Shown here piece after piece: positions 1 through 64,000 of a stretch of DNA of 64,000 bases (position 1 is its first letter; each line of letters begins with the position of its first letter). The notes beneath the pieces were generated by a model. It saw only the letters and a program-made list of their open reading frames with translations, was not told the origin of the DNA and made no database searches. The translations under genes and the position numbers were made by a program. This DNA comes from Thermoplasmatota archaeon (GTDB lineage Archaea > Thermoplasmatota > Thermoplasmata > UBA10834): contig JAHIRF010000005.1 of the NCBI GenBank assembly GCA_018818785.1, forward strand, positions 353,333 through 417,332. Reading direction: 5' to 3'.

Positions 1-3000
1 GTAGGCGGGGTCGAGTCCATCGCGAATGCATATGATGCATGCGCCTCGTTCCCTGCCAAGTCGTAGACGATGACTGTCACGGTAAAGTAACCATCCGCGG
101 GGCAGTTAGTGAGTGATATGTAGATATCGTGGTACGGGCTCGTCCTCATCTCTCCCCAGAGCATCCAGCTTACGATATCCAGGTGCTCCTCGGTGATATC
201 CAGTGTTATTGTATCATCGGGGTTGACGAACGAGCCGTCGATCGGGGATGCGAGCATGATCTCTGGTGGCGTGTCGTCCACGGTTACCGTGAATGTCTTC
301 TGTGCCGACTGGTCATGATCGTTGGTTGCGTTGACCGTAACCTCGTACACGCCTTCGCTCCAGTCTTCGGTCTGTATCGTGTAGGGTTCTTCCAGGTCAT
401 GCCAGGAACCGCCGATGGTCCATATGGCAGTCATATCTCCCAATCCGAGGAACGAGAATTCGAGTGGAACACCAGATTGCACGACGGCATCGTCACCGGG
501 GCTCTCCAGCAAGATGACTATGAACTGATCGGATATCTCGAAACTAGTGGATGCTGAGGCTGAATTCCCGAGCAGGTCTGTTGCCGTGACCTCGACAGTG
601 TGCGTCCCGATCTCCCACCCCGTCATATCTATCGTGTAGGGTGTATCGAAGACCTGCGGGGCGCCGCTGTCCATGCTCCAGACCACCGAAGCGAGATGCT
701 CGTCGCTCACCGATGCGGTAAGTGTATCGCATTGAGGAATCAGCATGCCATCTTCCGGATAGGTGATCGCAACGATCGGGTCCGATCCATCGACCTCGAA
801 CACGAACGACGCCTCTGTCTCTCCTCTGAGGTCGTCCGTCGCGACCACGGTCATGGTATGGGTCCCATCTTTCCAGGTGCTTGTCGAAACGTCCCAAGGT
901 GAGGACAACGCTCCCATCGGTGCGCCGTCCAGATACCACTGCGCCGTTACCGTGCCGTCATCCTCCACAATGAGGTCGATTCCCGTCCCAGGTGCGATCA
1001 GACTGCCGTCGCCGGGTGAGACGAGCGTTATGCTGGGTAGCGTGTTGGAGTATTCTCCAGATGTGAATGCGATAGTCCTCGTGACGCTCTCGTATATCCC
1101 TAGGTCGAAAGTCGCCGTGACGAGGACCGTATCACCCTGTGCGGTGAAGAGGTCTAGTGGGTTGAAGTGCCACTCGAAGCGTATCGCGCCGTTGTGCTCG
1201 TGGCCGTCCGAGGTGACATACTCGTCCAGGATTACGCCGATTTTAACACCATCGACCGTGAGTTCGATCGGGACTGCGCCGCTTGCGTGGAGTGGCTCGC
1301 CGGACATGTCCGTGAGCTCTCCGTATAGGACGACAACCTCGTCGGCACTTCTGTATCCGATCTCAGTCTCGTCCGTTGTAAGCTGGAATGTAACCGGCAC
1401 CTGCATCAGCGCTGCGTTTGATGCGGTGTACTGTATGTAGTTGCCGGATGAATCCGTGACCTTCATCAATAGGTCGATTGCTGTGTCGCTCCCATCGGTC
1501 TGTATGCTTGTCTTGTAGGCTCCGCCACCGAGGTTAGTCACTGTGAGCGGATTCCATGCGGAGACATCGTCCGATCTCCAGCTCACTTCGACCGTCCCTA
1601 TGGTAGACGCGTCGGTGGTCGTGAATTCCAGGTCCACAAGGTCCCCTGGAACGAACTTCTGGGACATCGCGAGCGAGGTTATTGCTGGCGGATCCGAGTC
1701 GACGCTGGGTGAGGTGAACCCGAGCTCGATGATAACATTGTCACATATCTGCGCCGATGGTGTATAGGTAATTCTTGCGACGTAGCTGCCGGCACCCATC
1801 AAGTCCATCGTCTTGACTGCATCTGGTCTGGACAGGAACTCTGAGAGCTGGTACACTCCGACAAACTGACCATTCTTGTAGAGATTCAGCACAGGTGTAC
1901 TGATCCCTCCGACCTTGGCCCCAGCCTGGTCCCTGAGGAGCGGGTGGTACAGGACCATCGTATCGTCTCCGTTTATCGTGTAGACCGATGGATAGAATGG
2001 TCCAGCACCGAGTCTATCCGACTCCGTCAGATCACCGATCGGTTCGAGGTAGGTGCGGTCCGGGAGTTCTATATTCGAAGCTGTCGCGGTTGCGACGAGA
2101 TGGTCGTAGTCCGCTGTGTAGTATGCCCTTTCCGAGTACCCTCCGAATATGCTCTGTGGGAAGTACAGCTCAGAGAACACACCTTGGACTATCGTCGTCC
2201 TGGTCATGCCCGAGAAGAAGGAGTTGAGGGAAGTGTCCGTGTCCCTTCTTGTGAAGAATGCAGCATCTCCACCTATCGAGAGATGGTTGCCCCAGTCTCC
2301 CCAGATATCTGTGAGCTGGCCAGAGATGTCGTACTTTGTCTCGTATACGGAGTATTGTCCGTCGATTAGTGTGAGTGTAGTGGGCGTGCTCGCGTCCACG
2401 CCGTCGAACTCCCATGCGAGGAGGTACTGGAGATCTGCGTTGGCCTCGATGTAGAACTCAGTCGAGGTTCCGCTGGTGTACTCGTACCAGTTGTGCCAGT
2501 TCCTGCTCATGAACTCCCACATGGGGGCGGTATATGAGAAGCCTGAGACCGATATGCCGATGCTCTCGGTCGTATCGGATACGAAGATGTACTTGGAGTG
2601 CGGGATGGAGAAGACATCGCTGCCGGACATCGAGTAGTCCGAGCCGATGAGATGGAATGATATGTTCTTCGTCCCCTCGTGTCTGAGGTAGACGCGATAA
2701 TCCTTCACGTATATCGGAAGTCCCTCGTCCGTTTCGAGATCGAGAGTCATCTTCCTTGCGGTCGACATCGTGAGGTAGACATCGACTGTGGACAGTCTGC
2801 CGACAGTCACGGTCTTGGATAGAAGGTACGGATCCACGTAGTTGTATATGTCCTGATGGCCCGCAGCGCTCACGGAATAATCACCCGACGGCACGAGGAA
2901 GCTAGCCGGAGGTGCAGGGTTGATGTTTCCCCTCGCCATCATGGTCAGATCCGCATCCGGGAGCCTATATGCCCACACTCCTCCGAACGGGTCGTTGACC

Positions 3001-4787
3001 TCCTTGCCGTTCTCATCCAGGACATGCACGTTCAGGGTCGATAGAGCAGCGAATCCAAAGGGTATGATCACGCTCTTGGAGGCGTATGTCAACCTCACTT
3101 CGCCCTCGAAGTATCCTTCATCAGTGTTCGGACCAGGTGCGGGTACTGAGAGGGTGACTGCCCCGCTCATACCCGAGCTGATGGGTATCGAAGAGGGAGA
3201 TACGCTGGAAGTGTTCGCCCAGACCATAAGGTTCGTGACGCCGTCTGCCGAGAGCGAGAGCCAATCGTCGGTAGAGCTGGCGAGGTTCACATACAATCCT
3301 ATGTTGGTCACCGTAGCTGTCTGCACAGGCGCTCCTGCGAAGCCGTATGAGATAAGCGCGGGCACCGGGAACAGAGTCGTGTCCGCAGCGGCCGGGAGCC
3401 ACATCTCGCCTGCACCGACGCTCCACAATGATGCGTCCAAGTCGTTCGCGCTGGTTATGATTGCTGATTTGATCTGTTGAGGAGTCCATTCTGGATGAAG
3501 TTGCAGAAGGAGTGCCACACCACCGCTGACGTGCGGGGTGGCCATCGAGGTTCCGCTAGCTGCGAGATACCCTGTCGGTGAGCTGAGAGAACCGCTGGTA
3601 GGCACGGTCGAGGTTATTGAGACGCCAGGAGCGGATATCTCCGGCTTGATCGTCAGATCTGGGATGGTTCCCCTGGAGCTGAAAGCTGCCAGCACGCCGT
3701 CGTCATCGACCGCCCCGACGGTTATCGCATCGAGCGCGACCCCTGGAGACGCAACGGTCCCCATCGCCGGTCCTGCATTGCCCGCAGCAACCACGACCAC
3801 GATCCCTGCTTCCACTGCTCTCGTTACTGCGAGACAGACCGGGTCGGATGCTTCGCCGGCACCACCGAGGCTCATGCTTATGACGTCAGCCTGGTCGGAG
3901 GTGTCGCCGTCGCCGTTGGGGTCCATCGCCCTGTCGATGGCTGCTATGACATCGCTCATGCTGCCCTGCCCGTCGGGTCCCAGGGTCTTGTACGCGAGCA
4001 GTTTTGCGTCGGGTGCGACGCCCTTGATCCCGCCGTTCGCGGCGATCGTTCCTGCCACATGAGTCCCGTGGCCGTTGTCATCCATCGGGTTTGAGTCATG
4101 ATTATAGAAGTCGTATCCGCCGATCACCTTGTAGGTCGGACCGAACCCGCCGCCTAGATCGGGATGAGTGTAATCGATGCCAGTGTCGATGACTGCTACG
4201 ACGATTCCCCTGCCTGTCACTGGGTATCCGTTTGAGTCCGTGCGCTCCCAGAGCTCGTCGGCGCCTATCTGCGTGACGCTCTCCGTCAAGAACGCCTCGA
4301 CCGGGAGGTCGGGATAGACCGAGATGGACTCATCGAGTGATAGGATTTCGTCCAGGGTCTGTATCGTGACTCTGGCTGAGAATCCTGTGAATGCATATGT
4401 ATACTCGCTTCCGGAGGTCAACTGCATGTCGAAGAACCGTAGCCCTCCTTCCGAGTCGGTGTGCTGATAGGTGTAACCCTCGGGTACCGATACGATTATT
4501 CCTATGTAGCCCGCCTCGTCTGCCATGCTATCCCAGTCCCACTGCTGTCCGTTCCAGGATGGGGATAGTCTCGTGATCGTGTTGGCGTCTCCGCTAATTG
4601 CGACCTCATGCGGTTGGCTTTCGGTGGACGAGGTCAATGCTGAGAGCGCACCTGGTGAGGAGAATAACATGAGGGCCGCTATCGTGAGGGCGAATAGCAT
4701 CACCGCTGAGAAATGGACCGACATCAGCCCGCGCTCTTCGGTTGTTCTGCAGCCGTTGCGCAGCCGCAGCGAATACTTCCTTCTCAC
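1..4787 (-). CDS. Secreted S8 subtilisin-like protease with long Ig-like C-terminal region (3' end beyond window)
   Basis: No stop codon appears between the GTG start and the window edge, giving at least 1595 residues. GTG at 4787 follows a GAGGGTGA ribosome site by about six bases. Residues 1-20 are basic and 21-48 hydrophobic, so this is a signal peptide or anchor. An inhibitor-I9-like propeptide spans about 95-165. The catalytic triad is complete: Asp201 in VIDTGIDYTHPDL, His240 in NGHGTHVAGT, Ser414 in SGTSMATPHVSG, with the oxyanion Asn337 in AAGNAGP. After the catalytic domain (to about 445) comes a large beta-rich region. From about 1030 onward it holds tandem Ig-like modules of about 90 residues, with phrases such as VEVTATDLLGNSASAS and VTVIVYDLAGNEAHA. 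The known family role is extracellular proteolysis; the substrate is unknown. The protein resembles archaeal surface subtilases; a C-terminal anchor would lie outside the window. Confidence 0.93.
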   Translation of the reverse strand, partial: MRRKYSLRLRNGCRTTEERGLMSVHFSAVMLFALTIAALMLFSSPGALSALTSSTESQPHEVAISGDANTITRLSPSWNGQQWDWDSMADEAGYIGIIVSVPEGYTYQHTDSEGGLRFFDMQLTSGSEYTYAFTGFSARVTIQTLDEILSLDESISVYPDLPVEAFLTESVTQIGADELWERTDSNGYPVTGRGIVVAVIDTGIDYTHPDLGGGFGPTYKVIGGYDFYNHDSNPMDDNGHGTHVAGTIAANGGIKGVAPDAKLLAYKTLGPDGQGSMSDVIAAIDRAMDPNGDGDTSDQADVISMSLGGAGEASDPVCLAVTRAVEAGIVVVVAAGNAGPAMGTVASPGVALDAITVGAVDDDGVLAAFSSRGTIPDLTIKPEISAPGVSITSTVPTSGSLSSPTGYLAASGTSMATPHVSGGVALLLQLHPEWTPQQIKSAIITSANDLDASLWSVGAGEMWLPAAADTTLFPVPALISYGFAGAPVQTATVTNIGLYVNLASSTDDWLSLSADGVTNLMVWANTSSVSPSSIPISSGMSGAVTLSVPAPGPNTDEGYFEGEVRLTYASKSVIIPFGFAALSTLNVHVLDENGKEVNDPFGGVWAYRLPDADLTMMARGNINPAPPASFLVPSGDYSVSAAGHQDIYNYVDPYLLSKTVTVGRLSTVDVYLTMSTARKMTLDLETDEGLPIYVKDYRVYLRHEGTKNISFHLIGSDYSMSGSDVFSIPHSKYIFVSDTTESIGISVSGFSYTAPMWEFMSRNWHNWYEYTSGTSTEFYIEANADLQYLLAWEFDGVDASTPTTLTLIDGQYSVYETKYDISGQLTDIWGDWGNHLSIGGDAAFFTRRDTDTSLNSFFSGMTRTTIVQGVFSELYFPQSIFGGYSERAYYTADYDHLVATATASNIELPDRTYLEPIGDLTESDRLGAGPFYPSVYTINGDDTMVLYHPLLRDQAGAKVGGISTPVLNLYKNGQFVGVYQLSEFLSRPDAVKTMDLMGAGSYVARITYTPSAQICDNVIIELGFTSPSVDSDPPAITSLAMSQKFVPGDLVDLEFTTTDASTIGTVEVSWRSDDVSAWNPLTVTNLGGGAYKTSIQTDGSDTAIDLLMKVTDSSGNYIQYTASNAALMQVPVTFQLTTDETEIGYRSADEVVVLYGELTDMSGEPLHASGAVPIELTVDGVKIGVILDEYVTSDGHEHNGAIRFEWHFNPLDLFTAQGDTVLVTATFDLGIYESVTRTIAFTSGEYSNTLPSITLVSPGDGSLIAPGTGIDLIVEDDGTVTAQWYLDGAPMGALSSPWDVSTSTWKDGTHTMTVVATDDLRGETEASFVFEVDGSDPIVAITYPEDGMLIPQCDTLTASVSDEHLASVVWSMDSGAPQVFDTPYTIDMTGWEIGTHTVEVTATDLLGNSASASTSFEISDQFIVILLESPGDDAVVQSGVPLEFSFLGLGDMTAIWTIGGSWHDLEEPYTIQTEDWSEGVYEVTVNATNDHDQSAQKTFTVTVDDTPPEIMLASPIDGSFVNPDDTITLDITEEHLDIVSWMLWGEMRTSPYHDIYISLTNCPADGYFTVTVIVYDLAGNEAHASYAFAMDSTPP

Positions 4788-4909
4788 TTGCGTTCACCCT
4801 CTCTTGTGATGTTCTAGCGGGCGCGCGTAATATGAAGGCATATTGCGTAGTTATCACTCACAGAAACATATCCCATCCCTTCACGAGATCGCTCACCGAG
4901 TGACGTTCA

Positions 4910-4929
4910 AGGCTTGCCTAGGCGAGCCT
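4910..4929. promoter_or_regulatory. 20-bp near-perfect palindrome upstream of the subtilase gene
   Basis: AGGCTTGCCTAGGCGAGCCT is its own reverse complement except for one base pair (positions 6 and 15). It lies 120 bases upstream of the subtilase GTG, between that gene and a TTTTATA element (minus strand, about 4945-4950). This suits a dimeric regulator site, or a hairpin in a long leader. The function is inferred from symmetry and position only. Confidence 0.4.
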
Positions 4930-4966
4930 GGCATGATACTGACGCGTATAAAACATTATTCTCAAT

Positions 4967-5016
4967 CTTGATACCCGTAGGTACAAGTTTCAATAGGTGA
5001 AGAAATCGGTATCAAG
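4967..5016. repeat. 9-bp inverted repeat with 32-base loop
   Basis: CTTGATACC (4967-4975) and GGTATCAAG (5008-5016) are exact reverse complements around a 32-base AT-rich loop, in the intergenic space between the subtilase promoter and the orphan sorting-tail ORF. It could be a regulatory element or a relic of a small mobile element; nothing else in the sequence decides between these. Confidence 0.35.
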
Positions 5017-5047
5017 GGGTTTGGATGTATCCGTCTGGCGTACCGGT

Positions 5048-5266
5048 TCAGCGGCGTCTCTTCATCGCGACGACCGCGATTCCGACGGCGCCGATCGCAC
5101 CGCCAGCGAGCAACAGGCCGAAGTAGCTGCCGAACTCAGGTATTTCGAATGTGAATGATACGTTCACCCATTGATAGGGTGCTGACGTGGCGATCGTGGA
5201 GTTGGGCGGTTGCTGTGCAGATTCAGGATCAAGAATCCTATGGCCGATGTGAGACATCTTATGCAA
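5048..5266 (-). pseudogene. Orphan PEFG-type C-terminal sorting tail (probable remnant of a surface protein)
   Basis: This 72-residue ORF (TTG at its 5' end) has no signal peptide or recognisable N-terminal domain. Its last 33 residues have the tripartite layout of an archaeal sorting signal: an IPEFG motif (about residues 42-46), a hydrophobic span of about 20 residues rich in Gly/Ala/Val, and a terminal KRRR. Such tails (PEF/PEFG-CTERM families) are normally the ends of long secreted proteins processed by archaeosortases. A tail with no body suggests the end of a decayed surface-protein gene. A genuine small membrane protein is the alternative. Confidence 0.5.
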
Positions 5267-5570
5267 GAGAATGATGCGTGACCTGATTATGAATGAATAG
5301 AATCAATTGACTGCTCAAAGCAATCTTTTCTTTCTCCACGATTGCGGGTGGTGCGGAATCAATTGTGATGGTTCGTGGGAAGAATCCCTGGTCCAATTTA
5401 CTGGGACGATGCCCTTCGGGACAATCCTTTTTGTAGGAGTTCAACATACAGTCTCAAAACCACAAATCACTCGGCGCCTCTGGCACTTCTGGACGCATTG
5501 ATTAGAGGCGGACCGCATAGACTGTGGAGAAGAAGACGATGAGCTGAAAACGGAAAAGGAGGCGAGAAAC
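5267..5570. other. Non-coding stretch upstream of the mttB-like gene
   Basis: About 300 bases with only short ORFs on either strand that show no family features. The upstream part is presumably the lost body of the sorting-tail remnant on the minus strand. The last 25 bases hold a good ribosome site (AAGGAGG, eight bases before the ATG) for the methyltransferase gene. I see no clear TATA element. Confidence 0.5.
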
Positions 5571-7019
5571 ATGGAGGGTATCAAGTGTGGACCCAAGCTG
5601 AAGGTTCTGACGGATGAACAGGTCGATGCGATTCACGAGGCTACGCTGAAGATTCTTGAGAAGACCGGCGTTAGGTTCGATAGCGAGAATGCTCTCAAAC
5701 GCCTCATAGCTGCCGGGGCAGTCATGCACCCGACCAGGAAGAACGTGCTTACATTCCCGAGGAGCATGGTCGAGGAATGTATCAAGAAGATCCCACACTA
5801 CGGGACCTACCTCGCGAGAGATCCAAAGAACGATGTTGAATTCGACGGGGAGACCACCTTCGCCCACTGCCTGGGCGGCAACCCGTTGATGAAGGACATC
5901 GACACGGGTGAACCGAGGATGTCCACTCTGAAGGACGTCGAGGATGCAACGAAGCTCATGGACGCGCTTCCCAACTGTCATACGATCTCCAATCTGGTGG
6001 TTGCTACGGACGTGCCACCAGAGATCCTTTCCATCAAGACGATGGAGGCCATGATCAAGAACACCAGCAAGTGCGTCTCCGGTTACGCACTGAACATACC
6101 GACCGTCGATGCGATGGTCAAGATGTGGGCCGCGGTCGCCGGCAGTATGGACGCGCTGATGAAGAGGCCTCTGTTCTCCGTGTACGGTTCGCCGAGCAGC
6201 CCGCTCACTTGGGACGAGCACGCTGCGGACGTCATGCTGAAAGGCGCGGAGTATGGAGCGTTCGTCGACATAGTGCCCTGCCCGATCTGCGGAGGCACGG
6301 CACCAATCACACTCAGTGGCGGTCTCGCGCAGCAGAACGCAGAACTGCTCTCCGGTGTCATGCTCATACAGACGGAGAGCGCGAAGATCCCGATGCAGTA
6401 CTCCGGCAGGTTGAGCATGCTCGACCTCCGAACGGGCAAGAACATCTGGGGAGTTCCCGAGATGGCTCTGGTATCCGCTGCGACGGTACAGATCGCTCAC
6501 AGGTACAACATGATCGCTGATGTGTACGGCGTCACCACCGATGCAAACGACTGGGGCATGCAGGTCGGACTAGAGAGGATGATGGCGGGGATGCTGCCGG
6601 CGATGGCAGGCGCGGACAATCTGTCCGGCATCGGCGGAGCATGGGACAATGCCGCGAGCTACGAGATGCTTGTCATTGACAACGAGATCTATGCAGATAT
6701 CTTCCAGGCGATGCGCGGGATATCCTTGGACGACAACAAACTCGCACTCGACATCATAGACAAGGTCGGTCCGATGGGCAACTACCTCGCACAGATACAC
6801 ACGATGAAGAACATGAAGGACATCCGCATATCGCCTCTGTACGACAAGCGCCCGGCGGACAAGGCGAGGAAGGATGGCATACGCCCGTTGCAGGACCTCG
6901 CGAGGGACGCGGCCAAGAAGATCCTGAAAGAGCACCAGCCAACTCCGTTGGACAAGGACCAGCTCAGGGAGTTGGAAAAGGTCGTGAAGGAGTCCGAGAA
7001 GATACTGATGAAGAAGTGA
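5571..7019 (+). CDS. MttB-superfamily methyltransferase, non-pyrrolysine type
   Basis: 482 residues, matching the MttB (trimethylamine:corrinoid methyltransferase) superfamily along its length. The opening (LTDEQVDAIHEATLKILEKTGVRF) is typical, as are the central Gly-rich TIM-barrel segments (GGTAPITLSGGLAQQNAE) and the late segment ending VIDNEIYADIF. Members with pyrrolysine read through an in-frame TAG. This ORF has none, so it belongs to the non-Pyl branch, which includes glycine betaine, proline betaine and carnitine demethylases. The substrate cannot be read from sequence. The usual partners (MttC-type corrinoid protein, MtbA-type methyltransferase, activating RamA) are absent nearby; the flanking genes are surface proteins. 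The start is fixed by AAGGAGG eight bases upstream. The ORF is intact and convergent with the next gene. Confidence 0.9.
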   Translation: MEGIKCGPKLKVLTDEQVDAIHEATLKILEKTGVRFDSENALKRLIAAGAVMHPTRKNVLTFPRSMVEECIKKIPHYGTYLARDPKNDVEFDGETTFAHCLGGNPLMKDIDTGEPRMSTLKDVEDATKLMDALPNCHTISNLVVATDVPPEILSIKTMEAMIKNTSKCVSGYALNIPTVDAMVKMWAAVAGSMDALMKRPLFSVYGSPSSPLTWDEHAADVMLKGAEYGAFVDIVPCPICGGTAPITLSGGLAQQNAELLSGVMLIQTESAKIPMQYSGRLSMLDLRTGKNIWGVPEMALVSAATVQIAHRYNMIADVYGVTTDANDWGMQVGLERMMAGMLPAMAGADNLSGIGGAWDNAASYEMLVIDNEIYADIFQAMRGISLDDNKLALDIIDKVGPMGNYLAQIHTMKNMKDIRISPLYDKRPADKARKDGIRPLQDLARDAAKKILKEHQPTPLDKDQLRELEKVVKESEKILMKK

Positions 7020-7062
7020 ACCATCCCTCACCGGTATCCCTGCAAACCCGTTCAAAAAACCC

Positions 7063-10000
7063 TTACTTCGTTTTCATCTTTCGAACGAACAGGTAGCCCG
7101 CTGCGCCTATCACTGCGACGATTCCCGCGACCGCGCCGATGACCGCCCAAGGACCGACGGGGCCATTGAGACTGAATACACTCGTCTCGATGGAGAACAT
7201 GATGGTAGTGGTCTGTGAATTGTTCGCTTCGTCATACAGTGTGATGACCAACTCGTGTTCGCCATCCGCCAGGTCCGTCAGTGTGATGCCATCGATCATC
7301 GCGGTGATCGGATCGCCGCTATTCAGTTGGCAGAGAATGATGCATGGGCCACTCATTTCGTCGGAGCAAGTCCATGTGATATCGATCATGTTCGATGTGG
7401 ATCTGAAGCCCGATGCTCGATCAGGGGTCACCACGGGTTCATCCGTGTCAACCTTCACGACAATCGATTTAACGGGCTCGACATTCCCTGAGAAATCGAC
7501 GGAGTAATACTCCAGGAGGTGGACGCCATCTCCCAGGATTATCTCCGAAGAGTAGGTTGACCATTCCTCGGAATCGATCCTGATGAACGTCATGTAGACG
7601 TCGCTCGCATTATCTACTCCTGTGAAGCTGACAGTGACCGGCGAGACATACCATCCTCTTCCGCCTTGAGTTCCGTTCTTCGAGAACTCGGTGTGCGGAG
7701 CCTCGGCATCGATTCCGAATGAAATCTCTTGTGCATCCTCTATGTTGCCCGCGATATCGACAGAATAGAATTCGATCGTATGGAGCCCTTCGCCTTCGAC
7801 GGTGAACGGTGCTGAATACTCCTGCGCTGCATCACCGTCTAAGCTGTAAAACATGCCAGCAACGCCGCTCAATCCATCATACGCTGATAGGTTCACCTCC
7901 ACTGGTGAGCGGTACCAGTTGAAGTGTCCCCACGTTCCTGACAAATCGCAGCTCGTCACGGGCGCAGTGCCATCGATCATGACCTCGATTGATTTCGACG
8001 ATTCGCTGTTGCTGTAGCAATCCACGGAGTAGTACTCGACATGGTGAACCATGTCTCCGAGGAGAATGATTGGGAATTCGTAGACATACCATTCGCCACC
8101 GTCGACTCTGCAATATGTCACGGGGTCGGGATCGAAATCGTCCATCGCGTAGAGAGACACCGCGACCACGCCGGTGTACCAGCCGTCAAGACCCTCTGAA
8201 CCGTTCCATATCACGAACGTGAACGGGGCCTGGTTGTCATAGACCTCCACTGTGATAGATGCACTATCCGTGCTGCCCGATGAGTCGCGCACCTCCAGAC
8301 CTACGGTGTACGTCCCGATCGTGGAATACGAGTGCGTGACCATCTTATCCGTGGACCAATCCACATCCCAAACACCATCACCCTCCCAATCCCATCGAAC
8401 TTCCAATGAGGACGCAAGATCGATATCATCAGTGCACCCAGTAGCATCGAACTCGAATATCGTGGACACATTTCCCGATGACGGCGTCACGGTAACTTCT
8501 GCGACGGGAGGCTGATCCAGGATATCGGACGACATCGAGAATCTGACGAAGGGTGCGCCATATGGCATCAATCCGACCCTGTCCCATTCATTCTCCAGAT
8601 AGCTATGGGCAACCTGAGTGTTCGACCACTCCCACATATCGATCGGACCGACGAATGCCAATGTGCGCGTCAGTGGATCAACGAATATCTGGTCCTCGAA
8701 ATCTGTCCACATGGGCTCGGAATAGATGCAGGTCATCGACTCGTATATCTCGTTGATTACACCAGTTCCGGCGTTTTCCAGGAATAGTTGCTCCTCTGCA
8801 GGCCACTCGAAGAAGAGCGATTCTCCTTCAGACAGATTGAACGCACCAGGGACATTGTGATACCGCACATACTCGCCATATCTCGCAGATCCGGGAGTCA
8901 GGCTCAGCCGCTCCTCATATTCGTAGGCATCATAATCGGAATATGGATGCTGAATGCTCGAAGGCACGTAGTCTTGACACACAGGCTCCCAGACCCAGCA
9001 AGGATCGCCCCCGACAGATGATGCGAATGCATACATCGCATAATCGACCACCGTATCGATATCGATGTTCGATGATTCAGGACCGATCTCCGCGTGCATC
9101 GAGAAGTCCTCGAACCAGTACTCTGAATCATCCATCCACGCGTCGTGCAGCCATCTTGCCATGAGTGCCTCGAATCCCCATGATACGATCTGCTGGTTCA
9201 CGACCACGGTGTCCCCTACACGCTCAGCCGTGAGCTGGTGCATGAACACCTGCAACGGATACTCGTACATGCAGTAGATGTCTAGTCTATCATTCGCTTC
9301 AGAATCGATGTAATCCCACCATGCGAACCTGACGGATTCGCTTTCTGCAGACCACCAGGATGCGAAGTCATCCCACGCATCCACGGGCATGCCCAAGACG
9401 GACATAGCTGCAGTCTGGTCGAGAATCATCTCACCGTCGAATATCGTGATCCATCCGTCGTTGTTGTCCGCAGCGACCGGTGATAAGATCTCCAGTTCTG
9501 CATCGGTGCCGTATGTGAAGTACCAATCGAGCGTGACGTTTCCACCACTTGTGGTCCCAAGGTTCGGGACGAACAAAGGCTTCTCAATCATGTTGATCTC
9601 AGGCATGTTCCTTCCAGTTATGTCCAAGCGCATGTTGGAATATGTCCAGACGTTGCCCTCCTGAAATCCATCGACCCAGTCATAGATGTAGGGATAACTG
9701 TCACTCCATGTGATCTCGTCGCTCCTCTTCTCGTACCATTCACCGAAAGGAACGTTGAACATGTCGTACCATCTGTATTGCATGGACCTCTCGTCTCCAT
9801 AGCCTGGAAGGACTGTCACCACAAGCGAATCGAATGCCGATTGATCATCTTTGTCGGTGACGGTGAGCGTCACATCGATGTTGCCATCCGAATAGAAGCA
9901 TGTGACCACGGACTGCCCGAACATGTCGTACGAACCATCGGGTCCGTCGAAGGACCATGTCCAGTTCAGAGATTCGATCGAGTCATCGGGGTCAATTGCG

Positions 10001-11808
10001 CTCCCGCTGAATACTACTGGAACGCCTTCATTCACAGTGACATCCTCACCTGCATAGACATCCATCGGACCAGTATATTCGTTGAGCTCGATCGACAGGT
10101 AGAACCATGGTCCTGCAGGGGACATGTTGGGATTCTCATGCATATCTGGATAGTTGGTCCAGGTCATCTCGTCGTACGCCACCAGTGTGTACGGGTACCA
10201 GAGGACTACATACGGAGAATCGTGGTACAGAATATCCTGCATCTCGTACACGATATCCTGTCGGATCGCATCATCCGTCTCGGCCAACTGCTCTTCGTAC
10301 AATTGATCATAATATGAGTTTGAGTAGAACGAATCGGACCAAGCGGTCCAATCGGTAGGAGATTCCGGTATCATATCCGTGGTCATAACGGATAGCGCGA
10401 AGCTGGGGTTAGCAGATCCTCCATATCCGAAGTCCCACCCCCAAATGAACAGGTCCAGACTGCAACTAAGCCAGTAGTTGTAGAGCATGCCCTCTGATAT
10501 AGCGGTCACTGAGGTAGAGATGCCTATTGATGCTAGGCAGTCCGATATCAAGTTCGCTGCGGCAATATCGGCGGTCTCATCGTTCCGGACATGAATAGTG
10601 AAATCCAATGGAACACCGCTCGTGACATTCTCCCTGATGCCGTCGCTATCGATGTCGATATATCCTGCCGCGTCCAACAGTGAGGCTGCAGCATCTAGGT
10701 CGAATGGCAACTCAGATTCATCCGGGATATCTAAGTGCCAATACTTCATCGTCTCAGGGAGCAGCGTCTCCCCTACTCCGGCATGACCGTCCAAGATCGC
10801 GTCCACCATATATGTCTGGTTCACGCACATGGCAATTGCTTGCCGCACTGACCTGTTCGTCGTCTCGAGGTTATCACTTGCCTTATAGAAGTTGGTCCTG
10901 ATCTCCTCCGAGGCGCAGTTCACGCCAAGCTCAATGATACTCCCAGATTTGATGGACTGGCCTCCGATCCCCGGAGTTGCGACGAGAGACTCCCAGTTCA
11001 TGGCGGGAACATCATATGCTAGGTCTATCGAACCAGCCATGAGTGAATTGATAATTCCTTCCGGAGTTGAGAACATCTGGAAGAGTAATGTATCGAATTT
11101 TGCAGCTCCCAGATGATACATGGCCCAACTGGTCATGCGGACATAATTATTGTATACGAACTCATCCAGTATGAACGGTCCTGAGCCGATCGGGCCATCA
11201 GGGAAGTATGCTGAACTCAAGACATCGACATCGCTCAGGATACTGGGGGGCACGTTGCTCCATATATGCTCTGGTAGTATGGGGATCATCGAGTAAGGGA
11301 GGTCCGCCGTTGGAATGCTTGTGGTTATCTGCACGGTGTTGCTGTTCAGAGCGATGACCTCGGTCACATCGGTCAAGAGTCTGATGTACAAGGAGCACTC
11401 AGCTGGGTTGGACAGGATCAAGTTGTAAGTGAATGCGACATCGTCCGCGTGAACCTGCTCACCGTCGTGCCAGTAGACGTCGTCGTCTATTACGAATGTC
11501 CAGACCAGCTCCGATTCGTCGCAATCCCATGACGATGCCAGCATGGGCGCAGGCATCATATCCGAATCGACCGATGTCAATGATTCGTACATCAGGGATA
11601 GTATGGTGTGGGAATTCCGCAAGACCGCCCTGAACGGATTCAACGTATCGACGCCACCAGTTGTTCCCACGATGAACATCGCAGCGTCTGCGCCTTCCAC
11701 GTCATCCGCGATGTATAGCAGGTAGGCAAATGGCGAAATCACCAATGCAACGATCAAAAGAGATACCTCTACGATTCTGAACTTTTCAGCGTTAGCGGGC
11801 CAACCCAT
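7063..11808 (-). CDS. Giant membrane-anchored peptide-type solute-binding protein fused to PKD and Ig-like domains
   Basis: 1581 residues. An N-terminal hydrophobic segment (about 12-32) is followed by a family-5 extracellular solute-binding domain (about 45-600; TLNPF near the start, then VWTFVIDDDVYWHDGEQVHADDVAFTY-type region). A PKD domain follows (about 605-695). Next is a Trp/Tyr/Asp-rich region (about 700-1095) that I do not recognise, a second PKD domain (about 1097-1190), three or more Ig-like modules of the YYSVDxxGN type (about 1192-1540), and a C-terminal membrane helix (about 1553-1575) ending KMKTK. Family-5 binding proteins deliver peptides or other solutes to ABC permeases, but no permease or ATPase genes are nearby. 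The architecture suggests a cell-anchored receptor or S-layer-associated protein. Composition is strongly acidic, as in secreted archaeal proteins. The gene is monocistronic. Confidence 0.88.
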   Translation of the reverse strand: MGWPANAEKFRIVEVSLLIVALVISPFAYLLYIADDVEGADAAMFIVGTTGGVDTLNPFRAVLRNSHTILSLMYESLTSVDSDMMPAPMLASSWDCDESELVWTFVIDDDVYWHDGEQVHADDVAFTYNLILSNPAECSLYIRLLTDVTEVIALNSNTVQITTSIPTADLPYSMIPILPEHIWSNVPPSILSDVDVLSSAYFPDGPIGSGPFILDEFVYNNYVRMTSWAMYHLGAAKFDTLLFQMFSTPEGIINSLMAGSIDLAYDVPAMNWESLVATPGIGGQSIKSGSIIELGVNCASEEIRTNFYKASDNLETTNRSVRQAIAMCVNQTYMVDAILDGHAGVGETLLPETMKYWHLDIPDESELPFDLDAAASLLDAAGYIDIDSDGIRENVTSGVPLDFTIHVRNDETADIAAANLISDCLASIGISTSVTAISEGMLYNYWLSCSLDLFIWGWDFGYGGSANPSFALSVMTTDMIPESPTDWTAWSDSFYSNSYYDQLYEEQLAETDDAIRQDIVYEMQDILYHDSPYVVLWYPYTLVAYDEMTWTNYPDMHENPNMSPAGPWFYLSIELNEYTGPMDVYAGEDVTVNEGVPVVFSGSAIDPDDSIESLNWTWSFDGPDGSYDMFGQSVVTCFYSDGNIDVTLTVTDKDDQSAFDSLVVTVLPGYGDERSMQYRWYDMFNVPFGEWYEKRSDEITWSDSYPYIYDWVDGFQEGNVWTYSNMRLDITGRNMPEINMIEKPLFVPNLGTTSGGNVTLDWYFTYGTDAELEILSPVAADNNDGWITIFDGEMILDQTAAMSVLGMPVDAWDDFASWWSAESESVRFAWWDYIDSEANDRLDIYCMYEYPLQVFMHQLTAERVGDTVVVNQQIVSWGFEALMARWLHDAWMDDSEYWFEDFSMHAEIGPESSNIDIDTVVDYAMYAFASSVGGDPCWVWEPVCQDYVPSSIQHPYSDYDAYEYEERLSLTPGSARYGEYVRYHNVPGAFNLSEGESLFFEWPAEEQLFLENAGTGVINEIYESMTCIYSEPMWTDFEDQIFVDPLTRTLAFVGPIDMWEWSNTQVAHSYLENEWDRVGLMPYGAPFVRFSMSSDILDQPPVAEVTVTPSSGNVSTIFEFDATGCTDDIDLASSLEVRWDWEGDGVWDVDWSTDKMVTHSYSTIGTYTVGLEVRDSSGSTDSASITVEVYDNQAPFTFVIWNGSEGLDGWYTGVVAVSLYAMDDFDPDPVTYCRVDGGEWYVYEFPIILLGDMVHHVEYYSVDCYSNSESSKSIEVMIDGTAPVTSCDLSGTWGHFNWYRSPVEVNLSAYDGLSGVAGMFYSLDGDAAQEYSAPFTVEGEGLHTIEFYSVDIAGNIEDAQEISFGIDAEAPHTEFSKNGTQGGRGWYVSPVTVSFTGVDNASDVYMTFIRIDSEEWSTYSSEIILGDGVHLLEYYSVDFSGNVEPVKSIVVKVDTDEPVVTPDRASGFRSTSNMIDITWTCSDEMSGPCIILCQLNSGDPITAMIDGITLTDLADGEHELVITLYDEANNSQTTTIMFSIETSVFSLNGPVGPWAVIGAVAGIVAVIGAAGYLFVRKMKTK

Positions 11809-11961
11809 GCCTACTTCCTCCCGAACACCCGATCCGATAGATACCGGATGCAGTCAATATACATGATAAAACGCTATATTAATGTTGAGTCAGACAACCA
11901 CATAGACTCATGAGCAAGGTCTAATGTATGCGCAATCCATTCTGTAATCTGGTGGGATTCG

Positions 11962-12954
11962 GTGCTCTGTCCGAACTGTGGGAAGGAGAATCTGTATGAT
12001 TCGTTGTATTGCATGACTTGCGGATCTGCGATACGACAAGTCAAATCGATCACGAGCAATGAACTCTCGAAGCCAAGAGAGGCGATCAAGGATGCGATAA
12101 GCCAACGGACAGCTTCCGACAAAATCCTGCCACCTTGGATCGTCATGATCCCATTCATGATATCGATAATGGGTGGAACAGTCATCTTTGCCGTCGCGCT
12201 AAGCAAGGCGTTCGAATACTTCTCTGAGAATAACGAGATCGTGGACGATTATGATTTCATAGCCGGTTCCGAATGGATACTCATACTCGCACTTGCGATC
12301 TCTGCCATATTCTACTTCTCATATGGATTGATCACATACCAATTGATAGACAGGATGAACAAGCACAGCGCTAGGGAGATCAGTCTGAGGTTGTCGGTCT
12401 CTTCCTATATCGAGACGCTCACCAGTTCGTCCGCTCAAGGAGGCAGGAGCGAGTTGGGTTGGAGTTGGCTAGGGGACCAAAGCTTCCTATCATCCGACAA
12501 TGTGAAGCGAAGGTCTCCGACCCTATGGATGGTAATCATCGCCTCACCGATCATAGGGTCGATCTTGCAGGCACTCCTCTACTTTGCATATGACTACGAT
12601 ACCATGTCCAGATATTCGCTACTCGTAACCGCGATGTTGCTGATAATCGGAGTGTTCATGCTGTATCTGTTCAACTCCCTTATGAAAGAAATTCACGAGC
12701 ACGACCGTAGATGGATCGAGTTCACTAGGGATGTGAAGGTATCATTGGCAAGGGCGGGGTTCACCGCTGGCACGTTGCCCGATCACTCCCTGCTCGAGAA
12801 GCGTTCATTCGCGCTGTACTTCGTCCTATCATTTGTCACCATGGGATTGTTCATGATATACTGGTGGTACATAATTCTGAAGGACCCGAACGATCACTTC
12901 AAGAAGCAATGGGAGTTCGAGGACGGGCTGATGGAATTCATATCTCCGAGATAG
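11962..12954 (+). CDS. Zinc-ribbon membrane protein
   Basis: 330 residues from a GTG start. The N-terminus is a zinc ribbon with two CxxC knuckles (CPNCG at residues 3-7, then CMTCGSA at about 17-23). After a linker come about five or six hydrophobic segments: about 55-80, 98-125, 190-215, 225-245 and 280-305. The last stretch (YFVLSFVTMGLFMIYWWYIILKD) resembles DUF4234-type membrane proteins. Function is unknown; such proteins often take part in membrane-associated regulation or assembly. It is transcribed divergently from the solute-binding fusion gene across a 153-base spacer, and converges on the arsenite methyltransferase gene. Confidence 0.8.
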   Translation: MLCPNCGKENLYDSLYCMTCGSAIRQVKSITSNELSKPREAIKDAISQRTASDKILPPWIVMIPFMISIMGGTVIFAVALSKAFEYFSENNEIVDDYDFIAGSEWILILALAISAIFYFSYGLITYQLIDRMNKHSAREISLRLSVSSYIETLTSSSAQGGRSELGWSWLGDQSFLSSDNVKRRSPTLWMVIIASPIIGSILQALLYFAYDYDTMSRYSLLVTAMLLIIGVFMLYLFNSLMKEIHEHDRRWIEFTRDVKVSLARAGFTAGTLPDHSLLEKRSFALYFVLSFVTMGLFMIYWWYIILKDPNDHFKKQWEFEDGLMEFISPR

Positions 12955-12978
12955 CCAAAGGCTCGTTGATGAGCACGC

Positions 12979-13842
12979 CTACGGCTTCTCTGCGATTATC
13001 CTGTAGCTCGCGATCATGTTGGATAGGTCGGTCCCTTGGGAGACTTTGATGATGTTATTGTCAGGAGGTGCGAGGGAGAGCGATGTCTGGACATCCGGGA
13101 CGTAGGCCCTCATCTGTTCGTAGGTGTAGATGACCTTGTCTTGGACCTTGATGTTGACGAAGCCCGCGAGCTTCATCCCACCGATATAATCCTCCTCAGA
13201 TACCGCTCCGCTGACGCAGCTCGACCATGCAGCGAGGTTGGTCTTGAGTTCATCTGGAAGCTCGCGCAACAGGATTATATCGGATACGGCAAGCCGTCCA
13301 CCTGGTTTGAGTATCCTGAACGCCTCGTTGAATACCTGCTGCTTGAACGGTGATAGATTTATTACGCAATTGCTTATCACGACATCCGCGCTCGAATCCT
13401 GGAGTGGGATGTGTTCGATCTCTCCCAGCCTGAATTCGACATTATCGAACCCGTTCTCCTTTGCGGTCCTGCGGGCTCTTACGATCATCTCTGGTGTCGC
13501 GTCGATCCCTATCGCCCTTCCTGTCGGACCGACCTTCTTGGCCGACAGGAACACGTCGATGCCTCCACCGCTGCCGAGGTCGACCACGGTCATGCCGGAC
13601 TTGAGGTCTGCGATCGCGGTCGGGTTGCCGCATCCGGCGCTCACCGCAGCCGCATCGGATGGAAGTGATGCGACATCTGAATCCGAATAGATGGTCGAGC
13701 AACCGCACATCGTGTTCACCTTCGGACCGCAGCATGAGGTCTCCTGCTCTGCCAATGCCCGGTATCTCTTCCTCACCGCTTCTCGTATCTGCGATTCCTC
13801 GACATCTTCGGACTTCACTCTCTTCTCGTGATCGTTGGACAA
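12979..13842 (-). CDS. arsM: Arsenite S-adenosylmethionine methyltransferase
   Basis: 287 residues if it starts at TTG 13842; the open frame extends to 13935. I prefer the TTG because GAGGTG lies exactly six bases upstream and a TATA-like AATATATC lies about 45 bases upstream. An earlier start would run into the palindrome at 13935. The SAM-binding motif is VVDLGSGGGIDVF (about 87-98). Cysteines typical of ArsM are present: an SCC pair (37-38), Cys71 in CGNP, Cys159 in SNCVINL and Cys209 in SSCVSGA. The last two are 50 residues apart, the spacing seen in characterised ArsM. The enzyme would methylate As(III) through thiol-bound intermediates. The divergent neighbour is a dithiol oxidoreductase that could supply reducing equivalents (inference). 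Confidence 0.92.
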   Translation of the reverse strand: MSNDHEKRVKSEDVEESQIREAVRKRYRALAEQETSCCGPKVNTMCGCSTIYSDSDVASLPSDAAAVSAGCGNPTAIADLKSGMTVVDLGSGGGIDVFLSAKKVGPTGRAIGIDATPEMIVRARRTAKENGFDNVEFRLGEIEHIPLQDSSADVVISNCVINLSPFKQQVFNEAFRILKPGGRLAVSDIILLRELPDELKTNLAAWSSCVSGAVSEEDYIGGMKLAGFVNIKVQDKVIYTYEQMRAYVPDVQTSLSLAPPDNNIIKVSQGTDLSNMIASYRIIAEKP

Positions 13843-13934
13843 AGGAGACACCTCGGTGATTACCATACACACTAGCTCGTTCATCCGATATATTCCTTCC
13901 ATATGCGCGATCGTGAGCCAAACCAACCCCATCA

Positions 13935-13954
13935 CGTACTACTCTCGTAGTACG
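13935..13954. promoter_or_regulatory. Perfect palindromic operator candidate between arsM and the redoxin gene
   Basis: CGTACTACTCTCGTAGTACG is an exact 8-bp inverted repeat around TCTC. It sits between two divergent promoters: the arsM TATA-like element (about 13886-13893, minus) and the redoxin TATA (13987-13994, plus), about 40 and 33 bases from each. That placement suits a shared dimeric regulator of the ArsR/winged-helix kind. The binding protein is not identified. Confidence 0.6.
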
Positions 13955-13986
13955 ATTATCGTAACAGTGCTCCGTTTCTCAACAAT

Positions 13987-13994
13987 TAAATATA
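13987..13994 (+). promoter_or_regulatory. TATA box of the redoxin gene
   Basis: TAAATATA within an AT-rich run lies 78 bases before the ATG at 14065. It would place transcription start near 14017 and leave a leader of about 45-50 bases that contains the GGAG ribosome site (14054-14057). Confidence 0.5.
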
Positions 13995-14064
13995 CTCATA
14001 ATGTTGAATAAGGACGTGTGGGTCGAAAGAATCTGGTACGATCAGAGTAAGCTGGAGAAATGGT

Positions 14065-14715
14065 ATGATGGGTGCATCATCAGGGAAGATAGTCCGAATC
14101 GAAATGAAAGACGAAGTCACAATACGCCTGTTCGTGGAAGAGGGCCCGAAGATAACAAATGAATTGACCGATCTGGCAAATTCTATGGCCGAGTCGAATG
14201 ATAAGCTCAAGGTCGACATCGAGTACGTCGACCGTGGCAGGAATGAACTGCTCAAACAATACCACATCGAGCATTGGCCTTGCATTGTGCTTGAGAAGGA
14301 TGGCGTCTCCAGGATCAGGTATTATGGAGTGCCTTCCGGCTACGAGCTCGTGGCCATGAAGGATGCGATACACGAACTATCGACATCGAGACCTCGTCTA
14401 TCCAACATGTCGCTCGAATCGCTGTCGAAGATAAGGCGAAAGGCGAGTGTGAAGGTGTTCGTCCTGACGACCTGTCCTTTCTGTCCGAGCGTCGCGAGGC
14501 ATGCATACAGGGCGGCGATCGTATCCGAGAACGTCACCACGGAGATCATAGACTTCTCCATGTTCCAGGACCTTGCGCTGAGACACTCGGTCATGGGCGT
14601 GCCGAAGATGATCCTGAACGATAACATAGACGTCACCGGCGTGGTCGATGAAGTGGATTTCTTCAAGCGATTGAGGGACGCGGACATGTCCCTCTTGGAC
14701 GGTATGTATCAGTGA
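14065..14715 (+). CDS. Protein disulfide oxidoreductase / glutaredoxin-like two-domain protein
   Basis: 216 residues, the length of archaeal PDO proteins, made of two thioredoxin-fold halves. The C-terminal half carries the active motif CPFC (137-140) after the strand VKVFVLTT, and a cis-proline loop (VMGVPKM, about 175-181). The N-terminal half (about 15-105) keeps the fold but has no CxxC, only WPC at 71-73, so just one redox centre is expected. The likely role is cytoplasmic dithiol/disulfide exchange. The start is ATG 14065, seven bases after GGAG. Divergence from arsM around a shared palindrome suggests a joint role in arsenic or thiol stress; that link is inferred. Confidence 0.82.
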   Translation: MMGASSGKIVRIEMKDEVTIRLFVEEGPKITNELTDLANSMAESNDKLKVDIEYVDRGRNELLKQYHIEHWPCIVLEKDGVSRIRYYGVPSGYELVAMKDAIHELSTSRPRLSNMSLESLSKIRRKASVKVFVLTTCPFCPSVARHAYRAAIVSENVTTEIIDFSMFQDLALRHSVMGVPKMILNDNIDVTGVVDEVDFFKRLRDADMSLLDGMYQ

Positions 14716-14747
14716 TGATCTGATCGTTCATCCATCGATACGACCGC

Positions 14748-15617
14748 TCACCATTCTCTGATCGACAAGGTGTATGTGACGGTGTCGCCCGAGATGCTGT
14801 CCACCTTCTCGATCTCCACCATCTTCCCCGTCGCCCTTGCAGCGGCTGTCAGGATGCACGAACATCCGAAGCAGGGCATCTGCCTGCAAGTGTCCGGCCG
14901 TTCCTTCCTTATCGCCGTGCATTGCTCCAGCAAGCCCGAGTACTCCACCCTGAGGACCGTCTTGCCGTCGCGCTCCTTGAAATGGAAGTCCCCCATGAGG
15001 CCATAGCCGTGCTTCAGTATCTGTAGGTACCCTTCCGTCGCTTCCAACCCCGCATCGACGAACCGGACATCCAGCTTCTGCTCGATGTCGTCGAGGAGTG
15101 CCTTCCCGAGAGGCTCCACGAGAAGTCCTGGGGACGACCCGTCCTTTCCCAGCAGCAACGTGAGATCGTCGGAAGCAACCACCGGAGGCGAGGCTGGTCC
15201 CGTCGTCGCTGGCACCAGGACCCTCTCCGATGAGAGGCCGTGCTTGGCCGGAAGGAAGGTGGCGTTTCCTGGCAAAGAAAGTGCAGAGACCACGTCGCCT
15301 GAGACCCTGGCAGTCGAGCGCATCTGCGACTCTGGGACCGACGAACTCATGTTCCTCTCCGTCAACACGATCGCGGAGAAAAGCCCCAGGAAGATCGCGC
15401 CCGTGGAGCACAGGAGGAATATGTTGCGTTCGTCCTGCAGCTGCGTCACGCGTTCCTGCACTGCAGGGTCCGTCGTCTCCCCAATGGAACTGATATCGAA
15501 CTGCGCGGACAACGCGATGAAAAGGAGGAATGCGCCGATGATGACCATCGCGGCGCCGACCATGTGTGGAGGCGTGACCACTACGGACCGCCCCATCATT
15601 TTCAGCCTGAGCTGCAT
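14748..15617 (-). CDS. Uncharacterised membrane protein, third gene of the DUF4129-DUF4350 cluster
   Basis: About 289 residues from ATG 15617; an open frame reaches 15716, but its first 33 residues look non-native. Two hydrophobic segments flank a short loop (about 15-38 and 65-88), followed by a long soluble part. A cysteine-rich patch lies near the C-terminus (RQMPCFGCSCIL, about 245-256), compatible with metal or cluster binding. I recognise no family. It lies 76 bases downstream of the DUF4350-like gene on the same strand, so it is probably cotranscribed. Ribosome-site support is weak (AGGT). Confidence 0.65.
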   Translation of the reverse strand: MQLRLKMMGRSVVVTPPHMVGAAMVIIGAFLLFIALSAQFDISSIGETTDPAVQERVTQLQDERNIFLLCSTGAIFLGLFSAIVLTERNMSSSVPESQMRSTARVSGDVVSALSLPGNATFLPAKHGLSSERVLVPATTGPASPPVVASDDLTLLLGKDGSSPGLLVEPLGKALLDDIEQKLDVRFVDAGLEATEGYLQILKHGYGLMGDFHFKERDGKTVLRVEYSGLLEQCTAIRKERPDTCRQMPCFGCSCILTAAARATGKMVEIEKVDSISGDTVTYTLSIREW

Positions 15618-15693
15618 GGTAACCTGTGCAGAGAAGAGCGTACTATGATTTGTAAGTATGCAGGATGGACATGCGGCTCGAGGACATGGATTC

Positions 15694-16911
15694 TCACTCG
15701 GAATCGGATTTCGCATGATCGATAAGTGTTGTCTTCTCCGTCAATTTGCCGAGGAATTCGTTGTGCCGATTCCTTTCCCGGAGGGCGTGCCTGAGGAGTC
15801 CGACCTTCCATTCCGGATGGAGCTCCATCATCTTTGCCAGGAGCTCCTCGACTGTTTCCGGAGCGACGGGCTCAGGTTCTATGGCATTGCGGCCTAGCAG
15901 TCGCAGTATTCTTCCCCATATGCGTCTCATGCCCTGTACGACTGTCCCGACAAGACGGCCTATGTAGTCCGTGGTGACCCACACGAGAAGCACGAATGCC
16001 ACGATCAGTACGTGGAACTTGTCCGAGTCCGATATCTCGGCCGTTAACTGCGTAGTCGCGGTTATCGGGTCGAAGTAGTCGCGGTGGCTCTCATCGAAAT
16101 AGACGGCCAACCTCAAGCTGCAGATGTCGGTCACGAGGTTATCCGCGAACACCCCGTTGTCCAGCTGGTCTATCATCCCGTTGATGAGTATGCTCGGGTC
16201 GGATAGAAGCAGTATGCTGCCCGAGCCCATGCGTTCCCGTACTATCAGCGGGAACGGTCCCTGCGGCTCCCCCAGGTCCCTCGTTCTGTCACCATCGGAG
16301 TCGAGCCAGCTGGCCACGCTGGATTCCGCGATGACGGTGGTCCCGGATCCCGATACGGAGATCGAGGTCGGGTAGTTCATCAAGAGTCGGCTCACGTTGG
16401 CCGTGAGTGGATCTTCTTTCAGATCGAAGCATACGGAGAACTCCGGACTACGGTCGAATGACAGGTCCATCATGAGTTTCCCCGAGAACCTGGAGCTGGC
16501 CCCCATGCCTACCAGCAGGCCGTTCCCCGTGCCGAAGTCGTCGGCGAGGACCAGGAGACCTCCGGCCTTCACGAAGGCGCCGACCAATCCGCTCTCGGCG
16601 GTAGTGAATGATTTGGTCGGACCGAGGATCATGAGGACATCCGTTGTAGGGTCGAGGTCCATCTCGAAGAGGTCGGAGTTGATGATGGTGAGGTCGGTGC
16701 CCGTGGCCTCGACGGTGAGCGCAGGAGCGAACCTTCCTAGTTGGTAGGTCGCAACCGCGATGTTGCTCGCGCCGTTCCAGCTGGTGTTGTATATGGAGAA
16801 GTCGTTCGTCGATGAGAATATCGGGGTGGCCATTGTGACCGCGAACAACGCGACCACGAGGAGCAGCACCGCCACGGAGACGTAGGCGCGCTTGACCCTA
16901 CTACCCTGCAT
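15694..16911 (-). CDS. DUF4350-like membrane protein
   Basis: 405 residues from ATG 16911, which follows GGAGGTGG by eight bases. It overlaps the end of the upstream gene by 11 bases, so the two are translationally coupled. An N-terminal helix (about 8-28) precedes an extracytoplasmic domain of DUF4350/GATase-like type. That domain has the sequence DVLMILGPTKSFT, then GGLLVLADDFGTGNGLL and GSGSILLLSDPSILIN, the usual ThuA-like strand pattern of this family. A second helix (about 305-325) leads to a basic cytoplasmic tail. In many prokaryotes DUF4350 and DUF4129 proteins accompany MoxR ATPases and DUF58 proteins; neither is found here. The biochemical function is unknown. Confidence 0.78.
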   Translation of the reverse strand: MQGSRVKRAYVSVAVLLLVVALFAVTMATPIFSSTNDFSIYNTSWNGASNIAVATYQLGRFAPALTVEATGTDLTIINSDLFEMDLDPTTDVLMILGPTKSFTTAESGLVGAFVKAGGLLVLADDFGTGNGLLVGMGASSRFSGKLMMDLSFDRSPEFSVCFDLKEDPLTANVSRLLMNYPTSISVSGSGTTVIAESSVASWLDSDGDRTRDLGEPQGPFPLIVRERMGSGSILLLSDPSILINGMIDQLDNGVFADNLVTDICSLRLAVYFDESHRDYFDPITATTQLTAEISDSDKFHVLIVAFVLLVWVTTDYIGRLVGTVVQGMRRIWGRILRLLGRNAIEPEPVAPETVEELLAKMMELHPEWKVGLLRHALRERNRHNEFLGKLTEKTTLIDHAKSDSE

Positions 16912-19051
16912 GCGCACCCCACCTCCCCGCTGGTTTCTTGAGTTGATCGACATGATAGACCATCACCATCATGTCGGTGTCCGTAACGTTTGTCCCAGAG
17001 TATCTTGCCAGCTCGAACAATGAGGTCATCTTTTCTACGAGCGATTCCGAATAGCCTAGGCTCCCCAACAGCCGGGCGATCTCCCAATGGGTCATGCTGT
17101 CTCTGATCCCGACCTTCCGCTCCTGCGATAAGAACCTGAGGAACGAGTTGTAGTTCCACACGATCAATTCTTTCGGTGTGTTGGGCGGCCCGTCGAATTC
17201 GATCGAACGGGCTGGAGCGAGGTCCTTGATATCCATCTCTGCGGCTCTAAGGTCGACCTTCATTTGTTCGAGCGCCTTCTGCTCATTGGTCCACCTACGA
17301 ACCTTCAGTTGCTTATGCATCTGTAGGGCCTTGACCACGGCGCCTATAGTCGCTATGACTAGGAGCCAGAAGTAGTACGCGTACTGTCCGAAGAACAGAT
17401 CGCTTGCAGTAAACGGGACTCCTCCCCAACCTGGTATGATCGGCCAGAATGGGTACTTGTCAGTCTTCTCTACGATGTATATTAGGAACTCCGCCTCGTC
17501 ATGCGAAGTCCTCCAATATGAATTCGGGGGATTGAAATCCACCTGGATATGGTGCGATCCTATGGATAGCGTATATGCTGGTATTGAGAAGGCGAACGAA
17601 CCTGTGTCGTTGGTTGTCGCGTTGATCAGCACTATGCCATCTATGGATAATGTGACATTCATTCCAGGAAGGGGATCGCTTGCATTGCCGGCAAGAGTAA
17701 AATCGCCCACGACGAAATGGCTCAAGTAGAATACGTCGGAGAACATGTTCAGAGTCAATGTTGTCGGCACGTCGACCACTACGGTCTGCACCCCGGAAGC
17801 ACATGATGCATATGGAAGTGAACCGTTGTATTCGGCATGGATCGTGTGCGTACCGACCTCCAGGGTCCCGGCAGGGAAGACCTGTTCGTACCCACCCGAC
17901 AGGCTGGTTCTGAACTCTACCAACTCGTCATCCAACGACAGCGTGCAGGTCTTGTTGGCGAGTGATCCGCCATAGACATCGCGCAGTGTTATGGACACCG
18001 TCAACGATTCTTCGGGAGATAGGACCGTGCCGCTCAGAACGACCGTCAACGAGGTCGGGATCAGTGAGATCGAGATTGAGACGGGGTCGGATGTGAGGTT
18101 TCCAGATTCGAAGCCCGTTCTAGATATGAGGACATGTGCACCAAGCAACGACTCGTTCAGCGGGATCTCCCAAGAGAAATCGAACCTGCCCAGCGCACCG
18201 GTCACGACCTCGGCGATAACAGCATCGCCCATGACTATTTCAACATGGCAGTCTGACCTGAAGCTGCCGTTGAAGAACAAGTAACCTCCACCGACGATCT
18301 CGTCTCCCAAGTATAGGCTGCTGTCCGATATCCAGAATGTTATGAACGGTTCCACCGATTCCCAGAGGTCGTCGTTATCGACCATGAAGTCGTAGATCTC
18401 CTCCTCCAATGGTATCAGGAGTTCCCTCAACTTCTCAAGCAGCTCCACTAGACGGTTGCCCGAGAACGGTTCGGTCTCCTCCACAGACAGGGCGGTTATC
18501 TCATCCGCCATCACGATCAACGAATCGATCGTGTCGTTGAAAGATCCGATCAGGTGCGATGCGCGGTCTATTGCGCTCATCGCATAGACCGCATCCTCTC
18601 CCTCCAAGGACGAGATGTTCGAAAGCGAGGCCACAAGGACCATGGCTTCGAGCAGCTCCTTTTCGGTTTGGATGAGCCCCTCCTCGCCGTCAATGAAGTC
18701 CGAGAACGGGGGGATCAAGAAGCTGAGGTCCGCATAGCTATCTGCGATATCGGGTGCTTCGTCCAACAGCTCAGATGCAGGCGTGATCAGCGAGGCCGCC
18801 GTCGCCAGCTCCTGAGTTCCACCGCCTATGTCCTCGACGTAGAGCAGCTCGAGCGAGTGCTCGAAGTACTGTATCGACGTGTTAAGCAGCGCAACGACGA
18901 TCTCAAGGTCCGACGTGACGTAGTCGTAGTTCTCGTGAGATATCTCGGCTCTGGCACCCAACGATGCTACTGGTACCAGCAGTAGTAACGCGAGCGCAGG
19001 GACGATGAGTCTGCGTGCACCTCTTGATGTGTGCTGCGGGGGGCGCATCAT
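16901..19051 (-). CDS. Surface-exposed Ig-like protein with C-terminal DUF4129 domain
   Basis: About 716 residues. A TTG sits in frame just upstream, but ATG 19051 is the more natural start. A signal peptide (about 8-30) precedes a helical region (about 35-230) and Ig-like modules (about 245-520, with phrases such as VSITLRDVYGGSLANKTC). One membrane helix (about 553-575) and a cytoplasmic DUF4129 domain follow (about 585-716; RDSMTHWEIARLLGSLGYSE is the diagnostic part). DUF4129 is typically fused to transglutaminase domains; here the extracellular part is Ig-like and no Cys-His-Asp transglutaminase core is visible. It is first gene of a three-gene operon. A TATA-like AGATATAGG lies about 25-30 bases upstream of the start. 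Confidence 0.8.
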   Translation of the reverse strand: MMRPPQHTSRGARRLIVPALALLLLVPVASLGARAEISHENYDYVTSDLEIVVALLNTSIQYFEHSLELLYVEDIGGGTQELATAASLITPASELLDEAPDIADSYADLSFLIPPFSDFIDGEEGLIQTEKELLEAMVLVASLSNISSLEGEDAVYAMSAIDRASHLIGSFNDTIDSLIVMADEITALSVEETEPFSGNRLVELLEKLRELLIPLEEEIYDFMVDNDDLWESVEPFITFWISDSSLYLGDEIVGGGYLFFNGSFRSDCHVEIVMGDAVIAEVVTGALGRFDFSWEIPLNESLLGAHVLISRTGFESGNLTSDPVSISISLIPTSLTVVLSGTVLSPEESLTVSITLRDVYGGSLANKTCTLSLDDELVEFRTSLSGGYEQVFPAGTLEVGTHTIHAEYNGSLPYASCASGVQTVVVDVPTTLTLNMFSDVFYLSHFVVGDFTLAGNASDPLPGMNVTLSIDGIVLINATTNDTGSFAFSIPAYTLSIGSHHIQVDFNPPNSYWRTSHDEAEFLIYIVEKTDKYPFWPIIPGWGGVPFTASDLFFGQYAYYFWLLVIATIGAVVKALQMHKQLKVRRWTNEQKALEQMKVDLRAAEMDIKDLAPARSIEFDGPPNTPKELIVWNYNSFLRFLSQERKVGIRDSMTHWEIARLLGSLGYSESLVEKMTSLFELARYSGTNVTDTDMMVMVYHVDQLKKPAGRWGAHAG

Positions 19052-19390
19052 CAAACCAATAATCGTTTATCCTATATCTATGAATAGCGAGGCTTCCTAG
19101 AAGGAAGCGGTCCTAGATGCCTTTGCATTGAAAAACCAATATTTCTTTGGCATTGCACGCTTCTTGGGAAGGTCCTGATCCGCTCAAATATCCTTCCATA
19201 GACCAATGGGCCAGTATTCTGACGAGGTTCATTCCGCCTCGGGATACATGTGCGGTAAGGCTCTAATCATGGATGCGAAGATACCATCACGTACTGCCAC
19301 TCGTGCCAACTTAGGACGTCTCACATTTTAAGTATCGGGACATTTTCATGGCGGAACAATACGGCACCAGATTGCGTTTCGGACAGTGCG
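19052..19390. other. Divergent spacer with a 7-bp hairpin
   Basis: This 339-base spacer separates the DUF4129 operon from the MFS gene. GCTTCCT (19092-19098) and AGGAAGC (19102-19108) form an exact hairpin with a three-base loop, just upstream of the DUF4129-side promoter. A TATA-like TTTTAAGTA (19325-19333) lies about 60 bases before the MFS start. The middle part shows no gene. Confidence 0.5.
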
Positions 19391-20833
19391 ATGATGAAAC
19401 CGACGAACAATAATGGCAACGGTCGAGCGATCAAGAACTCGACCTTCGTGCTCATACTCCTGGCATCTATAGCCATCATGGTCATGTACGTCGAGGCGAT
19501 GGCCTTCCCATCGCTGCCGATGGTGATGGAAGACTTCGGGCTGACGCCCCAGGACTATTCCCTCGCCTCATGGATCATCACGATATACCTCGTCGTCGGG
19601 GCAGTTTCCATACCTGTGTTCGGCAAGCTGGGCGACATCTACGGCAAGAAGAAGATGCTCGTCATCGCGATGTCGTTGTACACGGTCGCGGTGACATTGA
19701 CGGGTTTCTCCAGAGACTTCTCAGATTCGATATACGTCATGATCGCCTTCAGGGCGTTCCAGGGGCTGGGCATGTGCATGTTTCCTCTGGCCTTCTCGAT
19801 CATAAGGGACGAGTTCCCCAAGGGCCAGATCGCTGTGGCCCAGGGAGTGATATCCGCTATGTTCGGGGTGGGAGCCGCGGTAGGCTTCGTCCTAGGTGGA
19901 TATGTCACCGACGCGCTCGGATGGGCATGGACCTATCATACCGTTGTGCCATTCATCGCGATAGCCACCCTCCTGGTCGCGTTCAAGATGAAGGAGTCAC
20001 CCGTGAGGTACAAGGGCAAGGTCGATTACATCGGCGCTTCGTTCCTCGGGGGCACCCTGGTCACCTTCCTGGTAGGAATGACAGAGACGAGCAACCGCGG
20101 CTGGACCGACCCCCTCGTCCTGTCTCTGCTAGCTTCATCTGTCGTGCTGCTGTTCATGTTCATATTCTGGCAGACCAGAGCGAAGGAACCTCTCGTCCGT
20201 CCATCTCTGATGGCTCAGAGGGAGATCGCTCTCACGAACATCATCGCGTTCCTGATCGGCTTCGCGATGTTCACGGTGTCGCAGACCATCGCTGCGCTCG
20301 CGGGCTTCAACTTCGGGCTGGGAGCCATGGAGATCGGCTTGCTGAACCTGCCCATGTCCGGAATAATGCTGATACTTGGACCCACCGCCGGATTCTTGGT
20401 CAAGAAACGCGGCCCCAAGTGGCCTCTGACAATGGGCATGATCATCGGTATCGCAGGCTTCCTCTATATGTACAGCTGGCACTCGACCCAGCTGGACGTG
20501 ATGATCGGCATAGCCATCATGGGCTCTGGATTAGCATTCGCGATGGTCAGCAGCATCAACATAATCATCGTGTGCACGCCTAAGGAGGAGACGGGCATAT
20601 CGACTGGAATGAACATGATCATCAGGACCTCGGGTTCCGTCGTGGGTCCAGCAGTCGCAGCCGTCATCATATCCGAGCATTCGGTCTTCAACCCAGTCAC
20701 GATGACATCGATGCCTGGCGACAGCGCGTATCAGCTCATATTCCTCATGAGCTCCGTGTTCATGGGCGTGGGCGTGTTACTATCCCTGTTCATCAGGCAT
20801 AAGAAGACGATCCCTGGTGAAGGGGACGAATAG
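19391..20833 (+). CDS. MFS drug/solute exporter, DHA2 (EmrB/QacA-type, 14 helices)
   Basis: 480 residues with about 14 hydrophobic helices, the length and helix number of the DHA2 group. The signature loop after helix 2 is GKLGDIYGKKKM (about 78-89). The helix-5 antiporter motif region reads GVGAAVGFVLGGYVTDALGW (about 155-174). These proteins use the proton gradient to expel drugs, bile salts or metabolites; the substrate cannot be told. ATG 19391 and ATG 19394 are both possible. It precedes the glycan island on the same strand but is separated from it by 88 bases, so it may be an independent unit. Confidence 0.88.
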   Translation: MMKPTNNNGNGRAIKNSTFVLILLASIAIMVMYVEAMAFPSLPMVMEDFGLTPQDYSLASWIITIYLVVGAVSIPVFGKLGDIYGKKKMLVIAMSLYTVAVTLTGFSRDFSDSIYVMIAFRAFQGLGMCMFPLAFSIIRDEFPKGQIAVAQGVISAMFGVGAAVGFVLGGYVTDALGWAWTYHTVVPFIAIATLLVAFKMKESPVRYKGKVDYIGASFLGGTLVTFLVGMTETSNRGWTDPLVLSLLASSVVLLFMFIFWQTRAKEPLVRPSLMAQREIALTNIIAFLIGFAMFTVSQTIAALAGFNFGLGAMEIGLLNLPMSGIMLILGPTAGFLVKKRGPKWPLTMGMIIGIAGFLYMYSWHSTQLDVMIGIAIMGSGLAFAMVSSINIIIVCTPKEETGISTGMNMIIRTSGSVVGPAVAAVIISEHSVFNPVTMTSMPGDSAYQLIFLMSSVFMGVGVLLSLFIRHKKTIPGEGDE

Positions 20834-20921
20834 TCTGCGAGTGATCGCTATACAGGCAGATACTTTACATAGTTCGCAGATACAATCAGGTCCCTTCGGG
20901 GTCTGGTGATGGTGGCGGAGC

Positions 20922-22250
20922 TTGAAGCGGTTATTGTTCAGGGCGGTCTATGAACTCGCATATCCGGGATTCTTGCGAGAGTATCGCAGGTTGATGGGGA
21001 ACCAGTGGAAGGGATATGCTACGCTGAAGGAAGAGCAGAACGCCTCGCTCAAGAAGCTCGTATCGTTCGCTTACGATAACGTGCCGTACTACCACAGATT
21101 GTTCAAGGAACTGAACCTGAAGCCAGAGGACGTCCGCACTGTTGATGATCTCCAGAAACTGCCTATCCTCACGAAGGCGATCATCAAGCGCAACTGGGAC
21201 GACCTTAGGCCCATGAACCTGAGAGATATCAGATATGTCGACAAGGCCACGGGCGGTTCCACTGGCACACCCCTGGAATACAGGATGAGCAAAAGAGACC
21301 AGCGTATGAGCGTGTGCCTTCTGTACCGCGGATGGAGCTACGCGGGATATCATCTATCTGATCGAGTCGTCTTCATGGGCGGCTCCTCGCTGATGCCCGG
21401 GGCGAAGTCTTCTGCTACCAGACGCATGCACGAGATACTCAAGAACATCAGGATGCTCTCGTCGTTCGACATGTCTGAGGCGGCGATGGAGGACTACGCA
21501 CGCGAGATAAACAAGGCCGCTCCGAAATACCTGTTCGGCTACGCATCATCCATCTACCATTTCTCTTCCTGGCTGGAGAAGAACGGTAAGGGCATACATC
21601 GGCCGGACGGGATATTCACGACTGCTGAGAAGCTGTTCCCGAAGGCGCGCAAGACCATCGAGGAGACATTCATGTGCCCGGTCTACGACACATATGGTCT
21701 GAACGACGGGGGAGTGTCCGCCTTCGAGTGCAGCGAGAAGACCGGGTTCCACATAGACACCGAGAGAGCGATACTGGAAGTGGTGGACAAGGATGCGAGG
21801 CAGTTGGAGAAGGGCGAAGGACTGATACTGGCCACCAGCCTTCACAACTATGCGATGCCATTCATCAGGTACGACACCGGGGATGTCGGCGTGCTGTCGG
21901 ATGAGGTATGTCCCTGCGGTCGCGGTTACCGCCTGCTCAAGGAGATCAAGGGTCGGGAGCAGGAGATGCTCATCACTCCGGAGGGCATGGCGATACACGG
22001 GGAATTCTTCACGCACATATTCTGGGATGTCCGTAACGTGAAGGAGTTCCAGGTCGTACAGGATAAGAAGGACCATCTGACGATCAAGATAGTGCCGGAA
22101 CCTGACTTCGACAAGCGGGAACTGGAGAACGTGAGGGCGTTGATCGCTAAGCGCAGCCCTGCATGGAATGTGGATTTCGACATAACTACCAGCATCGACC
22201 GGACCAAGGCTGGGAAGTACAGGTTCGTCATAAGTGAGATAATACCATGA
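20922..22250 (+). CDS. CapK / phenylacetate-CoA ligase-like adenylate-forming enzyme
   Basis: 442 residues from a TTG start preceded by GGTGGCGGAG. The AMP-binding signature TGGSTGTPLEY lies at about 110-120, followed by YDTYGLNDGGVSAFEC (about 255-270), IRYDTGD (about 318-324) and the terminal hinge region RTKAGKYRF. This is the CapK/PaaK-like group that is common in polysaccharide clusters, where its real substrate is usually unknown. It could activate an acid for transfer to the glycan. It overlaps the next gene by four bases (ATGA), so it is coupled to a glycosyltransferase and opens the island. Confidence 0.85.
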   Translation: MKRLLFRAVYELAYPGFLREYRRLMGNQWKGYATLKEEQNASLKKLVSFAYDNVPYYHRLFKELNLKPEDVRTVDDLQKLPILTKAIIKRNWDDLRPMNLRDIRYVDKATGGSTGTPLEYRMSKRDQRMSVCLLYRGWSYAGYHLSDRVVFMGGSSLMPGAKSSATRRMHEILKNIRMLSSFDMSEAAMEDYAREINKAAPKYLFGYASSIYHFSSWLEKNGKGIHRPDGIFTTAEKLFPKARKTIEETFMCPVYDTYGLNDGGVSAFECSEKTGFHIDTERAILEVVDKDARQLEKGEGLILATSLHNYAMPFIRYDTGDVGVLSDEVCPCGRGYRLLKEIKGREQEMLITPEGMAIHGEFFTHIFWDVRNVKEFQVVQDKKDHLTIKIVPEPDFDKRELENVRALIAKRSPAWNVDFDITTSIDRTKAGKYRFVISEIIP

Positions 22251-23422
22251 GTCCGAAGAATCTCTTAGTCATCACCAACAGCTTCCCCGACGAGAAGGAC
22301 CAGACGATCGGGAGCATATTCGTGAAGGAGCAGTTGAGGTATGTATGCTCCAGGTTCGACCAGGTCCATGTGTTCTCGCCATCGATGTTCGGCATCGGCC
22401 ATAGGCCCAAGGCACTGTTCAAGGATTACACGTACGGCAATGTGCATGTCCACTTCCTGAACTACTTCAACATCCCCTTCGGGCTGAGGTTCATGCGAGA
22501 GGTCTTCGTGAAGCTCATGGCGAAAGCCATCTCGAACGAGGTCGACAGGATCGGCGTCAGGTTCGACCTCGTACACGCACACTTCACCTGGCCATCTGGT
22601 AGAGTGGCGGTGGAACTGAAGAGGCGGTACAAGTTCCCGGTCGTCATCACTGAGCATACTTCGCTGACTTTCGCGCGCGCGATCGCGAAGAAGGACAAGC
22701 AGTTCGTGAAAGCATGGACTGGATGCGACAGGATAGTCAGGAATGTGTCTTCCGATGTGGGGGAGTTCCAGAAGGTCGGCATCCCCCCGGAGAAGGTCGC
22801 GTACATCCCGAACGGGTTCGACAGTTCCAAGTTCAGATCGCTCGACAAGGTCGAATGCAGGAGGAAGTTGAACCTGCCTGAGGACATGAGGATCCTGCTC
22901 AGTGTCGGAATGCTCGACGAGGTCAAGGGCTTTCATCATTTGGTCGATGCGATGGCAGATGTCCATCGCGCGCGTGACGATGTCATGTGCGTAATAGTCG
23001 GAGGCGGCATGTTGCAGGGTGCGCTCGAGACGCAGATACTGCGGCACGGGCTCACGGACTTCGTGAAGCTCGCCGGCAGGAAACCCTATGGCGAGATGCC
23101 TCTGTGGATGAACGCGTGCGACATGCTCGCCCATTCCAGTCTTTCCGAGAGCGGTCCGATGGTCATGTTCGAGGCGATGGCATGTGGAAGGCCATACGTG
23201 GGTACGCGCGTGGGTTCCGTCCCCGATGTCGTGACATCCGACGATTATGGATTAGTATGCGCACCAGGTGATCCCAGTGCCCTATCCGGGATAATCCTGA
23301 AAGCTCTCGATGTCGACTGGAGTGCAGAGAAGATAATCGCGCACGCGCGCAAGTTCGATTGGTCGGAGACGGTGAAACCCTTGCTTTCGATCTACGACGA
23401 GTTGCTCGTGAGAACGACCTAG
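22247..23422 (+). CDS. GT4-family glycosyltransferase
   Basis: 391 residues, GT-B fold. The N-terminal half carries VHAHFTWPSGRVAVELKR (about 107-124). The C-terminal half has ILLSVGMLDEVKGFHHLVDA (about 221-240) and the E-x7-E nucleotide-sugar motif in SESGPMVMFEAMACGRP (about 300-316). It transfers a sugar from a nucleotide donor to the growing glycan at the cytoplasmic face of the membrane. The ATG overlaps the stop of the CapK-like gene, so the two are coupled. Donor and acceptor are not predictable. Confidence 0.88.
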   Translation: MSPKNLLVITNSFPDEKDQTIGSIFVKEQLRYVCSRFDQVHVFSPSMFGIGHRPKALFKDYTYGNVHVHFLNYFNIPFGLRFMREVFVKLMAKAISNEVDRIGVRFDLVHAHFTWPSGRVAVELKRRYKFPVVITEHTSLTFARAIAKKDKQFVKAWTGCDRIVRNVSSDVGEFQKVGIPPEKVAYIPNGFDSSKFRSLDKVECRRKLNLPEDMRILLSVGMLDEVKGFHHLVDAMADVHRARDDVMCVIVGGGMLQGALETQILRHGLTDFVKLAGRKPYGEMPLWMNACDMLAHSSLSESGPMVMFEAMACGRPYVGTRVGSVPDVVTSDDYGLVCAPGDPSALSGIILKALDVDWSAEKIIAHARKFDWSETVKPLLSIYDELLVRTT

Positions 23423-23438
23423 GGGACATCCGAGATGC

Positions 23439-24527
23439 TCACAGCGCATCCTTGACGATCCTAGCTATCTCCTTCGATGCCTTGCCCTCTCCGTAGAACC
23501 TCATCGGGTCGATGGCTTTGGGCTCCGAAGTCAAGAACCTCCTCACGGCACGGTCTACCTTTTTCGCGTCAAGTCCGGTTATGATGTTCCAGGCAGTATC
23601 GACGGATTCTACCCATTCTGTGACATTCCTCAGAGTGACCGCGGGAGTGCCGAGAATGAACGCCTCCTTCTGCAATCCCCCGCTGTCCGTGAGCACTATC
23701 CGCGCATCCTTCGTCATCCGCAAGCTAGTGAGATAGCTCACGGGTTTGATCATGTGCACCCCCTCGACCTTCCGCAACTCTTCCGCGAGTCCCAAGTCCT
23801 CCAACCTCTTCTCGGTCCTCGGGTGGACGGGGAAGACGATATCGAGCCCATGCTTCTTGGGGAATCGTGATAGTATGTCGACTACGGTCCTGAGGTTCTT
23901 CGGGTCGTCGACGTTCTCCGCCCTATGAGTCGTGACATATGCGAATCCCTTTTGACCAACATCGACTGGCAGCGGAGTCTTCGATATCCTGCCCTTCAAC
24001 ATCGCTATGTTGTCCGCCATGACATCCCCGGTCCTGAAGACCTTCTTCCTCGGGATGCCCTCTCTTATCAGATTATCGTAACCCACCTTCGTGGGCGCGA
24101 ACAGGAGATGGGACATGTGGTCCACGAGCACCCGGTTGATCTCCTCCGGCATGTACTCGAGCCAACTCCTCAGTCCAGCTTCCACGTGACCGACAGGTAT
24201 GCCCTTCTTCACTGCCGCGAGCGCGCCCGCGAGCGCACTGTTCGTGTCCCCGGGGACGATGACGAGCTTCGCACCTTCGAGCGCCTCATCGAGTTTCACG
24301 AGCATGTTGCCCGTCTGCACCCCCTGCGAACCGCTGCCTATCCCGAGATGCGCATCCGGCTTCGGGAGTCCGAGCTCCTTGAAGAATATCTCGTCCATGT
24401 CGAAGTCGTAATGCTGTCCAGTATGTACGATGGAGTACTCGATGCGCTTCGCGTCGAACGCCTTCACGAGCGACGCGAGCTTTATCACCTGAGGTCTCGT
24501 CCCTACGACTATCCTGACTGGCTTCAG
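23439..24527 (-). CDS. wecB: UDP-N-acetylglucosamine 2-epimerase (non-hydrolysing), apparent CTG start
   Basis: About 362 residues if started at CTG 24527. The only in-frame ATG/GTG/TTG upstream of the body is GTG 24488. Starting there would delete the first strand and the conserved VVGTRPQ loop, which is present in frame just upstream. AAGGAGG lies seven bases before the CTG, and a TGA closes the frame 13 codons earlier. Other family landmarks are GQHYDFDMDE, GDTNSALAGALAA, HVEAGLRS, THRAENVDD and LTDSGGLQKEA. The enzyme interconverts UDP-GlcNAc and UDP-ManNAc. It lies 25 bases after the galE-like gene on the same strand and is probably cotranscribed with it. It is convergent with the GT4 gene. 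Confidence 0.88.
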   Translation of the reverse strand: MKPVRIVVGTRPQVIKLASLVKAFDAKRIEYSIVHTGQHYDFDMDEIFFKELGLPKPDAHLGIGSGSQGVQTGNMLVKLDEALEGAKLVIVPGDTNSALAGALAAVKKGIPVGHVEAGLRSWLEYMPEEINRVLVDHMSHLLFAPTKVGYDNLIREGIPRKKVFRTGDVMADNIAMLKGRISKTPLPVDVGQKGFAYVTTHRAENVDDPKNLRTVVDILSRFPKKHGLDIVFPVHPRTEKRLEDLGLAEELRKVEGVHMIKPVSYLTSLRMTKDARIVLTDSGGLQKEAFILGTPAVTLRNVTEWVESVDTAWNIITGLDAKKVDRAVRRFLTSEPKAIDPMRFYGEGKASKEIARIVKDAL

Positions 24528-24552
24528 AGCACTTCCTCCTTGATATGTTCGG

Positions 24553-25500
24553 CTAGCATACTTTCAGATATTCATCGACGACGATCTTCGCGGCCTTGCG
24601 GATGGCATCCTCGCTGTTGTGCTTCGGCTTCCAGCCCAGCTCCGACATCTTCTTCGTGTCTAGCAGGAACTTGGGCACATCCCCCTTCCAGCCGCTCTCG
24701 CCCCCGGTATAGTTGATCTTGACGCCCTTCAGCTTGGTCTCATCGACGAGCACTTTGACGATCTTCTTGACGGATATCTGGTCCTGGGAGCCCAGGTTGA
24801 AGTAGTTCACCTTGTCCTTCGAGTTCTTGAAACCGTAGACCATGCCGTCGACGCATTCGTTCACCAGCAGGTACGACTTCCTCTGGTTGCCGTCGCCCAG
24901 CACTTCCAGCTGGGTCGGGTCGCAATTGAGCTTCTGTACGAGGTCGAACAGTATGCCGTGCGTGCTCCTGTGTCCTATGATGTTCGCGAACCTGTAGATG
25001 TATGCCCTGATGCCGTACAGCTCGGCATATGCGGACACCAGCGCCTCGCACGCGAGCTTGGACGCGCCGTAAAGCGAGATGGGCATGAGTGGTCCGTAGT
25101 CCTCATGTGTCGGGACCTTCTTCGCCCTGCCGTATACTGTGGAGGTCGATGAGAACACGACGCTCTTCACATCCGCTCTTCGGGCGCATTCCAATACGTT
25201 GAATGTGGCGAACGTGTTCTGCTCGAGGTCGAGCATCGTGGATTCAGTGCCCTTGCGTATGTCTGGGTTTGCGGCCATGTGCCAGACTGTGTCGTGACCC
25301 TTCATGTTCTTGATCAGCTTCTCGATATCGAGCAGGTCCGCCTTGACGAACTTGAAACCTTTCCTGCCCTTGTGATGGCTTATGAACTCCTGCCTTCCGC
25401 TGCTGAGGTTGTCGTATACGGTCACCCTGTTCTTCGGCGCGAACCTGTCCACGACCGCGCTCCCTATGAACCCGGCTCCGCCCGTTATGAAGTAATCCAA
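24553..25500 (-). CDS. NAD-dependent sugar-nucleotide epimerase, GalE-like
   Basis: 315 residues of the extended short-chain dehydrogenase family. The NAD motif is GGAGFIGS (7-14). The catalytic triad region is SSTSTVYG (about 117-124) with YGASK (about 143-147). It most resembles UDP-glucose/UDP-GlcNAc 4-epimerases; the exact sugar is uncertain. TTG 25500 is the start, preceded by GGGAGGATGAT. It is the first gene of a two-gene unit with the 2-epimerase, which could supply UDP-GalNAc or UDP-ManNAc type precursors. The TnpB transposon begins 87 bases upstream of its start. Confidence 0.87.
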   Translation of the reverse strand: MDYFITGGAGFIGSAVVDRFAPKNRVTVYDNLSSGRQEFISHHKGRKGFKFVKADLLDIEKLIKNMKGHDTVWHMAANPDIRKGTESTMLDLEQNTFATFNVLECARRADVKSVVFSSTSTVYGRAKKVPTHEDYGPLMPISLYGASKLACEALVSAYAELYGIRAYIYRFANIIGHRSTHGILFDLVQKLNCDPTQLEVLGDGNQRKSYLLVNECVDGMVYGFKNSKDKVNYFNLGSQDQISVKKIVKVLVDETKLKGVKINYTGGESGWKGDVPKFLLDTKKMSELGWKPKHNSEDAIRKAAKIVVDEYLKVC

Positions 25501-25586
25501 TCTATCATCCTCCCGTCTACTGACAGCCCATCTTCTGAGAACATACAGTCATCGAGGCTCTGGAGTAATAAATGTTGGGTGCGGGA

Positions 25587-26962
25587 GGTTCTGTATAGTT
25601 ATCGGGTGGTGTTGTTGATGGTGCCTTTTCCGATGCCGCAAGTATCTCATCGACAGCATGTGTAATGTGCAAGTAGTCATGTGGGGGATATGCCCATAGC
25701 CAGATCCTCCCCCTTGATGCTCCACAGAGCGGTCGTGTTCCACATACATGGGGAACTCCCATTTGAGGCCAGGATGCTCATGGAGGATTTCCGCCTGGCC
25801 GTCAACTCTGCTATCAGAGCCGGCTTGCATGCGAAGGTAACCTCCAGGAACGCCCTGACGAAGCTGGCGTACAAGGACTTCAGGATAGAGCACCCGAACA
25901 TGTATGCTCAGCACCTGGTCTCCTCGTTCGAGGTCGCGGGTTCGGTGCTGAAGAACCTACGAAGGCGTTGGGGAAAGGGTCCGATTCATCGCATTCCATA
26001 CGTGCGTCGACTGATGATGAAGGCGGAGAACCAGGCATACAAACTCGACCGGGAGAATGGTGTGGTCGACCTTCCGATACGGGCTGGATGTCATGTGAAG
26101 CTGAGACTCGTCCTGAGCGATTACCATCGCATCTTTCTGAACGACAAATCCCTCTCCCTCGGTTCACTGACACTCCTACCTGACAGGGTCATAATAGCCT
26201 TCAGGAAGAGTGCACCTAGACCGTACACTCCAGAGACGGCCCTGTCGCTCGATACCAATGAAAGGAGCTTGGACGGCGTGTTCCTGAGCAAAGGGGGGAG
26301 TACGCCGGTTCAAGCAGCATTTCCTGATGTCGCCGTGATCCAGGCACGGCATCACAATCGGCGGAAGCGCCTTCAGAAGACGAAAGCGCACGATCGACGG
26401 ACATCGAGGCGGTTGTGCAACAAAGAGGGGAGGAGGGAACGCTGTCGAATCGAGTACCGTATGCACCAAGTGGCCAACGCAGTGCTCAGCTTCGCGGAGG
26501 AGCACAGGGCGGCGGTCGTGCTAGAGGACCTGAATGGTATGATTGGTCGGAAGCGCGGAAAGTCGTTCAACAGACGATTGAGTTCATGGCCTCGGAGGAA
26601 ACTGCACAACATCATCGAGTACAAGGCGGCCTGGAATGGCGTGCCAGTCATCAAGGCCGACCCATACAACAGCAGCAGGAGGTGCCCGATATGTGGGAGG
26701 ATAAAACATTCCCGAATGGGCGCCGAGTTCGATTGTGAGTGCGGTTGGCGTGCGGATAGGCATGTCAATGCCGGCATAAACCTGTTGCAGACAGCCTTCC
26801 CGGAAGGGATGGCAGGGGGCTTACGGTTCAGCCCCGGCGCGTTCCAGCATGACGTTATGATGATCCTCTACGACCCAGAGATGGGCGCACGGTCGGAGCC
26901 GAATGGAACGAGTCAATCGATGGGGCGGTCATTATGACCACCACCCGATAATTGACAGAACC
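25587..26962 (+). mobile_element. TnpB-only transposon bounded by about 24-bp terminal inverted repeats
   Basis: The left end (25587-25611) and the reverse complement of the right end (26939-26962) agree over GGTTCTGT, differ by one base and one indel, then match exactly over TTATCGGGTGGTG. Similarity may extend a few bases outward (TGCG on both sides). The only gene inside is tnpB; there is no tnpA. The right repeat begins two bases after the tnpB stop. The element separates the galE-like/wecB unit from the second 2-epimerase gene. Classical IS200/IS605 elements have subterminal hairpins rather than TIRs, so the ends are unusual. I see no clear target duplication. Confidence 0.75.
25681..26937 (+). 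CDS. tnpB: TnpB RNA-guided nuclease (IS605/IS1341 type)
   Basis: 418 residues from GTG 25681; ATG 25690 or 25717 are alternatives. The RuvC triad is intact: Asp191 in SLDTNERS, Glu282 in VVLEDLNG, Asp359 in ADRHVNAGINLL. The zinc finger is intact: Cys335, Cys338, Cys352 and Cys354 in CPICG and CECGW. The N-terminal part is the usual helical/beta recognition region. Characterised TnpB proteins cut DNA under guidance of an RNA made from the transposon right end. Here the last 50 codons, past the catalytic core, carry no motif and may double as guide-RNA scaffold. The gene looks functional, with no stops or frameshifts. Confidence 0.93.
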   Translation: MGDMPIARSSPLMLHRAVVFHIHGELPFEARMLMEDFRLAVNSAIRAGLHAKVTSRNALTKLAYKDFRIEHPNMYAQHLVSSFEVAGSVLKNLRRRWGKGPIHRIPYVRRLMMKAENQAYKLDRENGVVDLPIRAGCHVKLRLVLSDYHRIFLNDKSLSLGSLTLLPDRVIIAFRKSAPRPYTPETALSLDTNERSLDGVFLSKGGSTPVQAAFPDVAVIQARHHNRRKRLQKTKAHDRRTSRRLCNKEGRRERCRIEYRMHQVANAVLSFAEEHRAAVVLEDLNGMIGRKRGKSFNRRLSSWPRRKLHNIIEYKAAWNGVPVIKADPYNSSRRCPICGRIKHSRMGAEFDCECGWRADRHVNAGINLLQTAFPEGMAGGLRFSPGAFQHDVMMILYDPEMGARSEPNGTSQSMGRSL

Positions 26963-26985
26963 CACGCATCCTATACGCGGTCCGG

Positions 26986-28119
26986 ATGAGCCAATCACCA
27001 GATAGGATTATTTCCGTGGATGGGCATCGGCTTGTCATGACGGTATCCGTCGTCGTGGGCACCAGACCCGAGATAATCAAGATGGCTCCGGTCTACTTCG
27101 CGCTCAAGAAGGCGCGAATGAAGCCGAGACTGGTGCATTCAGGACAGCATTACGATTACCAGATGTCGCAGGTGTTCTTCGACGAGCTCGAGCTGCCGGA
27201 ACCGGACTCGTTCCTCAGCATCGGCTCCGGAACGCCAGGGAAGCAGACCGGGGAAGCGATCATCAAGTTCGAACAGGAGTTCGTAGACCACGATGCCGAT
27301 TGTGTCCTTGTCGAAGGAGATACCAACACGGTCCTTGCAGCCGCACTCGCTGCCATGAAGAACGGGATCAAGGTTGGCCATGTGGAAGCCGGGCTCAGAA
27401 GCTACGACCTCAGAATGCCCGAGGAGCTCAACAGGCGGCTCACGGACCATGCATCCGACTACCTGTACGCGCCGACAAAGGACTCGGTAGACATCCTCAG
27501 GAATGAGCATGTCTGGGGCAAGGTGTATCGCACTGGTAACACGGTCATAGACGCCACGGTGATGTATCTCCCGAAGGCACTCAAGAGATCCAAGGTGATG
27601 TCACAGGTCCCTGGGGACGGGTTCGCCCTCGCAACGCTGCACAGGGCGGAGAACGTCGACGACCCGAAGACCTTGAAGGGCCTGGTCGAGGTACTCAAGG
27701 GATCACCTCTCCCCGTCGTGCTCCCGCTGCATCCGAGGACCGATCTGCGACTCCAGGAGAGCGGTTTGAAGGGCGAGGTCGAGTCATCCGAGAACATCAA
27801 ACTCCTCCCACCTGCTGGCTATTTCGACCTCTTGACCCTGATGAAACATGCTTCGTTCATATTGACTGATTCTGGCGGTATTCAAGAGGAAGCATCTTCT
27901 CCTGTGTTGAAGAACCGGGTATTCGTGATGAGGCTCTCCACTGAACGTCCCGAGGCCGTGAGGGCGGGATACTGCACGATGGTCGGGACGAATCCTCGCA
28001 CGATCCTGCGCGTGCTGCGGGCGCACATGAAGGACCCGAAGACGAGGTTCGCCCCGTGTCCATATGGGAAGGGCGATGCCGCGGAGAGGATTGTCGGTTC
28101 CCTGAGACGCGACCTGTGA
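26986..28119 (+). CDS. wecB: Second UDP-N-acetylglucosamine 2-epimerase
   Basis: 377 residues from ATG 26986, or 360 from ATG 27037; the family N-terminus (VSVVVGTRPEIIKMAP) favours the latter. Landmarks are GQHYDYQMSQVFFDEL, EGDTNTVLAAALAAM, HVEAGLRS, LHRAENVDDP and LTDSGGIQEEASS. It makes UDP-ManNAc from UDP-GlcNAc. It is clearly diverged from the copy at 23439-24527, so the two are not a recent duplication. The transposon right end lies immediately upstream and may have replaced the original promoter. The UDP-ManNAc-type dehydrogenase at 36774 could use its product. Confidence 0.88.
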   Translation: MSQSPDRIISVDGHRLVMTVSVVVGTRPEIIKMAPVYFALKKARMKPRLVHSGQHYDYQMSQVFFDELELPEPDSFLSIGSGTPGKQTGEAIIKFEQEFVDHDADCVLVEGDTNTVLAAALAAMKNGIKVGHVEAGLRSYDLRMPEELNRRLTDHASDYLYAPTKDSVDILRNEHVWGKVYRTGNTVIDATVMYLPKALKRSKVMSQVPGDGFALATLHRAENVDDPKTLKGLVEVLKGSPLPVVLPLHPRTDLRLQESGLKGEVESSENIKLLPPAGYFDLLTLMKHASFILTDSGGIQEEASSPVLKNRVFVMRLSTERPEAVRAGYCTMVGTNPRTILRVLRAHMKDPKTRFAPCPYGKGDAAERIVGSLRRDL

Positions 28120-28184
28120 GCCCGGAACCAGGCAACCCTATTATAGCCCCTAAGTCTTGGGCAGATTGTCAAGGAGATGAGTGA

Positions 28185-28691
28185 TTGAGTGGCGGGCCGA
28201 AAAAATGGTTCATGCTCCAGATGTGGAGGTTCCAGCAGATATCGCAGATCGCGACCCTGGCGCTCCTAGCGCTCAACCTCGCGCTCCAGATATACAACTT
28301 CATGAACTGGCGCGGGTCCATATTCTCGTCTCCGTACACCGCGGTCCCATTCATAACACTGGTACTCGTCGCCTGCATCTGGGCCTTCGCGATCTTCTGG
28401 GACATGCGGATGAAGATGTGGCGTGAGCAGATGGCCGTCGTGATGGAGAGGAACCCGTACGCCAAGGAGCGGATGTATTCCAAGGAACTCGTCGTGTACT
28501 CCATGCTCTGGCTGCCGTTGCTGGAGAACCTTGGCGAGAAGGACCCCAAGTTAAAGGAGAGTGCTGACCATCTCAGGGCCTGGCTCAAGCAATCGTATGT
28601 GGACGACAAGTCATTGAAGGGCGAGGTCGACGACATACTGAAATACATGGGCGCCAAGGACGACGACATATTCGGCCTGCTCAAGAAGTGA
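28185..28691 (+). CDS. Small two-helix membrane protein of unknown function
   Basis: 168 residues from a TTG start after GGAGATGAG. Two hydrophobic helices (about 20-42 and 52-75) are followed by a charged cytoplasmic domain with amphipathic helices, ending in DDIFGLLKK. I recognise no family. It lies between the second 2-epimerase gene and the RMD-like gene, all on the plus strand, so it may be part of the glycan operon, for example as a membrane scaffold (inference). Codon pattern is like that of its neighbours and the ORF is clean. Confidence 0.7.
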   Translation: MSGGPKKWFMLQMWRFQQISQIATLALLALNLALQIYNFMNWRGSIFSSPYTAVPFITLVLVACIWAFAIFWDMRMKMWREQMAVVMERNPYAKERMYSKELVVYSMLWLPLLENLGEKDPKLKESADHLRAWLKQSYVDDKSLKGEVDDILKYMGAKDDDIFGLLKK

Positions 28692-28780
28692 GCGCCGAAC
28701 CCCGAAAGATTGACTAGGGTCATGTCTATACGAGTGCCAGGACTGTTCCCGGGGGAGCGCGTTCCGAGGAGGCAAGAGGC

Positions 28781-29734
28781 TTGAAGATATTAGTCACGGG
28801 CATCACGGGCTTTGCAGGGGCACATCTCGCAGCCCTTCTGAAACAACAGGGCGGGGCGGAGATCCACGGCACCAAGCACGCCTCCGCGAGGATGAGCCCC
28901 GTATTCGATTCGTCAGGCATCGTCATGCACGAGCTCGACATGACCGACATGGCTGGAGTGTCCGCCCTGGTCATATCGTTGCGGCCTGATATCATCTATC
29001 ACATGGCCGCGTTCGTATCCGTCGCTCGCTCGTTCGAAGAGCCTGCGAGGACCTTCGAGACGAACGTTGTCGGCACCATTCATCTCCTTGAAGCGGTCAG
29101 AAAACACTGCCCGGAAATCAAAGTCGTCATCCCTGGTTCAGCCGAATCATACGGAAAGGTGGATCCTGAATCGATGCCTATCAAAGAATCGCAACCGTTG
29201 AGGGCCAGGCACCCGTACGGCATGAGCAAGGCCTCGCAGGAGATGGTCGGGCTTTACTATCACGAGGCTTTCGGCCTCAAGACATATCTAACGCGTTCCT
29301 TTCACTATACTGGGCCTGGACAGCCGGCAGGTTTCGTGTGCTCCGATTTCGCGAAGCAGATATCGGAGATAGAGGCCGGGAAAAAGGAACCCGTGATATC
29401 CGTGGGTAACCTGAAGGCGAAGAGGGATTTCCTGGACATCAGGGACGTGGTACGATCGTACACCGCTATCGCGGACAAAGGTAGGCCAGGTGCGATATAC
29501 AATGTGTGCAGAGGTGAATCCGTGGCTATATCTGACATCCTCGACATGCTCGTGGGATTGTCCTCGAAGGAGATATCCATCAAGGTCGACCCTGCCAAGC
29601 TCAGACCGGTCGACGTCCCGGACTTCGTAGGCGACAACGCTCTTCTGAAGGGGGACACGGGATGGACGCCAGAGATCGAGCTGAGCCGTAGCCTCGGGGA
29701 TGTGCTGTCTTTCTGGAGGGGGAACCCGGCATGA
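28781..29734 (+). CDS. GDP-mannose dehydratase/reductase family protein (RMD-like)
   Basis: 317 residues, TTG start after GGAGG. Family landmarks are GITGFAGAHL (7-16), GSAESYGK (about 121-128), HPYGMSKASQE (about 143-153), then YTGPGQPAGFVCSDFAKQI and [19 protein letters not shown]. The set matches GDP-4-keto-6-deoxymannose reductases (RMD) and GMD-like dehydratases. RMD would yield GDP-D-rhamnose; a role in a GDP-deoxyhexose route is also possible. It overlaps the next gene, a 3-dehydrase, by four bases (ATGA). The tight coupling implies both act on the same nucleotide sugar. Confidence 0.82.
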   Translation: MKILVTGITGFAGAHLAALLKQQGGAEIHGTKHASARMSPVFDSSGIVMHELDMTDMAGVSALVISLRPDIIYHMAAFVSVARSFEEPARTFETNVVGTIHLLEAVRKHCPEIKVVIPGSAESYGKVDPESMPIKESQPLRARHPYGMSKASQEMVGLYYHEAFGLKTYLTRSFHYTGPGQPAGFVCSDFAKQISEIEAGKKEPVISVGNLKAKRDFLDIRDVVRSYTAIADKGRPGAIYNVCRGESVAISDILDMLVGLSSKEISIKVDPAKLRPVDVPDFVGDNALLKGDTGWTPEIELSRSLGDVLSFWRGNPA

Positions 29735-30966
29735 GCGCGAAGGGCCAGAAGTTCGTTCCCGTCGGGGACTTCAGACTCATGGAGGACGAGAAGGCTGCGA
29801 TCATGGAGGTACTCGATAAGGGGAGGATCTCCGAGTGGCAGAAGGTCGCGGAGTTCGAGCGAGTGTTCGCCAAGTACGTGGGCTCGAAGCATTGCATAAC
29901 GACAAGCTCCGGTACCTCCGCATTGATCCTATCGCTCCTTGCACTCAGATACGACGGCAGGTGGCCGAGGTTCAAGCATGGCGGCAAGGTCATAACCTCT
30001 CCTGTATCGTACATCGCCACCAGCAATGCACTGTGCCTTTCGAACCTCGAGCCCGTGTACGTCGATATCGACCCCAGGACATTCAAGCTCGACATATCAT
30101 CTCTTGAGCGTCTCCTCGAAGAGGAGGGTGGCGATACGTTCGCCGGGATGCTGCCCGTCCATCTGATGGGATATCCGAATGATATGGACCGGATCACGAA
30201 GCTCGCGAACGAGTACGGACTCGCGATCGTGGAGGATTCCGCACAAGCGCACGGCTCGAGATACAACGGCCGCAGGACCGGCTCGATCGGGATCATGGGC
30301 ACCTTCTCTTTCTTCATAGCGCACAACATCCAGGCTGGGGAGATGGGATGCGTCACAACGAGCGACGAGAAGCTCCTGAAGCTGATGAGGCAGTTGAAGG
30401 CGAACGGTCGCGTGTGCGACTGTCCCGTGTGCACCCGCTCTGCTGGGATTTGTCCACACCTGGGTCTCGCGGACGAAGGTGAGGACCTTGACCCTAGGTT
30501 CACGCACGAGTACATATCATACAATTTCAAGACTATGGAGTTCCAGGCAGCGCTGGGAGTATGCCAGATGAAGAAGGCCGACTGGATTTTCCAGAGGCGG
30601 CTCGATAATGTGAAGTACCTCAACGACAAGCTGAAGAAGTTCTCACATGTGCTCGACCTTCCATTGTTCAGCGAGGATGTGGGCTATCTCGCATACCCAC
30701 TCGTGCTCAAGGAAGGATGCGGCATATCGCGCCTGAATGCGCGGGAGGGTCTGAGGCAGAAGGGCGTGGAGAACAGGCCTTTGTACGGCTGCATCCCGAC
30801 CCAGCAACCAGCGTACGCCGCCTTCAAGGAAAGGTACGAGGGCAGATTGCCGAACGCGGAACGGGTAGGCAGGGACGGGTTCTACATCGGCTGTCATCAA
30901 TACCTCGAGAGGGACGACCTCGATCACGTTGTCGAAGCATTCGAGGAGGTCTTCGGCGGGCTCTGA
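29731..30966 (+). CDS. PMP-dependent sugar 3-dehydrase of the DegT fold, E1/SpnQ-like, with cysteine cluster
   Basis: 411 residues of the DegT/DnrJ/EryC1 fold (SSGTSAL at 59-65; D169 in IVEDSAQAHG). At the position of the catalytic lysine the protein has His198, in SFFIAHNIQAGE. In the family, His here marks the dehydrases (ColD, and E1/SpnQ/RfbH) that use pyridoxamine phosphate to remove a 3-hydroxyl. A cysteine cluster C229-x-C231-x2-C234-x6-C241 follows, at the place where E1-type enzymes bind a [2Fe-2S] centre; the downstream THEYISYNFKTMEFQAALG segment also matches E1-type proteins. ColD lacks the cluster. The expected product is a 3-deoxy or 3,6-dideoxy sugar. No E3-type reductase gene is in the window, so electrons must come from elsewhere. 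Confidence 0.85.
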   Translation: MSAKGQKFVPVGDFRLMEDEKAAIMEVLDKGRISEWQKVAEFERVFAKYVGSKHCITTSSGTSALILSLLALRYDGRWPRFKHGGKVITSPVSYIATSNALCLSNLEPVYVDIDPRTFKLDISSLERLLEEEGGDTFAGMLPVHLMGYPNDMDRITKLANEYGLAIVEDSAQAHGSRYNGRRTGSIGIMGTFSFFIAHNIQAGEMGCVTTSDEKLLKLMRQLKANGRVCDCPVCTRSAGICPHLGLADEGEDLDPRFTHEYISYNFKTMEFQAALGVCQMKKADWIFQRRLDNVKYLNDKLKKFSHVLDLPLFSEDVGYLAYPLVLKEGCGISRLNAREGLRQKGVENRPLYGCIPTQQPAYAAFKERYEGRLPNAERVGRDGFYIGCHQYLERDDLDHVVEAFEEVFGGL

Positions 30967-30993
30967 TTCCAGCGTCACCGGGTGTGCTTATTC

Positions 30994-32211
30994 ATGAATG
31001 TCGCTATCGTCGTCTGGCATCTGGATGTGAAGGGCGGGACACAACGTCAGGCCCTCGAGCTCGCCAGACATCTCAAGTCAAAAGGGGACGAGGTCACGCT
31101 GTACTGCGCGCATCTCGATCGCGACTCATGCTACTCGGAACTCCTCGAAGGGTTGGAGATCGTTTCTTTGCATGGCTCCTCCAGGCAGCGCCATATGGGA
31201 AAGCTGCGCTGGATATCGTATCCTGTGGAACCTTTGTTCGTCGGGGATGAGCGCAGACTCGCGCGTATGATCGGGCATCATGACGTGATCAACTGTCACG
31301 AGCACAGAGCCTACAGGACCGCATGCTTCCACAGGAAGGCTTCCGGCACGCCGATCGTATGGATGATGAACGACTTGCCTGCGAGCTTCAAGAAGCCTAG
31401 AAGACCGAGGAATCTCAATGCGGTGAAGGACCTCGCACACTACCTGCTCATAGGGGGGCTCATCGGCCGTTGGGTGGATCTGCGCAGGGTGAAGACGATC
31501 GACCGCATCGTGGTGCTCGACAGGCTCAACCACGGCCTGCTATTGAACAACACCGGCATGACGAGCACCGTCATAAGGAGCGGCCTGGATCTCGCCAAGT
31601 TCGGCTTCGTCGAGCGCTCCGCTGCCGAAGCGACCGGCCCGTTCACGATATTCACGATAGGCATATTCTTCCCGCACAGGCGGTTCGAGGATATGGTGTC
31701 TGCCCTCGGGATTCTCAAGAAAGACGGTCGAGACGTGCGCCTCCGTTTGGCTGGTCTCGAATCAAAGGACCGCGTGTACTCTGCAAGAGTGAGGGCGCTC
31801 GTTAGATCGCTGGAACTCGAGGACCGAGTGGAGTTCCTAGGTGCGATAAGCGAGGAGCAGCTGGTGAGAGAATATTCCACAGCAGATGCGTTCGCGTTCC
31901 CACACAGTCCACAGACATGGGGCTTGGTGGTGTTCGAAGCGATGGCCAGCGGCGTTCCTGTCATCGTCTCTAGAGGTTGCGGTGCGTCCGAGATGCTGGT
32001 CGATGGCGACACGGCTATGCTCGTGGAACCCGCACGGCCTGACGGATTCGCAACGGCGATCAGGAAATTGATGGACGATCCCTCCCTCAGGAACATGCTG
32101 AGCGTATCCGGGAGGAGGTTCGTCGAGGGGAACATACGCTGGGATCTCTACGCCGACAAGATGATGGATGAGTTCACGCGAGTTTGCGGAAACAAGGAGA
32201 GGTGGCCATGA
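30994..32211 (+). CDS. GT4-family glycosyltransferase
   Basis: 405 residues from ATG 30994, supported by GGTG upstream; an in-frame GTG at 30982 adds four residues. The N-terminal loop is WHLDVKGGTQRQALELARHL. The C-terminal Rossmann half carries FTIFTIGIFFPHRRFEDMVSALGIL and the E-x7-E-like region WGLVVFEAMASGVPVIVS. It adds a sugar to the lipid-linked glycan. It lies 27 bases after the 3-dehydrase gene and overlaps the next glycosyltransferase by four bases, so it belongs to that operon. It may use the dideoxy-sugar donor made by the preceding genes (inference). Confidence 0.86.
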   Translation: MNVAIVVWHLDVKGGTQRQALELARHLKSKGDEVTLYCAHLDRDSCYSELLEGLEIVSLHGSSRQRHMGKLRWISYPVEPLFVGDERRLARMIGHHDVINCHEHRAYRTACFHRKASGTPIVWMMNDLPASFKKPRRPRNLNAVKDLAHYLLIGGLIGRWVDLRRVKTIDRIVVLDRLNHGLLLNNTGMTSTVIRSGLDLAKFGFVERSAAEATGPFTIFTIGIFFPHRRFEDMVSALGILKKDGRDVRLRLAGLESKDRVYSARVRALVRSLELEDRVEFLGAISEEQLVREYSTADAFAFPHSPQTWGLVVFEAMASGVPVIVSRGCGASEMLVDGDTAMLVEPARPDGFATAIRKLMDDPSLRNMLSVSGRRFVEGNIRWDLYADKMMDEFTRVCGNKERWP

Positions 32212-33365
32212 GTCCTGGGAAGACATGCATGGTCACTTCTGCCCGGGCGCCTCCGCAGATCGGTGGCACTCCCACAGTCATGTACGAGCTGCTACGGCAT
32301 TTTCCGAAGGATTCTGTATTGCTCGTGACCAAGCACCAGAGCGGTCGGACCTCCGAAGATGACCGTGTGCTCGACATGCCGACCGTGAAGGTCACGAGGG
32401 CCGGCGCGTTCATCTATCCGACGATGTTCCAGCTGCTGCTCATGCCATTGACATTCGTGGAGATGTTGTTCGCTGCGAGGCGTTCACGCCCCCGATGCAT
32501 ATTCGCGGTCTTCCCTTCTCTCGACTTCCTGTTGTGCTCGCTCGTGCTCGGAAGGCTCATGAACGTATCCGTGTTCGTCTACCTGCACGATTGCATCGTC
32601 GAGACCGCGGGGAACGCCTTGGAGAGGTTGTTTTCTGATAGAGCTGAGAGATGGACCTTCTCGAAGGCATCCAAAGTCTACTCCATGAGCGAACCCATGA
32701 AGAAATTCTACGAAGCGAAAGGCCTTCGGACCGAGGTGCTCCCACACGGACTGGATCCGAGTCTGGAACGACTCTCCATGGCAAGGACGCGTAGCGGTCC
32801 GCTCAAGGTTGGCTTCTCAGGCGGCATCTACGAGAACAACCTCCAGGCGATATCCGACCTGCTCGAGGCGAAGAAATCCTCGGGCGATTCGTTCGAGTTC
32901 CATCTTACATGCCCTGCACAATCGGTCGAACTCCTGAAGAGCAGAGGACTTTCGGATTCGATCGATTCGATCAGCACCCTACCAACACGGGATGAAGTCA
33001 TCGATTTCCTGTCCGGATGCGACCTTCTGTTCATACCGATGAGTTTCGAGTCCAAGGTCAGGGAGGATCTGCTGACGATATTCCCGACCAAGGTGACAGA
33101 TTACTGGCTCGCTGGAAGACCGATCCTGGTATACGGTCCAAAGGAGTACTCGTTCGTCCCATTAGCGGAGACGGACGGATATGCAGCCATCGTCTCGGAA
33201 CGATCTCCTGAGCGACTCGCGGAGGCTATCAATGCCTTGGCGAATTCCCAGGAGACTGCGGATCGGCTCGCTGCCGCATCTAGTGAGATGGTCCGGAGGC
33301 ACGATGGTTCCATGATCGCGAAGAGGCTCATGGGGGACCTCGGGCTCATGCGAGCAAAGGGTTGA
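32208..33365 (+). CDS. GT-B glycosyltransferase
   Basis: 385 residues from ATG 32208, which overlaps the previous stop (ATGA) and follows GAGAGGTGG. The fold is GT4-like: an early PPQIGGTPTVMYELL loop, a central short hydrophobic stretch (about 75-120), and KVGFSGGIYENNLQAISDLLEA (about 195-216). The donor-site region is YWLAGRPILVYGP rather than a classical E-x7-E, so donor handling may differ. Three genes (29731, 30994, 32208) overlap or nearly touch, consistent with one transcript. Acceptor and donor are unknown. Confidence 0.8.
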   Translation: MSPGKTCMVTSARAPPQIGGTPTVMYELLRHFPKDSVLLVTKHQSGRTSEDDRVLDMPTVKVTRAGAFIYPTMFQLLLMPLTFVEMLFAARRSRPRCIFAVFPSLDFLLCSLVLGRLMNVSVFVYLHDCIVETAGNALERLFSDRAERWTFSKASKVYSMSEPMKKFYEAKGLRTEVLPHGLDPSLERLSMARTRSGPLKVGFSGGIYENNLQAISDLLEAKKSSGDSFEFHLTCPAQSVELLKSRGLSDSIDSISTLPTRDEVIDFLSGCDLLFIPMSFESKVREDLLTIFPTKVTDYWLAGRPILVYGPKEYSFVPLAETDGYAAIVSERSPERLAEAINALANSQETADRLAAASSEMVRRHDGSMIAKRLMGDLGLMRAKG

Positions 33366-33411
33366 GATAGGTTGAAGTCGCTTGAAGTGTGGATAGTAGG
33401 AGGGACACGGC

Positions 33412-35416
<2,005 letters not shown>

Positions 35417-35497
35417 ATTCATCCATGAGATCAGCGATCATCTCCAGGCGCTGTCTCCGATTGCTTCCGCAAATCGCTGTAATCGTGGCTCCAGATC

Positions 35498-36070
35498 TCA
35501 ATGGACTTTCCTGATGAGCCAAAAGACGGCTTCCATGAAATTCCTGGCGACGAAATCCGGTTTGACCGAGGCGCTGTCGACCTCCGGATCTTGCGCGGAC
35601 ATCCCAGGTTCCGGGACCAGGATGCTCTTTGCCCCTATCTCGAGCGCCACCTCTATGTCCGCGATCCTGTCCCCGATGATGACGGACCTCTTCAAATCGA
35701 TCCGATGCTTCTCAGAACCCTCGAGGAGCATCTGGGATGTTGGCTTGTGCCCATTGTCTCCGCCGTTCTCTGGGGTGGGGATGTGGGGGCAATATAAGAT
35801 GTCCCTTATCTTCACGCCGTTCTGGGACAGTATCTCGAGGATGCGGTCGTGTATCTCACCCTGCTCATCCTCGGTGAACTGTGACCTGCCATTATCCGAT
35901 TGAGTTGTGATTATGAAGACTGGCAGGCCTGTATGGTTCAGTCTCTTGAGCCCGTCCAGAACGGTCGGGATGAATTCAGGATCTCTATTCCCGTCCTGGT
36001 CGAGCCTAGCAAAACACATCGTACCGTCACGGTCAACGAAGACCGCGGGCCCATTGCCCTCATCCATCAT
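35498..36070 (-). CDS. HAD-superfamily phosphatase, GmhB/histidinol-phosphatase type
   Basis: 190 residues. Motif I is VFVDRDGTM (nucleophile Asp and acid/base Asp at about 12 and 14). Motif II is FIITTQSDNGR in place of the common TNQ. Cysteine/His positions in YCPHIPTPENGG recall the zinc loop of GmhB, though only partly. Motif IV is IIGDRIADIEVALEIGAKSILV. It probably removes phosphate from a sugar phosphate. The ATG lies about 30 bases from a TATA element, so the transcript is short-led. A decayed copy of its 3' end lies 200 bases upstream. Confidence 0.85.
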   Translation of the reverse strand: MMDEGNGPAVFVDRDGTMCFARLDQDGNRDPEFIPTVLDGLKRLNHTGLPVFIITTQSDNGRSQFTEDEQGEIHDRILEILSQNGVKIRDILYCPHIPTPENGGDNGHKPTSQMLLEGSEKHRIDLKRSVIIGDRIADIEVALEIGAKSILVPEPGMSAQDPEVDSASVKPDFVARNFMEAVFWLIRKVH

Positions 36071-36094
36071 AGCATCTAACTGATGCTGGTAGGG

Positions 36095-36103
36095 TTATTT
36101 AAG
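36095..36103 (-). promoter_or_regulatory. TATA box for the HAD phosphatase gene
   Basis: The minus strand reads CTTAAATAACC here, about 28 bases upstream of the ATG at 36070. That spacing predicts a nearly leaderless transcript. Confidence 0.45.
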
Positions 36104-36246
36104 GAATGCTGGTTTGTATACATTATCCGTAATTTGCATAGGAACCCACTTTTTGGCTGTCCATATGTAAATCGGACATGATTTGCCTTTACAAATGGTC
36201 CATTTCTTACGTTATCAAGCGTTCATCTGCCGAAATGAACGTAGTG

Positions 36247-36345
36247 CTAGTTCCTTAGAAGCCAAAGGACTGCTTCGATGAATGTCTTCGTTCCGAAGCT
36301 CCGGCTTCTCAGAAGATGCTTTTCAATGCCATGCTATCGACTTGA
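36247..36345 (-). pseudogene. Decayed 3' end of a second HAD phosphatase gene
   Basis: On the minus strand one frame ends TFIEAVLWLLRN followed by TAG, matching the end of the intact HAD protein (NFMEAVFWLIRK). The preceding residues (EKPEL, compare VKPDF) lie in another frame, so a frameshift separates them. DNA similarity to 35500-35580 is visible by eye across the block. No upstream body remains. With the rmlB fragment next to it, this marks a recombination or deletion scar. Confidence 0.6.
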
Positions 36346-36382
36346 CATCTGACATTATTGATTACATTGCCAGGTCGGATGG

Positions 36383-36540
36383 TCATAGGTTCATTAGCGG
36401 TTCCCACCATGGTTTGTTGTCTAGATACCATTCGACTGTCTCGCGCAAGCCATCATCGAACTTGAACTTCGGGCTCCAAATCATCCTTTCTATTCTTTCC
36501 CAATCCACACGTGTTGAGTACGAATTGCATCATCACAAAT
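36383..36540 (-). pseudogene. Truncated 3' end of a second rmlB gene
   Basis: The minus-strand reading WERIERMIWSPKFKFDD... followed by GLRETVEWYLDNKPWWEP and a TGA reproduces the last 45-50 residues of the intact RmlB at 38166. Upstream of this the frame is closed by stop codons. The terminal 83 bases are almost identical to the intact gene while the rest is clearly diverged, so the join looks like a past crossover or gene-conversion end. Confidence 0.75.
36396..36478. repeat. 83-bp direct repeat, copy 1 (82/83 identical to 38176-38258)
   Basis: Copy 1 lies in the rmlB remnant; copy 2 is the 3' end of intact rmlB. One base differs (G at 36411 against A in copy 2). The repeats flank the UDP-sugar dehydrogenase gene in direct orientation, so recombination between them would delete that gene. 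Confidence 0.85.
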
Positions 36541-36701
36541 TGTCTGGGTTCTAGAATCCGAGAGAATAGAACGCCCATTTTTCGAGACTAGTCCAATTTC
36601 AAATTTCAGTCTATGCAATTCCAACGAATGGACGTTCGGATTGATTCTAGCATGGTCCTCTCTGAACGATATTTCAGCCGACAAGTCGAGTATGGATGTG
36701 T

Positions 36702-36709
36702 TTTTATAC
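36702..36709 (+). promoter_or_regulatory. TATA box of the UDP-sugar dehydrogenase gene
   Basis: TTTTATAC lies 72 bases before ATG 36774. Transcription would begin near 36730, which excludes the upstream in-frame ATG at 36696 as start. Confidence 0.5.
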
Positions 36710-36773
36710 TATTGGCTACCGTGCATTCGCAAGCCTAAGTGTGCAAGAAACGCCCCTCGAGGACGTGAATGGA

Positions 36774-38114
36774 ATGGTCAAGAATAGTCATCTCTTGGAG
36801 ACGAAATCTAGGATTGATTCGGGTGATGCGAAGATAGGGATCATCGGTCTCGGATATGTCGGCCTGCCACTGGCTGTTGCTTTTTGCGAGAAATACGTTG
36901 TTTTCGGATACGATTCAGACGAGGACAAGTGCAAGATGCTCACGAAAGGGAAGTCATACATTGATGACATTCCCGATAGTTCAATCAAGAACTTGATTGG
37001 AAAGAGACTGAAGGTCATCAGTCGCGAGTCCAAGTTGAAGGAGTGCGATGCAGTCATCATCTGCGTACCGACCCCTCTGGATGTTCGTGGGATTCCTGAC
37101 CTCTCGTACATAGCACATTCAGCAGACATCATAAGGAGAGTTGCAGGAAAGGGAATGCTCGTGGTACTTGAGAGTACCAGTTACCCCGGCACTACAGAGG
37201 AATACTTGGGCCATGCGATTAAGGGTGTGGGATTGGTTCCCGGTGTGGACGTCGCACTGGCATTCTCACCAGAGAGGGTCGATCCTGGTAACAAGAAGTT
37301 TGGTATCAAGAACACTCCCAAGGTAGTGGGCGGAGTGAACGAAGAATCCACAGAGCTGGCGGCATCGTTGTATGGGTCGATAGTTGAGGCCGGTGTTGTC
37401 AAGGTCAGGGATTGCAAGACTGCAGAGGCGACGAAGATCGTTGAGAACATCTTCCGTGGCGTGAACATTGCGCTGATAAACGAGCTCGCTCTGATATTCG
37501 AGAAGATGGGGATAGACACGTGGGAGGTCGTCCGGGCAGCGTCGACGAAGCCATTTGCGTTCATGCCACACTATCCGGGACCGGGGGTCGGCGGTCACTG
37601 CATCCCGCTCGATCCGCTCTATCTGTCTTACAAGGCGAAGCAATACGGCATAGTCCCACGTTTCATCGAGCTCAGTCGTGAAGTGAACGAGTTCATGAAG
37701 AATCACACGATCAATCTCGTGATGGCCGCTATGGATGAAGCTGGCATGGAACCTCTAGATGCGACTGTAGCTGTAATGGGCATTGCATACAAGAAGAACA
37801 TTTCAGACACGAGGGAATCGCCAGCCGCTGAGATCATAGAGGAACTCTCGAAACGTGTTGGAAAGGTTCTCGTACACGATCCTCTGGCCAAGAACATTCA
37901 CACTCATCGCGGGGATTTCAAAACATCCACGATGAAGACCATCATGGGCGATGCGGACTGTCTGGTGTTCGTTGCTGACCATGATGAGTATATTGTTCAA
38001 TTCCCCGGAGCCTTCAAAGGGTCGAAGGCGAAGGTGGTCATCGACACCAGAAATATGTTCGATGCTGAGATCCTGAGGCGGATGGGTATCAAATACAGAT
38101 GCATCGGGAAATGA
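36774..38114 (+). CDS. wecC: UDP-sugar 6-dehydrogenase, UDP-ManNAc dehydrogenase type
   Basis: 446 residues from ATG 36774; the frame is open from 36696, but the TATA box at 36702 rules that start out. Landmarks are the NAD loop IGIIGLGYVGLPLA, the VPTPLD segment, STSYPGTTEEYL, and FSPERVDPGN. The catalytic Lys/Asn segment is TKIVENIFRGVNIALINE, the catalytic Cys is in GPGVGGHCIPLDP, and the C-terminal domain has MGIAYKKNISDTRESPA. It oxidises C6 of a UDP-hexose twice; with two 2-epimerases nearby the likely product is UDP-ManNAcA. The gene is bracketed by the 83-bp direct repeats and transcribed opposite to its neighbours, so it may have arrived by insertion. Confidence 0.9.
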   Translation: MVKNSHLLETKSRIDSGDAKIGIIGLGYVGLPLAVAFCEKYVVFGYDSDEDKCKMLTKGKSYIDDIPDSSIKNLIGKRLKVISRESKLKECDAVIICVPTPLDVRGIPDLSYIAHSADIIRRVAGKGMLVVLESTSYPGTTEEYLGHAIKGVGLVPGVDVALAFSPERVDPGNKKFGIKNTPKVVGGVNEESTELAASLYGSIVEAGVVKVRDCKTAEATKIVENIFRGVNIALINELALIFEKMGIDTWEVVRAASTKPFAFMPHYPGPGVGGHCIPLDPLYLSYKAKQYGIVPRFIELSREVNEFMKNHTINLVMAAMDEAGMEPLDATVAVMGIAYKKNISDTRESPAAEIIEELSKRVGKVLVHDPLAKNIHTHRGDFKTSTMKTIMGDADCLVFVADHDEYIVQFPGAFKGSKAKVVIDTRNMFDAEILRRMGIKYRCIGK

Positions 38115-38165
38115 TGTGCGCGGATGACGACCGCTCAAAGATGGCAATAATCCTATGGCCCATGA

Positions 38166-39116
38166 CTATTGGATCAGCGGTTCCCACCATGATTTGTTGT
38201 CTAGATACCATTCGACTGTCTCGCGCAAGCCATCATCGAACTTGAACTTCGGGCTCCAGCCCATCTCCTTGATCCTCTCCCATGTGAGCGAGTATCTGAA
38301 GTCATGACCTGGGCGGTCCGTGACATATGTTATGAGGCTCTCTGGCTTGTTCATGTACTTGAGGATCATCTTGGCGACCTCTATGTTGGGGACCTCGTTG
38401 CTGGAGCCGATGTTGACGACATCGCCTGCCTTTCCTTTCTGAAGAACGACATCTATCGCCCTGCAGTTGTCCTCTACATGCAGCCAATCCCGGACATTCA
38501 GCCCCTTCCCGTAGATGGGTAGAGGTTGATCGTTCAGGGCTTTGATGATCAAGACTGGTATGAGCTTCTCGGGGTATTGGAACGGTCCGTAGTTGTTGGA
38601 TGAGCGTGTGACGACCACGTTCATGCCATAGGTCCTGACATAGGATCGTGCGAGGAGTTCTCCGCCGGCCTTGCTTGCGGAATATGGTGATGATGGGTCC
38701 AGGTTGTCTAATTCAGAGAACGAGCCGGATACCGTGGAGCCATAGACCTCGTCCGTTGATATCTGGACGAACCTCTTGATGTCCCTGCGTCTAGCCTCTT
38801 CCAGGAGGGTGAATACGCCGAGGACATCGGTCCTTACGAAGTCCTCAGGGGATGTTATGCTCCTGTCTACGTGGCTCTCAGCTGCGAAATTGACTATCTG
38901 GTCGCAATCCTTCATCGCTTGCTCGACGACCTTCTTGTCGCATATGTCTCCCTTGACGAACTCTATGCGGTCCTTGATCTCCTCCAGGTTCTCCAACCTG
39001 CCTGCATATGTGAGCTTGTCGAGGACGACTATCTTCTTGTCGGGGTGCTCTTTGAGCATGTGTCTAACGAAGTTGCAGCCGATGAACCCGGCTCCGCCTG
39101 TTATGAGTATCTTCAT
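38166..39116 (-). CDS. rmlB: dTDP-glucose 4,6-dehydratase
   Basis: 316 residues. Landmarks: ITGGAGFIGCNFVRHML (4-20), NFAAESHVDRSI (about 76-87), STDEVYGS (Thr/Asp/Glu catalytic set, about 117-124), PYSASKAGGE (Tyr/Lys), TRSSNNYGPFQYPEKLIP. It converts dTDP-glucose to the 4-keto-6-deoxy form, step two of dTDP-L-rhamnose synthesis. It is cotranscribed with the rmlC-like gene six bases upstream. Its 3' end is duplicated at 36396-36478. Confidence 0.95.
   Translation of the reverse strand: MKILITGGAGFIGCNFVRHMLKEHPDKKIVVLDKLTYAGRLENLEEIKDRIEFVKGDICDKKVVEQAMKDCDQIVNFAAESHVDRSITSPEDFVRTDVLGVFTLLEEARRRDIKRFVQISTDEVYGSTVSGSFSELDNLDPSSPYSASKAGGELLARSYVRTYGMNVVVTRSSNNYGPFQYPEKLIPVLIIKALNDQPLPIYGKGLNVRDWLHVEDNCRAIDVVLQKGKAGDVVNIGSSNEVPNIEVAKMILKYMNKPESLITYVTDRPGHDFRYSLTWERIKEMGWSPKFKFDDGLRETVEWYLDNKSWWEPLIQ
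38176..38258. repeat. 83-bp direct repeat, copy 2
   Basis: Second copy, inside the 3' end of the intact rmlB gene; see the copy at 36396-36478. Similarity falls sharply at its right end (38259 onward). Confidence 0.85.
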
Positions 39117-39122
39117 TCGGGA

Positions 39123-39590
39123 TCACACCTTCTTGCGCCAGTTGTAGCCGATCTCTGGGTCGTTCCAGTCCTTTCTGTGCTCGTCTGGTTCCTTGTAGTT
39201 GTAGAGTTCGGTGGGCGTGTTGATGACCCATATGTCGTTGTCGTCTAGAGGGGTGAAGCCATGGTAGACGAGGGGTGGTATCTTGATGAATTTTGGATCC
39301 TTTTCCCAGACCTCGACCTCTTGGATGACTCCTTTCGTCTTTGAATCAGGTCTGGCATCGTAGAGTCCTATCAACGCGTTGCCCCTGATCGGGACGAAGT
39401 GGTCATATTGCAGCTTGTGATAGTGCCAGCCCTTGACGACGCCGGGCTTACATGTGGTAATGTAGGTCTGGCCGAACTTCTGGAACTCTGGCCAGTCGCT
39501 CCTGAATATCTCCATGAGCCAGCCTCTTTCGTCGTGGATCCTCCTCAGTTCGCGTACGCGGACCCCGTCTATAGTGCCCATTATTGCCAT
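39123..39590 (-). CDS. rmlC: dTDP-4-dehydrorhamnose 3,5-epimerase-like cupin
   Basis: 155 residues, slightly shorter than typical RmlC (about 180). A cupin core is visible: GVVKGWHYHKLQYDHFVPIRGNALIGLYDARPDS (His residues at about 58-60) and PPLVYHGFTPLDDNDIWVINTP. The helical C-terminal end is reduced (DEHRKDWNDPEIGYNW). The neighbours rmlB, rmlD and rmlA make RmlC the natural assignment. The sequence is divergent enough that a 3- or 5-monoepimerase remains possible. GGAGGATACG precedes the ATG. Confidence 0.82.
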   Translation of the reverse strand: MAIMGTIDGVRVRELRRIHDERGWLMEIFRSDWPEFQKFGQTYITTCKPGVVKGWHYHKLQYDHFVPIRGNALIGLYDARPDSKTKGVIQEVEVWEKDPKFIKIPPLVYHGFTPLDDNDIWVINTPTELYNYKEPDEHRKDWNDPEIGYNWRKKV

Positions 39591-39609
39591 CGTATCCTCC
39601 AGGGCATGC

Positions 39610-39630
39610 TCCTAGTAAATTATTAAGGTG
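39610..39630. promoter_or_regulatory. AT-rich shared promoter between rmlCB and rmlDA
   Basis: TAAATTATTAAGG reads as a TATA element on both strands. It is the only AT-rich block in the divergent spacer. On the plus strand it would put the rmlD transcript start near 39645, downstream of the upstream GTG 39628. Confidence 0.45.
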
Positions 39631-39666
39631 TCCTCGCCTTTGACAGGAGTAGCTGGGGTCAGTGAT

Positions 39667-40566
39667 TTGGAGAAACTCCTAGTCGTAGGTGCATCGGGGC
39701 TCCTCGGAAGCAAGATAATGGTACAGGCCAGAGGGAGGTACGATGCAATCGGCACATACAATCCTGAGGTCGACGGTGCGGATCTCTGGCGATTGGAGTC
39801 CTTGGATGTCGGCTCCAAGGATGAGGTAGAGAAGCTCTTCGCGGAAGTTGTTCCGAATGTGGTGATCCTGACTGCGGCAATGACCAATGTGGATGCATGC
39901 GAGAAGCAACCTGTAGTTGCCAATCGAATCAACGCATCCGGTCCTGCTCTTGTGGCACGTGCCTGCAAATCTGCAGGTGCTAGACTTGTTCATGTGTCAA
40001 CTGATTACGTTTTCGATGGAACGAAGAAGAGGAAGTACGTTGAAACTGATCATCCGAGACCGATCTCGGTATATGGTTCGAGCAAACTCGCAGGTGAGAA
40101 ATCTGTTCTTTCTTCGTTGCCTACTGCTGCAATTGCGAGGACGGCAGTATTGTATGGCTGGAACCCGATTGAAGGTAAGGAGAACTTCGTCACTTGGTCG
40201 TTGAAGAAGTTGAGAGCCGGAGAGAGGGTCACCATGTTCCAGGATCAGCACATATCACCTACTTTCGCGGATAATCTTGCTGGTGCTCTCTTGGGTCTTG
40301 CAGGAACTGATGCATCTGGTGTCTTCCACGTGTCTGGGCCAGATTGTTTTGATCGGGTAGTATGCGGAAAGATGATAGCTAACATATTCAATCTTGATGA
40401 GAACCTGATCATACCGGTCAAATCCAACACATTATCGTTGCCGGCAAAGAGGCCTGCATATTCGTGTTTGGATATTTCGAAGATAGAGAAGTTGTTGAAC
40501 CGGAAGATGGAGTCGTTCGAATCCGGTCTCCGAAAGATGAAATCACAGGAGAGTAAGAAACGATGA
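39667..40566 (+). CDS. rmlD: dTDP-4-dehydrorhamnose reductase
   Basis: 299 residues from TTG 39667; the frame is open from GTG 39628, but that lies on top of the promoter. Landmarks: LLVVGASGLLGSK (NAD(P) loop), LTAAMTNVDACEK (about 77-89), VHVSTDYVFDGTKKRKYVETDHPRPISVYGSSKLAGEK (Tyr/Lys pair), ARTAVLYGW, and the HISPTFADNLA segment. It reduces the 4-keto sugar to dTDP-L-rhamnose, the final step. It overlaps rmlA by four bases. Confidence 0.9.
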   Translation: MEKLLVVGASGLLGSKIMVQARGRYDAIGTYNPEVDGADLWRLESLDVGSKDEVEKLFAEVVPNVVILTAAMTNVDACEKQPVVANRINASGPALVARACKSAGARLVHVSTDYVFDGTKKRKYVETDHPRPISVYGSSKLAGEKSVLSSLPTAAIARTAVLYGWNPIEGKENFVTWSLKKLRAGERVTMFQDQHISPTFADNLAGALLGLAGTDASGVFHVSGPDCFDRVVCGKMIANIFNLDENLIIPVKSNTLSLPAKRPAYSCLDISKIEKLLNRKMESFESGLRKMKSQESKKR

Positions 40567-41639
40567 AAGGATTAGTTCTAGCTGGTGGTTATGGTACTGG
40601 GTTGAGGCCGTTGACCCATACTGGCCCGAAGCAGTTGATACCGATCGCTAACAAGCCGAACATCCTGTACTGCATCGAAGACCTGCGCGATGCGGGCATT
40701 ACTGATATTGGCATCATTCTTGGGAACATGATGCCTGAGAAGGTCCAGGAATTCCTCGGTGATGGCTACAAATTCGGGGTAAAGCTCACTTACATAGTTC
40801 AAGGGCAGCCGAAGGGAATTGCCCATGCGGTCAACTGTTCGAAGGAATTCATGGGAGACGATTCGTTCATTGTCTATCTTGGAGACAATTTGCTGAAGAA
40901 TGGGATCAAGGCGATACCCGCGAAGATGGTTGATGAGATGGCAGACTGCGTGATATCTCTGATGCCCGTGAAAGAACCTCAGAGATACGGGATAGCAGAA
41001 CTCTCCGAGGATGGCAAAAAGGTTCTCAGAACTGTCGAGAAACCAAAGGAGCCGAAGTCCGACCTCGCAGTCATCGGCATCTACGCCTTCAACTCGTCAT
41101 TCTTTGAGATATACCCGAAGCTCAAGCCTTCGTGGAGGGACGAGATGGAGGTAACCGATGCGATCTCCCTGTTGATAGACTCCGGATTCAAGATCGTGCC
41201 CCACAGGGTCGAAGGCTGGTGGAAGGACACTGGAAGACCCGAGGATATCCTTGAGGCGAACCATCTCATCTTGGATGGCATCGAATCATCCAACGAGGGA
41301 GTCGTCGAGGGCGGTTGTTCAGTTCTAGGCAGGGTCAGAATCGGGAAGGGGGCCATCATCTCTGAAAGCTCTGTTATTCGAGGTCCAGCAGTAATCGGAG
41401 AGGATTGCAGAATTGGTCCGAACGCGTATGTGGGGCCGTACACCGCCGTTGGCGACAGAAGTCAAGTCATTTCCGCTGAGGTAGAAGACTCGATAGTGAT
41501 GGAGGATGCGGTCATCAACATCGAGAGAAAGATTGTGCGAAGCCTTATCGGCAGACATTCACGGATAATCAGTTCCAGCGGCCTTCTCCCGAAGGGGGAG
41601 CGACTAATCGTCGGAGAGAACACTACCCTGTATCTCTAG
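40563..41639 (+). CDS. rmlA: Glucose-1-phosphate thymidylyltransferase, long archaeal form, with altered signature Arg
   Basis: 358 residues: an N-terminal nucleotidyltransferase domain (about 1-235) and a C-terminal left-handed beta-helix (about 245-355), the long archaeal/RfbA form. Landmarks: TGPKQLIPIANKPNI, GDNLLKNGI, VEKPKEPKSDLAVIGIYAF, WRDEMEVTDAI, WKDTGRPEDILEAN. The signature normally read as GxGTRLRP is here GYGTGLRP, with Gly (codon GGG) replacing the catalytic-loop Arg. The enzyme should make dTDP-glucose from TTP and glucose-1-phosphate. Whether this change lowers activity is unclear. It is the last gene of the rmlDA unit. Confidence 0.88.
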   Translation: MKGLVLAGGYGTGLRPLTHTGPKQLIPIANKPNILYCIEDLRDAGITDIGIILGNMMPEKVQEFLGDGYKFGVKLTYIVQGQPKGIAHAVNCSKEFMGDDSFIVYLGDNLLKNGIKAIPAKMVDEMADCVISLMPVKEPQRYGIAELSEDGKKVLRTVEKPKEPKSDLAVIGIYAFNSSFFEIYPKLKPSWRDEMEVTDAISLLIDSGFKIVPHRVEGWWKDTGRPEDILEANHLILDGIESSNEGVVEGGCSVLGRVRIGKGAIISESSVIRGPAVIGEDCRIGPNAYVGPYTAVGDRSQVISAEVEDSIVMEDAVINIERKIVRSLIGRHSRIISSSGLLPKGERLIVGENTTLYL

Positions 41640-41662
41640 ACGGCATCCGCGGTATCCTACGG

Positions 41663-42700
41663 TCAATCGTCCGGTTTCCGGACCAGGATCCATATCCTGG
41701 GCGAGAGCAGGTCGCTGGTGGTCAAGTTCTCCTTCAGCCTCCTGCACTGCGCCAGAGTCTCCCGGTCGATGGCGGCTAGACCGCTCCGGTCCTCCCAAGT
41801 GCACAGAGCGAGGATGTCGAACCACGCGTCGGAGCAGAAATCCCGCAGGTCCCTATGGTCATCCTGTTCAGGCAGTGGTTGTAGAAATTCATCGAGACGT
41901 CGAGTCCCTGGGGCCTGTACTCTCGTACATAGCGCTCGAAGTCCCCGGCCGACAGCCTCGCATGTCCGTATGGGAAGTCGAGCGTGCACAAGCTGTGTCC
42001 CCCCTCCAGGCTGTAGAACGAGTTGTAATCGTGGAAGCTCATTCCCCCAGGACGAAGGGCCCTGAACATGTTCGCCATGGCCTTCCGGGGATCTGTGATG
42101 TGCTCAAGCGTCTCCCAGCTGACTATCAGGTCATATGCGTTCTCCCTGTCCAGGTCTCCTACGTCAAGGTCGAAGAAATCGACACGGTCTGCGACCGCCC
42201 CGTCGCGGAACGATTTGGCGCACGCCGTTCTGAGGTCCGACAGTCGCCGAGTCTGCTTGTCGAGCGATTGCGTGTCAGGCTCCCCACCCATCCCCTGAAG
42301 CACGCCGTACACCGGGATGTCTATGGCGTCGACGTGCTTGGCACCGAGGGTCGCCACCGCATACGAGTTTCGCCCGTCGTGACAACCAACCTCAAGTACG
42401 TCCTTGCCAGCCACGTCGAAACCGAACTTTTACAGGAACTCGTTCACCGTCTGCGTCTGTCTCACGGTACTGTCCGGGTTGAACTTGACCGAGGAAACGT
42501 CGGGCGGCGGCAGGAACATGTCACGCCAGTTGGGTTTGACCAGGTCCCGATATCCCTTCAGTCTCTCATGGCCGTATCCGGACGAGTCGTAGAACACGCC
42601 CTCTCGTGGCAGTTTCCTGGTGGAATCCGCAATCTCCTCCATACCCTCCGTTCTGCAGCGGACAATGTCGTAGCCGAATCGCCGCATGACTGACGCCATG
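41663..42700 (-). pseudogene. Broken SAM-dependent methyltransferase gene (in-frame TAA plus frameshift)
   Basis: Joined frames give a class I methyltransferase of about 345 residues. The N-terminal part ends VNEFL, then TAA (42430-42432), then KFGFDVAGKDVLEVGCHDGRNSYA (SAM motif I) in the same frame. Further on, SWETLEHITDPRKAMANMFRALRPGG gives motifs II-III. Near 41851-41860 the reading frame breaks: NRMT continues as RDLRDFCSDAWFDILALC and runs to ILVRKPDD in another frame. The start ATG 42700 has TGAGGAG four bases upstream, and a TATA box lies at 42775-42780. Two independent lesions mean a decaying gene, unless both are sequence errors. It probably once modified a sugar of this island. 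Confidence 0.82.
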
Positions 42701-42774
42701 CGTCTCCTCAAATTCAGACTTATACCCACCAAGACCCAGTCACGCGGTTCCGTGAGCTGGATGATTGCGTGAGC

Positions 42775-42780
42775 TATAAA
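42775..42780 (-). promoter_or_regulatory. TATA box of the broken methyltransferase gene
   Basis: The minus strand reads GGTTTATAGC about 75 bases before ATG 42700, inside the spacer after the cytidylyltransferase gene. It suggests the gene had its own promoter. Confidence 0.45.
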
Positions 42781-42844
42781 CCTTATGCGGACACGAGTCG
42801 GGACGTCCATGCCGCGGATCTCCTGAAGCGCATACGCGCCGGAA

Positions 42845-43636
42845 TCATCCGTCCAAGTCGTTCTCGCCATCGGCGAGAGAATCATCTTCAAGGGATTTCT
42901 GGTATCCCGCATCCCTCGGGATTCCCCGATTGATGTCCGCCAACTCGGGCATCCTCGAAAGCAGTTCGAGGACCTCCTCGGTCGTGAAGAAGCGCCCCTC
43001 CTCGTACAGATGCTTGTGGATCTCTCTCACGAGCTCGAGGTCCCTCTCCTCGTCGACGCTCCATCTGTACGACGAACAGTCGCGGTCCATCCCGACCGCC
43101 CCTATACGGAACAGGTGCTCGTTCTTCCATATGTACGGCGTCACGTGCTCCCGTTCGGATTTCAGTCTCGCTTCCCTCCACGCCCTTTCAAGGGCTGCGA
43201 AGGAGAACACCTCGGTATCCAGGCCGTTCGGGTACCTGCTGGGCCTCGCCATCCCGACGTAGTCGTACTTGTCACTGTTGTCGATGTAGTGGCGGACCAT
43301 TCGGTCGATCAGCTGTGGGTCGATGAGCGGACAGTCGGCGGTTATGCGGACGATCACGTCGGCGCGGTAGGCCTTGGCGGCCTGGTAATATCGGTCAAGG
43401 ACGTCATCCTCGCTCCCACAGAACGTGCCGACTCCGTTCTTCTCGGCCAGGTCCTTGACGGCCCGGTCCTCTTCATTCGTCGTCGTGGCGACCACGACCG
43501 TTCCGACCTCGGCACACCCTTTGGCGCGGTTGACCACATGCCACAGCATCGGCTTTCCTGATATCAACTTCATGACCTTGCCAGGGAGTCTGGACGACCC
43601 CATCCTGGCCTGGATGATCATGACGACCCTGCTCAT
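42845..43636 (-). CDS. Nonulosonate cytidylyltransferase (SpsF/PseF/NeuA-like)
   Basis: 263 residues. Landmarks: IIQARMGSSRLPGKVMKLISGKPML (nucleotide loop, 7-31), VVVATTTNEEDRAV, GSEDDVLDRYYQAA, RITADCPLIDPQLID (metal Asp), NGLDTEVFSF and REHVTPYIWKN. This is the SpsF branch of CMP-sugar synthetases, which activates a nonulosonic acid with CTP. It overlaps pseI by four bases (its ATG overlaps the pseI TGA), so the two are coupled. The extra C-terminal stretch is acidic. Because the upstream genes are pseI and pseC types, CMP-pseudaminic acid or an isomer is the likely product. Confidence 0.87.
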   Translation of the reverse strand: MSRVVMIIQARMGSSRLPGKVMKLISGKPMLWHVVNRAKGCAEVGTVVVATTTNEEDRAVKDLAEKNGVGTFCGSEDDVLDRYYQAAKAYRADVIVRITADCPLIDPQLIDRMVRHYIDNSDKYDYVGMARPSRYPNGLDTEVFSFAALERAWREARLKSEREHVTPYIWKNEHLFRIGAVGMDRDCSSYRWSVDEERDLELVREIHKHLYEEGRFFTTEEVLELLSRMPELADINRGIPRDAGYQKSLEDDSLADGENDLDG

Positions 43637-44652
43637 AGGTCCACCACTTCCTCCGTGAGAAGATCACCCTTCCTCAGGGCGCGTTTCGTCGCGCGCCCGA
43701 TGATCGTCTCGAATCTCTTAGGAGGGATGGCACCTTCCGGCGCAGGCCTCACTATCATCAGAAGACCCCTTTCCAGGAGGGCGCCCTTCGGGATGTCCTC
43801 CGCCGCGTATATGGCTCTTCTCTGAAGCCGCGTGACGACATCTCTGCCCGAAGGCTCCAGACTACCGTCGCCCAACATCCTCTCGACCTCCCGTATCCCG
43901 AGGACCATCTTCCCGAACTCGTCTGGCTCCGTCGCGTAGGAGTGGTCGGGCCCCGCGAGCTTTCTGGATGTCGTGAGATGCTTCTCGATGATGTTCGCAC
44001 CCATCGCGACAGCTGCAGTCGCCGCTCCAGCGATGGTCGTGTGGTCGGAAAAGCCGACGGGGCACCCGAATTCCGTCTTGAGAGTCAGCATGGCCCTCAG
44101 GTTCAACTCGTCCACCTCTGTGGGATACTGAGAGATGCAGTGGAGCAGCGCGACACTCGCGTTGCCCGTAGCGTGGGCCGCGTCGACGGCGTCCCGTATC
44201 TCAGACTCGTTCGCCATCCCAGTGGAGAGCAACATCGGCTTCATCTTGGTCGCGACGTACCTGATCAACGGGATGTGGTTGAGCTCTGCGGACGCTATCT
44301 TGAACGCCGGTGCCCCTAGCCCATCGACAAAATCCGCCGACTCCTCGTCGAAGACGCTCGTGAGGAACACGATCTTTCTGTGTTTCGCGTGATTCATCAG
44401 CTCCTCGTGCCATTCTCTGTGCAGCTCGATCCCGGACAACAGTTCGACCGTGTCCTTGTTTGTGAACTCGTTGTACAATCGTTCCGCCTCGAAGGTCTGG
44501 AACTTCACCGCGTCGGCGCCCGCGTCCGAAGCGGCGTCTATCAACTCCTTCGCTTGGTCCAACTTGCCGTCGTGATTCGACCCTGCCTCTGCGATTACGA
44601 AGCAGGGATGCCCGTCGCCGATTTCTCTGTCCCCTATCCTGATGCTGGCCAT
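43633..44652 (-). CDS. pseI: Nonulosonic acid synthase (PseI/NeuB/SpsE family)
   Basis: 339 residues. The TIM-barrel part opens FVIAEAGSNHDGKLDQAKELIDAA (metal His in NHDG), and continues VKFQTFEAERLY, LLSTGMANESEI, LLHCISQYPTEVDELNL, VGFSDHTTIAGA and IIEKHLTTSRKLAGPDHSYA. A C-terminal SAF antifreeze-like domain (about 280-339) closes the protein. It condenses phosphoenolpyruvate with a 2,4-diacetamido-trideoxy-hexose. Spacing to pseC is 11 bases. The exact isomer (pseudaminic or legionaminic) depends on the precursor; pseB and pseG here favour pseudaminic. Confidence 0.92.
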   Translation of the reverse strand: MASIRIGDREIGDGHPCFVIAEAGSNHDGKLDQAKELIDAASDAGADAVKFQTFEAERLYNEFTNKDTVELLSGIELHREWHEELMNHAKHRKIVFLTSVFDEESADFVDGLGAPAFKIASAELNHIPLIRYVATKMKPMLLSTGMANESEIRDAVDAAHATGNASVALLHCISQYPTEVDELNLRAMLTLKTEFGCPVGFSDHTTIAGAATAAVAMGANIIEKHLTTSRKLAGPDHSYATEPDEFGKMVLGIREVERMLGDGSLEPSGRDVVTRLQRRAIYAAEDIPKGALLERGLLMIVRPAPEGAIPPKRFETIIGRATKRALRKGDLLTEEVVDL

Positions 44653-44663
44653 TCAAATCCTCT

Positions 44664-45797
44664 TCAGGGTTCCTTCTTATCGTAAGCCGCGAGCTTGTCA
44701 CAGATGAACCTGACGTCCTTCTCTTCGAGCGAGGGGTGAAGCGGCAGAGTCAGTATCCTCTGGAACACGTCTTCGGTTACCGGGAAATCCTTTGGACTCA
44801 ACTTGAACCTTCCTCTGTAGTAGGTGAACCTGTATGTCGGTATGTAATGGACGTGAGCGCCGATGCCGTGCCCCCTCAGATATTTGAAGAGCCCGTTCCG
44901 GTCCTTCCCGTTCACCAGGACGGTGAACAGGTGCCAAGCGTGCTTGACGTCCCCGTCGACCTCGGGCGGTTCGACGTACTCGATGCCAGGCAGCGTCTCC
45001 TGGTACATCTTCGCCAATCGGGTCCTCTCGTCAATGAACGATTCCAGCTTGGCCAGTTGTGATATTCCGAGGGCGCATTGGAGATCCGTTATCCGGTAGT
45101 TGTGGCTCAGCGCGCTCACATCGTAGACATAGTCGAGCCCCTTCTCCAAGCCCTCCGGAGTCTCCTTGGTTATTCCGTGATGCCGCAGCATCTTGAGTCT
45201 GCCATCAAGATCCTCGCTATCCGTCATGACCGCCCCGCCTTCGCCCGTCGTGATGTGCTTCACCGGGTGGAAGCTGAAAATGGTCATATCGGCGAAAGTG
45301 CCGACCTTTCTGCCGCGGTATTCCGCCCCGAGGGCATGGCATGCATCCTCTATCAGGTGCAGGCCGTGTTGGTCTGCGATCTCCCTCATCTCGTTCATCC
45401 TGCACGGATGTCCAGCGTAGTCGACGTAGATGACGGCCTTCGTGTTCTTCGTGATATTCTTCCTCACACTCTCAGGGTCTATGTTCCGCGTTCCCGGTTC
45501 TATGTCCGCGAAGACCGGCTGGAGGTTGTTGTGCAGAATGGAATTCGCCGTCGCCACGAATGTGAACGGGGTTGTGATGACCTCCGAGCCTCGAGGCAGG
45601 TCGAGCGCCCTCACCGCGATGTCCAATGCACTAGATCCCGAGCTGATGACTGTCGCGTGCTTCGCCCCGACTCGGTCACACAAGGCTTCCTCGAACTCGC
45701 GGACCTTGGGGCCGGTGGTGATCAGGTCGCTCCTGAGCACCTTCGCTACCTCTTCTATATCAGCATCGTCGATGTTCTGGCGCCCGTAGGGTATCAT
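44664..45797 (-). CDS. pseC: UDP-4-amino-sugar aminotransferase (PseC-like, DegT family)
   Basis: 377 residues. PLP lysine Lys180 lies in SFHPVKHITTGEGGAVM; SSGSSALDIAV (52-62) and LIEDACHALGAEY (D151) complete the cofactor site. It transfers an amino group from glutamate to C4 of the UDP-4-keto sugar made by PseB. It is the normal lysine type, unlike the His-type paralogue at 29731. Its ATG overlaps the stop of a 57-codon ORF upstream (ATGA), which suggests a short leader gene or coupled peptide. Confidence 0.9.
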   Translation of the reverse strand: MIPYGRQNIDDADIEEVAKVLRSDLITTGPKVREFEEALCDRVGAKHATVISSGSSALDIAVRALDLPRGSEVITTPFTFVATANSILHNNLQPVFADIEPGTRNIDPESVRKNITKNTKAVIYVDYAGHPCRMNEMREIADQHGLHLIEDACHALGAEYRGRKVGTFADMTIFSFHPVKHITTGEGGAVMTDSEDLDGRLKMLRHHGITKETPEGLEKGLDYVYDVSALSHNYRITDLQCALGISQLAKLESFIDERTRLAKMYQETLPGIEYVEPPEVDGDVKHAWHLFTVLVNGKDRNGLFKYLRGHGIGAHVHYIPTYRFTYYRGRFKLSPKDFPVTEDVFQRILTLPLHPSLEEKDVRFICDKLAAYDKKEP

Positions 45798-45967
45798 CTG
45801 CTCACCTCGTGTGGAAACGTGCCTCTCGCGACCTCGGTTGCTTCGTCGAATGCCACCGCACTCGATTCGCTGCCCGGGCGGTTGACGAAGATGCGCGTCC
45901 CCATCGGAGGGACGCAGGCTGATAGATGGTCATCGGCCATCTTGTCAAGGGTTCCTTCGAACGACAT
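45794..45967 (-). CDS. 57-codon ORF coupled to pseC
   Basis: The ORF starts ATG TCG TTC and its TGA overlaps the pseC ATG in an ATGA, the arrangement of coupled genes. The frame is open for about 23 codons further upstream to a TAA, and a TATA-like TTAATAAG lies near 46020. The peptide (MSFEGTLDKMADDHLSAC at the start, FPHEVSR at the end) matches nothing I know and has no membrane helix. It could be a genuine small protein, or a leader that sets pseC translation. Ribosome-site support is weak. Confidence 0.4.
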   Translation of the reverse strand: MSFEGTLDKMADDHLSACVPPMGTRIFVNRPGSESSAVAFDEATEVARGTFPHEVSR

Positions 45968-46150
45968 AGGTGCATCAGTCCTTGTATCTGGGTGGACCGA
46001 CGCTCCAGATGACCGTTTGGCTTATTAACGGTATTCGTCTACTCTCATCGGCGAAATCGCGCCGCCGAATTCGACGCCAGGATAGTCAAGGTTATATGCC
46101 AATTCACTCATGGAGGCAGGTCGACATTCTCTCCCGTGTGGTGAATCAGA

Positions 46151-47134
46151 ATGGAGTGGAGCGAGAAAGTAGTACTGGTGACTGGTGGGACCGGTTCCTT
46201 TGGGAAGCGGTTCGCAGAAGTGATGCTCAGGGACCATCACCCCAAGAAGCTCATCGTCTTCAGCCGAGATGAGCTGAAGCAGCACGAGATGCAGAGGGGG
46301 GGTTTCGACCACAAGAGCATACGATATTTCATCGGCGACGTTAGGGACGACAAACGTCTTACGCGGGCCCTCGAGGGCGTGGATATCGTCGTGCACGCCG
46401 CCGCCCTGAAGCAGGTTCCCGCCTGCGAATACAACCCCATCGAGGCGGTCCTCACGAATGTCATGGGTGCCAGGAACATCATCGACGCATCGCTCGATTG
46501 CGGCGTGGAGAGGGTACTGGCGCTGAGCACGGACAAGGCCGTCAACCCGGTCAACCTCTACGGCGCGACGAAGCTCGTGGCCGAGAAGCTGTTTGTGCAG
46601 GCGAACTCGTACGGTGGGAGCAAGAGCACTCGGTTCAGCTGTGTTCGATACGGCAACGTTGTGGGTAGCCGTGGCAGTGTGATTCCACTGTTCCTGAATC
46701 AGAGGAAGGCCGGTCGGTTGACGGTCACAGACCCACGTATGACTCGGTTCTGGATAACGCTCGATCAAGGAGTCCAGTTCGTGATCTCCTGCATAGAAAA
46801 TATGCACGGTGGAGAGATATTCGTGCCCAAGATCCCGAGCATGAAGATCACCGATCTCGCGGAGGCGGTCGCTCCCGGATGCGAGATCGAGCACAGCGGC
46901 ATAAGGCCCGGAGAGAAGATACACGAACTCCTGATCTCCGAAGACGAGGTGCGCACTACCATCGAGTTGGATGACAGGTACGTGGTGCAGCCGCCCCATC
47001 CATGGTGGAAGGAATGGGTGTGGGAGGGCGGCAGGCCGATGGAGGCCGGGTTCAAGTACTCGAGCGATTCGAACAAGGACTGGGTCACCGCCGACCAGCT
47101 CGGAGAGATGATTCGGGAATTCAATTCTGAGTGA
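46151..47134 (+). CDS. pseB: UDP-GlcNAc 4,6-dehydratase (inverting), PseB
   Basis: 327 residues. Landmarks: VLVTGGTGSFGKRFAEVML (8-26), VFSRDELKQHEMQ (about 35-47), GDVRDDKRLTRAL, HAAALKQVPACEYNP (family hallmark), LSTDKAVNPVNLYGATKLVAEKLF (catalytic Asp/Lys/Tyr) and RYGNVVGSRGSVIPLF. It removes water and inverts C5, giving the 4-keto-6-deoxy sugar used by PseC. GGTGAATCAGA precedes the ATG, and a TATA-like GGTTATATGCC lies near 46090. It diverges from the pseC operon and converges on pseG. Confidence 0.94.
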   Translation: MEWSEKVVLVTGGTGSFGKRFAEVMLRDHHPKKLIVFSRDELKQHEMQRGGFDHKSIRYFIGDVRDDKRLTRALEGVDIVVHAAALKQVPACEYNPIEAVLTNVMGARNIIDASLDCGVERVLALSTDKAVNPVNLYGATKLVAEKLFVQANSYGGSKSTRFSCVRYGNVVGSRGSVIPLFLNQRKAGRLTVTDPRMTRFWITLDQGVQFVISCIENMHGGEIFVPKIPSMKITDLAEAVAPGCEIEHSGIRPGEKIHELLISEDEVRTTIELDDRYVVQPPHPWWKEWVWEGGRPMEAGFKYSSDSNKDWVTADQLGEMIREFNSE

Positions 47135-47148
47135 GGGACCGCAGGAAC

Positions 47149-48264
47149 TCAGCCTACAGACATCTCCTTCATGCAAGTCAGAGCCCTGGCGACTCCCTTG
47201 CCGTCGACGGCTGCCTGGCCCAGTCTTGCCATTTTCGTTCGTCTGTCCTTGTCCGCCATCATCTCGCGAATACTTGCAGCCATTCTCTGTGGGGTAAGGT
47301 CTTCGTGCCAGCCAAGGTCGACAGCCATGCCCCTCTCGGCCAGGAGGGGGGCTCCTCGTCTCTGGTTGTCTGCGACCTGCACCAGAAGCGCAGGAACACC
47401 CATGAACGCAAACTCGTAGGCGGTCGAACCCGCTGCAGAGACGGCCAGGTCCGCCCAGTCCAGCATTTCGGACATCGACTGGACATTGCTGAGAACCTCT
47501 GCCTCGAGGTTCCCCTCCCGTACCTGGGTGCGGAGTTCGTCGAGTCGCGGGTTCGAGGGACCTACCACTACCTTCAGTTCGAAATCACTTTCGATATCGG
47601 CCATGGCCTGCAAGGCAGTCCCAGTCATGTTGCGTGGGTCGCTCCCGCCGAAGGTGATCAGAGCACGCCTCATCTCATCGACACGCTTCTTCTTCCCCTG
47701 CCAAGTCCAGAAATCCTGTCGCAGCAGAACGTGGTCGAGGCCCGGCAACAACCGTGAGTCCTTGCCCAATGCCTGGTAGTTCTGAGCACGGGCATAGACG
47801 TTCTGATTGAGCACGATGTCGGCGCTGTAACTCGGCTCATCGGCGAAGTCGTCGATGACGAGCAGGCGCAGCCCCGCCTCCTTGATCCGAGACTGATAGT
47901 CGCTGTGGAGATGGTAGCCGTCCTGAACCACCCAGACTGCTTTGGCATCCCGGGCCTTGGTTATCAGTCCGGATGCATCGGCGGAGTCGCCGGCGAAATG
48001 CAGTGCTTTGGAGACCCTGCAGCCGGATCTGCGCAAGATTTCCTCTAGCATCGGTGCGAGGGGAGCGGTGTGGAATATGACCGACCCTCCGAGACGGTTC
48101 CAGGCCTGCGCAAGGGCGACGCATCTCATGACATGTCCAGTGCCTGTGACGGGGTCAGCGTCCGCCCTGATGACCAAGGTCTGGCCCACTATCCATTCAC
48201 CCAAGGATTCGTCCTTGATCCCCCAAAGGTCGGTCGTGTGGGATTTTGGGGCAAGCGTATTCAG
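47149..48264 (-). CDS. pseG: UDP-2,4-diacetamido-trideoxy-altrose hydrolase (PseG), apparent CTG start
   Basis: 371 residues from CTG 48264; TTG 48204 would give 351. A perfect ribosome site GGAGGTGA ends seven bases before the CTG, while nothing comparable precedes the TTG. The family core begins LVIRADADPVTGTGHVMRCVALAQAW, with the catalytic His in GTGHVMRC. Later landmarks are LLVIDDFADEPSYSADIVLNQN, ALITFGGSDPRN and SAAGSTAYEFAFMGVPALLV. It strips UDP from the bis-amino sugar before PseI acts. The longer start adds about 20 residues before the usual PseG N-terminus, so the start is interesting but not certain. Confidence 0.88.
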   Translation of the reverse strand: MNTLAPKSHTTDLWGIKDESLGEWIVGQTLVIRADADPVTGTGHVMRCVALAQAWNRLGGSVIFHTAPLAPMLEEILRRSGCRVSKALHFAGDSADASGLITKARDAKAVWVVQDGYHLHSDYQSRIKEAGLRLLVIDDFADEPSYSADIVLNQNVYARAQNYQALGKDSRLLPGLDHVLLRQDFWTWQGKKKRVDEMRRALITFGGSDPRNMTGTALQAMADIESDFELKVVVGPSNPRLDELRTQVREGNLEAEVLSNVQSMSEMLDWADLAVSAAGSTAYEFAFMGVPALLVQVADNQRRGAPLLAERGMAVDLGWHEDLTPQRMAASIREMMADKDRRTKMARLGQAAVDGKGVARALTCMKEMSVG

Positions 48265-48271
48265 CTGCGAG

Positions 48272-48279
48272 TCACCTCC
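48272..48279 (-). promoter_or_regulatory. Perfect ribosome-binding site before a CTG codon
   Basis: The minus strand reads GGAGGTGA, complementary to the 3' end of archaeal 16S rRNA. The seven bases that follow lead directly to CTG 48264, in frame with pseG. The overlapping GTG in the site opens only a few codons. Confidence 0.6.
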
Positions 48280-48455
48280 TCGCCCCAGGAATGGAAACGG
48301 TCGTAGATGATTCTGCTGCTACGTTTCCTCGGGGACATTTGATGGGATTCCCTTCTGCCTCGGGCATCGCAGCACCCAATCTATAACATATACCTTCATT
48401 GCACCGTCAAGGGTCCTTCCCCCAAGGTCCGATTCAAATCAAGTTCACGGAAGCG

Positions 48456-49082
48456 TCATTCGCTACCGTTCAAGGCCGCCTTGAGTTTCACTTCCAGTTC
48501 CAGGGCGTTCATGTTTCGTGGCTTGCCCGCCTTGCAGGGTATGCCCCAGTATATCGTCCATGGGTCGAGATTCTTGGTCACGAGGCTCATGGCGCCGACG
48601 GCTGCACCCTCGCCGATCTGTACCCCTGGCATGACGATGGACCCCGCCCCGACAATCGAGTGCCGTCCAAGTCGCACCGCCCCCGCGACCTCTCTCTTGT
48701 ATTCCGCAGGGACCGTCGGATTGGTCATCCATTCGCCGGAATAGTCGTCACTGGTAGAGTAGACGAGCACCCTGGCCGATAAACCACTGAAATCATCCAT
48801 GACAACGCCGTTCTGTCCGTAGACGGCGGTGTATGCGGCGATATGGATGTATGATCCGAGGGTGACAAGCCCGCTCAGTACGGTGAAGTCGTCTATGCGC
48901 ACATTGTCACCGATGCTGACCTTGTCTGGGTTGTAGATGCTCGACTTGCGACTTATGCGTACGTCATCGCCATATTCCTTGAGGCCAAGGTCCTTCATTT
49001 CAGTGGCAGTGTAGAACGTCTCCATCGGTGACCCGAGGACGGTAACTCGATAGCCGTTTATTATGGGTTCGGTAATCTGCAC
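48456..49082 (-). CDS. Left-handed beta-helix acyltransferase
   Basis: 208 residues from GTG 49082. Hexapeptide repeats run from about 55 to 185 (VSIGDNVRIDDFTVLSG, IHIAAYTAVYGQNG, LGRHSIVGAGSIVMPGVQIGEGAAVGAMSLV), ending in NLDPWTIYWGIPCK, a form typical of WbbJ/NeuD-like acetyltransferases. It sits beside pseG. The classic pathway needs an N4-acetyltransferase (PseH, a GNAT); no GNAT is present, so this protein is the best local candidate for that step. O-acetylation of the glycan is the alternative. A TATA-like element lies about 25 bases upstream of its GTG. Confidence 0.85.
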   Translation of the reverse strand: MQITEPIINGYRVTVLGSPMETFYTATEMKDLGLKEYGDDVRISRKSSIYNPDKVSIGDNVRIDDFTVLSGLVTLGSYIHIAAYTAVYGQNGVVMDDFSGLSARVLVYSTSDDYSGEWMTNPTVPAEYKREVAGAVRLGRHSIVGAGSIVMPGVQIGEGAAVGAMSLVTKNLDPWTIYWGIPCKAGKPRNMNALELEVKLKAALNGSE

Positions 49083-49103
49083 TCAAGGGTCGGCCGACGA
49101 ACA

Positions 49104-49113
49104 CATTTATCGG
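49104..49113. promoter_or_regulatory. Shared divergent TATA block
   Basis: ACATTTATCG (plus strand) is the only AT-rich block in the 57-base spacer. It lies about 26 bases from the GTG of the acyltransferase and about 30 bases from the ATG of the SDR, so either gene could be transcribed leaderless or almost so. Confidence 0.4.
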
Positions 49114-49139
49114 CTCGTGGCGCGATAGGGTGCCTCGAT

Positions 49140-49889
49140 ATGAACGACGAGCTATCGAAGGTCGCGATTGTGACTGGCGGATCAAGGGGCATCGGTCTGG
49201 CGATATCGAAGGAATTGGCTCGGACTGGCATTGGTCGGATCGTCGTGTGCGACATCGACGACGAAGAGGGCCGGCTGGCCTCCGAGGAGCTGCAGAAGGA
49301 TTTCGGAATCCAGTCAGACTTCATAAGGATGGATGTCTCGAACGAACAAGAGGTCGTCGCAGCCTTTTCGAAAATCTGGGACGAGGCCGGGAGACTGGAT
49401 GTCCTAGTCAACAACGCTGGCGTAGTCGATGATGCGTTCCTCGAAAAGTTGGACTTAGAGAAATGGAACCGAGTCATCGGAGTCAGCCTGACCGGGACGT
49501 TCAACTGCACGAAGCAGGCGATTGGCCTGATGAAGCGGAACGAAGGAGGCAGGATACTGAATCTAGCCTCAGTATCGGCTGAGATCGGAAATATCGGACA
49601 GGCCAACTACGTCGCTGCGAAGGGCGGGATCATCGCCTTCACGAAGACAGCGGCGAGGGAATGCGCTAGATATGGCATATTGGTCAACGCAATCGCGCCA
49701 GGTTTTGTGCGGACGAGGATGACCGCTTCTATACGGCCGGATATCACGGAGAAGATAGTCTCGCAGATACCGTTGAGGAGATACGCGGAGCCCGAGGAGA
49801 TCGCCAGGTTGGCCAGGTTCCTCGTATCGGAGGAGAACACGTACATCACCGGACAGACCGTCAATATAAACGGCGGCCTGTACGTCTGA
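49140..49889 (+). CDS. Short-chain dehydrogenase/reductase, FabG-like
   Basis: 249 residues, classical SDR length. NAD(P) loop TGGSRGIGLAI (13-23), NNAGV (about 90-94), catalytic Ser in LNLASVSAEIG, Tyr/Lys in ANYVAAKGGIIAF, and the terminal GQTVNINGGLYV. The fold reduces or oxidises a carbonyl with NAD(P)H. In nonulosonate islands SDRs of this kind often tailor the sugar or its acyl precursor; a housekeeping FabG role is the alternative. It is single and flanked by a gene-poor spacer. Confidence 0.85.
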   Translation: MNDELSKVAIVTGGSRGIGLAISKELARTGIGRIVVCDIDDEEGRLASEELQKDFGIQSDFIRMDVSNEQEVVAAFSKIWDEAGRLDVLVNNAGVVDDAFLEKLDLEKWNRVIGVSLTGTFNCTKQAIGLMKRNEGGRILNLASVSAEIGNIGQANYVAAKGGIIAFTKTAARECARYGILVNAIAPGFVRTRMTASIRPDITEKIVSQIPLRRYAEPEEIARLARFLVSEENTYITGQTVNINGGLYV

Positions 49890-50525
49890 ACTCCGACGGT
49901 CCGTGGACCATGCTTCGTCTAGCTAGCATTCGACCGACGCCAATTAGCGGGGCAATGATGTTGGCACCCTCTAATCGGGTTTGGCGTGATTCGCTCCTCT
50001 CGCTCATCGATTGATTCCTGAGTGAGAGTGGGTTGATGCCAGAGCGGCTGAAGTCTATTTCTCAAAGGATTAGTCGTCTTTGATGGATCGGCGAGTTGCC
50101 GAGTTCCATAGGATGCGGCACGAGACACTGCTGACGTCCCGTCTCTCCTGCATTTCTGTGACACGCTCAAAGGCGAGGCTCTCGAATACGCGAGATATCT
50201 GCTACACCACTCCTTTCTTGATGGTCGCTTTGCTGGTTTGTGCTGAAGAGCGGAATGATGGCAACATGCCGTATTGTCTAGTCACGTCTGATCTAATCTT
50301 CCTTGATGCTGAACAGTCGCGATTAATAGAATCTCACATTTCACGGGAAGAAGTCTATATGCCCGTGACCGGAGCCTTGTCCTTAGCCCCGAACAGCTCT
50401 CCGAGAACGCCTCTGGCATGACCAGTTCGTATGATTACTAGCGGCATGTGCTTCGATTGCCACGAGCAGGAGCCCTGCTCGACTCTAGAGCGCCCGCACC
50501 TTCGGAATGAGCAAGCATCCTAGCT
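49890..50525. other. Gene-poor spacer, possible decayed coding relic
   Basis: 636 bases. The longest ORF (50080-50421, plus) has no family features. In another plus frame around 50160-50230 a stretch reads TLKGEALEYARYLLHHSFLDGRF, which looks coding-like but is soon closed by stops, so a decayed gene is possible. No RNA gene or repeat was seen. Confidence 0.35.
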
Positions 50526-51836
50526 TCATTGCTTTTCTCGCTCTGGTTGTCCTACATTCGCCAAGCTGAGGACACCTGCTCTTTTCAACTCGTTAGCTAT
50601 CGGTATGAGGTCCCACATTGGCGTGTCTATGATTTCGGCGATTTCAAGCATGGAACGCCTGCCATCGCAGTACGCAATTAGATTCATCATGGTTCGAACA
50701 GTCAGACCGCTTTTCCTTGTGCTTAGATCTGGATAGAGCCCTCGCCTTCCGAGTTGGGGCTCGCACAAGATGTTGTTTCGGAGCACTTCATCTGCTTCGA
50801 TGCAGGCCAGGCATCTCTCTAGGACTTCATATCCGCCACGGAGGCCGGAGGGCGTCACAAGGCTGAGATTGTCCAGAGAAGTGTGGTATTCGGGATACTC
50901 GCCATACTTCGATCTCATGACGGAAGCGACCGGGAGGTCGATTCCCGGGCTGCAATATTGCCTCTCGTCGCTTCCTCGTTCAAGATAGGTATATCGTATG
51001 AAGTCGGGGTGCAAGTGACGGAGCACGTGCAGAGCCACTTTGTCTGACAGTGAGTCCCCATTCCTTGAGGGAAGGTATGAGTAGGCGCGATCATCTCCAA
51101 TGCAGGTGACGCAGAAACCGGCCAACATCATTTCTTTCATGGTCTCGTGGTTCATACTGAGGTAGACAATCGATCCTATCGTCTCTGGAATGAAGACGAT
51201 GCGATATGAGAATCGCCGCTCGGGAGCGGACAAGATTTGCCTGGCCAGGAATGTCGTGACTACGGGACCGGAGAGTTCATTGTTCGCCATGGAGGGGTGG
51301 CAGATGTAGGTCGACAGGAATATCTCCCGTTCAGAATTCCCTGGAATCAAGAGTTCGCCATAGGTCAGGGAGCCGTTCTTGAGCTCGGTGTCGATGACGA
51401 CATGATAGTCTCCTGGGAGAAGCGTCTTGAGTTGCTCATGGCTAAGACAGAATCCCCATCTATCCCTGTAGTATGAGGTCACGTAAGGTATGGCCGTCGG
51501 CATCTCCGAAATGGAATGAAGATGGGATTGCAGATCCTCTAGGCTCATTACGGCGTCAATCGGGGTCGAATAACCCATCAGATGAAGATTATTCTCTCGG
51601 AAATCCAGGATCTTTCTGCCTTCAGGGTCAATCACGTAGGCTTCGTGGACATTCCATTCTTGGGGGACAATCCAATCAAAACACTGTGTGCCCGAGGGGA
51701 CCTCTCTGATTTGTAGGTCCGGAAGATGTTCCTTGACTATCCTCAGTGTCTCCCTCACTCCGTCTCCGGTTATGCTCCTGCCGATGGGAAAGAGCCTCTG
51801 GCACAACTCATGCATCTCGGTTCCGAGATTAGTCAT
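50526..51836 (-). CDS. DUF4910/DUF2172 aminopeptidase-like protein
   Basis: 436 residues matching the aminopeptidase-like proteins found in polysaccharide clusters. Landmarks: LCQRLFPIGRSITGDGVRETL (10-30), FDWIVPQEW, YVTSYYRDRWGFCLSH, THICHP-type motif as STYICHPSMANNELSGP (zinc-ligand region), FIPETIGSI, RGSDERQYCSPGIDLPV, and EYHTSLDNL. The C-terminal 80 residues form a winged-helix-like end. The fold is M28-related and should carry a di-metal site. The substrate is unknown; hydrolysis of an acyl or peptide group on a glycan precursor is inferred. Its ATG overlaps the end of the acetyltransferase gene by four bases. Confidence 0.84.
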   Translation of the reverse strand: MTNLGTEMHELCQRLFPIGRSITGDGVRETLRIVKEHLPDLQIREVPSGTQCFDWIVPQEWNVHEAYVIDPEGRKILDFRENNLHLMGYSTPIDAVMSLEDLQSHLHSISEMPTAIPYVTSYYRDRWGFCLSHEQLKTLLPGDYHVVIDTELKNGSLTYGELLIPGNSEREIFLSTYICHPSMANNELSGPVVTTFLARQILSAPERRFSYRIVFIPETIGSIVYLSMNHETMKEMMLAGFCVTCIGDDRAYSYLPSRNGDSLSDKVALHVLRHLHPDFIRYTYLERGSDERQYCSPGIDLPVASVMRSKYGEYPEYHTSLDNLSLVTPSGLRGGYEVLERCLACIEADEVLRNNILCEPQLGRRGLYPDLSTRKSGLTVRTMMNLIAYCDGRRSMLEIAEIIDTPMWDLIPIANELKRAGVLSLANVGQPEREKQ

Positions 51837-52624
51837 CTCAAATCCTTTTCCGAATCGTATATGAGGCCCTTGGCCTTTCCGTTTCTTATATGGTCCGTGA
51901 CAAAGTCGAAGACTTGCCGAGCCTTAGCCCATCTCAGGCCAGGGCCGATTCCAGGGCGAAACCCATGATATATCCCATTCTCCCAAAGCAAATCTCCCAT
52001 AGGGTTCACCTTTGTGATAATTCCAAGATCCAACCTTCTGACGAATAATCCGTAAGTCCGTCTGTCGGTCTTGCCATGGACATCAGTGTAATCGCCTTCG
52101 AACTGCTTATGGAAACGATAGGGAACCTCGTTCATCTCCTCTATGTGGTGGTAGAATGTCATGCTGTTCTGGTCGTCGAGGTCGAGTACGGCTATCTTCC
52201 CATCCAGTTCTCTAAGCATCCCAAAAGGAGAATCAATCCCATAGCCGCTGAAGTTGTCCACGTCCCGGAAGAGGTGCGCGGTATGTCCGATGGCAGCGAA
52301 CGAATAGATGGGGTGCCCGGTTCTCACTGCTCCTGGATAGACGCGGGCCGTCTCAGTGAGGATTCCCATATGCGATGGGGTGTTTCTGATGTCGAATTGA
52401 ACGCCCTTAGTGAAATCGAAATTGAAAAGGGGGAATAGCAGAGTCCCATTCGGCCCAACCGCCAGGAGCATGGATTCGATGATGTTCCGGGGGGCACATT
52501 CCTTGTGGTCATTCCTTAGCTCACTGAGAGTCCGTTTCCCGCTGCTGTGAATCATGACCAAATCACCGGACTCGATACCCGAATCCGTCCATCTTCGCGC
52601 CCCCTCGTCCACAACGCTCTTCAT
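51833..52624 (-). CDS. AAC(3)-like N-acetyltransferase
   Basis: 263 residues of the aminoglycoside 3-N-acetyltransferase family. Landmarks are GDLVMIHSSGKRTLSE (20-35), LLAVGPNGTLLFPLFNFDFTKGVQFDIRNTPSHMGILTE (central strand and loop), RTGHPIYSFAAIGHTA (catalytic His region) and DSPFGMLRELDGKIAVLDL. In glycan islands these enzymes acetylate amino sugars rather than antibiotics. Coupled by a four-base overlap to the DUF4910 gene, so one may add and the other remove or prepare a group on the same sugar (inference). Confidence 0.85.
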   Translation of the reverse strand: MKSVVDEGARRWTDSGIESGDLVMIHSSGKRTLSELRNDHKECAPRNIIESMLLAVGPNGTLLFPLFNFDFTKGVQFDIRNTPSHMGILTETARVYPGAVRTGHPIYSFAAIGHTAHLFRDVDNFSGYGIDSPFGMLRELDGKIAVLDLDDQNSMTFYHHIEEMNEVPYRFHKQFEGDYTDVHGKTDRRTYGLFVRRLDLGIITKVNPMGDLLWENGIYHGFRPGIGPGLRWAKARQVFDFVTDHIRNGKAKGLIYDSEKDLR

Positions 52625-53232
52625 ATCTTGTCAATCCTCCCGAACTCGACTCTTCCTCCTGCCTCACAACAGATGGCTGTCCGCGTCTCAACTGAGCCGC
52701 CAAACCACACTTGTCCAGATTCTCCCCCAATCCGAAATCAAGGCACCTTGGGTAGTCTTGCCAGATATTGTCATCCAACGATGAGGCTGCCTAGTCAACT
52801 CCTGGGAGCACATATTTACAATAAATACCATTGCATTGAACAAACCGCAGGCAATATAAATCGAGGAAACGCCTGGGCGCCCATTTTCGGTCTAGTCTCC
52901 TGGAGATACCATCACAAGAATGGAGTCGGTGCCTCACGAAAGGATCTGAGCTATTCTTGCCTGTGAAGTCGTTGGGTACCTCTACATGGGCCTAGAGACT
53001 AACAGTTTCTCGACTTGCGCTGCAGAGGACGGGATTGTCTCGAAAGAGCACAGTTATCTGGGCGTGTCCCGTGTTATCGCGGACTGACCGTGCTTCCATA
53101 TTTCTGTGAAAAGGTCTTGACCGTGAAGAGGGAGGAGATTGGCTCCGCGTCAATCAGACCCGAGTAGCCACAAGGTCTGCACGACAGCCATTCTCGAAGC
53201 GTTACTGGCGCTGTCTCTCAATCGCAGATCGG
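52625..53232. other. Gene-poor spacer
   Basis: 608 bases between the acetyltransferase gene start and the flippase stop. It contains GGAGG ribosome sites for the acetyltransferase at its left end, an AT-rich block near 52810-52865 (several TATA-like runs), and no convincing ORF, RNA gene or repeat. Confidence 0.4.
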
Positions 53233-54756
53233 CTATTGCCTGCGTTTTTCTTCGTCGGAGGACAGCTCTTCCTTGACATAGCGTCCAAGTTTTCCGATGT
53301 TCAGGTTGTTCAAGAAGAATCGAATGTCTTGAGCTGTGAATTCCTTGATTATGTACAGAATTGACAAGAACGCTCCAAGGGAGACAAGGAGGTAGACCGC
53401 CACATCGTACCAATGGGACGCGGCGTAGAAACTACTTGCGTAGTACATGATGAGGGCGACAAGAGCGGCAGTGACGATGTGTTTGAGGATTGAAGGATCC
53501 GGCTTCGCCCTCGTGAGGTTGAAAGTAAGCCATCGAGCGATTGCGTAGGAAACAATCGCGGATATGGTGCTGGCAATTGCCGCTCCTTGGTATGAAAGGC
53601 CGAGAGCATTCATGCCAAGCACCCTCGATGGCACTAAGACTATTAGCAGGATAACCATCAGGACCAGGTTGGCGTACATCCACTTCATGTAGAGACCCAC
53701 TCTATTCATTCCAAGTATTTGGGCCGAGACAGTGAGGTTCAGAAGCCCGATATACGTGGCTGCTGCGAGGTACGGAAGGACCTTTCCAGCGTTCAGGAAC
53801 TCGTCACCGAACAACATCACCGCTATCTGACTCGGGAATACCATTATCACAGTTACGATGGGGAGGCTGATGATGGATAGGTATCGTTCACCCATTTTCG
53901 ACGCCTTCCTGACATCGTCGAATCTGCCTTCAATTGACAACTTGGAGAAGGTTGGGAACAATAGCACCATCATCGATCCTCCAAGGATACCAAGATATGA
54001 AAGCAGAAACAGTGATGAACTGTAATACGCAACATCCGATTTCGGCCAGAAGAGTCCTATCGTCATTATCGGAAGCTGACTGATAACGGCACCGGCGATG
54101 ACGGCTGCAGTCATTGGAATTGCCCATTTCGCATACGAGTGTATCATTGTCGGTCTCTGCCAAACTATTCTCTCTTTGGAGATCAGATAAGAGGCCACAG
54201 CAATCGCGCCGATTCCCCCTGCGATGTATGAGTGGGCAACAGACGTAATGCCCAATCCACCTGTGAGCACGACGGCAAGAAGCGGAATCCTCACTAGCGG
54301 ATCGCATATGAATATCAATTGACTCTTGGCGGTTTGCACTCGGGCATCAAATGTGGTCGTGGCTATCGATGTGAGCGCACCTAGAACTTGGTAGATCAGT
54401 AGTATTAGCAGGATTTGTACCGAAGACGCAGTGAGCGCCTGCTCAGATGTTATGGTGAGTATCCCCACGGCAAGAAGGACCAGCAGCACCATGGCAAGCG
54501 TCAGCAGTCCTTTGACATATGCAAAAGTGCTTACGCACGCATCCAAATCATGTCCCTCCGAAACCCTCTTCGTATGAGCGGTTCCAAAGCCGAGGTCTGC
54601 AACAGAGTTAAACATGGTCAGAAATGCAAGCGTCCAAGTTATCGTCCCGTATTGCTCAGTGCTCAGATATCTGGTCATCAGCAGCAATCCCGCAAGCCCC
54701 AATACTGCTGAGATGCCCTTTGTGAGCATTACCAGAAACGATTTACGCGCAATCAA
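53233..54756 (-). CDS. wzx: Oligosaccharide flippase (Wzx/MATE-like)
   Basis: 507 residues from a TTG start, with about 14 hydrophobic helices spread over the whole length and a short basic C-terminal tail (SDEEKRRQ). The opening (KSFLVMLTKGISAVLGLAGLLLMTRYLSTEQYGTITW) is typical of polysaccharide exporters of the PST/MATE superfamily. The loop LFPTFSKLSIEGRFDDVRKASKMGERYLSIISLP also fits the family. It would flip the lipid-linked glycan made by this island across the membrane. It is transcribed alone, with spacers on both sides. Confidence 0.92.
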   Translation of the reverse strand: MIARKSFLVMLTKGISAVLGLAGLLLMTRYLSTEQYGTITWTLAFLTMFNSVADLGFGTAHTKRVSEGHDLDACVSTFAYVKGLLTLAMVLLVLLAVGILTITSEQALTASSVQILLILLIYQVLGALTSIATTTFDARVQTAKSQLIFICDPLVRIPLLAVVLTGGLGITSVAHSYIAGGIGAIAVASYLISKERIVWQRPTMIHSYAKWAIPMTAAVIAGAVISQLPIMTIGLFWPKSDVAYYSSSLFLLSYLGILGGSMMVLLFPTFSKLSIEGRFDDVRKASKMGERYLSIISLPIVTVIMVFPSQIAVMLFGDEFLNAGKVLPYLAAATYIGLLNLTVSAQILGMNRVGLYMKWMYANLVLMVILLIVLVPSRVLGMNALGLSYQGAAIASTISAIVSYAIARWLTFNLTRAKPDPSILKHIVTAALVALIMYYASSFYAASHWYDVAVYLLVSLGAFLSILYIIKEFTAQDIRFFLNNLNIGKLGRYVKEELSSDEEKRRQ

Positions 54757-55009
54757 ACAATCGGGGCTTGATGTTCCACACTGGTATATAATGCTGGTCG
54801 AAATGTCGCGAAGAACACCAGATTATCAGGACCTCTATCTTTGCCCTTTGGCAAATAGAGTCAATAATTTCTGACATCAAAGCAATGCTGGGACCCTATA
54901 GGATCCATAATGTTCAGAAAGAGCCATATCTTAGAACAACAGATGGAGGTCCATCTGCCCGTACTTGAGGACGAACCCAGACTGCCAATCAGAGGAGGAG
55001 GAATTCGGA

Positions 55010-55609
55010 GTGCGATTCGCGATCTTCGAGATAACGATTTCTGTGTTGAGGAGAGTGTACGAGGCACTCAAGCGCGGGACGTGGCGCGGCTTGCCAGAGG
55101 GTGTTATTATTGGTAGGCACACATACGAGTATTCTCGAGACACATTCCTGATGTGGAGACCCTCTGATCGGATTGTAGTAGGGAACTTCTGCTCAATCAG
55201 CGTTGGTGTTAGAATGCTCGGCGGAGGCGAACACCCCCTGAACATGGTGTCGACCTATCCCCTCAGGACACTCTTGATGCGAGCAGATGGTAACAACTAC
55301 GATGTAAAATCCAAAGGTCCTACATCGATTGGCAATGATGTATGGATTGGCGTCGATGCACTGATTCTCTCGGGCGTATCTGTTGGAAACGGAGCAGTGA
55401 TTGGGGCTGGCAGCGTTGTCACAGCGAATGTTCCCCCGTACGCGATTGTCGTGGGGAATCCTGCGCGTATCATCGGTTATCGGTTCTCTGAAGATCGTAT
55501 AGAGAAACTTCTGAAGATTGAATGGTGGAACTGGTCCGATGAGGCTATCAAAGCTGCCGACGCGGAGTTCTATTCTGATGTTGATGAATTCATTTCGAAG
55601 TATTCATGA
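55010..55609 (+). CDS. CatB/Vat-like O-acetyltransferase
   Basis: 199 residues from GTG 55010, which follows GAGGAGGA by ten bases; the frame is open from 54965. A left-handed beta-helix of the xenobiotic acetyltransferase type is visible: [31 protein letters not shown] (catalytic His in GGEH), then [51 protein letters not shown]. It transfers acetyl to a hydroxyl, most likely on the glycan. Divergent from the flippase across about 250 bases. Confidence 0.88.
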
Positions 55610-56908
55610 CCCCGATTGACAATGCCTAGGAAAGACCCGAATTGAGTTGAGTGTCCTGAGAGCGGAAAGGAGGAAACGAATTTATGTTGAAGGTGGCTAC
55701 TGAACATCCATGGCCGCTACAGTAAACCTACTGACTTCGCAGAAATCTTCAGCGTCAGGAAAAAATTCTACTCTTGACTGGAGTATCTAGCCTAAAGCGA
55801 TTTGGCCGATTTCAGGGTCTCAAGTCTAAATATGCGTCCTTCATTCCAGTCTTTCATAACTGAGTCCTCCTTGGTGATTTGACGTAGACTCTGTTTCTCA
55901 GTATTCATTGATTGATTCGCATTAACTTTTGCTTCTTTGATGGAAGTTGAAAAGCCTTTTCCGCGGCAGATAGTGCCCCTTCTTTGTAGAGATATCTGCG
56001 ATTTTCACTAGTTTCAGGTCCCTTTCCGAATCTATATTGTCCCGATTCTAAACAATCGATCATATTCTCCGGAAAGGACAACGAATTGGATTATTGCATA
56101 CTATGCAATCCCTTCATAGATGGCGAATGTGCTAACGTATGCCTTGAAATCACAACCCTCAGATGTCCTCTTGATGTGGGCGGATTTGAAGGGCCAAGAT
56201 ACACCAACGATTTGAGGTGCTCATGAATGCGAGTGCCAAAGTTATTGGTTCGTATTGTCTGCGTCTGGGTGCCTAGTCATCAAGACTAGTCTCACAAGCC
56301 AAATTCGACGAGCCTCCCTTCGTCGGCATTGTGAGGTGCGATTTTCGTACAATAAGCTAATCGCGAGTTTGACGCCGAGATGCCTATGTGGTGTTGATTA
56401 GGCAGAGATGAGGATGATAGAATGTCGCGACCTGTTTTTAAGCTCACCTGATTGGAGGAGTGCTGCGTTCGAGAATTGTCGTTATGAACGTCAATATCCT
56501 CCAGATAAGACTTGAGCAAACAGGCTCTTTCAAGATATGGGCGTATTCTTGCGTGGAACATGACTCTAAGAACATGCTTCTGCTCTGCCTTGACTGGCTG
56601 TTGAGAATGGCGATACCTAGTCTGGGTGGATGTACCACGGAGACGACACGATCAAGGAACCACACCCCTCTGCCCTGCCCCTTCTCCCATGTCGTGCGAA
56701 TTGGTGCAGTGCAGAGGATGTGTTCGGGCAGAGTAGGGCAGAGTAGTAGTGAACTGTATGATTCTGCTCATTCCTCCGTGAGAACTACGCCATCGGAGAG
56801 GTGTCCCAGAATTGCCTCAAGTTCATATGGGTGTGGTTGGGATAGTGAGAGGTTATTGGAGCACTGCAATAGGCAATAATTTAATTCAACGAATTCATAC
56901 TAAGCCCA
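55610..56908. other. 1.3-kb gene-poor spacer
   Basis: No ORF here has a credible start, length or family pattern. Short open frames on both strands around 56290-56880 overlap one another. AT-rich runs near 55920-55990 and 56080-56110 could include promoters. The length is unusual for an archaeal genome and suggests a decayed gene or a past insertion. No RNA gene, terminal repeat or CRISPR unit was found. Confidence 0.4.
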
Positions 56909-58735
56909 ATGAGCTATCTCTTCTTGATTAATGAGGCCGAATGTCACAATTCTTCCACACTCGATAGGTTGAAACGCCTGAGAGAGAACAATGAAGTCGT
57001 TGTTCTCAGCCTGAACACACTCGCCAGCCTAGCTCTGCGTAGGATGGGAATTGACTACGTTACACCCAACCTCTTCTTCGCCGAAGAGAAATCCTTCGCG
57101 GTGGACATGCAGGCTGGCATTCTGTGCCGGGAATGGTACAAAACAATCAGCCACCCCCTTTTGTCTTTTCACGGAGCGTCGATAGGGGAGGCTCTTGAAT
57201 TCGATTTCTTTCATCTTTTCATCGATGCGCTCAGGAGCGTGGAGATTGTGAGGGAGCTCCTTAAGAACCCCTTCGAGACTATATTCGTTCCATCTTGGGA
57301 TTCTGAAACCTTCAAGTATGTCGATTCATGCTACTATACTCTCCCTTCAATCCTTGTATACCTGGCAAATCAGAGGGGCATAAGAGTGGTCAACCTAGAG
57401 CGGTCTTCGAGCGTGCTGCGAAGAACCTTGAGAAGACTTCCTCATCCAAGGCAACGGTTTAACTTCATGATATACAACGCCTTTTCTGTGGCATCATTTG
57501 CCATGTTTCTGCTTGAGAACTTCAGAGCGTTGACGAGCTCATCCTTGGATAGAAAGAAGGCAAGATATGTCATGGCTTATCATTATGATGCACTCGTCGA
57601 AAGTCTAAGAGATGAAAACGGAAGAGCGTTGAGAATCAATTCAAGTCGTATATACACTCCAAAGTCGATATCACAGGTCAAAGGCATCCTAAGATTCTTG
57701 AAGAATGAAAAAACGATTTCAGAATTAGATGGATCAATTGTGTATGATGGCACACCACTATGGCGGATGCTGGTCCCACTAGTGGATCCGATACTCTCGA
57801 GACTAGTGCCCCTCGTCATTGGAAGTATGCAATGGACAGAACTAGTTGTGAAGGTAATACGGCCATCATCCTTTGTGACGCTTGAAGATCTTCTTCCACA
57901 CGCGAGATCCATGTGTCAAGTCTTGAGGTTACTCGGAATCCCGGTTGTCGTTGTTCAGCACGGAATCTTGACGAATGATTTTGAAGGTCTGGCAGTCATG
58001 CCCAAAGCGGGAGACATCCAAGCTGTCTGGGGAGAGTACTACAGAAAGTGGCACATTGATAGAGGAAAACCCGCAGAGAGTCAGGTGACAACTGGGGCGC
58101 CAAGGTTCGATTCGCTCTTCAACCTGCCTCCTCTAGACCGTGATGAACTCTACAAGCGATTCGGATTAGACCCCGGGCTGAAAGTGGTACTGATTGCGAC
58201 GGAATATTTCGGAGGCTATTCTTCTCGATGTACGGTCGAGGTAGAAGAGAGCTACATCAGACTTGCTTTGAGGTCACTCAAACAATATCGCGATATCCAA
58301 ATCGTAGTCAAACTGCATCCACAGTTCCAGTCCAGATACTATAGAATGGTGTCCGAGATCGCTGAACAGGAAGGAGTGAGAGTCATCATCGCGAGAGATG
58401 CTCTATGGGATTTGATCAGATTGTCTTCCTTTGTCATAGTGTCCGTTTCAGGTGTCTGTCTAGAGACGTTGATTCTTGGCAAACCTGTTATCTCAATAAA
58501 CTTGAATGGTCGCTCGAGTGAAAGTGGCATGGTACAGGACGGATTGGCGACCGGCGCATCCAATGAGGATGAAATCAAACAATCGGTTTCGATTTGCATC
58601 AGAGATTCCGAATCTGACGAATGCCAGAATCATAGCATGAACCCCCTCCTCTTTCCTTTCATACACATGGCTGATGGGCACTCTACTCAGAGAGTGGCCG
58701 AGTTGATTAGAGCAATTTCAATTCGAAATCGCTGA
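56909..58735 (+). CDS. Capsule-type GT-B glycosyltransferase/glycerophosphotransferase-like protein
   Basis: 608 residues. The N-terminal part (about 1-290) is not recognisable beyond a Rossmann-like opening and one weakly hydrophobic stretch (about 195-210). The C-terminal half (about 300-605) has the GT-B pattern of capsule polysaccharide and CDP-glycerol transferases: VVVVQHGILTNDF (about 346-358), VTTGAPRFDSLF, VVLIATEYFGGYSS, IVVKLHPQFQSRYYR, and the donor loop SSFVIVSVSGVCLETLILGKPVISINL. It could attach a nonulosonate or another sugar. Codon use is more AT-rich than in the left part of the window. Confidence 0.72.
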   Translation: MSYLFLINEAECHNSSTLDRLKRLRENNEVVVLSLNTLASLALRRMGIDYVTPNLFFAEEKSFAVDMQAGILCREWYKTISHPLLSFHGASIGEALEFDFFHLFIDALRSVEIVRELLKNPFETIFVPSWDSETFKYVDSCYYTLPSILVYLANQRGIRVVNLERSSSVLRRTLRRLPHPRQRFNFMIYNAFSVASFAMFLLENFRALTSSSLDRKKARYVMAYHYDALVESLRDENGRALRINSSRIYTPKSISQVKGILRFLKNEKTISELDGSIVYDGTPLWRMLVPLVDPILSRLVPLVIGSMQWTELVVKVIRPSSFVTLEDLLPHARSMCQVLRLLGIPVVVVQHGILTNDFEGLAVMPKAGDIQAVWGEYYRKWHIDRGKPAESQVTTGAPRFDSLFNLPPLDRDELYKRFGLDPGLKVVLIATEYFGGYSSRCTVEVEESYIRLALRSLKQYRDIQIVVKLHPQFQSRYYRMVSEIAEQEGVRVIIARDALWDLIRLSSFVIVSVSGVCLETLILGKPVISINLNGRSSESGMVQDGLATGASNEDEIKQSVSICIRDSESDECQNHSMNPLLFPFIHMADGHSTQRVAELIRAISIRNR

Positions 58736-59245
58736 TTATGAGTCTCCATCGTCCGGAATGGTTCCTGTGGCGGGGTCATCTACGGATACTCCCATCAGAT
58801 GAGAGGTGCATGCCAACTAGATTTTCAGACACTCATTGAACAATAGAGACTTATATCCCATCTTTTTCAGTTCAGTCATGAGATGAGGGGTGTTCTATTC
58901 TATCTGGGATGAGCAAATCCTTGGAATCCCCATGCGATTGACTTCTTTTCATTTTGAGGCCAACTTCACAGCCGTCTTGCTGCTCATCGCGAGACTGATT
59001 CCGCTGAACTTCTGGACAATAATCGCTCAGCAATTTTCTCATTCGCGAGATGTGAAACAGCAGGTTGCGGTCCTGTCCGAGAATGCTTGTCAACTTGTCA
59101 GTATTAATAACTGCTCAAGCGTAGCCAGGAAGGTCAGTCGGCACAGTCAATTCCGGGGGATTGACCCGCGGAGCCTGGCACCTCAAGGCCTCGGTTGAGA
59201 AAAGGTCATAGGGGCGGAGCGCCATAAAGCTGACAAGGTTCTCAC
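58736..59245. other. Gene-poor spacer
   Basis: 510 bases. A 102-codon ORF (58890-59198, plus) contains one hydrophobic stretch but has no family match that I recognise and no good ribosome site. I leave it uncalled. No repeats or RNA genes were seen. Confidence 0.35.
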
Positions 59246-59539
59246 ATGCGGAAATGCGGAGAATGCGGGCAAAGACTTCCTTTCGCCTATCAGAACTGGG
59301 AGATTTCATGTCCTAAATGCGGTCACCGTTACCCATCGATTAGGAATCTAGTTTGCCTGATGGCAATCCTTATACTCTTGCTGGCAGCACACTTCACGAT
59401 GGTGCTCAATTATGGCTTCCACCTAGAGTCACTCACCGTGGCCATACTTGTGTTCTGTGTGATACTTCTTACGCTGCAGATCACAGTCTTGCATAGAAGG
59501 AGAAAGGGTTTAGCACCGGGCCCAATCCCGCCTGATTGA
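59246..59539 (+). CDS. Small zinc-ribbon membrane protein
   Basis: 97 residues. Two CxxC knuckles (CGEC at 4-7, CPKC at 22-25) form a zinc ribbon, followed by two hydrophobic helices (about 34-53 and 60-80) and a basic end (HRRRKG). This is the same ribbon-plus-helices layout as the larger protein at 11962, in miniature. Function is unknown. The ORF is short, but motif and helices together support a real gene. Confidence 0.6.
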   Translation: MRKCGECGQRLPFAYQNWEISCPKCGHRYPSIRNLVCLMAILILLLAAHFTMVLNYGFHLESLTVAILVFCVILLTLQITVLHRRRKGLAPGPIPPD

Positions 59540-59863
59540 GCCACCGACTCGGCCTATCTGGCTAAGCGTCTCAAGCTATCAGTTCTGATATGATTTCGGG
59601 ACGCGGTGGAAAACGAGGTATCAAGTACATCTCCAATGATTCCGTGCAGGGAGTCGGAAATCAGAATAAACGCAATCGTATCCCTCCGAACTCCCTGTTG
59701 ATGATTGGTGCAAATATGAATTCAGGCAAAAGGACGAAAATGGCAGAGTTGTTGTCACCCTGCTCGATAGTCAGGTGAATGTTTGGAAGCACTTACATGG
59801 AGGACATACTTGATAGCCAAAGCAGCGATTCGAAGCCCTGCCTGACCCGTGGAGGTAGACCGA
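59540..59863. other. Spacer ending in a strong ribosome site
   Basis: 324 bases without a convincing gene. The final bases carry GGAGGTAG about six bases before ATG 59864. Confidence 0.45.
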
Positions 59864-61690
59864 ATGCGAATGGTCATTGAGAAAGAAAGACTAGTCCTAT
59901 TTGCTGGCTTCATCAGTTGTTTGTTCGTTCTTATCGCTATAGTGGTGGTTGCACTGGCTCCGCCAGCAAGCCATTACGAGATATCAATATACGAGGTGTA
60001 TCCTCCTTACCTGTGGCTGTTTCTGACAATTCCCCTGATGATGCCATTCATCATCTTAATGCTAGTCGGACGAAATGCACTCGCGTACTACGTGCCATTA
60101 TTCGCAGGAAGTCTCTTATCGATAACGATACTGCTTTCAATTCCGATTCTCAGAGGATACGCGTTCTACAGCGGCGGAGATGCTTTTACACATCTAGGAT
60201 ACGTAAAGGATATCCAAGTCTCGGGGCATTTCGCAAGTAACAACCTCTACCCCATAATTCATATTCTCATCACCAGCGGATCGTTTGCTTCGGGTGTAGA
60301 TGCTGAGCCATTGATGTCTTTCATTCCGCTTATCTTCAGCCTCTTTAGTCTGGCCTCAGTCTTTCTGTTGGCTAGAGCACTTACGAAGGATTTGTGGCGT
60401 TCGGCGGTAATATTTGCGTTTGCTATGGTCTTTCTCTTCAACACCGGGGGCCTACAAACAGTACCTTCTGCAGAAGCATTCTTTTTAATCCCCATCTCTA
60501 TCTTCTTGTATGTCGAGAGCAAGAGCAAGCGAGCATCTAGGGCACATGGATTCTCACTCACTCTGATAGTCTTCCTCATTCTCTTGCCATTCTTTCATCC
60601 GGAGCCTACTCTTTTCATGCTTGTTATTCTAATCGTATTTGCTTTAGTGATTCGCAGGCGCAATGTAGTGCGGACCGCGCGAATTGAGGTTAGTCGCTTG
60701 ATTCCAAGGAACAACTCCACTCCTGCTTTGATACTCATGGTCGCCTTTTTTGCATGGTTCACAAGCTGTGTTGCGTTCGGCAATACCGTGCGTACTGTGT
60801 ATAACTCGTTGATACTCAACCTAGGAACTTCTCCCGTAAGTTCGTACACGAGTATGTTCGATACTTATGACGTAAGCCCTGCAATAATCGCCAGACTCCT
60901 TATATTGACTTATGGCGTACTCATAATCTGCTTTTCGCTAGCTGCAATCTCAACAATCCGAATCGTAGTGTCTGCGTTTTCTGGCAAAAAAGTGTTGTTA
61001 GGTGTAGGAACATTTAGTGTATTATTCATCATCTTCTCCGGACTCGCAGCATTGTTCATGGTGGCGGATCTCATAATTGGAAATCGCACGATGAAGTACC
61101 TGCTACTCGTATCATCCATGCTGGCTGGCTTGGAGGTGTACAGACTGCGCTTCGCAAAAGCTAGACCGTCAAGATCATGGACGAGACCAGCAATTGCAGT
61201 GAGCCTCGTCATCATGATGGCGACAGCCTCGGGCTTGGCAGTTGGGGTGCTTTATCCGTCTCCTCTGATTAATAGGACTAACTGGCAAGTCACGGATTCC
61301 GAATTTGATGGAATGACTTACTACTTCCTTCACAGAAACAGTTCAATGCTCACATTGGAGATTGCGATGAGTCAGTCGAGGTTCAAGGATGCAATTCTCG
61401 GTAGCAGTGTCGAATCTCCAAATATAAGGTATGGTGAAGCGGCTCGGCCACTTGATCATTTCGGATACAATGTCAGCAATTATTTTGGCGATTCCTATTC
61501 TGATGACGTCTACTTGATTACCAATGCGTTAGCGGAACAGCTTTATCCTTCTGCTTACCCAGAATTTCCACAGTTCTGGCGATTCACCCCCGACGATTTC
61601 TCGGAATTGACAAGCGATCCAACTGTCGATCTCATTTATGATAATGGAGGATTCTCTTTGTATCTAATCAAGAGTACTTCATTCGATTGA
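59864..61690 (+). CDS. Polytopic membrane protein, GT-C or polymerase-like
   Basis: 608 residues from ATG 59864, fixed by GGAGGT just upstream. About 11-12 hydrophobic helices fill residues 8-480, with a non-hydrophobic C-terminal domain (about 490-608). An early outer loop (YSGGDAFTHLGYVKDIQVSGHFASNN, about 106-131) carries Asp and His in an arrangement like the first loop of GT-C glycosyltransferases. These use lipid-linked donors outside the membrane. I do not recognise a specific family. A polymerase (Wzy) or GT-C transferase is the likely class given its place in a glycan island. Confidence 0.7.
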   Translation: MRMVIEKERLVLFAGFISCLFVLIAIVVVALAPPASHYEISIYEVYPPYLWLFLTIPLMMPFIILMLVGRNALAYYVPLFAGSLLSITILLSIPILRGYAFYSGGDAFTHLGYVKDIQVSGHFASNNLYPIIHILITSGSFASGVDAEPLMSFIPLIFSLFSLASVFLLARALTKDLWRSAVIFAFAMVFLFNTGGLQTVPSAEAFFLIPISIFLYVESKSKRASRAHGFSLTLIVFLILLPFFHPEPTLFMLVILIVFALVIRRRNVVRTARIEVSRLIPRNNSTPALILMVAFFAWFTSCVAFGNTVRTVYNSLILNLGTSPVSSYTSMFDTYDVSPAIIARLLILTYGVLIICFSLAAISTIRIVVSAFSGKKVLLGVGTFSVLFIIFSGLAALFMVADLIIGNRTMKYLLLVSSMLAGLEVYRLRFAKARPSRSWTRPAIAVSLVIMMATASGLAVGVLYPSPLINRTNWQVTDSEFDGMTYYFLHRNSSMLTLEIAMSQSRFKDAILGSSVESPNIRYGEAARPLDHFGYNVSNYFGDSYSDDVYLITNALAEQLYPSAYPEFPQFWRFTPDDFSELTSDPTVDLIYDNGGFSLYLIKSTSFD

Positions 61691-62086
61691 CAGTTCTAGC
61701 CCCTTCGAATGTAAGGTGAGTTCGAAAGCGACTTCCCTCAGCGTTAGGGTGTGGTTCCATCTCAAACCCGAGAGATCCATCTAGGACGCCACCTCCACCT
61801 TCGTCGCGAGCGTTATCCAATACCGTCTTCGCAACTACAAACATGAATCCCCTCGAAGCTAGCCAACAGGCTCCTTGCAGGTAGATGGTCTGTCTTCTCC
61901 CGAAGAGGTCTCTCAAGATTTCCGTTAGTCACACCTTCATTTCGTACGACGGAAAGCCGAAGAGGAGGAAAGACAAGGTCGCGGTGATAGAGAGAAGTGT
62001 CGGAGGAAGTAATCAGCTGCCGGCCCAAGGGTGTGGTGATTTACGAATCTACTGATCTTTCCATTGGGTCTTATTTTAAAAAGTCT
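61691..62086. other. Convergent spacer
   Basis: 396 bases between two converging genes. A minus-strand ORF (61668-61916) overlaps the end of the upstream gene and has no clear family pattern. AT-rich runs near 62070-62090 (TTTTAAAAAG) could terminate transcription. Confidence 0.35.
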
Positions 62087-63148
62087 TTATAGATCATCAA
62101 TGTCCGCAAGAATCGATCTTGCTCGATGTTGATAAGTGTGGTTTCTCAGGACTCTCTCATGGCCTGAATTCGAAATCGACCTCATCAATTCAGGGTTGTC
62201 GATATAGAATTGCACTTTCTCGATGAGGTCTGCTTGTGATATGTAAGATTCAAAGTCCCGGCCAACTTCGAAATCATGTATTCCGTCCATCCTTCTGTCC
62301 GACATTAAGAATCCCCCACTGCCAAGTATCTCGAATGTTCGAGGATTCACAGCCTTCTTGGATTGAGTATGATGGATATTCAGGCACATGCGAGATTGGC
62401 CGTATATAGTGTTTATCTCGGCATGAGAAAGCGATCGTCTTCCAAAATGCAATTTTCCGCGGCAGCCGAATCGCACATAATCTTGAAGCCAAAACAGGGG
62501 GTAGTACAAACGTGGTTCAGAGCTGACTTCGATAACAAGGTTTGGGAAACTCTTGGCCAATTTCATTATTGTCTCTCTGCGTAACGGGTAATCGGTAAGG
62601 GACCCAACAAAACATATGTCGATAGGATTTTCAGTGTCACCATGTATCGGATGATAGTAGCTGGGATCATAAGCCATTGGCAGAAACTTGGTATTGGACT
62701 TGTTTGGAAATAGCATCAAGTCGGTAGATTCGTAGAAGTATGCGAGACTGTAATCATTGACAATCTCCTTGATAAGTGGTACATGTTGCGCGCTGTCATA
62801 GGCCCATAACGCGAGAGTCACATCATTGCTCAAGCAGAAACGCGCTAGGGTGCTAGAAATCCTAGTTCCTTTTACAACGAGAACATAATCGGGGTTGCTT
62901 GACAGAACCATTTTCTCAAGGCGACGTGAATTCAATATATCGTGTGCCTCCTGTCGTAGGATGCGGCATCTCTCTGAAGTTACGAACTTGACATCATCGA
63001 TAATGCTAGTTCCTGGAGTTGTCCATTCGAGAGTTGTTGCCTTGAGGCCACATGATCTGAATCCATCTGCAATCATCTTGACATACCCCCAATACGAGGG
63101 TCCAGCGACAAGAATTGTCCTATCCACTGCGTGATTAATCTTCATCAT
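62087..63148 (-). CDS. CgeB-like GT-B glycosyltransferase
   Basis: 353 residues from ATG 63148; the frame is open to 63241 but the first 31 codons look non-native. The pattern is that of CgeB/Glyco_trans_1_2 proteins: ILVAGPSYWGYVKMIADGFRSCG (about 12-34), DYVLVVKGTRIS, LALWAYDSAQHVP, FYESTDLMLFPNKSNTKFLPMAYDPSYYHP, DICFVGSLTDYPLRRETIMKLA, CLNIHHTQSKKAVNPRTFEILGSGGFLMSDR. It adds a sugar to the surface glycan. AT-rich codon use resembles that of the two genes before it. Confidence 0.85.
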   Translation of the reverse strand: MMKINHAVDRTILVAGPSYWGYVKMIADGFRSCGLKATTLEWTTPGTSIIDDVKFVTSERCRILRQEAHDILNSRRLEKMVLSSNPDYVLVVKGTRISSTLARFCLSNDVTLALWAYDSAQHVPLIKEIVNDYSLAYFYESTDLMLFPNKSNTKFLPMAYDPSYYHPIHGDTENPIDICFVGSLTDYPLRRETIMKLAKSFPNLVIEVSSEPRLYYPLFWLQDYVRFGCRGKLHFGRRSLSHAEINTIYGQSRMCLNIHHTQSKKAVNPRTFEILGSGGFLMSDRRMDGIHDFEVGRDFESYISQADLIEKVQFYIDNPELMRSISNSGHERVLRNHTYQHRARSILADIDDL

Positions 63149-64000
63149 AGCGGAAGTCTCCCTAATTGGACAATTGCTGTCAATAGCTTTTGGGTAGTTC
63201 AATCTTTCCAGCGGTTTGTTGCGTCGGCGAGTCATGACCATTCTTGCCCCACGTCTTCTTGAACCGTGACAGACTCGATTCGAGGATGAACTGACTCTTG
63301 AGTTGATTGAATTCTAGGATGAGATGAGCACATCGATGCTTGAGTATATCGCTGGGTTATAGGGAGGGATAGGGCGAATTCGCCGAGGGCTTCCAGCTAC
63401 CAGTTCGGGCGCTAGACGAACGCCAGCTCGAGGGTGCCTCTGTCCGAGCGCCGGTTCATATCATCCACTTTAGTGGATGGTTTGACAAAGACTCGTGTGA
63501 AGCTCTCTGAGCGAGATGTGCCAGAGGAATGGGTGGTGCTGAGGCCGGACCATATAGGCACGCCTACATGTAGCAGGATGGTTGCGATGGCGTTCAACTT
63601 GGACGATGACCTGATGGTGCTAGTGCCTTCTTCGTCGTTCTCCCTTAGGCTAGAAGGCCTGCGTACTCGTGCCAGGACATGTCTTCGTTTAAAGAATTGA
63701 TTCTAATGGTGGTTGTGATGGGAGATGGACGAAAGAGGTGGTTCTACTCAGACTTCGTCCCATTGAATCAGGCAATCTTTGCGAATTTAATAGCGAGCGT
63801 TGATCTTCCGCCCTCGAAAAGGGGTAAGAATCAGCCTGAGATCGGACTGTTTGACAATCTCAGTAGTTCGTGAAGTCGGTTGTTGACGTAGCCAGCTTCC
63901 CCCGTCAACGTGGCCTTTTCAGAAACGATTAGGAGCCATCCCTCCCGTGCCAGTGTTTGTGCAAAACATGAGCCAAGGATGGGCTGGCAGAGCCCCGAGG
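63149..64000. other. Right-edge region without a recognised gene
   Basis: Two short plus-strand ORFs (63434-63700 and 63679-63873) overlap end to end and could be pieces of one interrupted gene, but I recognise neither. GTTGACG (63884-63890) and CGTCAAC (63905-63911) form an inverted repeat with a 14-base loop just after them, a possible terminator stem. Confidence 0.3.

Follow-up and report, generated by a model that had tools for sequence, protein, structure and literature searches.

To our knowledge, PMP-dependent sugar 3-dehydrases are either ColD, which acts on a GDP sugar and lacks a cluster, or E1/SpnQ, which act on CDP or dTDP sugars and carry one. A gene from a Thermoplasmatota archaeon raises the question of whether cluster and nucleotide always pair in this way. 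The gene, P0001 (29731–30966, + strand), lies in a 64,000-nucleotide stretch of contig JAHIRF010000005.1, here called the window, and encodes a predicted DegT-fold, His-type (PMP) sugar 3-dehydrase with a four-cysteine insert. A sequence-only reading had proposed an archaeal, E1-type enzyme within a GDP-deoxyhexose operon. We consider it reasonably probable that P0001 acts as a 3-dehydrase on GDP-4-keto-6-deoxymannose and carries an Fe-S cluster that ferredoxin reduces; the cluster, the donor, the reaction and the product are all predictions.

P0001 and its gene context

The P0001 ORF is intact and encodes 411 aa. Its start overlaps the stop of the upstream gene (28781–29734, + strand) in an ATGA, bearing out the coupling that had been read from the sequence. 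The upstream gene encodes an RMD-type GDP-4-keto-6-deoxymannose 4-reductase, whose best solved relative is the GDP-6-deoxy-D-lyxo-4-hexulose reductase 2pk3 (1.1e-77). Both genes belong to a same-strand run (26986–35416) that comprises a wecB-type epimerase, a small protein of no assigned family (28185–28691; no Pfam or NCBIfam match), the RMD-type reductase, P0001, a GT4-type glycosyltransferase (30982–32211, + strand; PF00534, PF13439), a glycosyltransferase-like protein (32184–33365, + strand; PF13439, PF13579), gmd for GDP-mannose 4,6-dehydratase (33412–34467, + strand; TIGR01472, 487.8 bits, above the cut-off of 415), and an Fcl-like, GDP-fucose/colitose-synthase-like enzyme (34469–35416, + strand; NF047922, 275 bits, below the cut-off of 500). 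A TnpB/Cas12f1-like ORF (PF07282; 25681–26937, + strand) also sits inside the sugar cluster and may be a trace of mobility.

Three further features of the window lie outside this run. A 1581-aa protein (7063–11808, − strand) combines an SBP_bac_5 solute-binding domain with PKD and Ig-like repeats; such a surface architecture is unusual. An MTTB-family methyltransferase-like gene (PF06253; 5571–7019, + strand) has no in-frame TAG and is open under the standard code. A 613-aa ORF (59849–61690, + strand) has no Pfam match.

The GDP-linked pathway that had been proposed from this one locus recurs across the family. At least one of GMD, Fcl, and RMD lies within 6 kb at 38 of 56 loci (GMD at 28, a GDP-fucose-synthase-like gene at 25, an RMD-type reductase at six), frequently in the order GMD–dehydrase–Fcl, and NCBIfam models applied to the sugar-dehydratase-like neighbors identify 28 gmd and 20 fcl genes. 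The other 18 loci have none of these neighbors within 6 kb, and several of them have short flanks. The GDP context of the family is firm, and a Gmd product of the GDP-4-keto-6-deoxymannose type is well supported by context as the P0001 substrate. P0001 very probably strips the C3 oxygen from a GDP-linked sugar.

Could the main substrate of an enzyme of this type instead be another nucleotide sugar, linked to CDP or dTDP or of the GDP-heptose kind? The window also encodes a dTDP-glucose 4,6-dehydratase (38166–39116) and a GmhB-like HAD phosphatase (35498–36070), CDP-glucose genes occur at three family loci (L019, L020, and L023), and GDP-heptose 3-dehydratases exist (PMC10440746). Across the family, however, the genes that accompany the dehydrase are gmd, fcl, and rmd, and each of the three loci with CDP-glucose genes also carries a genuine RfbH bearing the E1 motif. 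These loci serve as natural controls in which both enzymes are present and each has a nucleotide set of its own, and a CDP pathway for P0001 was rejected because the RfbH there is separate. We regard a different main substrate as quite improbable. The clusters at two of these loci, L019 (labelled Methanofastidiosum, an archaeon) and L020 (Peptococcaceae, a bacterium), look near-identical by match score and gene layout, a similarity that either recent transfer or mis-binning could explain.

The catalytic histidine and the cysteine insert

P0001 matches PF01041 (DegT/DnrJ/EryC1/StrS) over the whole protein (284.6 bits; cut-off, 19.8). It scores 227.8 bits with the RfbH model NF011936, under the curated cut-off of 423, and clears none of the NCBIfam equivalog cut-offs. 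Among solved sequences, E1 is the closest (8.5e-58), followed by ColD (1.3e-50). An AlphaFold2 model built with 49 sequences (pLDDT 94.7, pTM 0.92) matches the solved structures of perosamine synthase (Z 50.6), E1 (49.4), and ColD (49.2). We therefore rejected the fold as a discriminator of activity, since a lysine enzyme ties here with E1 and ColD.

His198 (codon at 30322–30324, + strand), a putative catalytic base, takes the place of the aminotransferase lysine, as the sequence-only reading had recognized. It aligns with E1 H220 and ColD H188, the first histidine of FYPAHHI in E1 and of FYSHHI in ColD. Because this column is the residue altered in PDB entries 3bb8 (E1 H220K) and 3b8x (ColD H188N), the equivalence to the catalytic histidine is direct. 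Several observations would fit a C4-aminotransferase, perosamine-synthase-like and working with a histidine, or a protein with no catalytic role: GDP-perosamine synthase is the best structural match, if only by a tie, N199 and an upstream stretch, EDSAQAH, are similar to what lysine aminotransferases have, and SpnQ can transaminate when it lacks a reductase (PMC8987622). Yet histidine replaces lysine in all 49 aligned homologues, and the tree sets P0001 apart from the sampled lysine enzymes, among which perosamine synthase was not included. The purifying conservation is strong, which speaks against a loss of function, and we consider either variant highly improbable.

The second hallmark is a CxCx2Cx6C insert (Cys229–Cys241, CDCPVCTRSAGIC; 30415–30453, + strand), a putative Fe-S site that follows a conserved Gly at 226; the insert is common to E1 and P0001 and missing in lysine aminotransferases. 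Cys229, Cys231, Cys234, and Cys241 are where they had been placed from the sequence, and together with His198 they are invariant in 49/49 aligned homologues that share a mean pairwise identity of 56%, so their presence is not due to chance. In the same alignment, Cys388 is the only further fully invariant cysteine and N199 is likewise unvarying, while position 230 (Asp in P0001), flanked by Cys229 and Cys231, is taken by nine different residues in all. In the structural model the cysteines sit in blocks of mean pLDDT 95, 88, and 79.

The E1 motif is said to have been given by Agnihotri in 2004 as C-X57-C-X-C-X7-C, which E1 residues 193, 251, 253, and 261 fit. The claim that the cysteines occupy the E1 site with a different spacing and one extra residue holds in its first part: Cys229, Cys231, and Cys241 fall in the same alignment columns as E1 C251, C253, and C261. 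The second part needs amending. The position of E1 C193 corresponds to P0001 residue 171, which is Ala or Ser, never Cys, in all 49 sequences; Cys234 is therefore likely to be a relocated ligand that replaces E1 Cys193 rather than an additional one. By residue alignment, E1/RfbH proteins have GRDCxC...C in the insert and EDxC upstream, whereas the P0001 family has GRxCxCxxCxRxxxxC and, upstream, EDS/T/A-A/S.

Comparison with characterized and neighboring systems places P0001 between known types. E1/RfbH (PDB 3bcx; Salmonella RfbH, L099) shares its DegT fold, its histidine, and the CxC...C columns of the insert, but is only ∼31% identical, lies in a separate clade, lacks Cys234, has Cys at position 193, and comes with CDP rather than GDP genes and with an E3. 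Two Streptomyces RfbH-like proteins (L098 and L101), taken as proxies for SpnQ, are likewise of the His type and have cysteines in their insert, but have a dTDP-sugar operon context and follow the E1 layout of EDNC plus CxC...C instead of CxCx2Cx6C. ColD (PDB 2gms) shares the catalytic histidine and a GDP pathway context (GMD plus an Fcl/ColC-like enzyme), but relies on glutamate and lacks the cysteine cluster. A protein encoded by Solidesulfovibrio magneticus pDMC1 (WP_148208558.1), annotated only as a DegT aminotransferase, is of the His type, carries CxCx2Cx8C in the same insert, and adjoins a GDP-L-fucose synthase gene, akin to the context of the P0001 family; it differs in its longer last spacing, shares 34.6% identity, and forms a deep branch outside the family.

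CxCxxC...C patterns can also bind zinc. The four cysteines might thus hold a structural metal of this kind in an enzyme with a ColD-type mechanism, in which the intermediate is hydrolyzed and glutamate recycles PMP. ColD carries out exactly this reaction on the same substrate, GDP-4-keto-6-deoxymannose, without a cluster (PMC8987622), so the chemistry does not depend on one; GDP-heptose enzymes offer a further precedent (PMC10440746), and no dedicated reductase was found in 18 family genomes. Against this, three of the four P0001 cysteines lie where E1 has its own in the shared insert, while ColD has none, and a clade of the P0001 family and ColD alone is rejected (p-AU 0.007). We consider a ColD-type mechanism unlikely, and P0001 probably works like E1/SpnQ, whose chemistry is described in PMC8987622.

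Phylogeny and distribution of the family

In a 62-row tree that includes sampled lysine aminotransferases and leaves out GDP-perosamine synthase, the P0001 family forms a single clade (support 100/99). E1/RfbH and ColD together form another, apart from it (100/97), and the sampled lysine enzymes a third (99/96), consistent with the expectation that phylogeny would keep P0001 away from lysine-type aminotransferases. Two proteins branch just outside the family: the Solidesulfovibrio protein and L093 (6010–7089 of a viral contig), a DegT protein of the His type (SHN) that lacks the cysteine motif. L010, which has the histidine but not the cysteines, takes an intermediate position with weak support, and support is also weak (83/22) for joining all the main His clades. 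The assignment to the E1 type is not supported: P0001 falls outside the E1/RfbH clade, and the P0001 family plus E1 alone is marginally rejected as a clade (p-AU 0.044), in addition to the absence of Cys at the fourth E1 ligand position. By the sequence tests run, P0001 is in neither the E1 nor the ColD family, and its own family forms a third clade among the sugar 3-dehydrases of the His (PMP) type. The tree does not show in which direction the cysteines were gained or lost.

The description of the enzyme as archaeal also proved too narrow. P0001 relatives at ∼50% identity occur in two same-family genomes and in more genomes of the phylum, and the genome collection holds at least ∼50 loci at 46–58% identity, below which the matches listed fall abruptly to ∼32%. 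By record title, many of them MAG labels, the archaeal relatives come from Thermoplasmata, Bathyarchaeota, Nanoarchaeota, Lokiarchaeota, and methanogens, and the bacterial ones from Nitrospirae, Planctomycetota, Chloroflexi, Bacillota, Omnitrophota, Margulisbacteria, and Spirochaetes; other lineages are named as well. Bacteria make up the majority of relatives among the matches listed. Since homologues come from many phyla of both domains, the family is not confined to archaea but widespread in both, and it is apparently undescribed. On our reading of the names, it resides mostly in anaerobic lineages. Methanobrevibacter cuticularis DSM 11139 is a named strain with a member.

P0001 itself is closest to a protein from a Nitrospirae MAG, L011 (100/94), not to those of the two same-family archaea. 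L011 carries the same RMD–dehydrase gene pair as the window, which makes lateral transfer of the pair likely. Members also occur on viral-classed contigs: on IMGVR_UViG_3300028920_000029 (4977–8111) the gene is arranged as GMD–dehydrase–Fcl-like, and on a second contig, L092, it (5992–7188) adjoins ORFs resembling terminase subunits.

Electron supply and the predicted pathway

The observation that no E3-type reductase lies near P0001 holds genome-wide: the E3 architecture was not found in the window's assembly (94.5% complete), where Fer2 and FAD_binding_6 domains occur at separate places. Nor was an E3 partner (a Fer2+FNR protein) found in 18 family genomes, some of them incomplete. There, a Salmonella E3 query matches 13 genomes through its flavin-reductase part alone (query residues 106 onward) and has no match in the other five. 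FNR- or E3-like families are absent from the most frequent families of the remaining neighbors at the family loci. The window's genome does encode several 66–67-residue frames with Fer4 motifs. SpnQ can be driven by either ferredoxin or flavodoxin, each with its reductase (PMC8987622), which makes ferredoxin, by analogy, our best guess for the electron donor of P0001.

In the pathway that we favor, with P0001 as a cluster-bearing 3-dehydrase, PMP in the DegT fold would form a ketimine with the C4 ketone of GDP-4-keto-6-deoxy-D-mannose supplied by the local Gmd. His198 would abstract a proton, the C3 hydroxyl would leave, and a 3,4-ene intermediate would result. An Fe-S cluster on the CxCx2Cx6C insert would pass electrons, probably from cellular ferredoxin rather than an E3, reducing this intermediate to GDP-4-keto-3,6-dideoxymannose and regenerating PMP. 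The ATGA-coupled RMD-type enzyme would then reduce C4; without epimerization this would give the D-arabino sugar, so that the predicted product is GDP-3,6-dideoxy-D-arabino-hexose, or GDP-tyvelose. Alternatively, the Fcl-like enzyme may make GDP-colitose. The local glycosyltransferases would place the sugar on a surface glycan. In work on C. jejuni heptoses, C4-reductases together with the ColD-type dehydratase yielded GDP-3,6-dideoxy-D-arabino- and D-lyxo-heptose (PMC10440746). A literature search on colitose in archaea found nothing on the P0001 family, and one on GDP-tyvelose found no papers in the collection searched.

More tentatively, the family could be a third PMP/Fe-S deoxygenase lineage, mostly of anaerobes, that runs on ferredoxin with GDP-4-keto-6-deoxymannose, has its fourth ligand moved to the insert loop, and in this archaeon reaches GDP-tyvelose directly with an RMD-type reductase, without CDP-paratose; we hold this broader proposal as a possible but doubtful one. 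The GDP context and the rearranged four-cysteine site of the family break the known pairing of nucleotide and cluster. Experiments on the family can address whether the cluster and the nucleotide have had separate evolutionary histories and what powers deoxygenation where an E3 is missing. It also leads to the prediction that 3,6-dideoxy sugars would occur in the surface glycans of many uncultured anaerobes.
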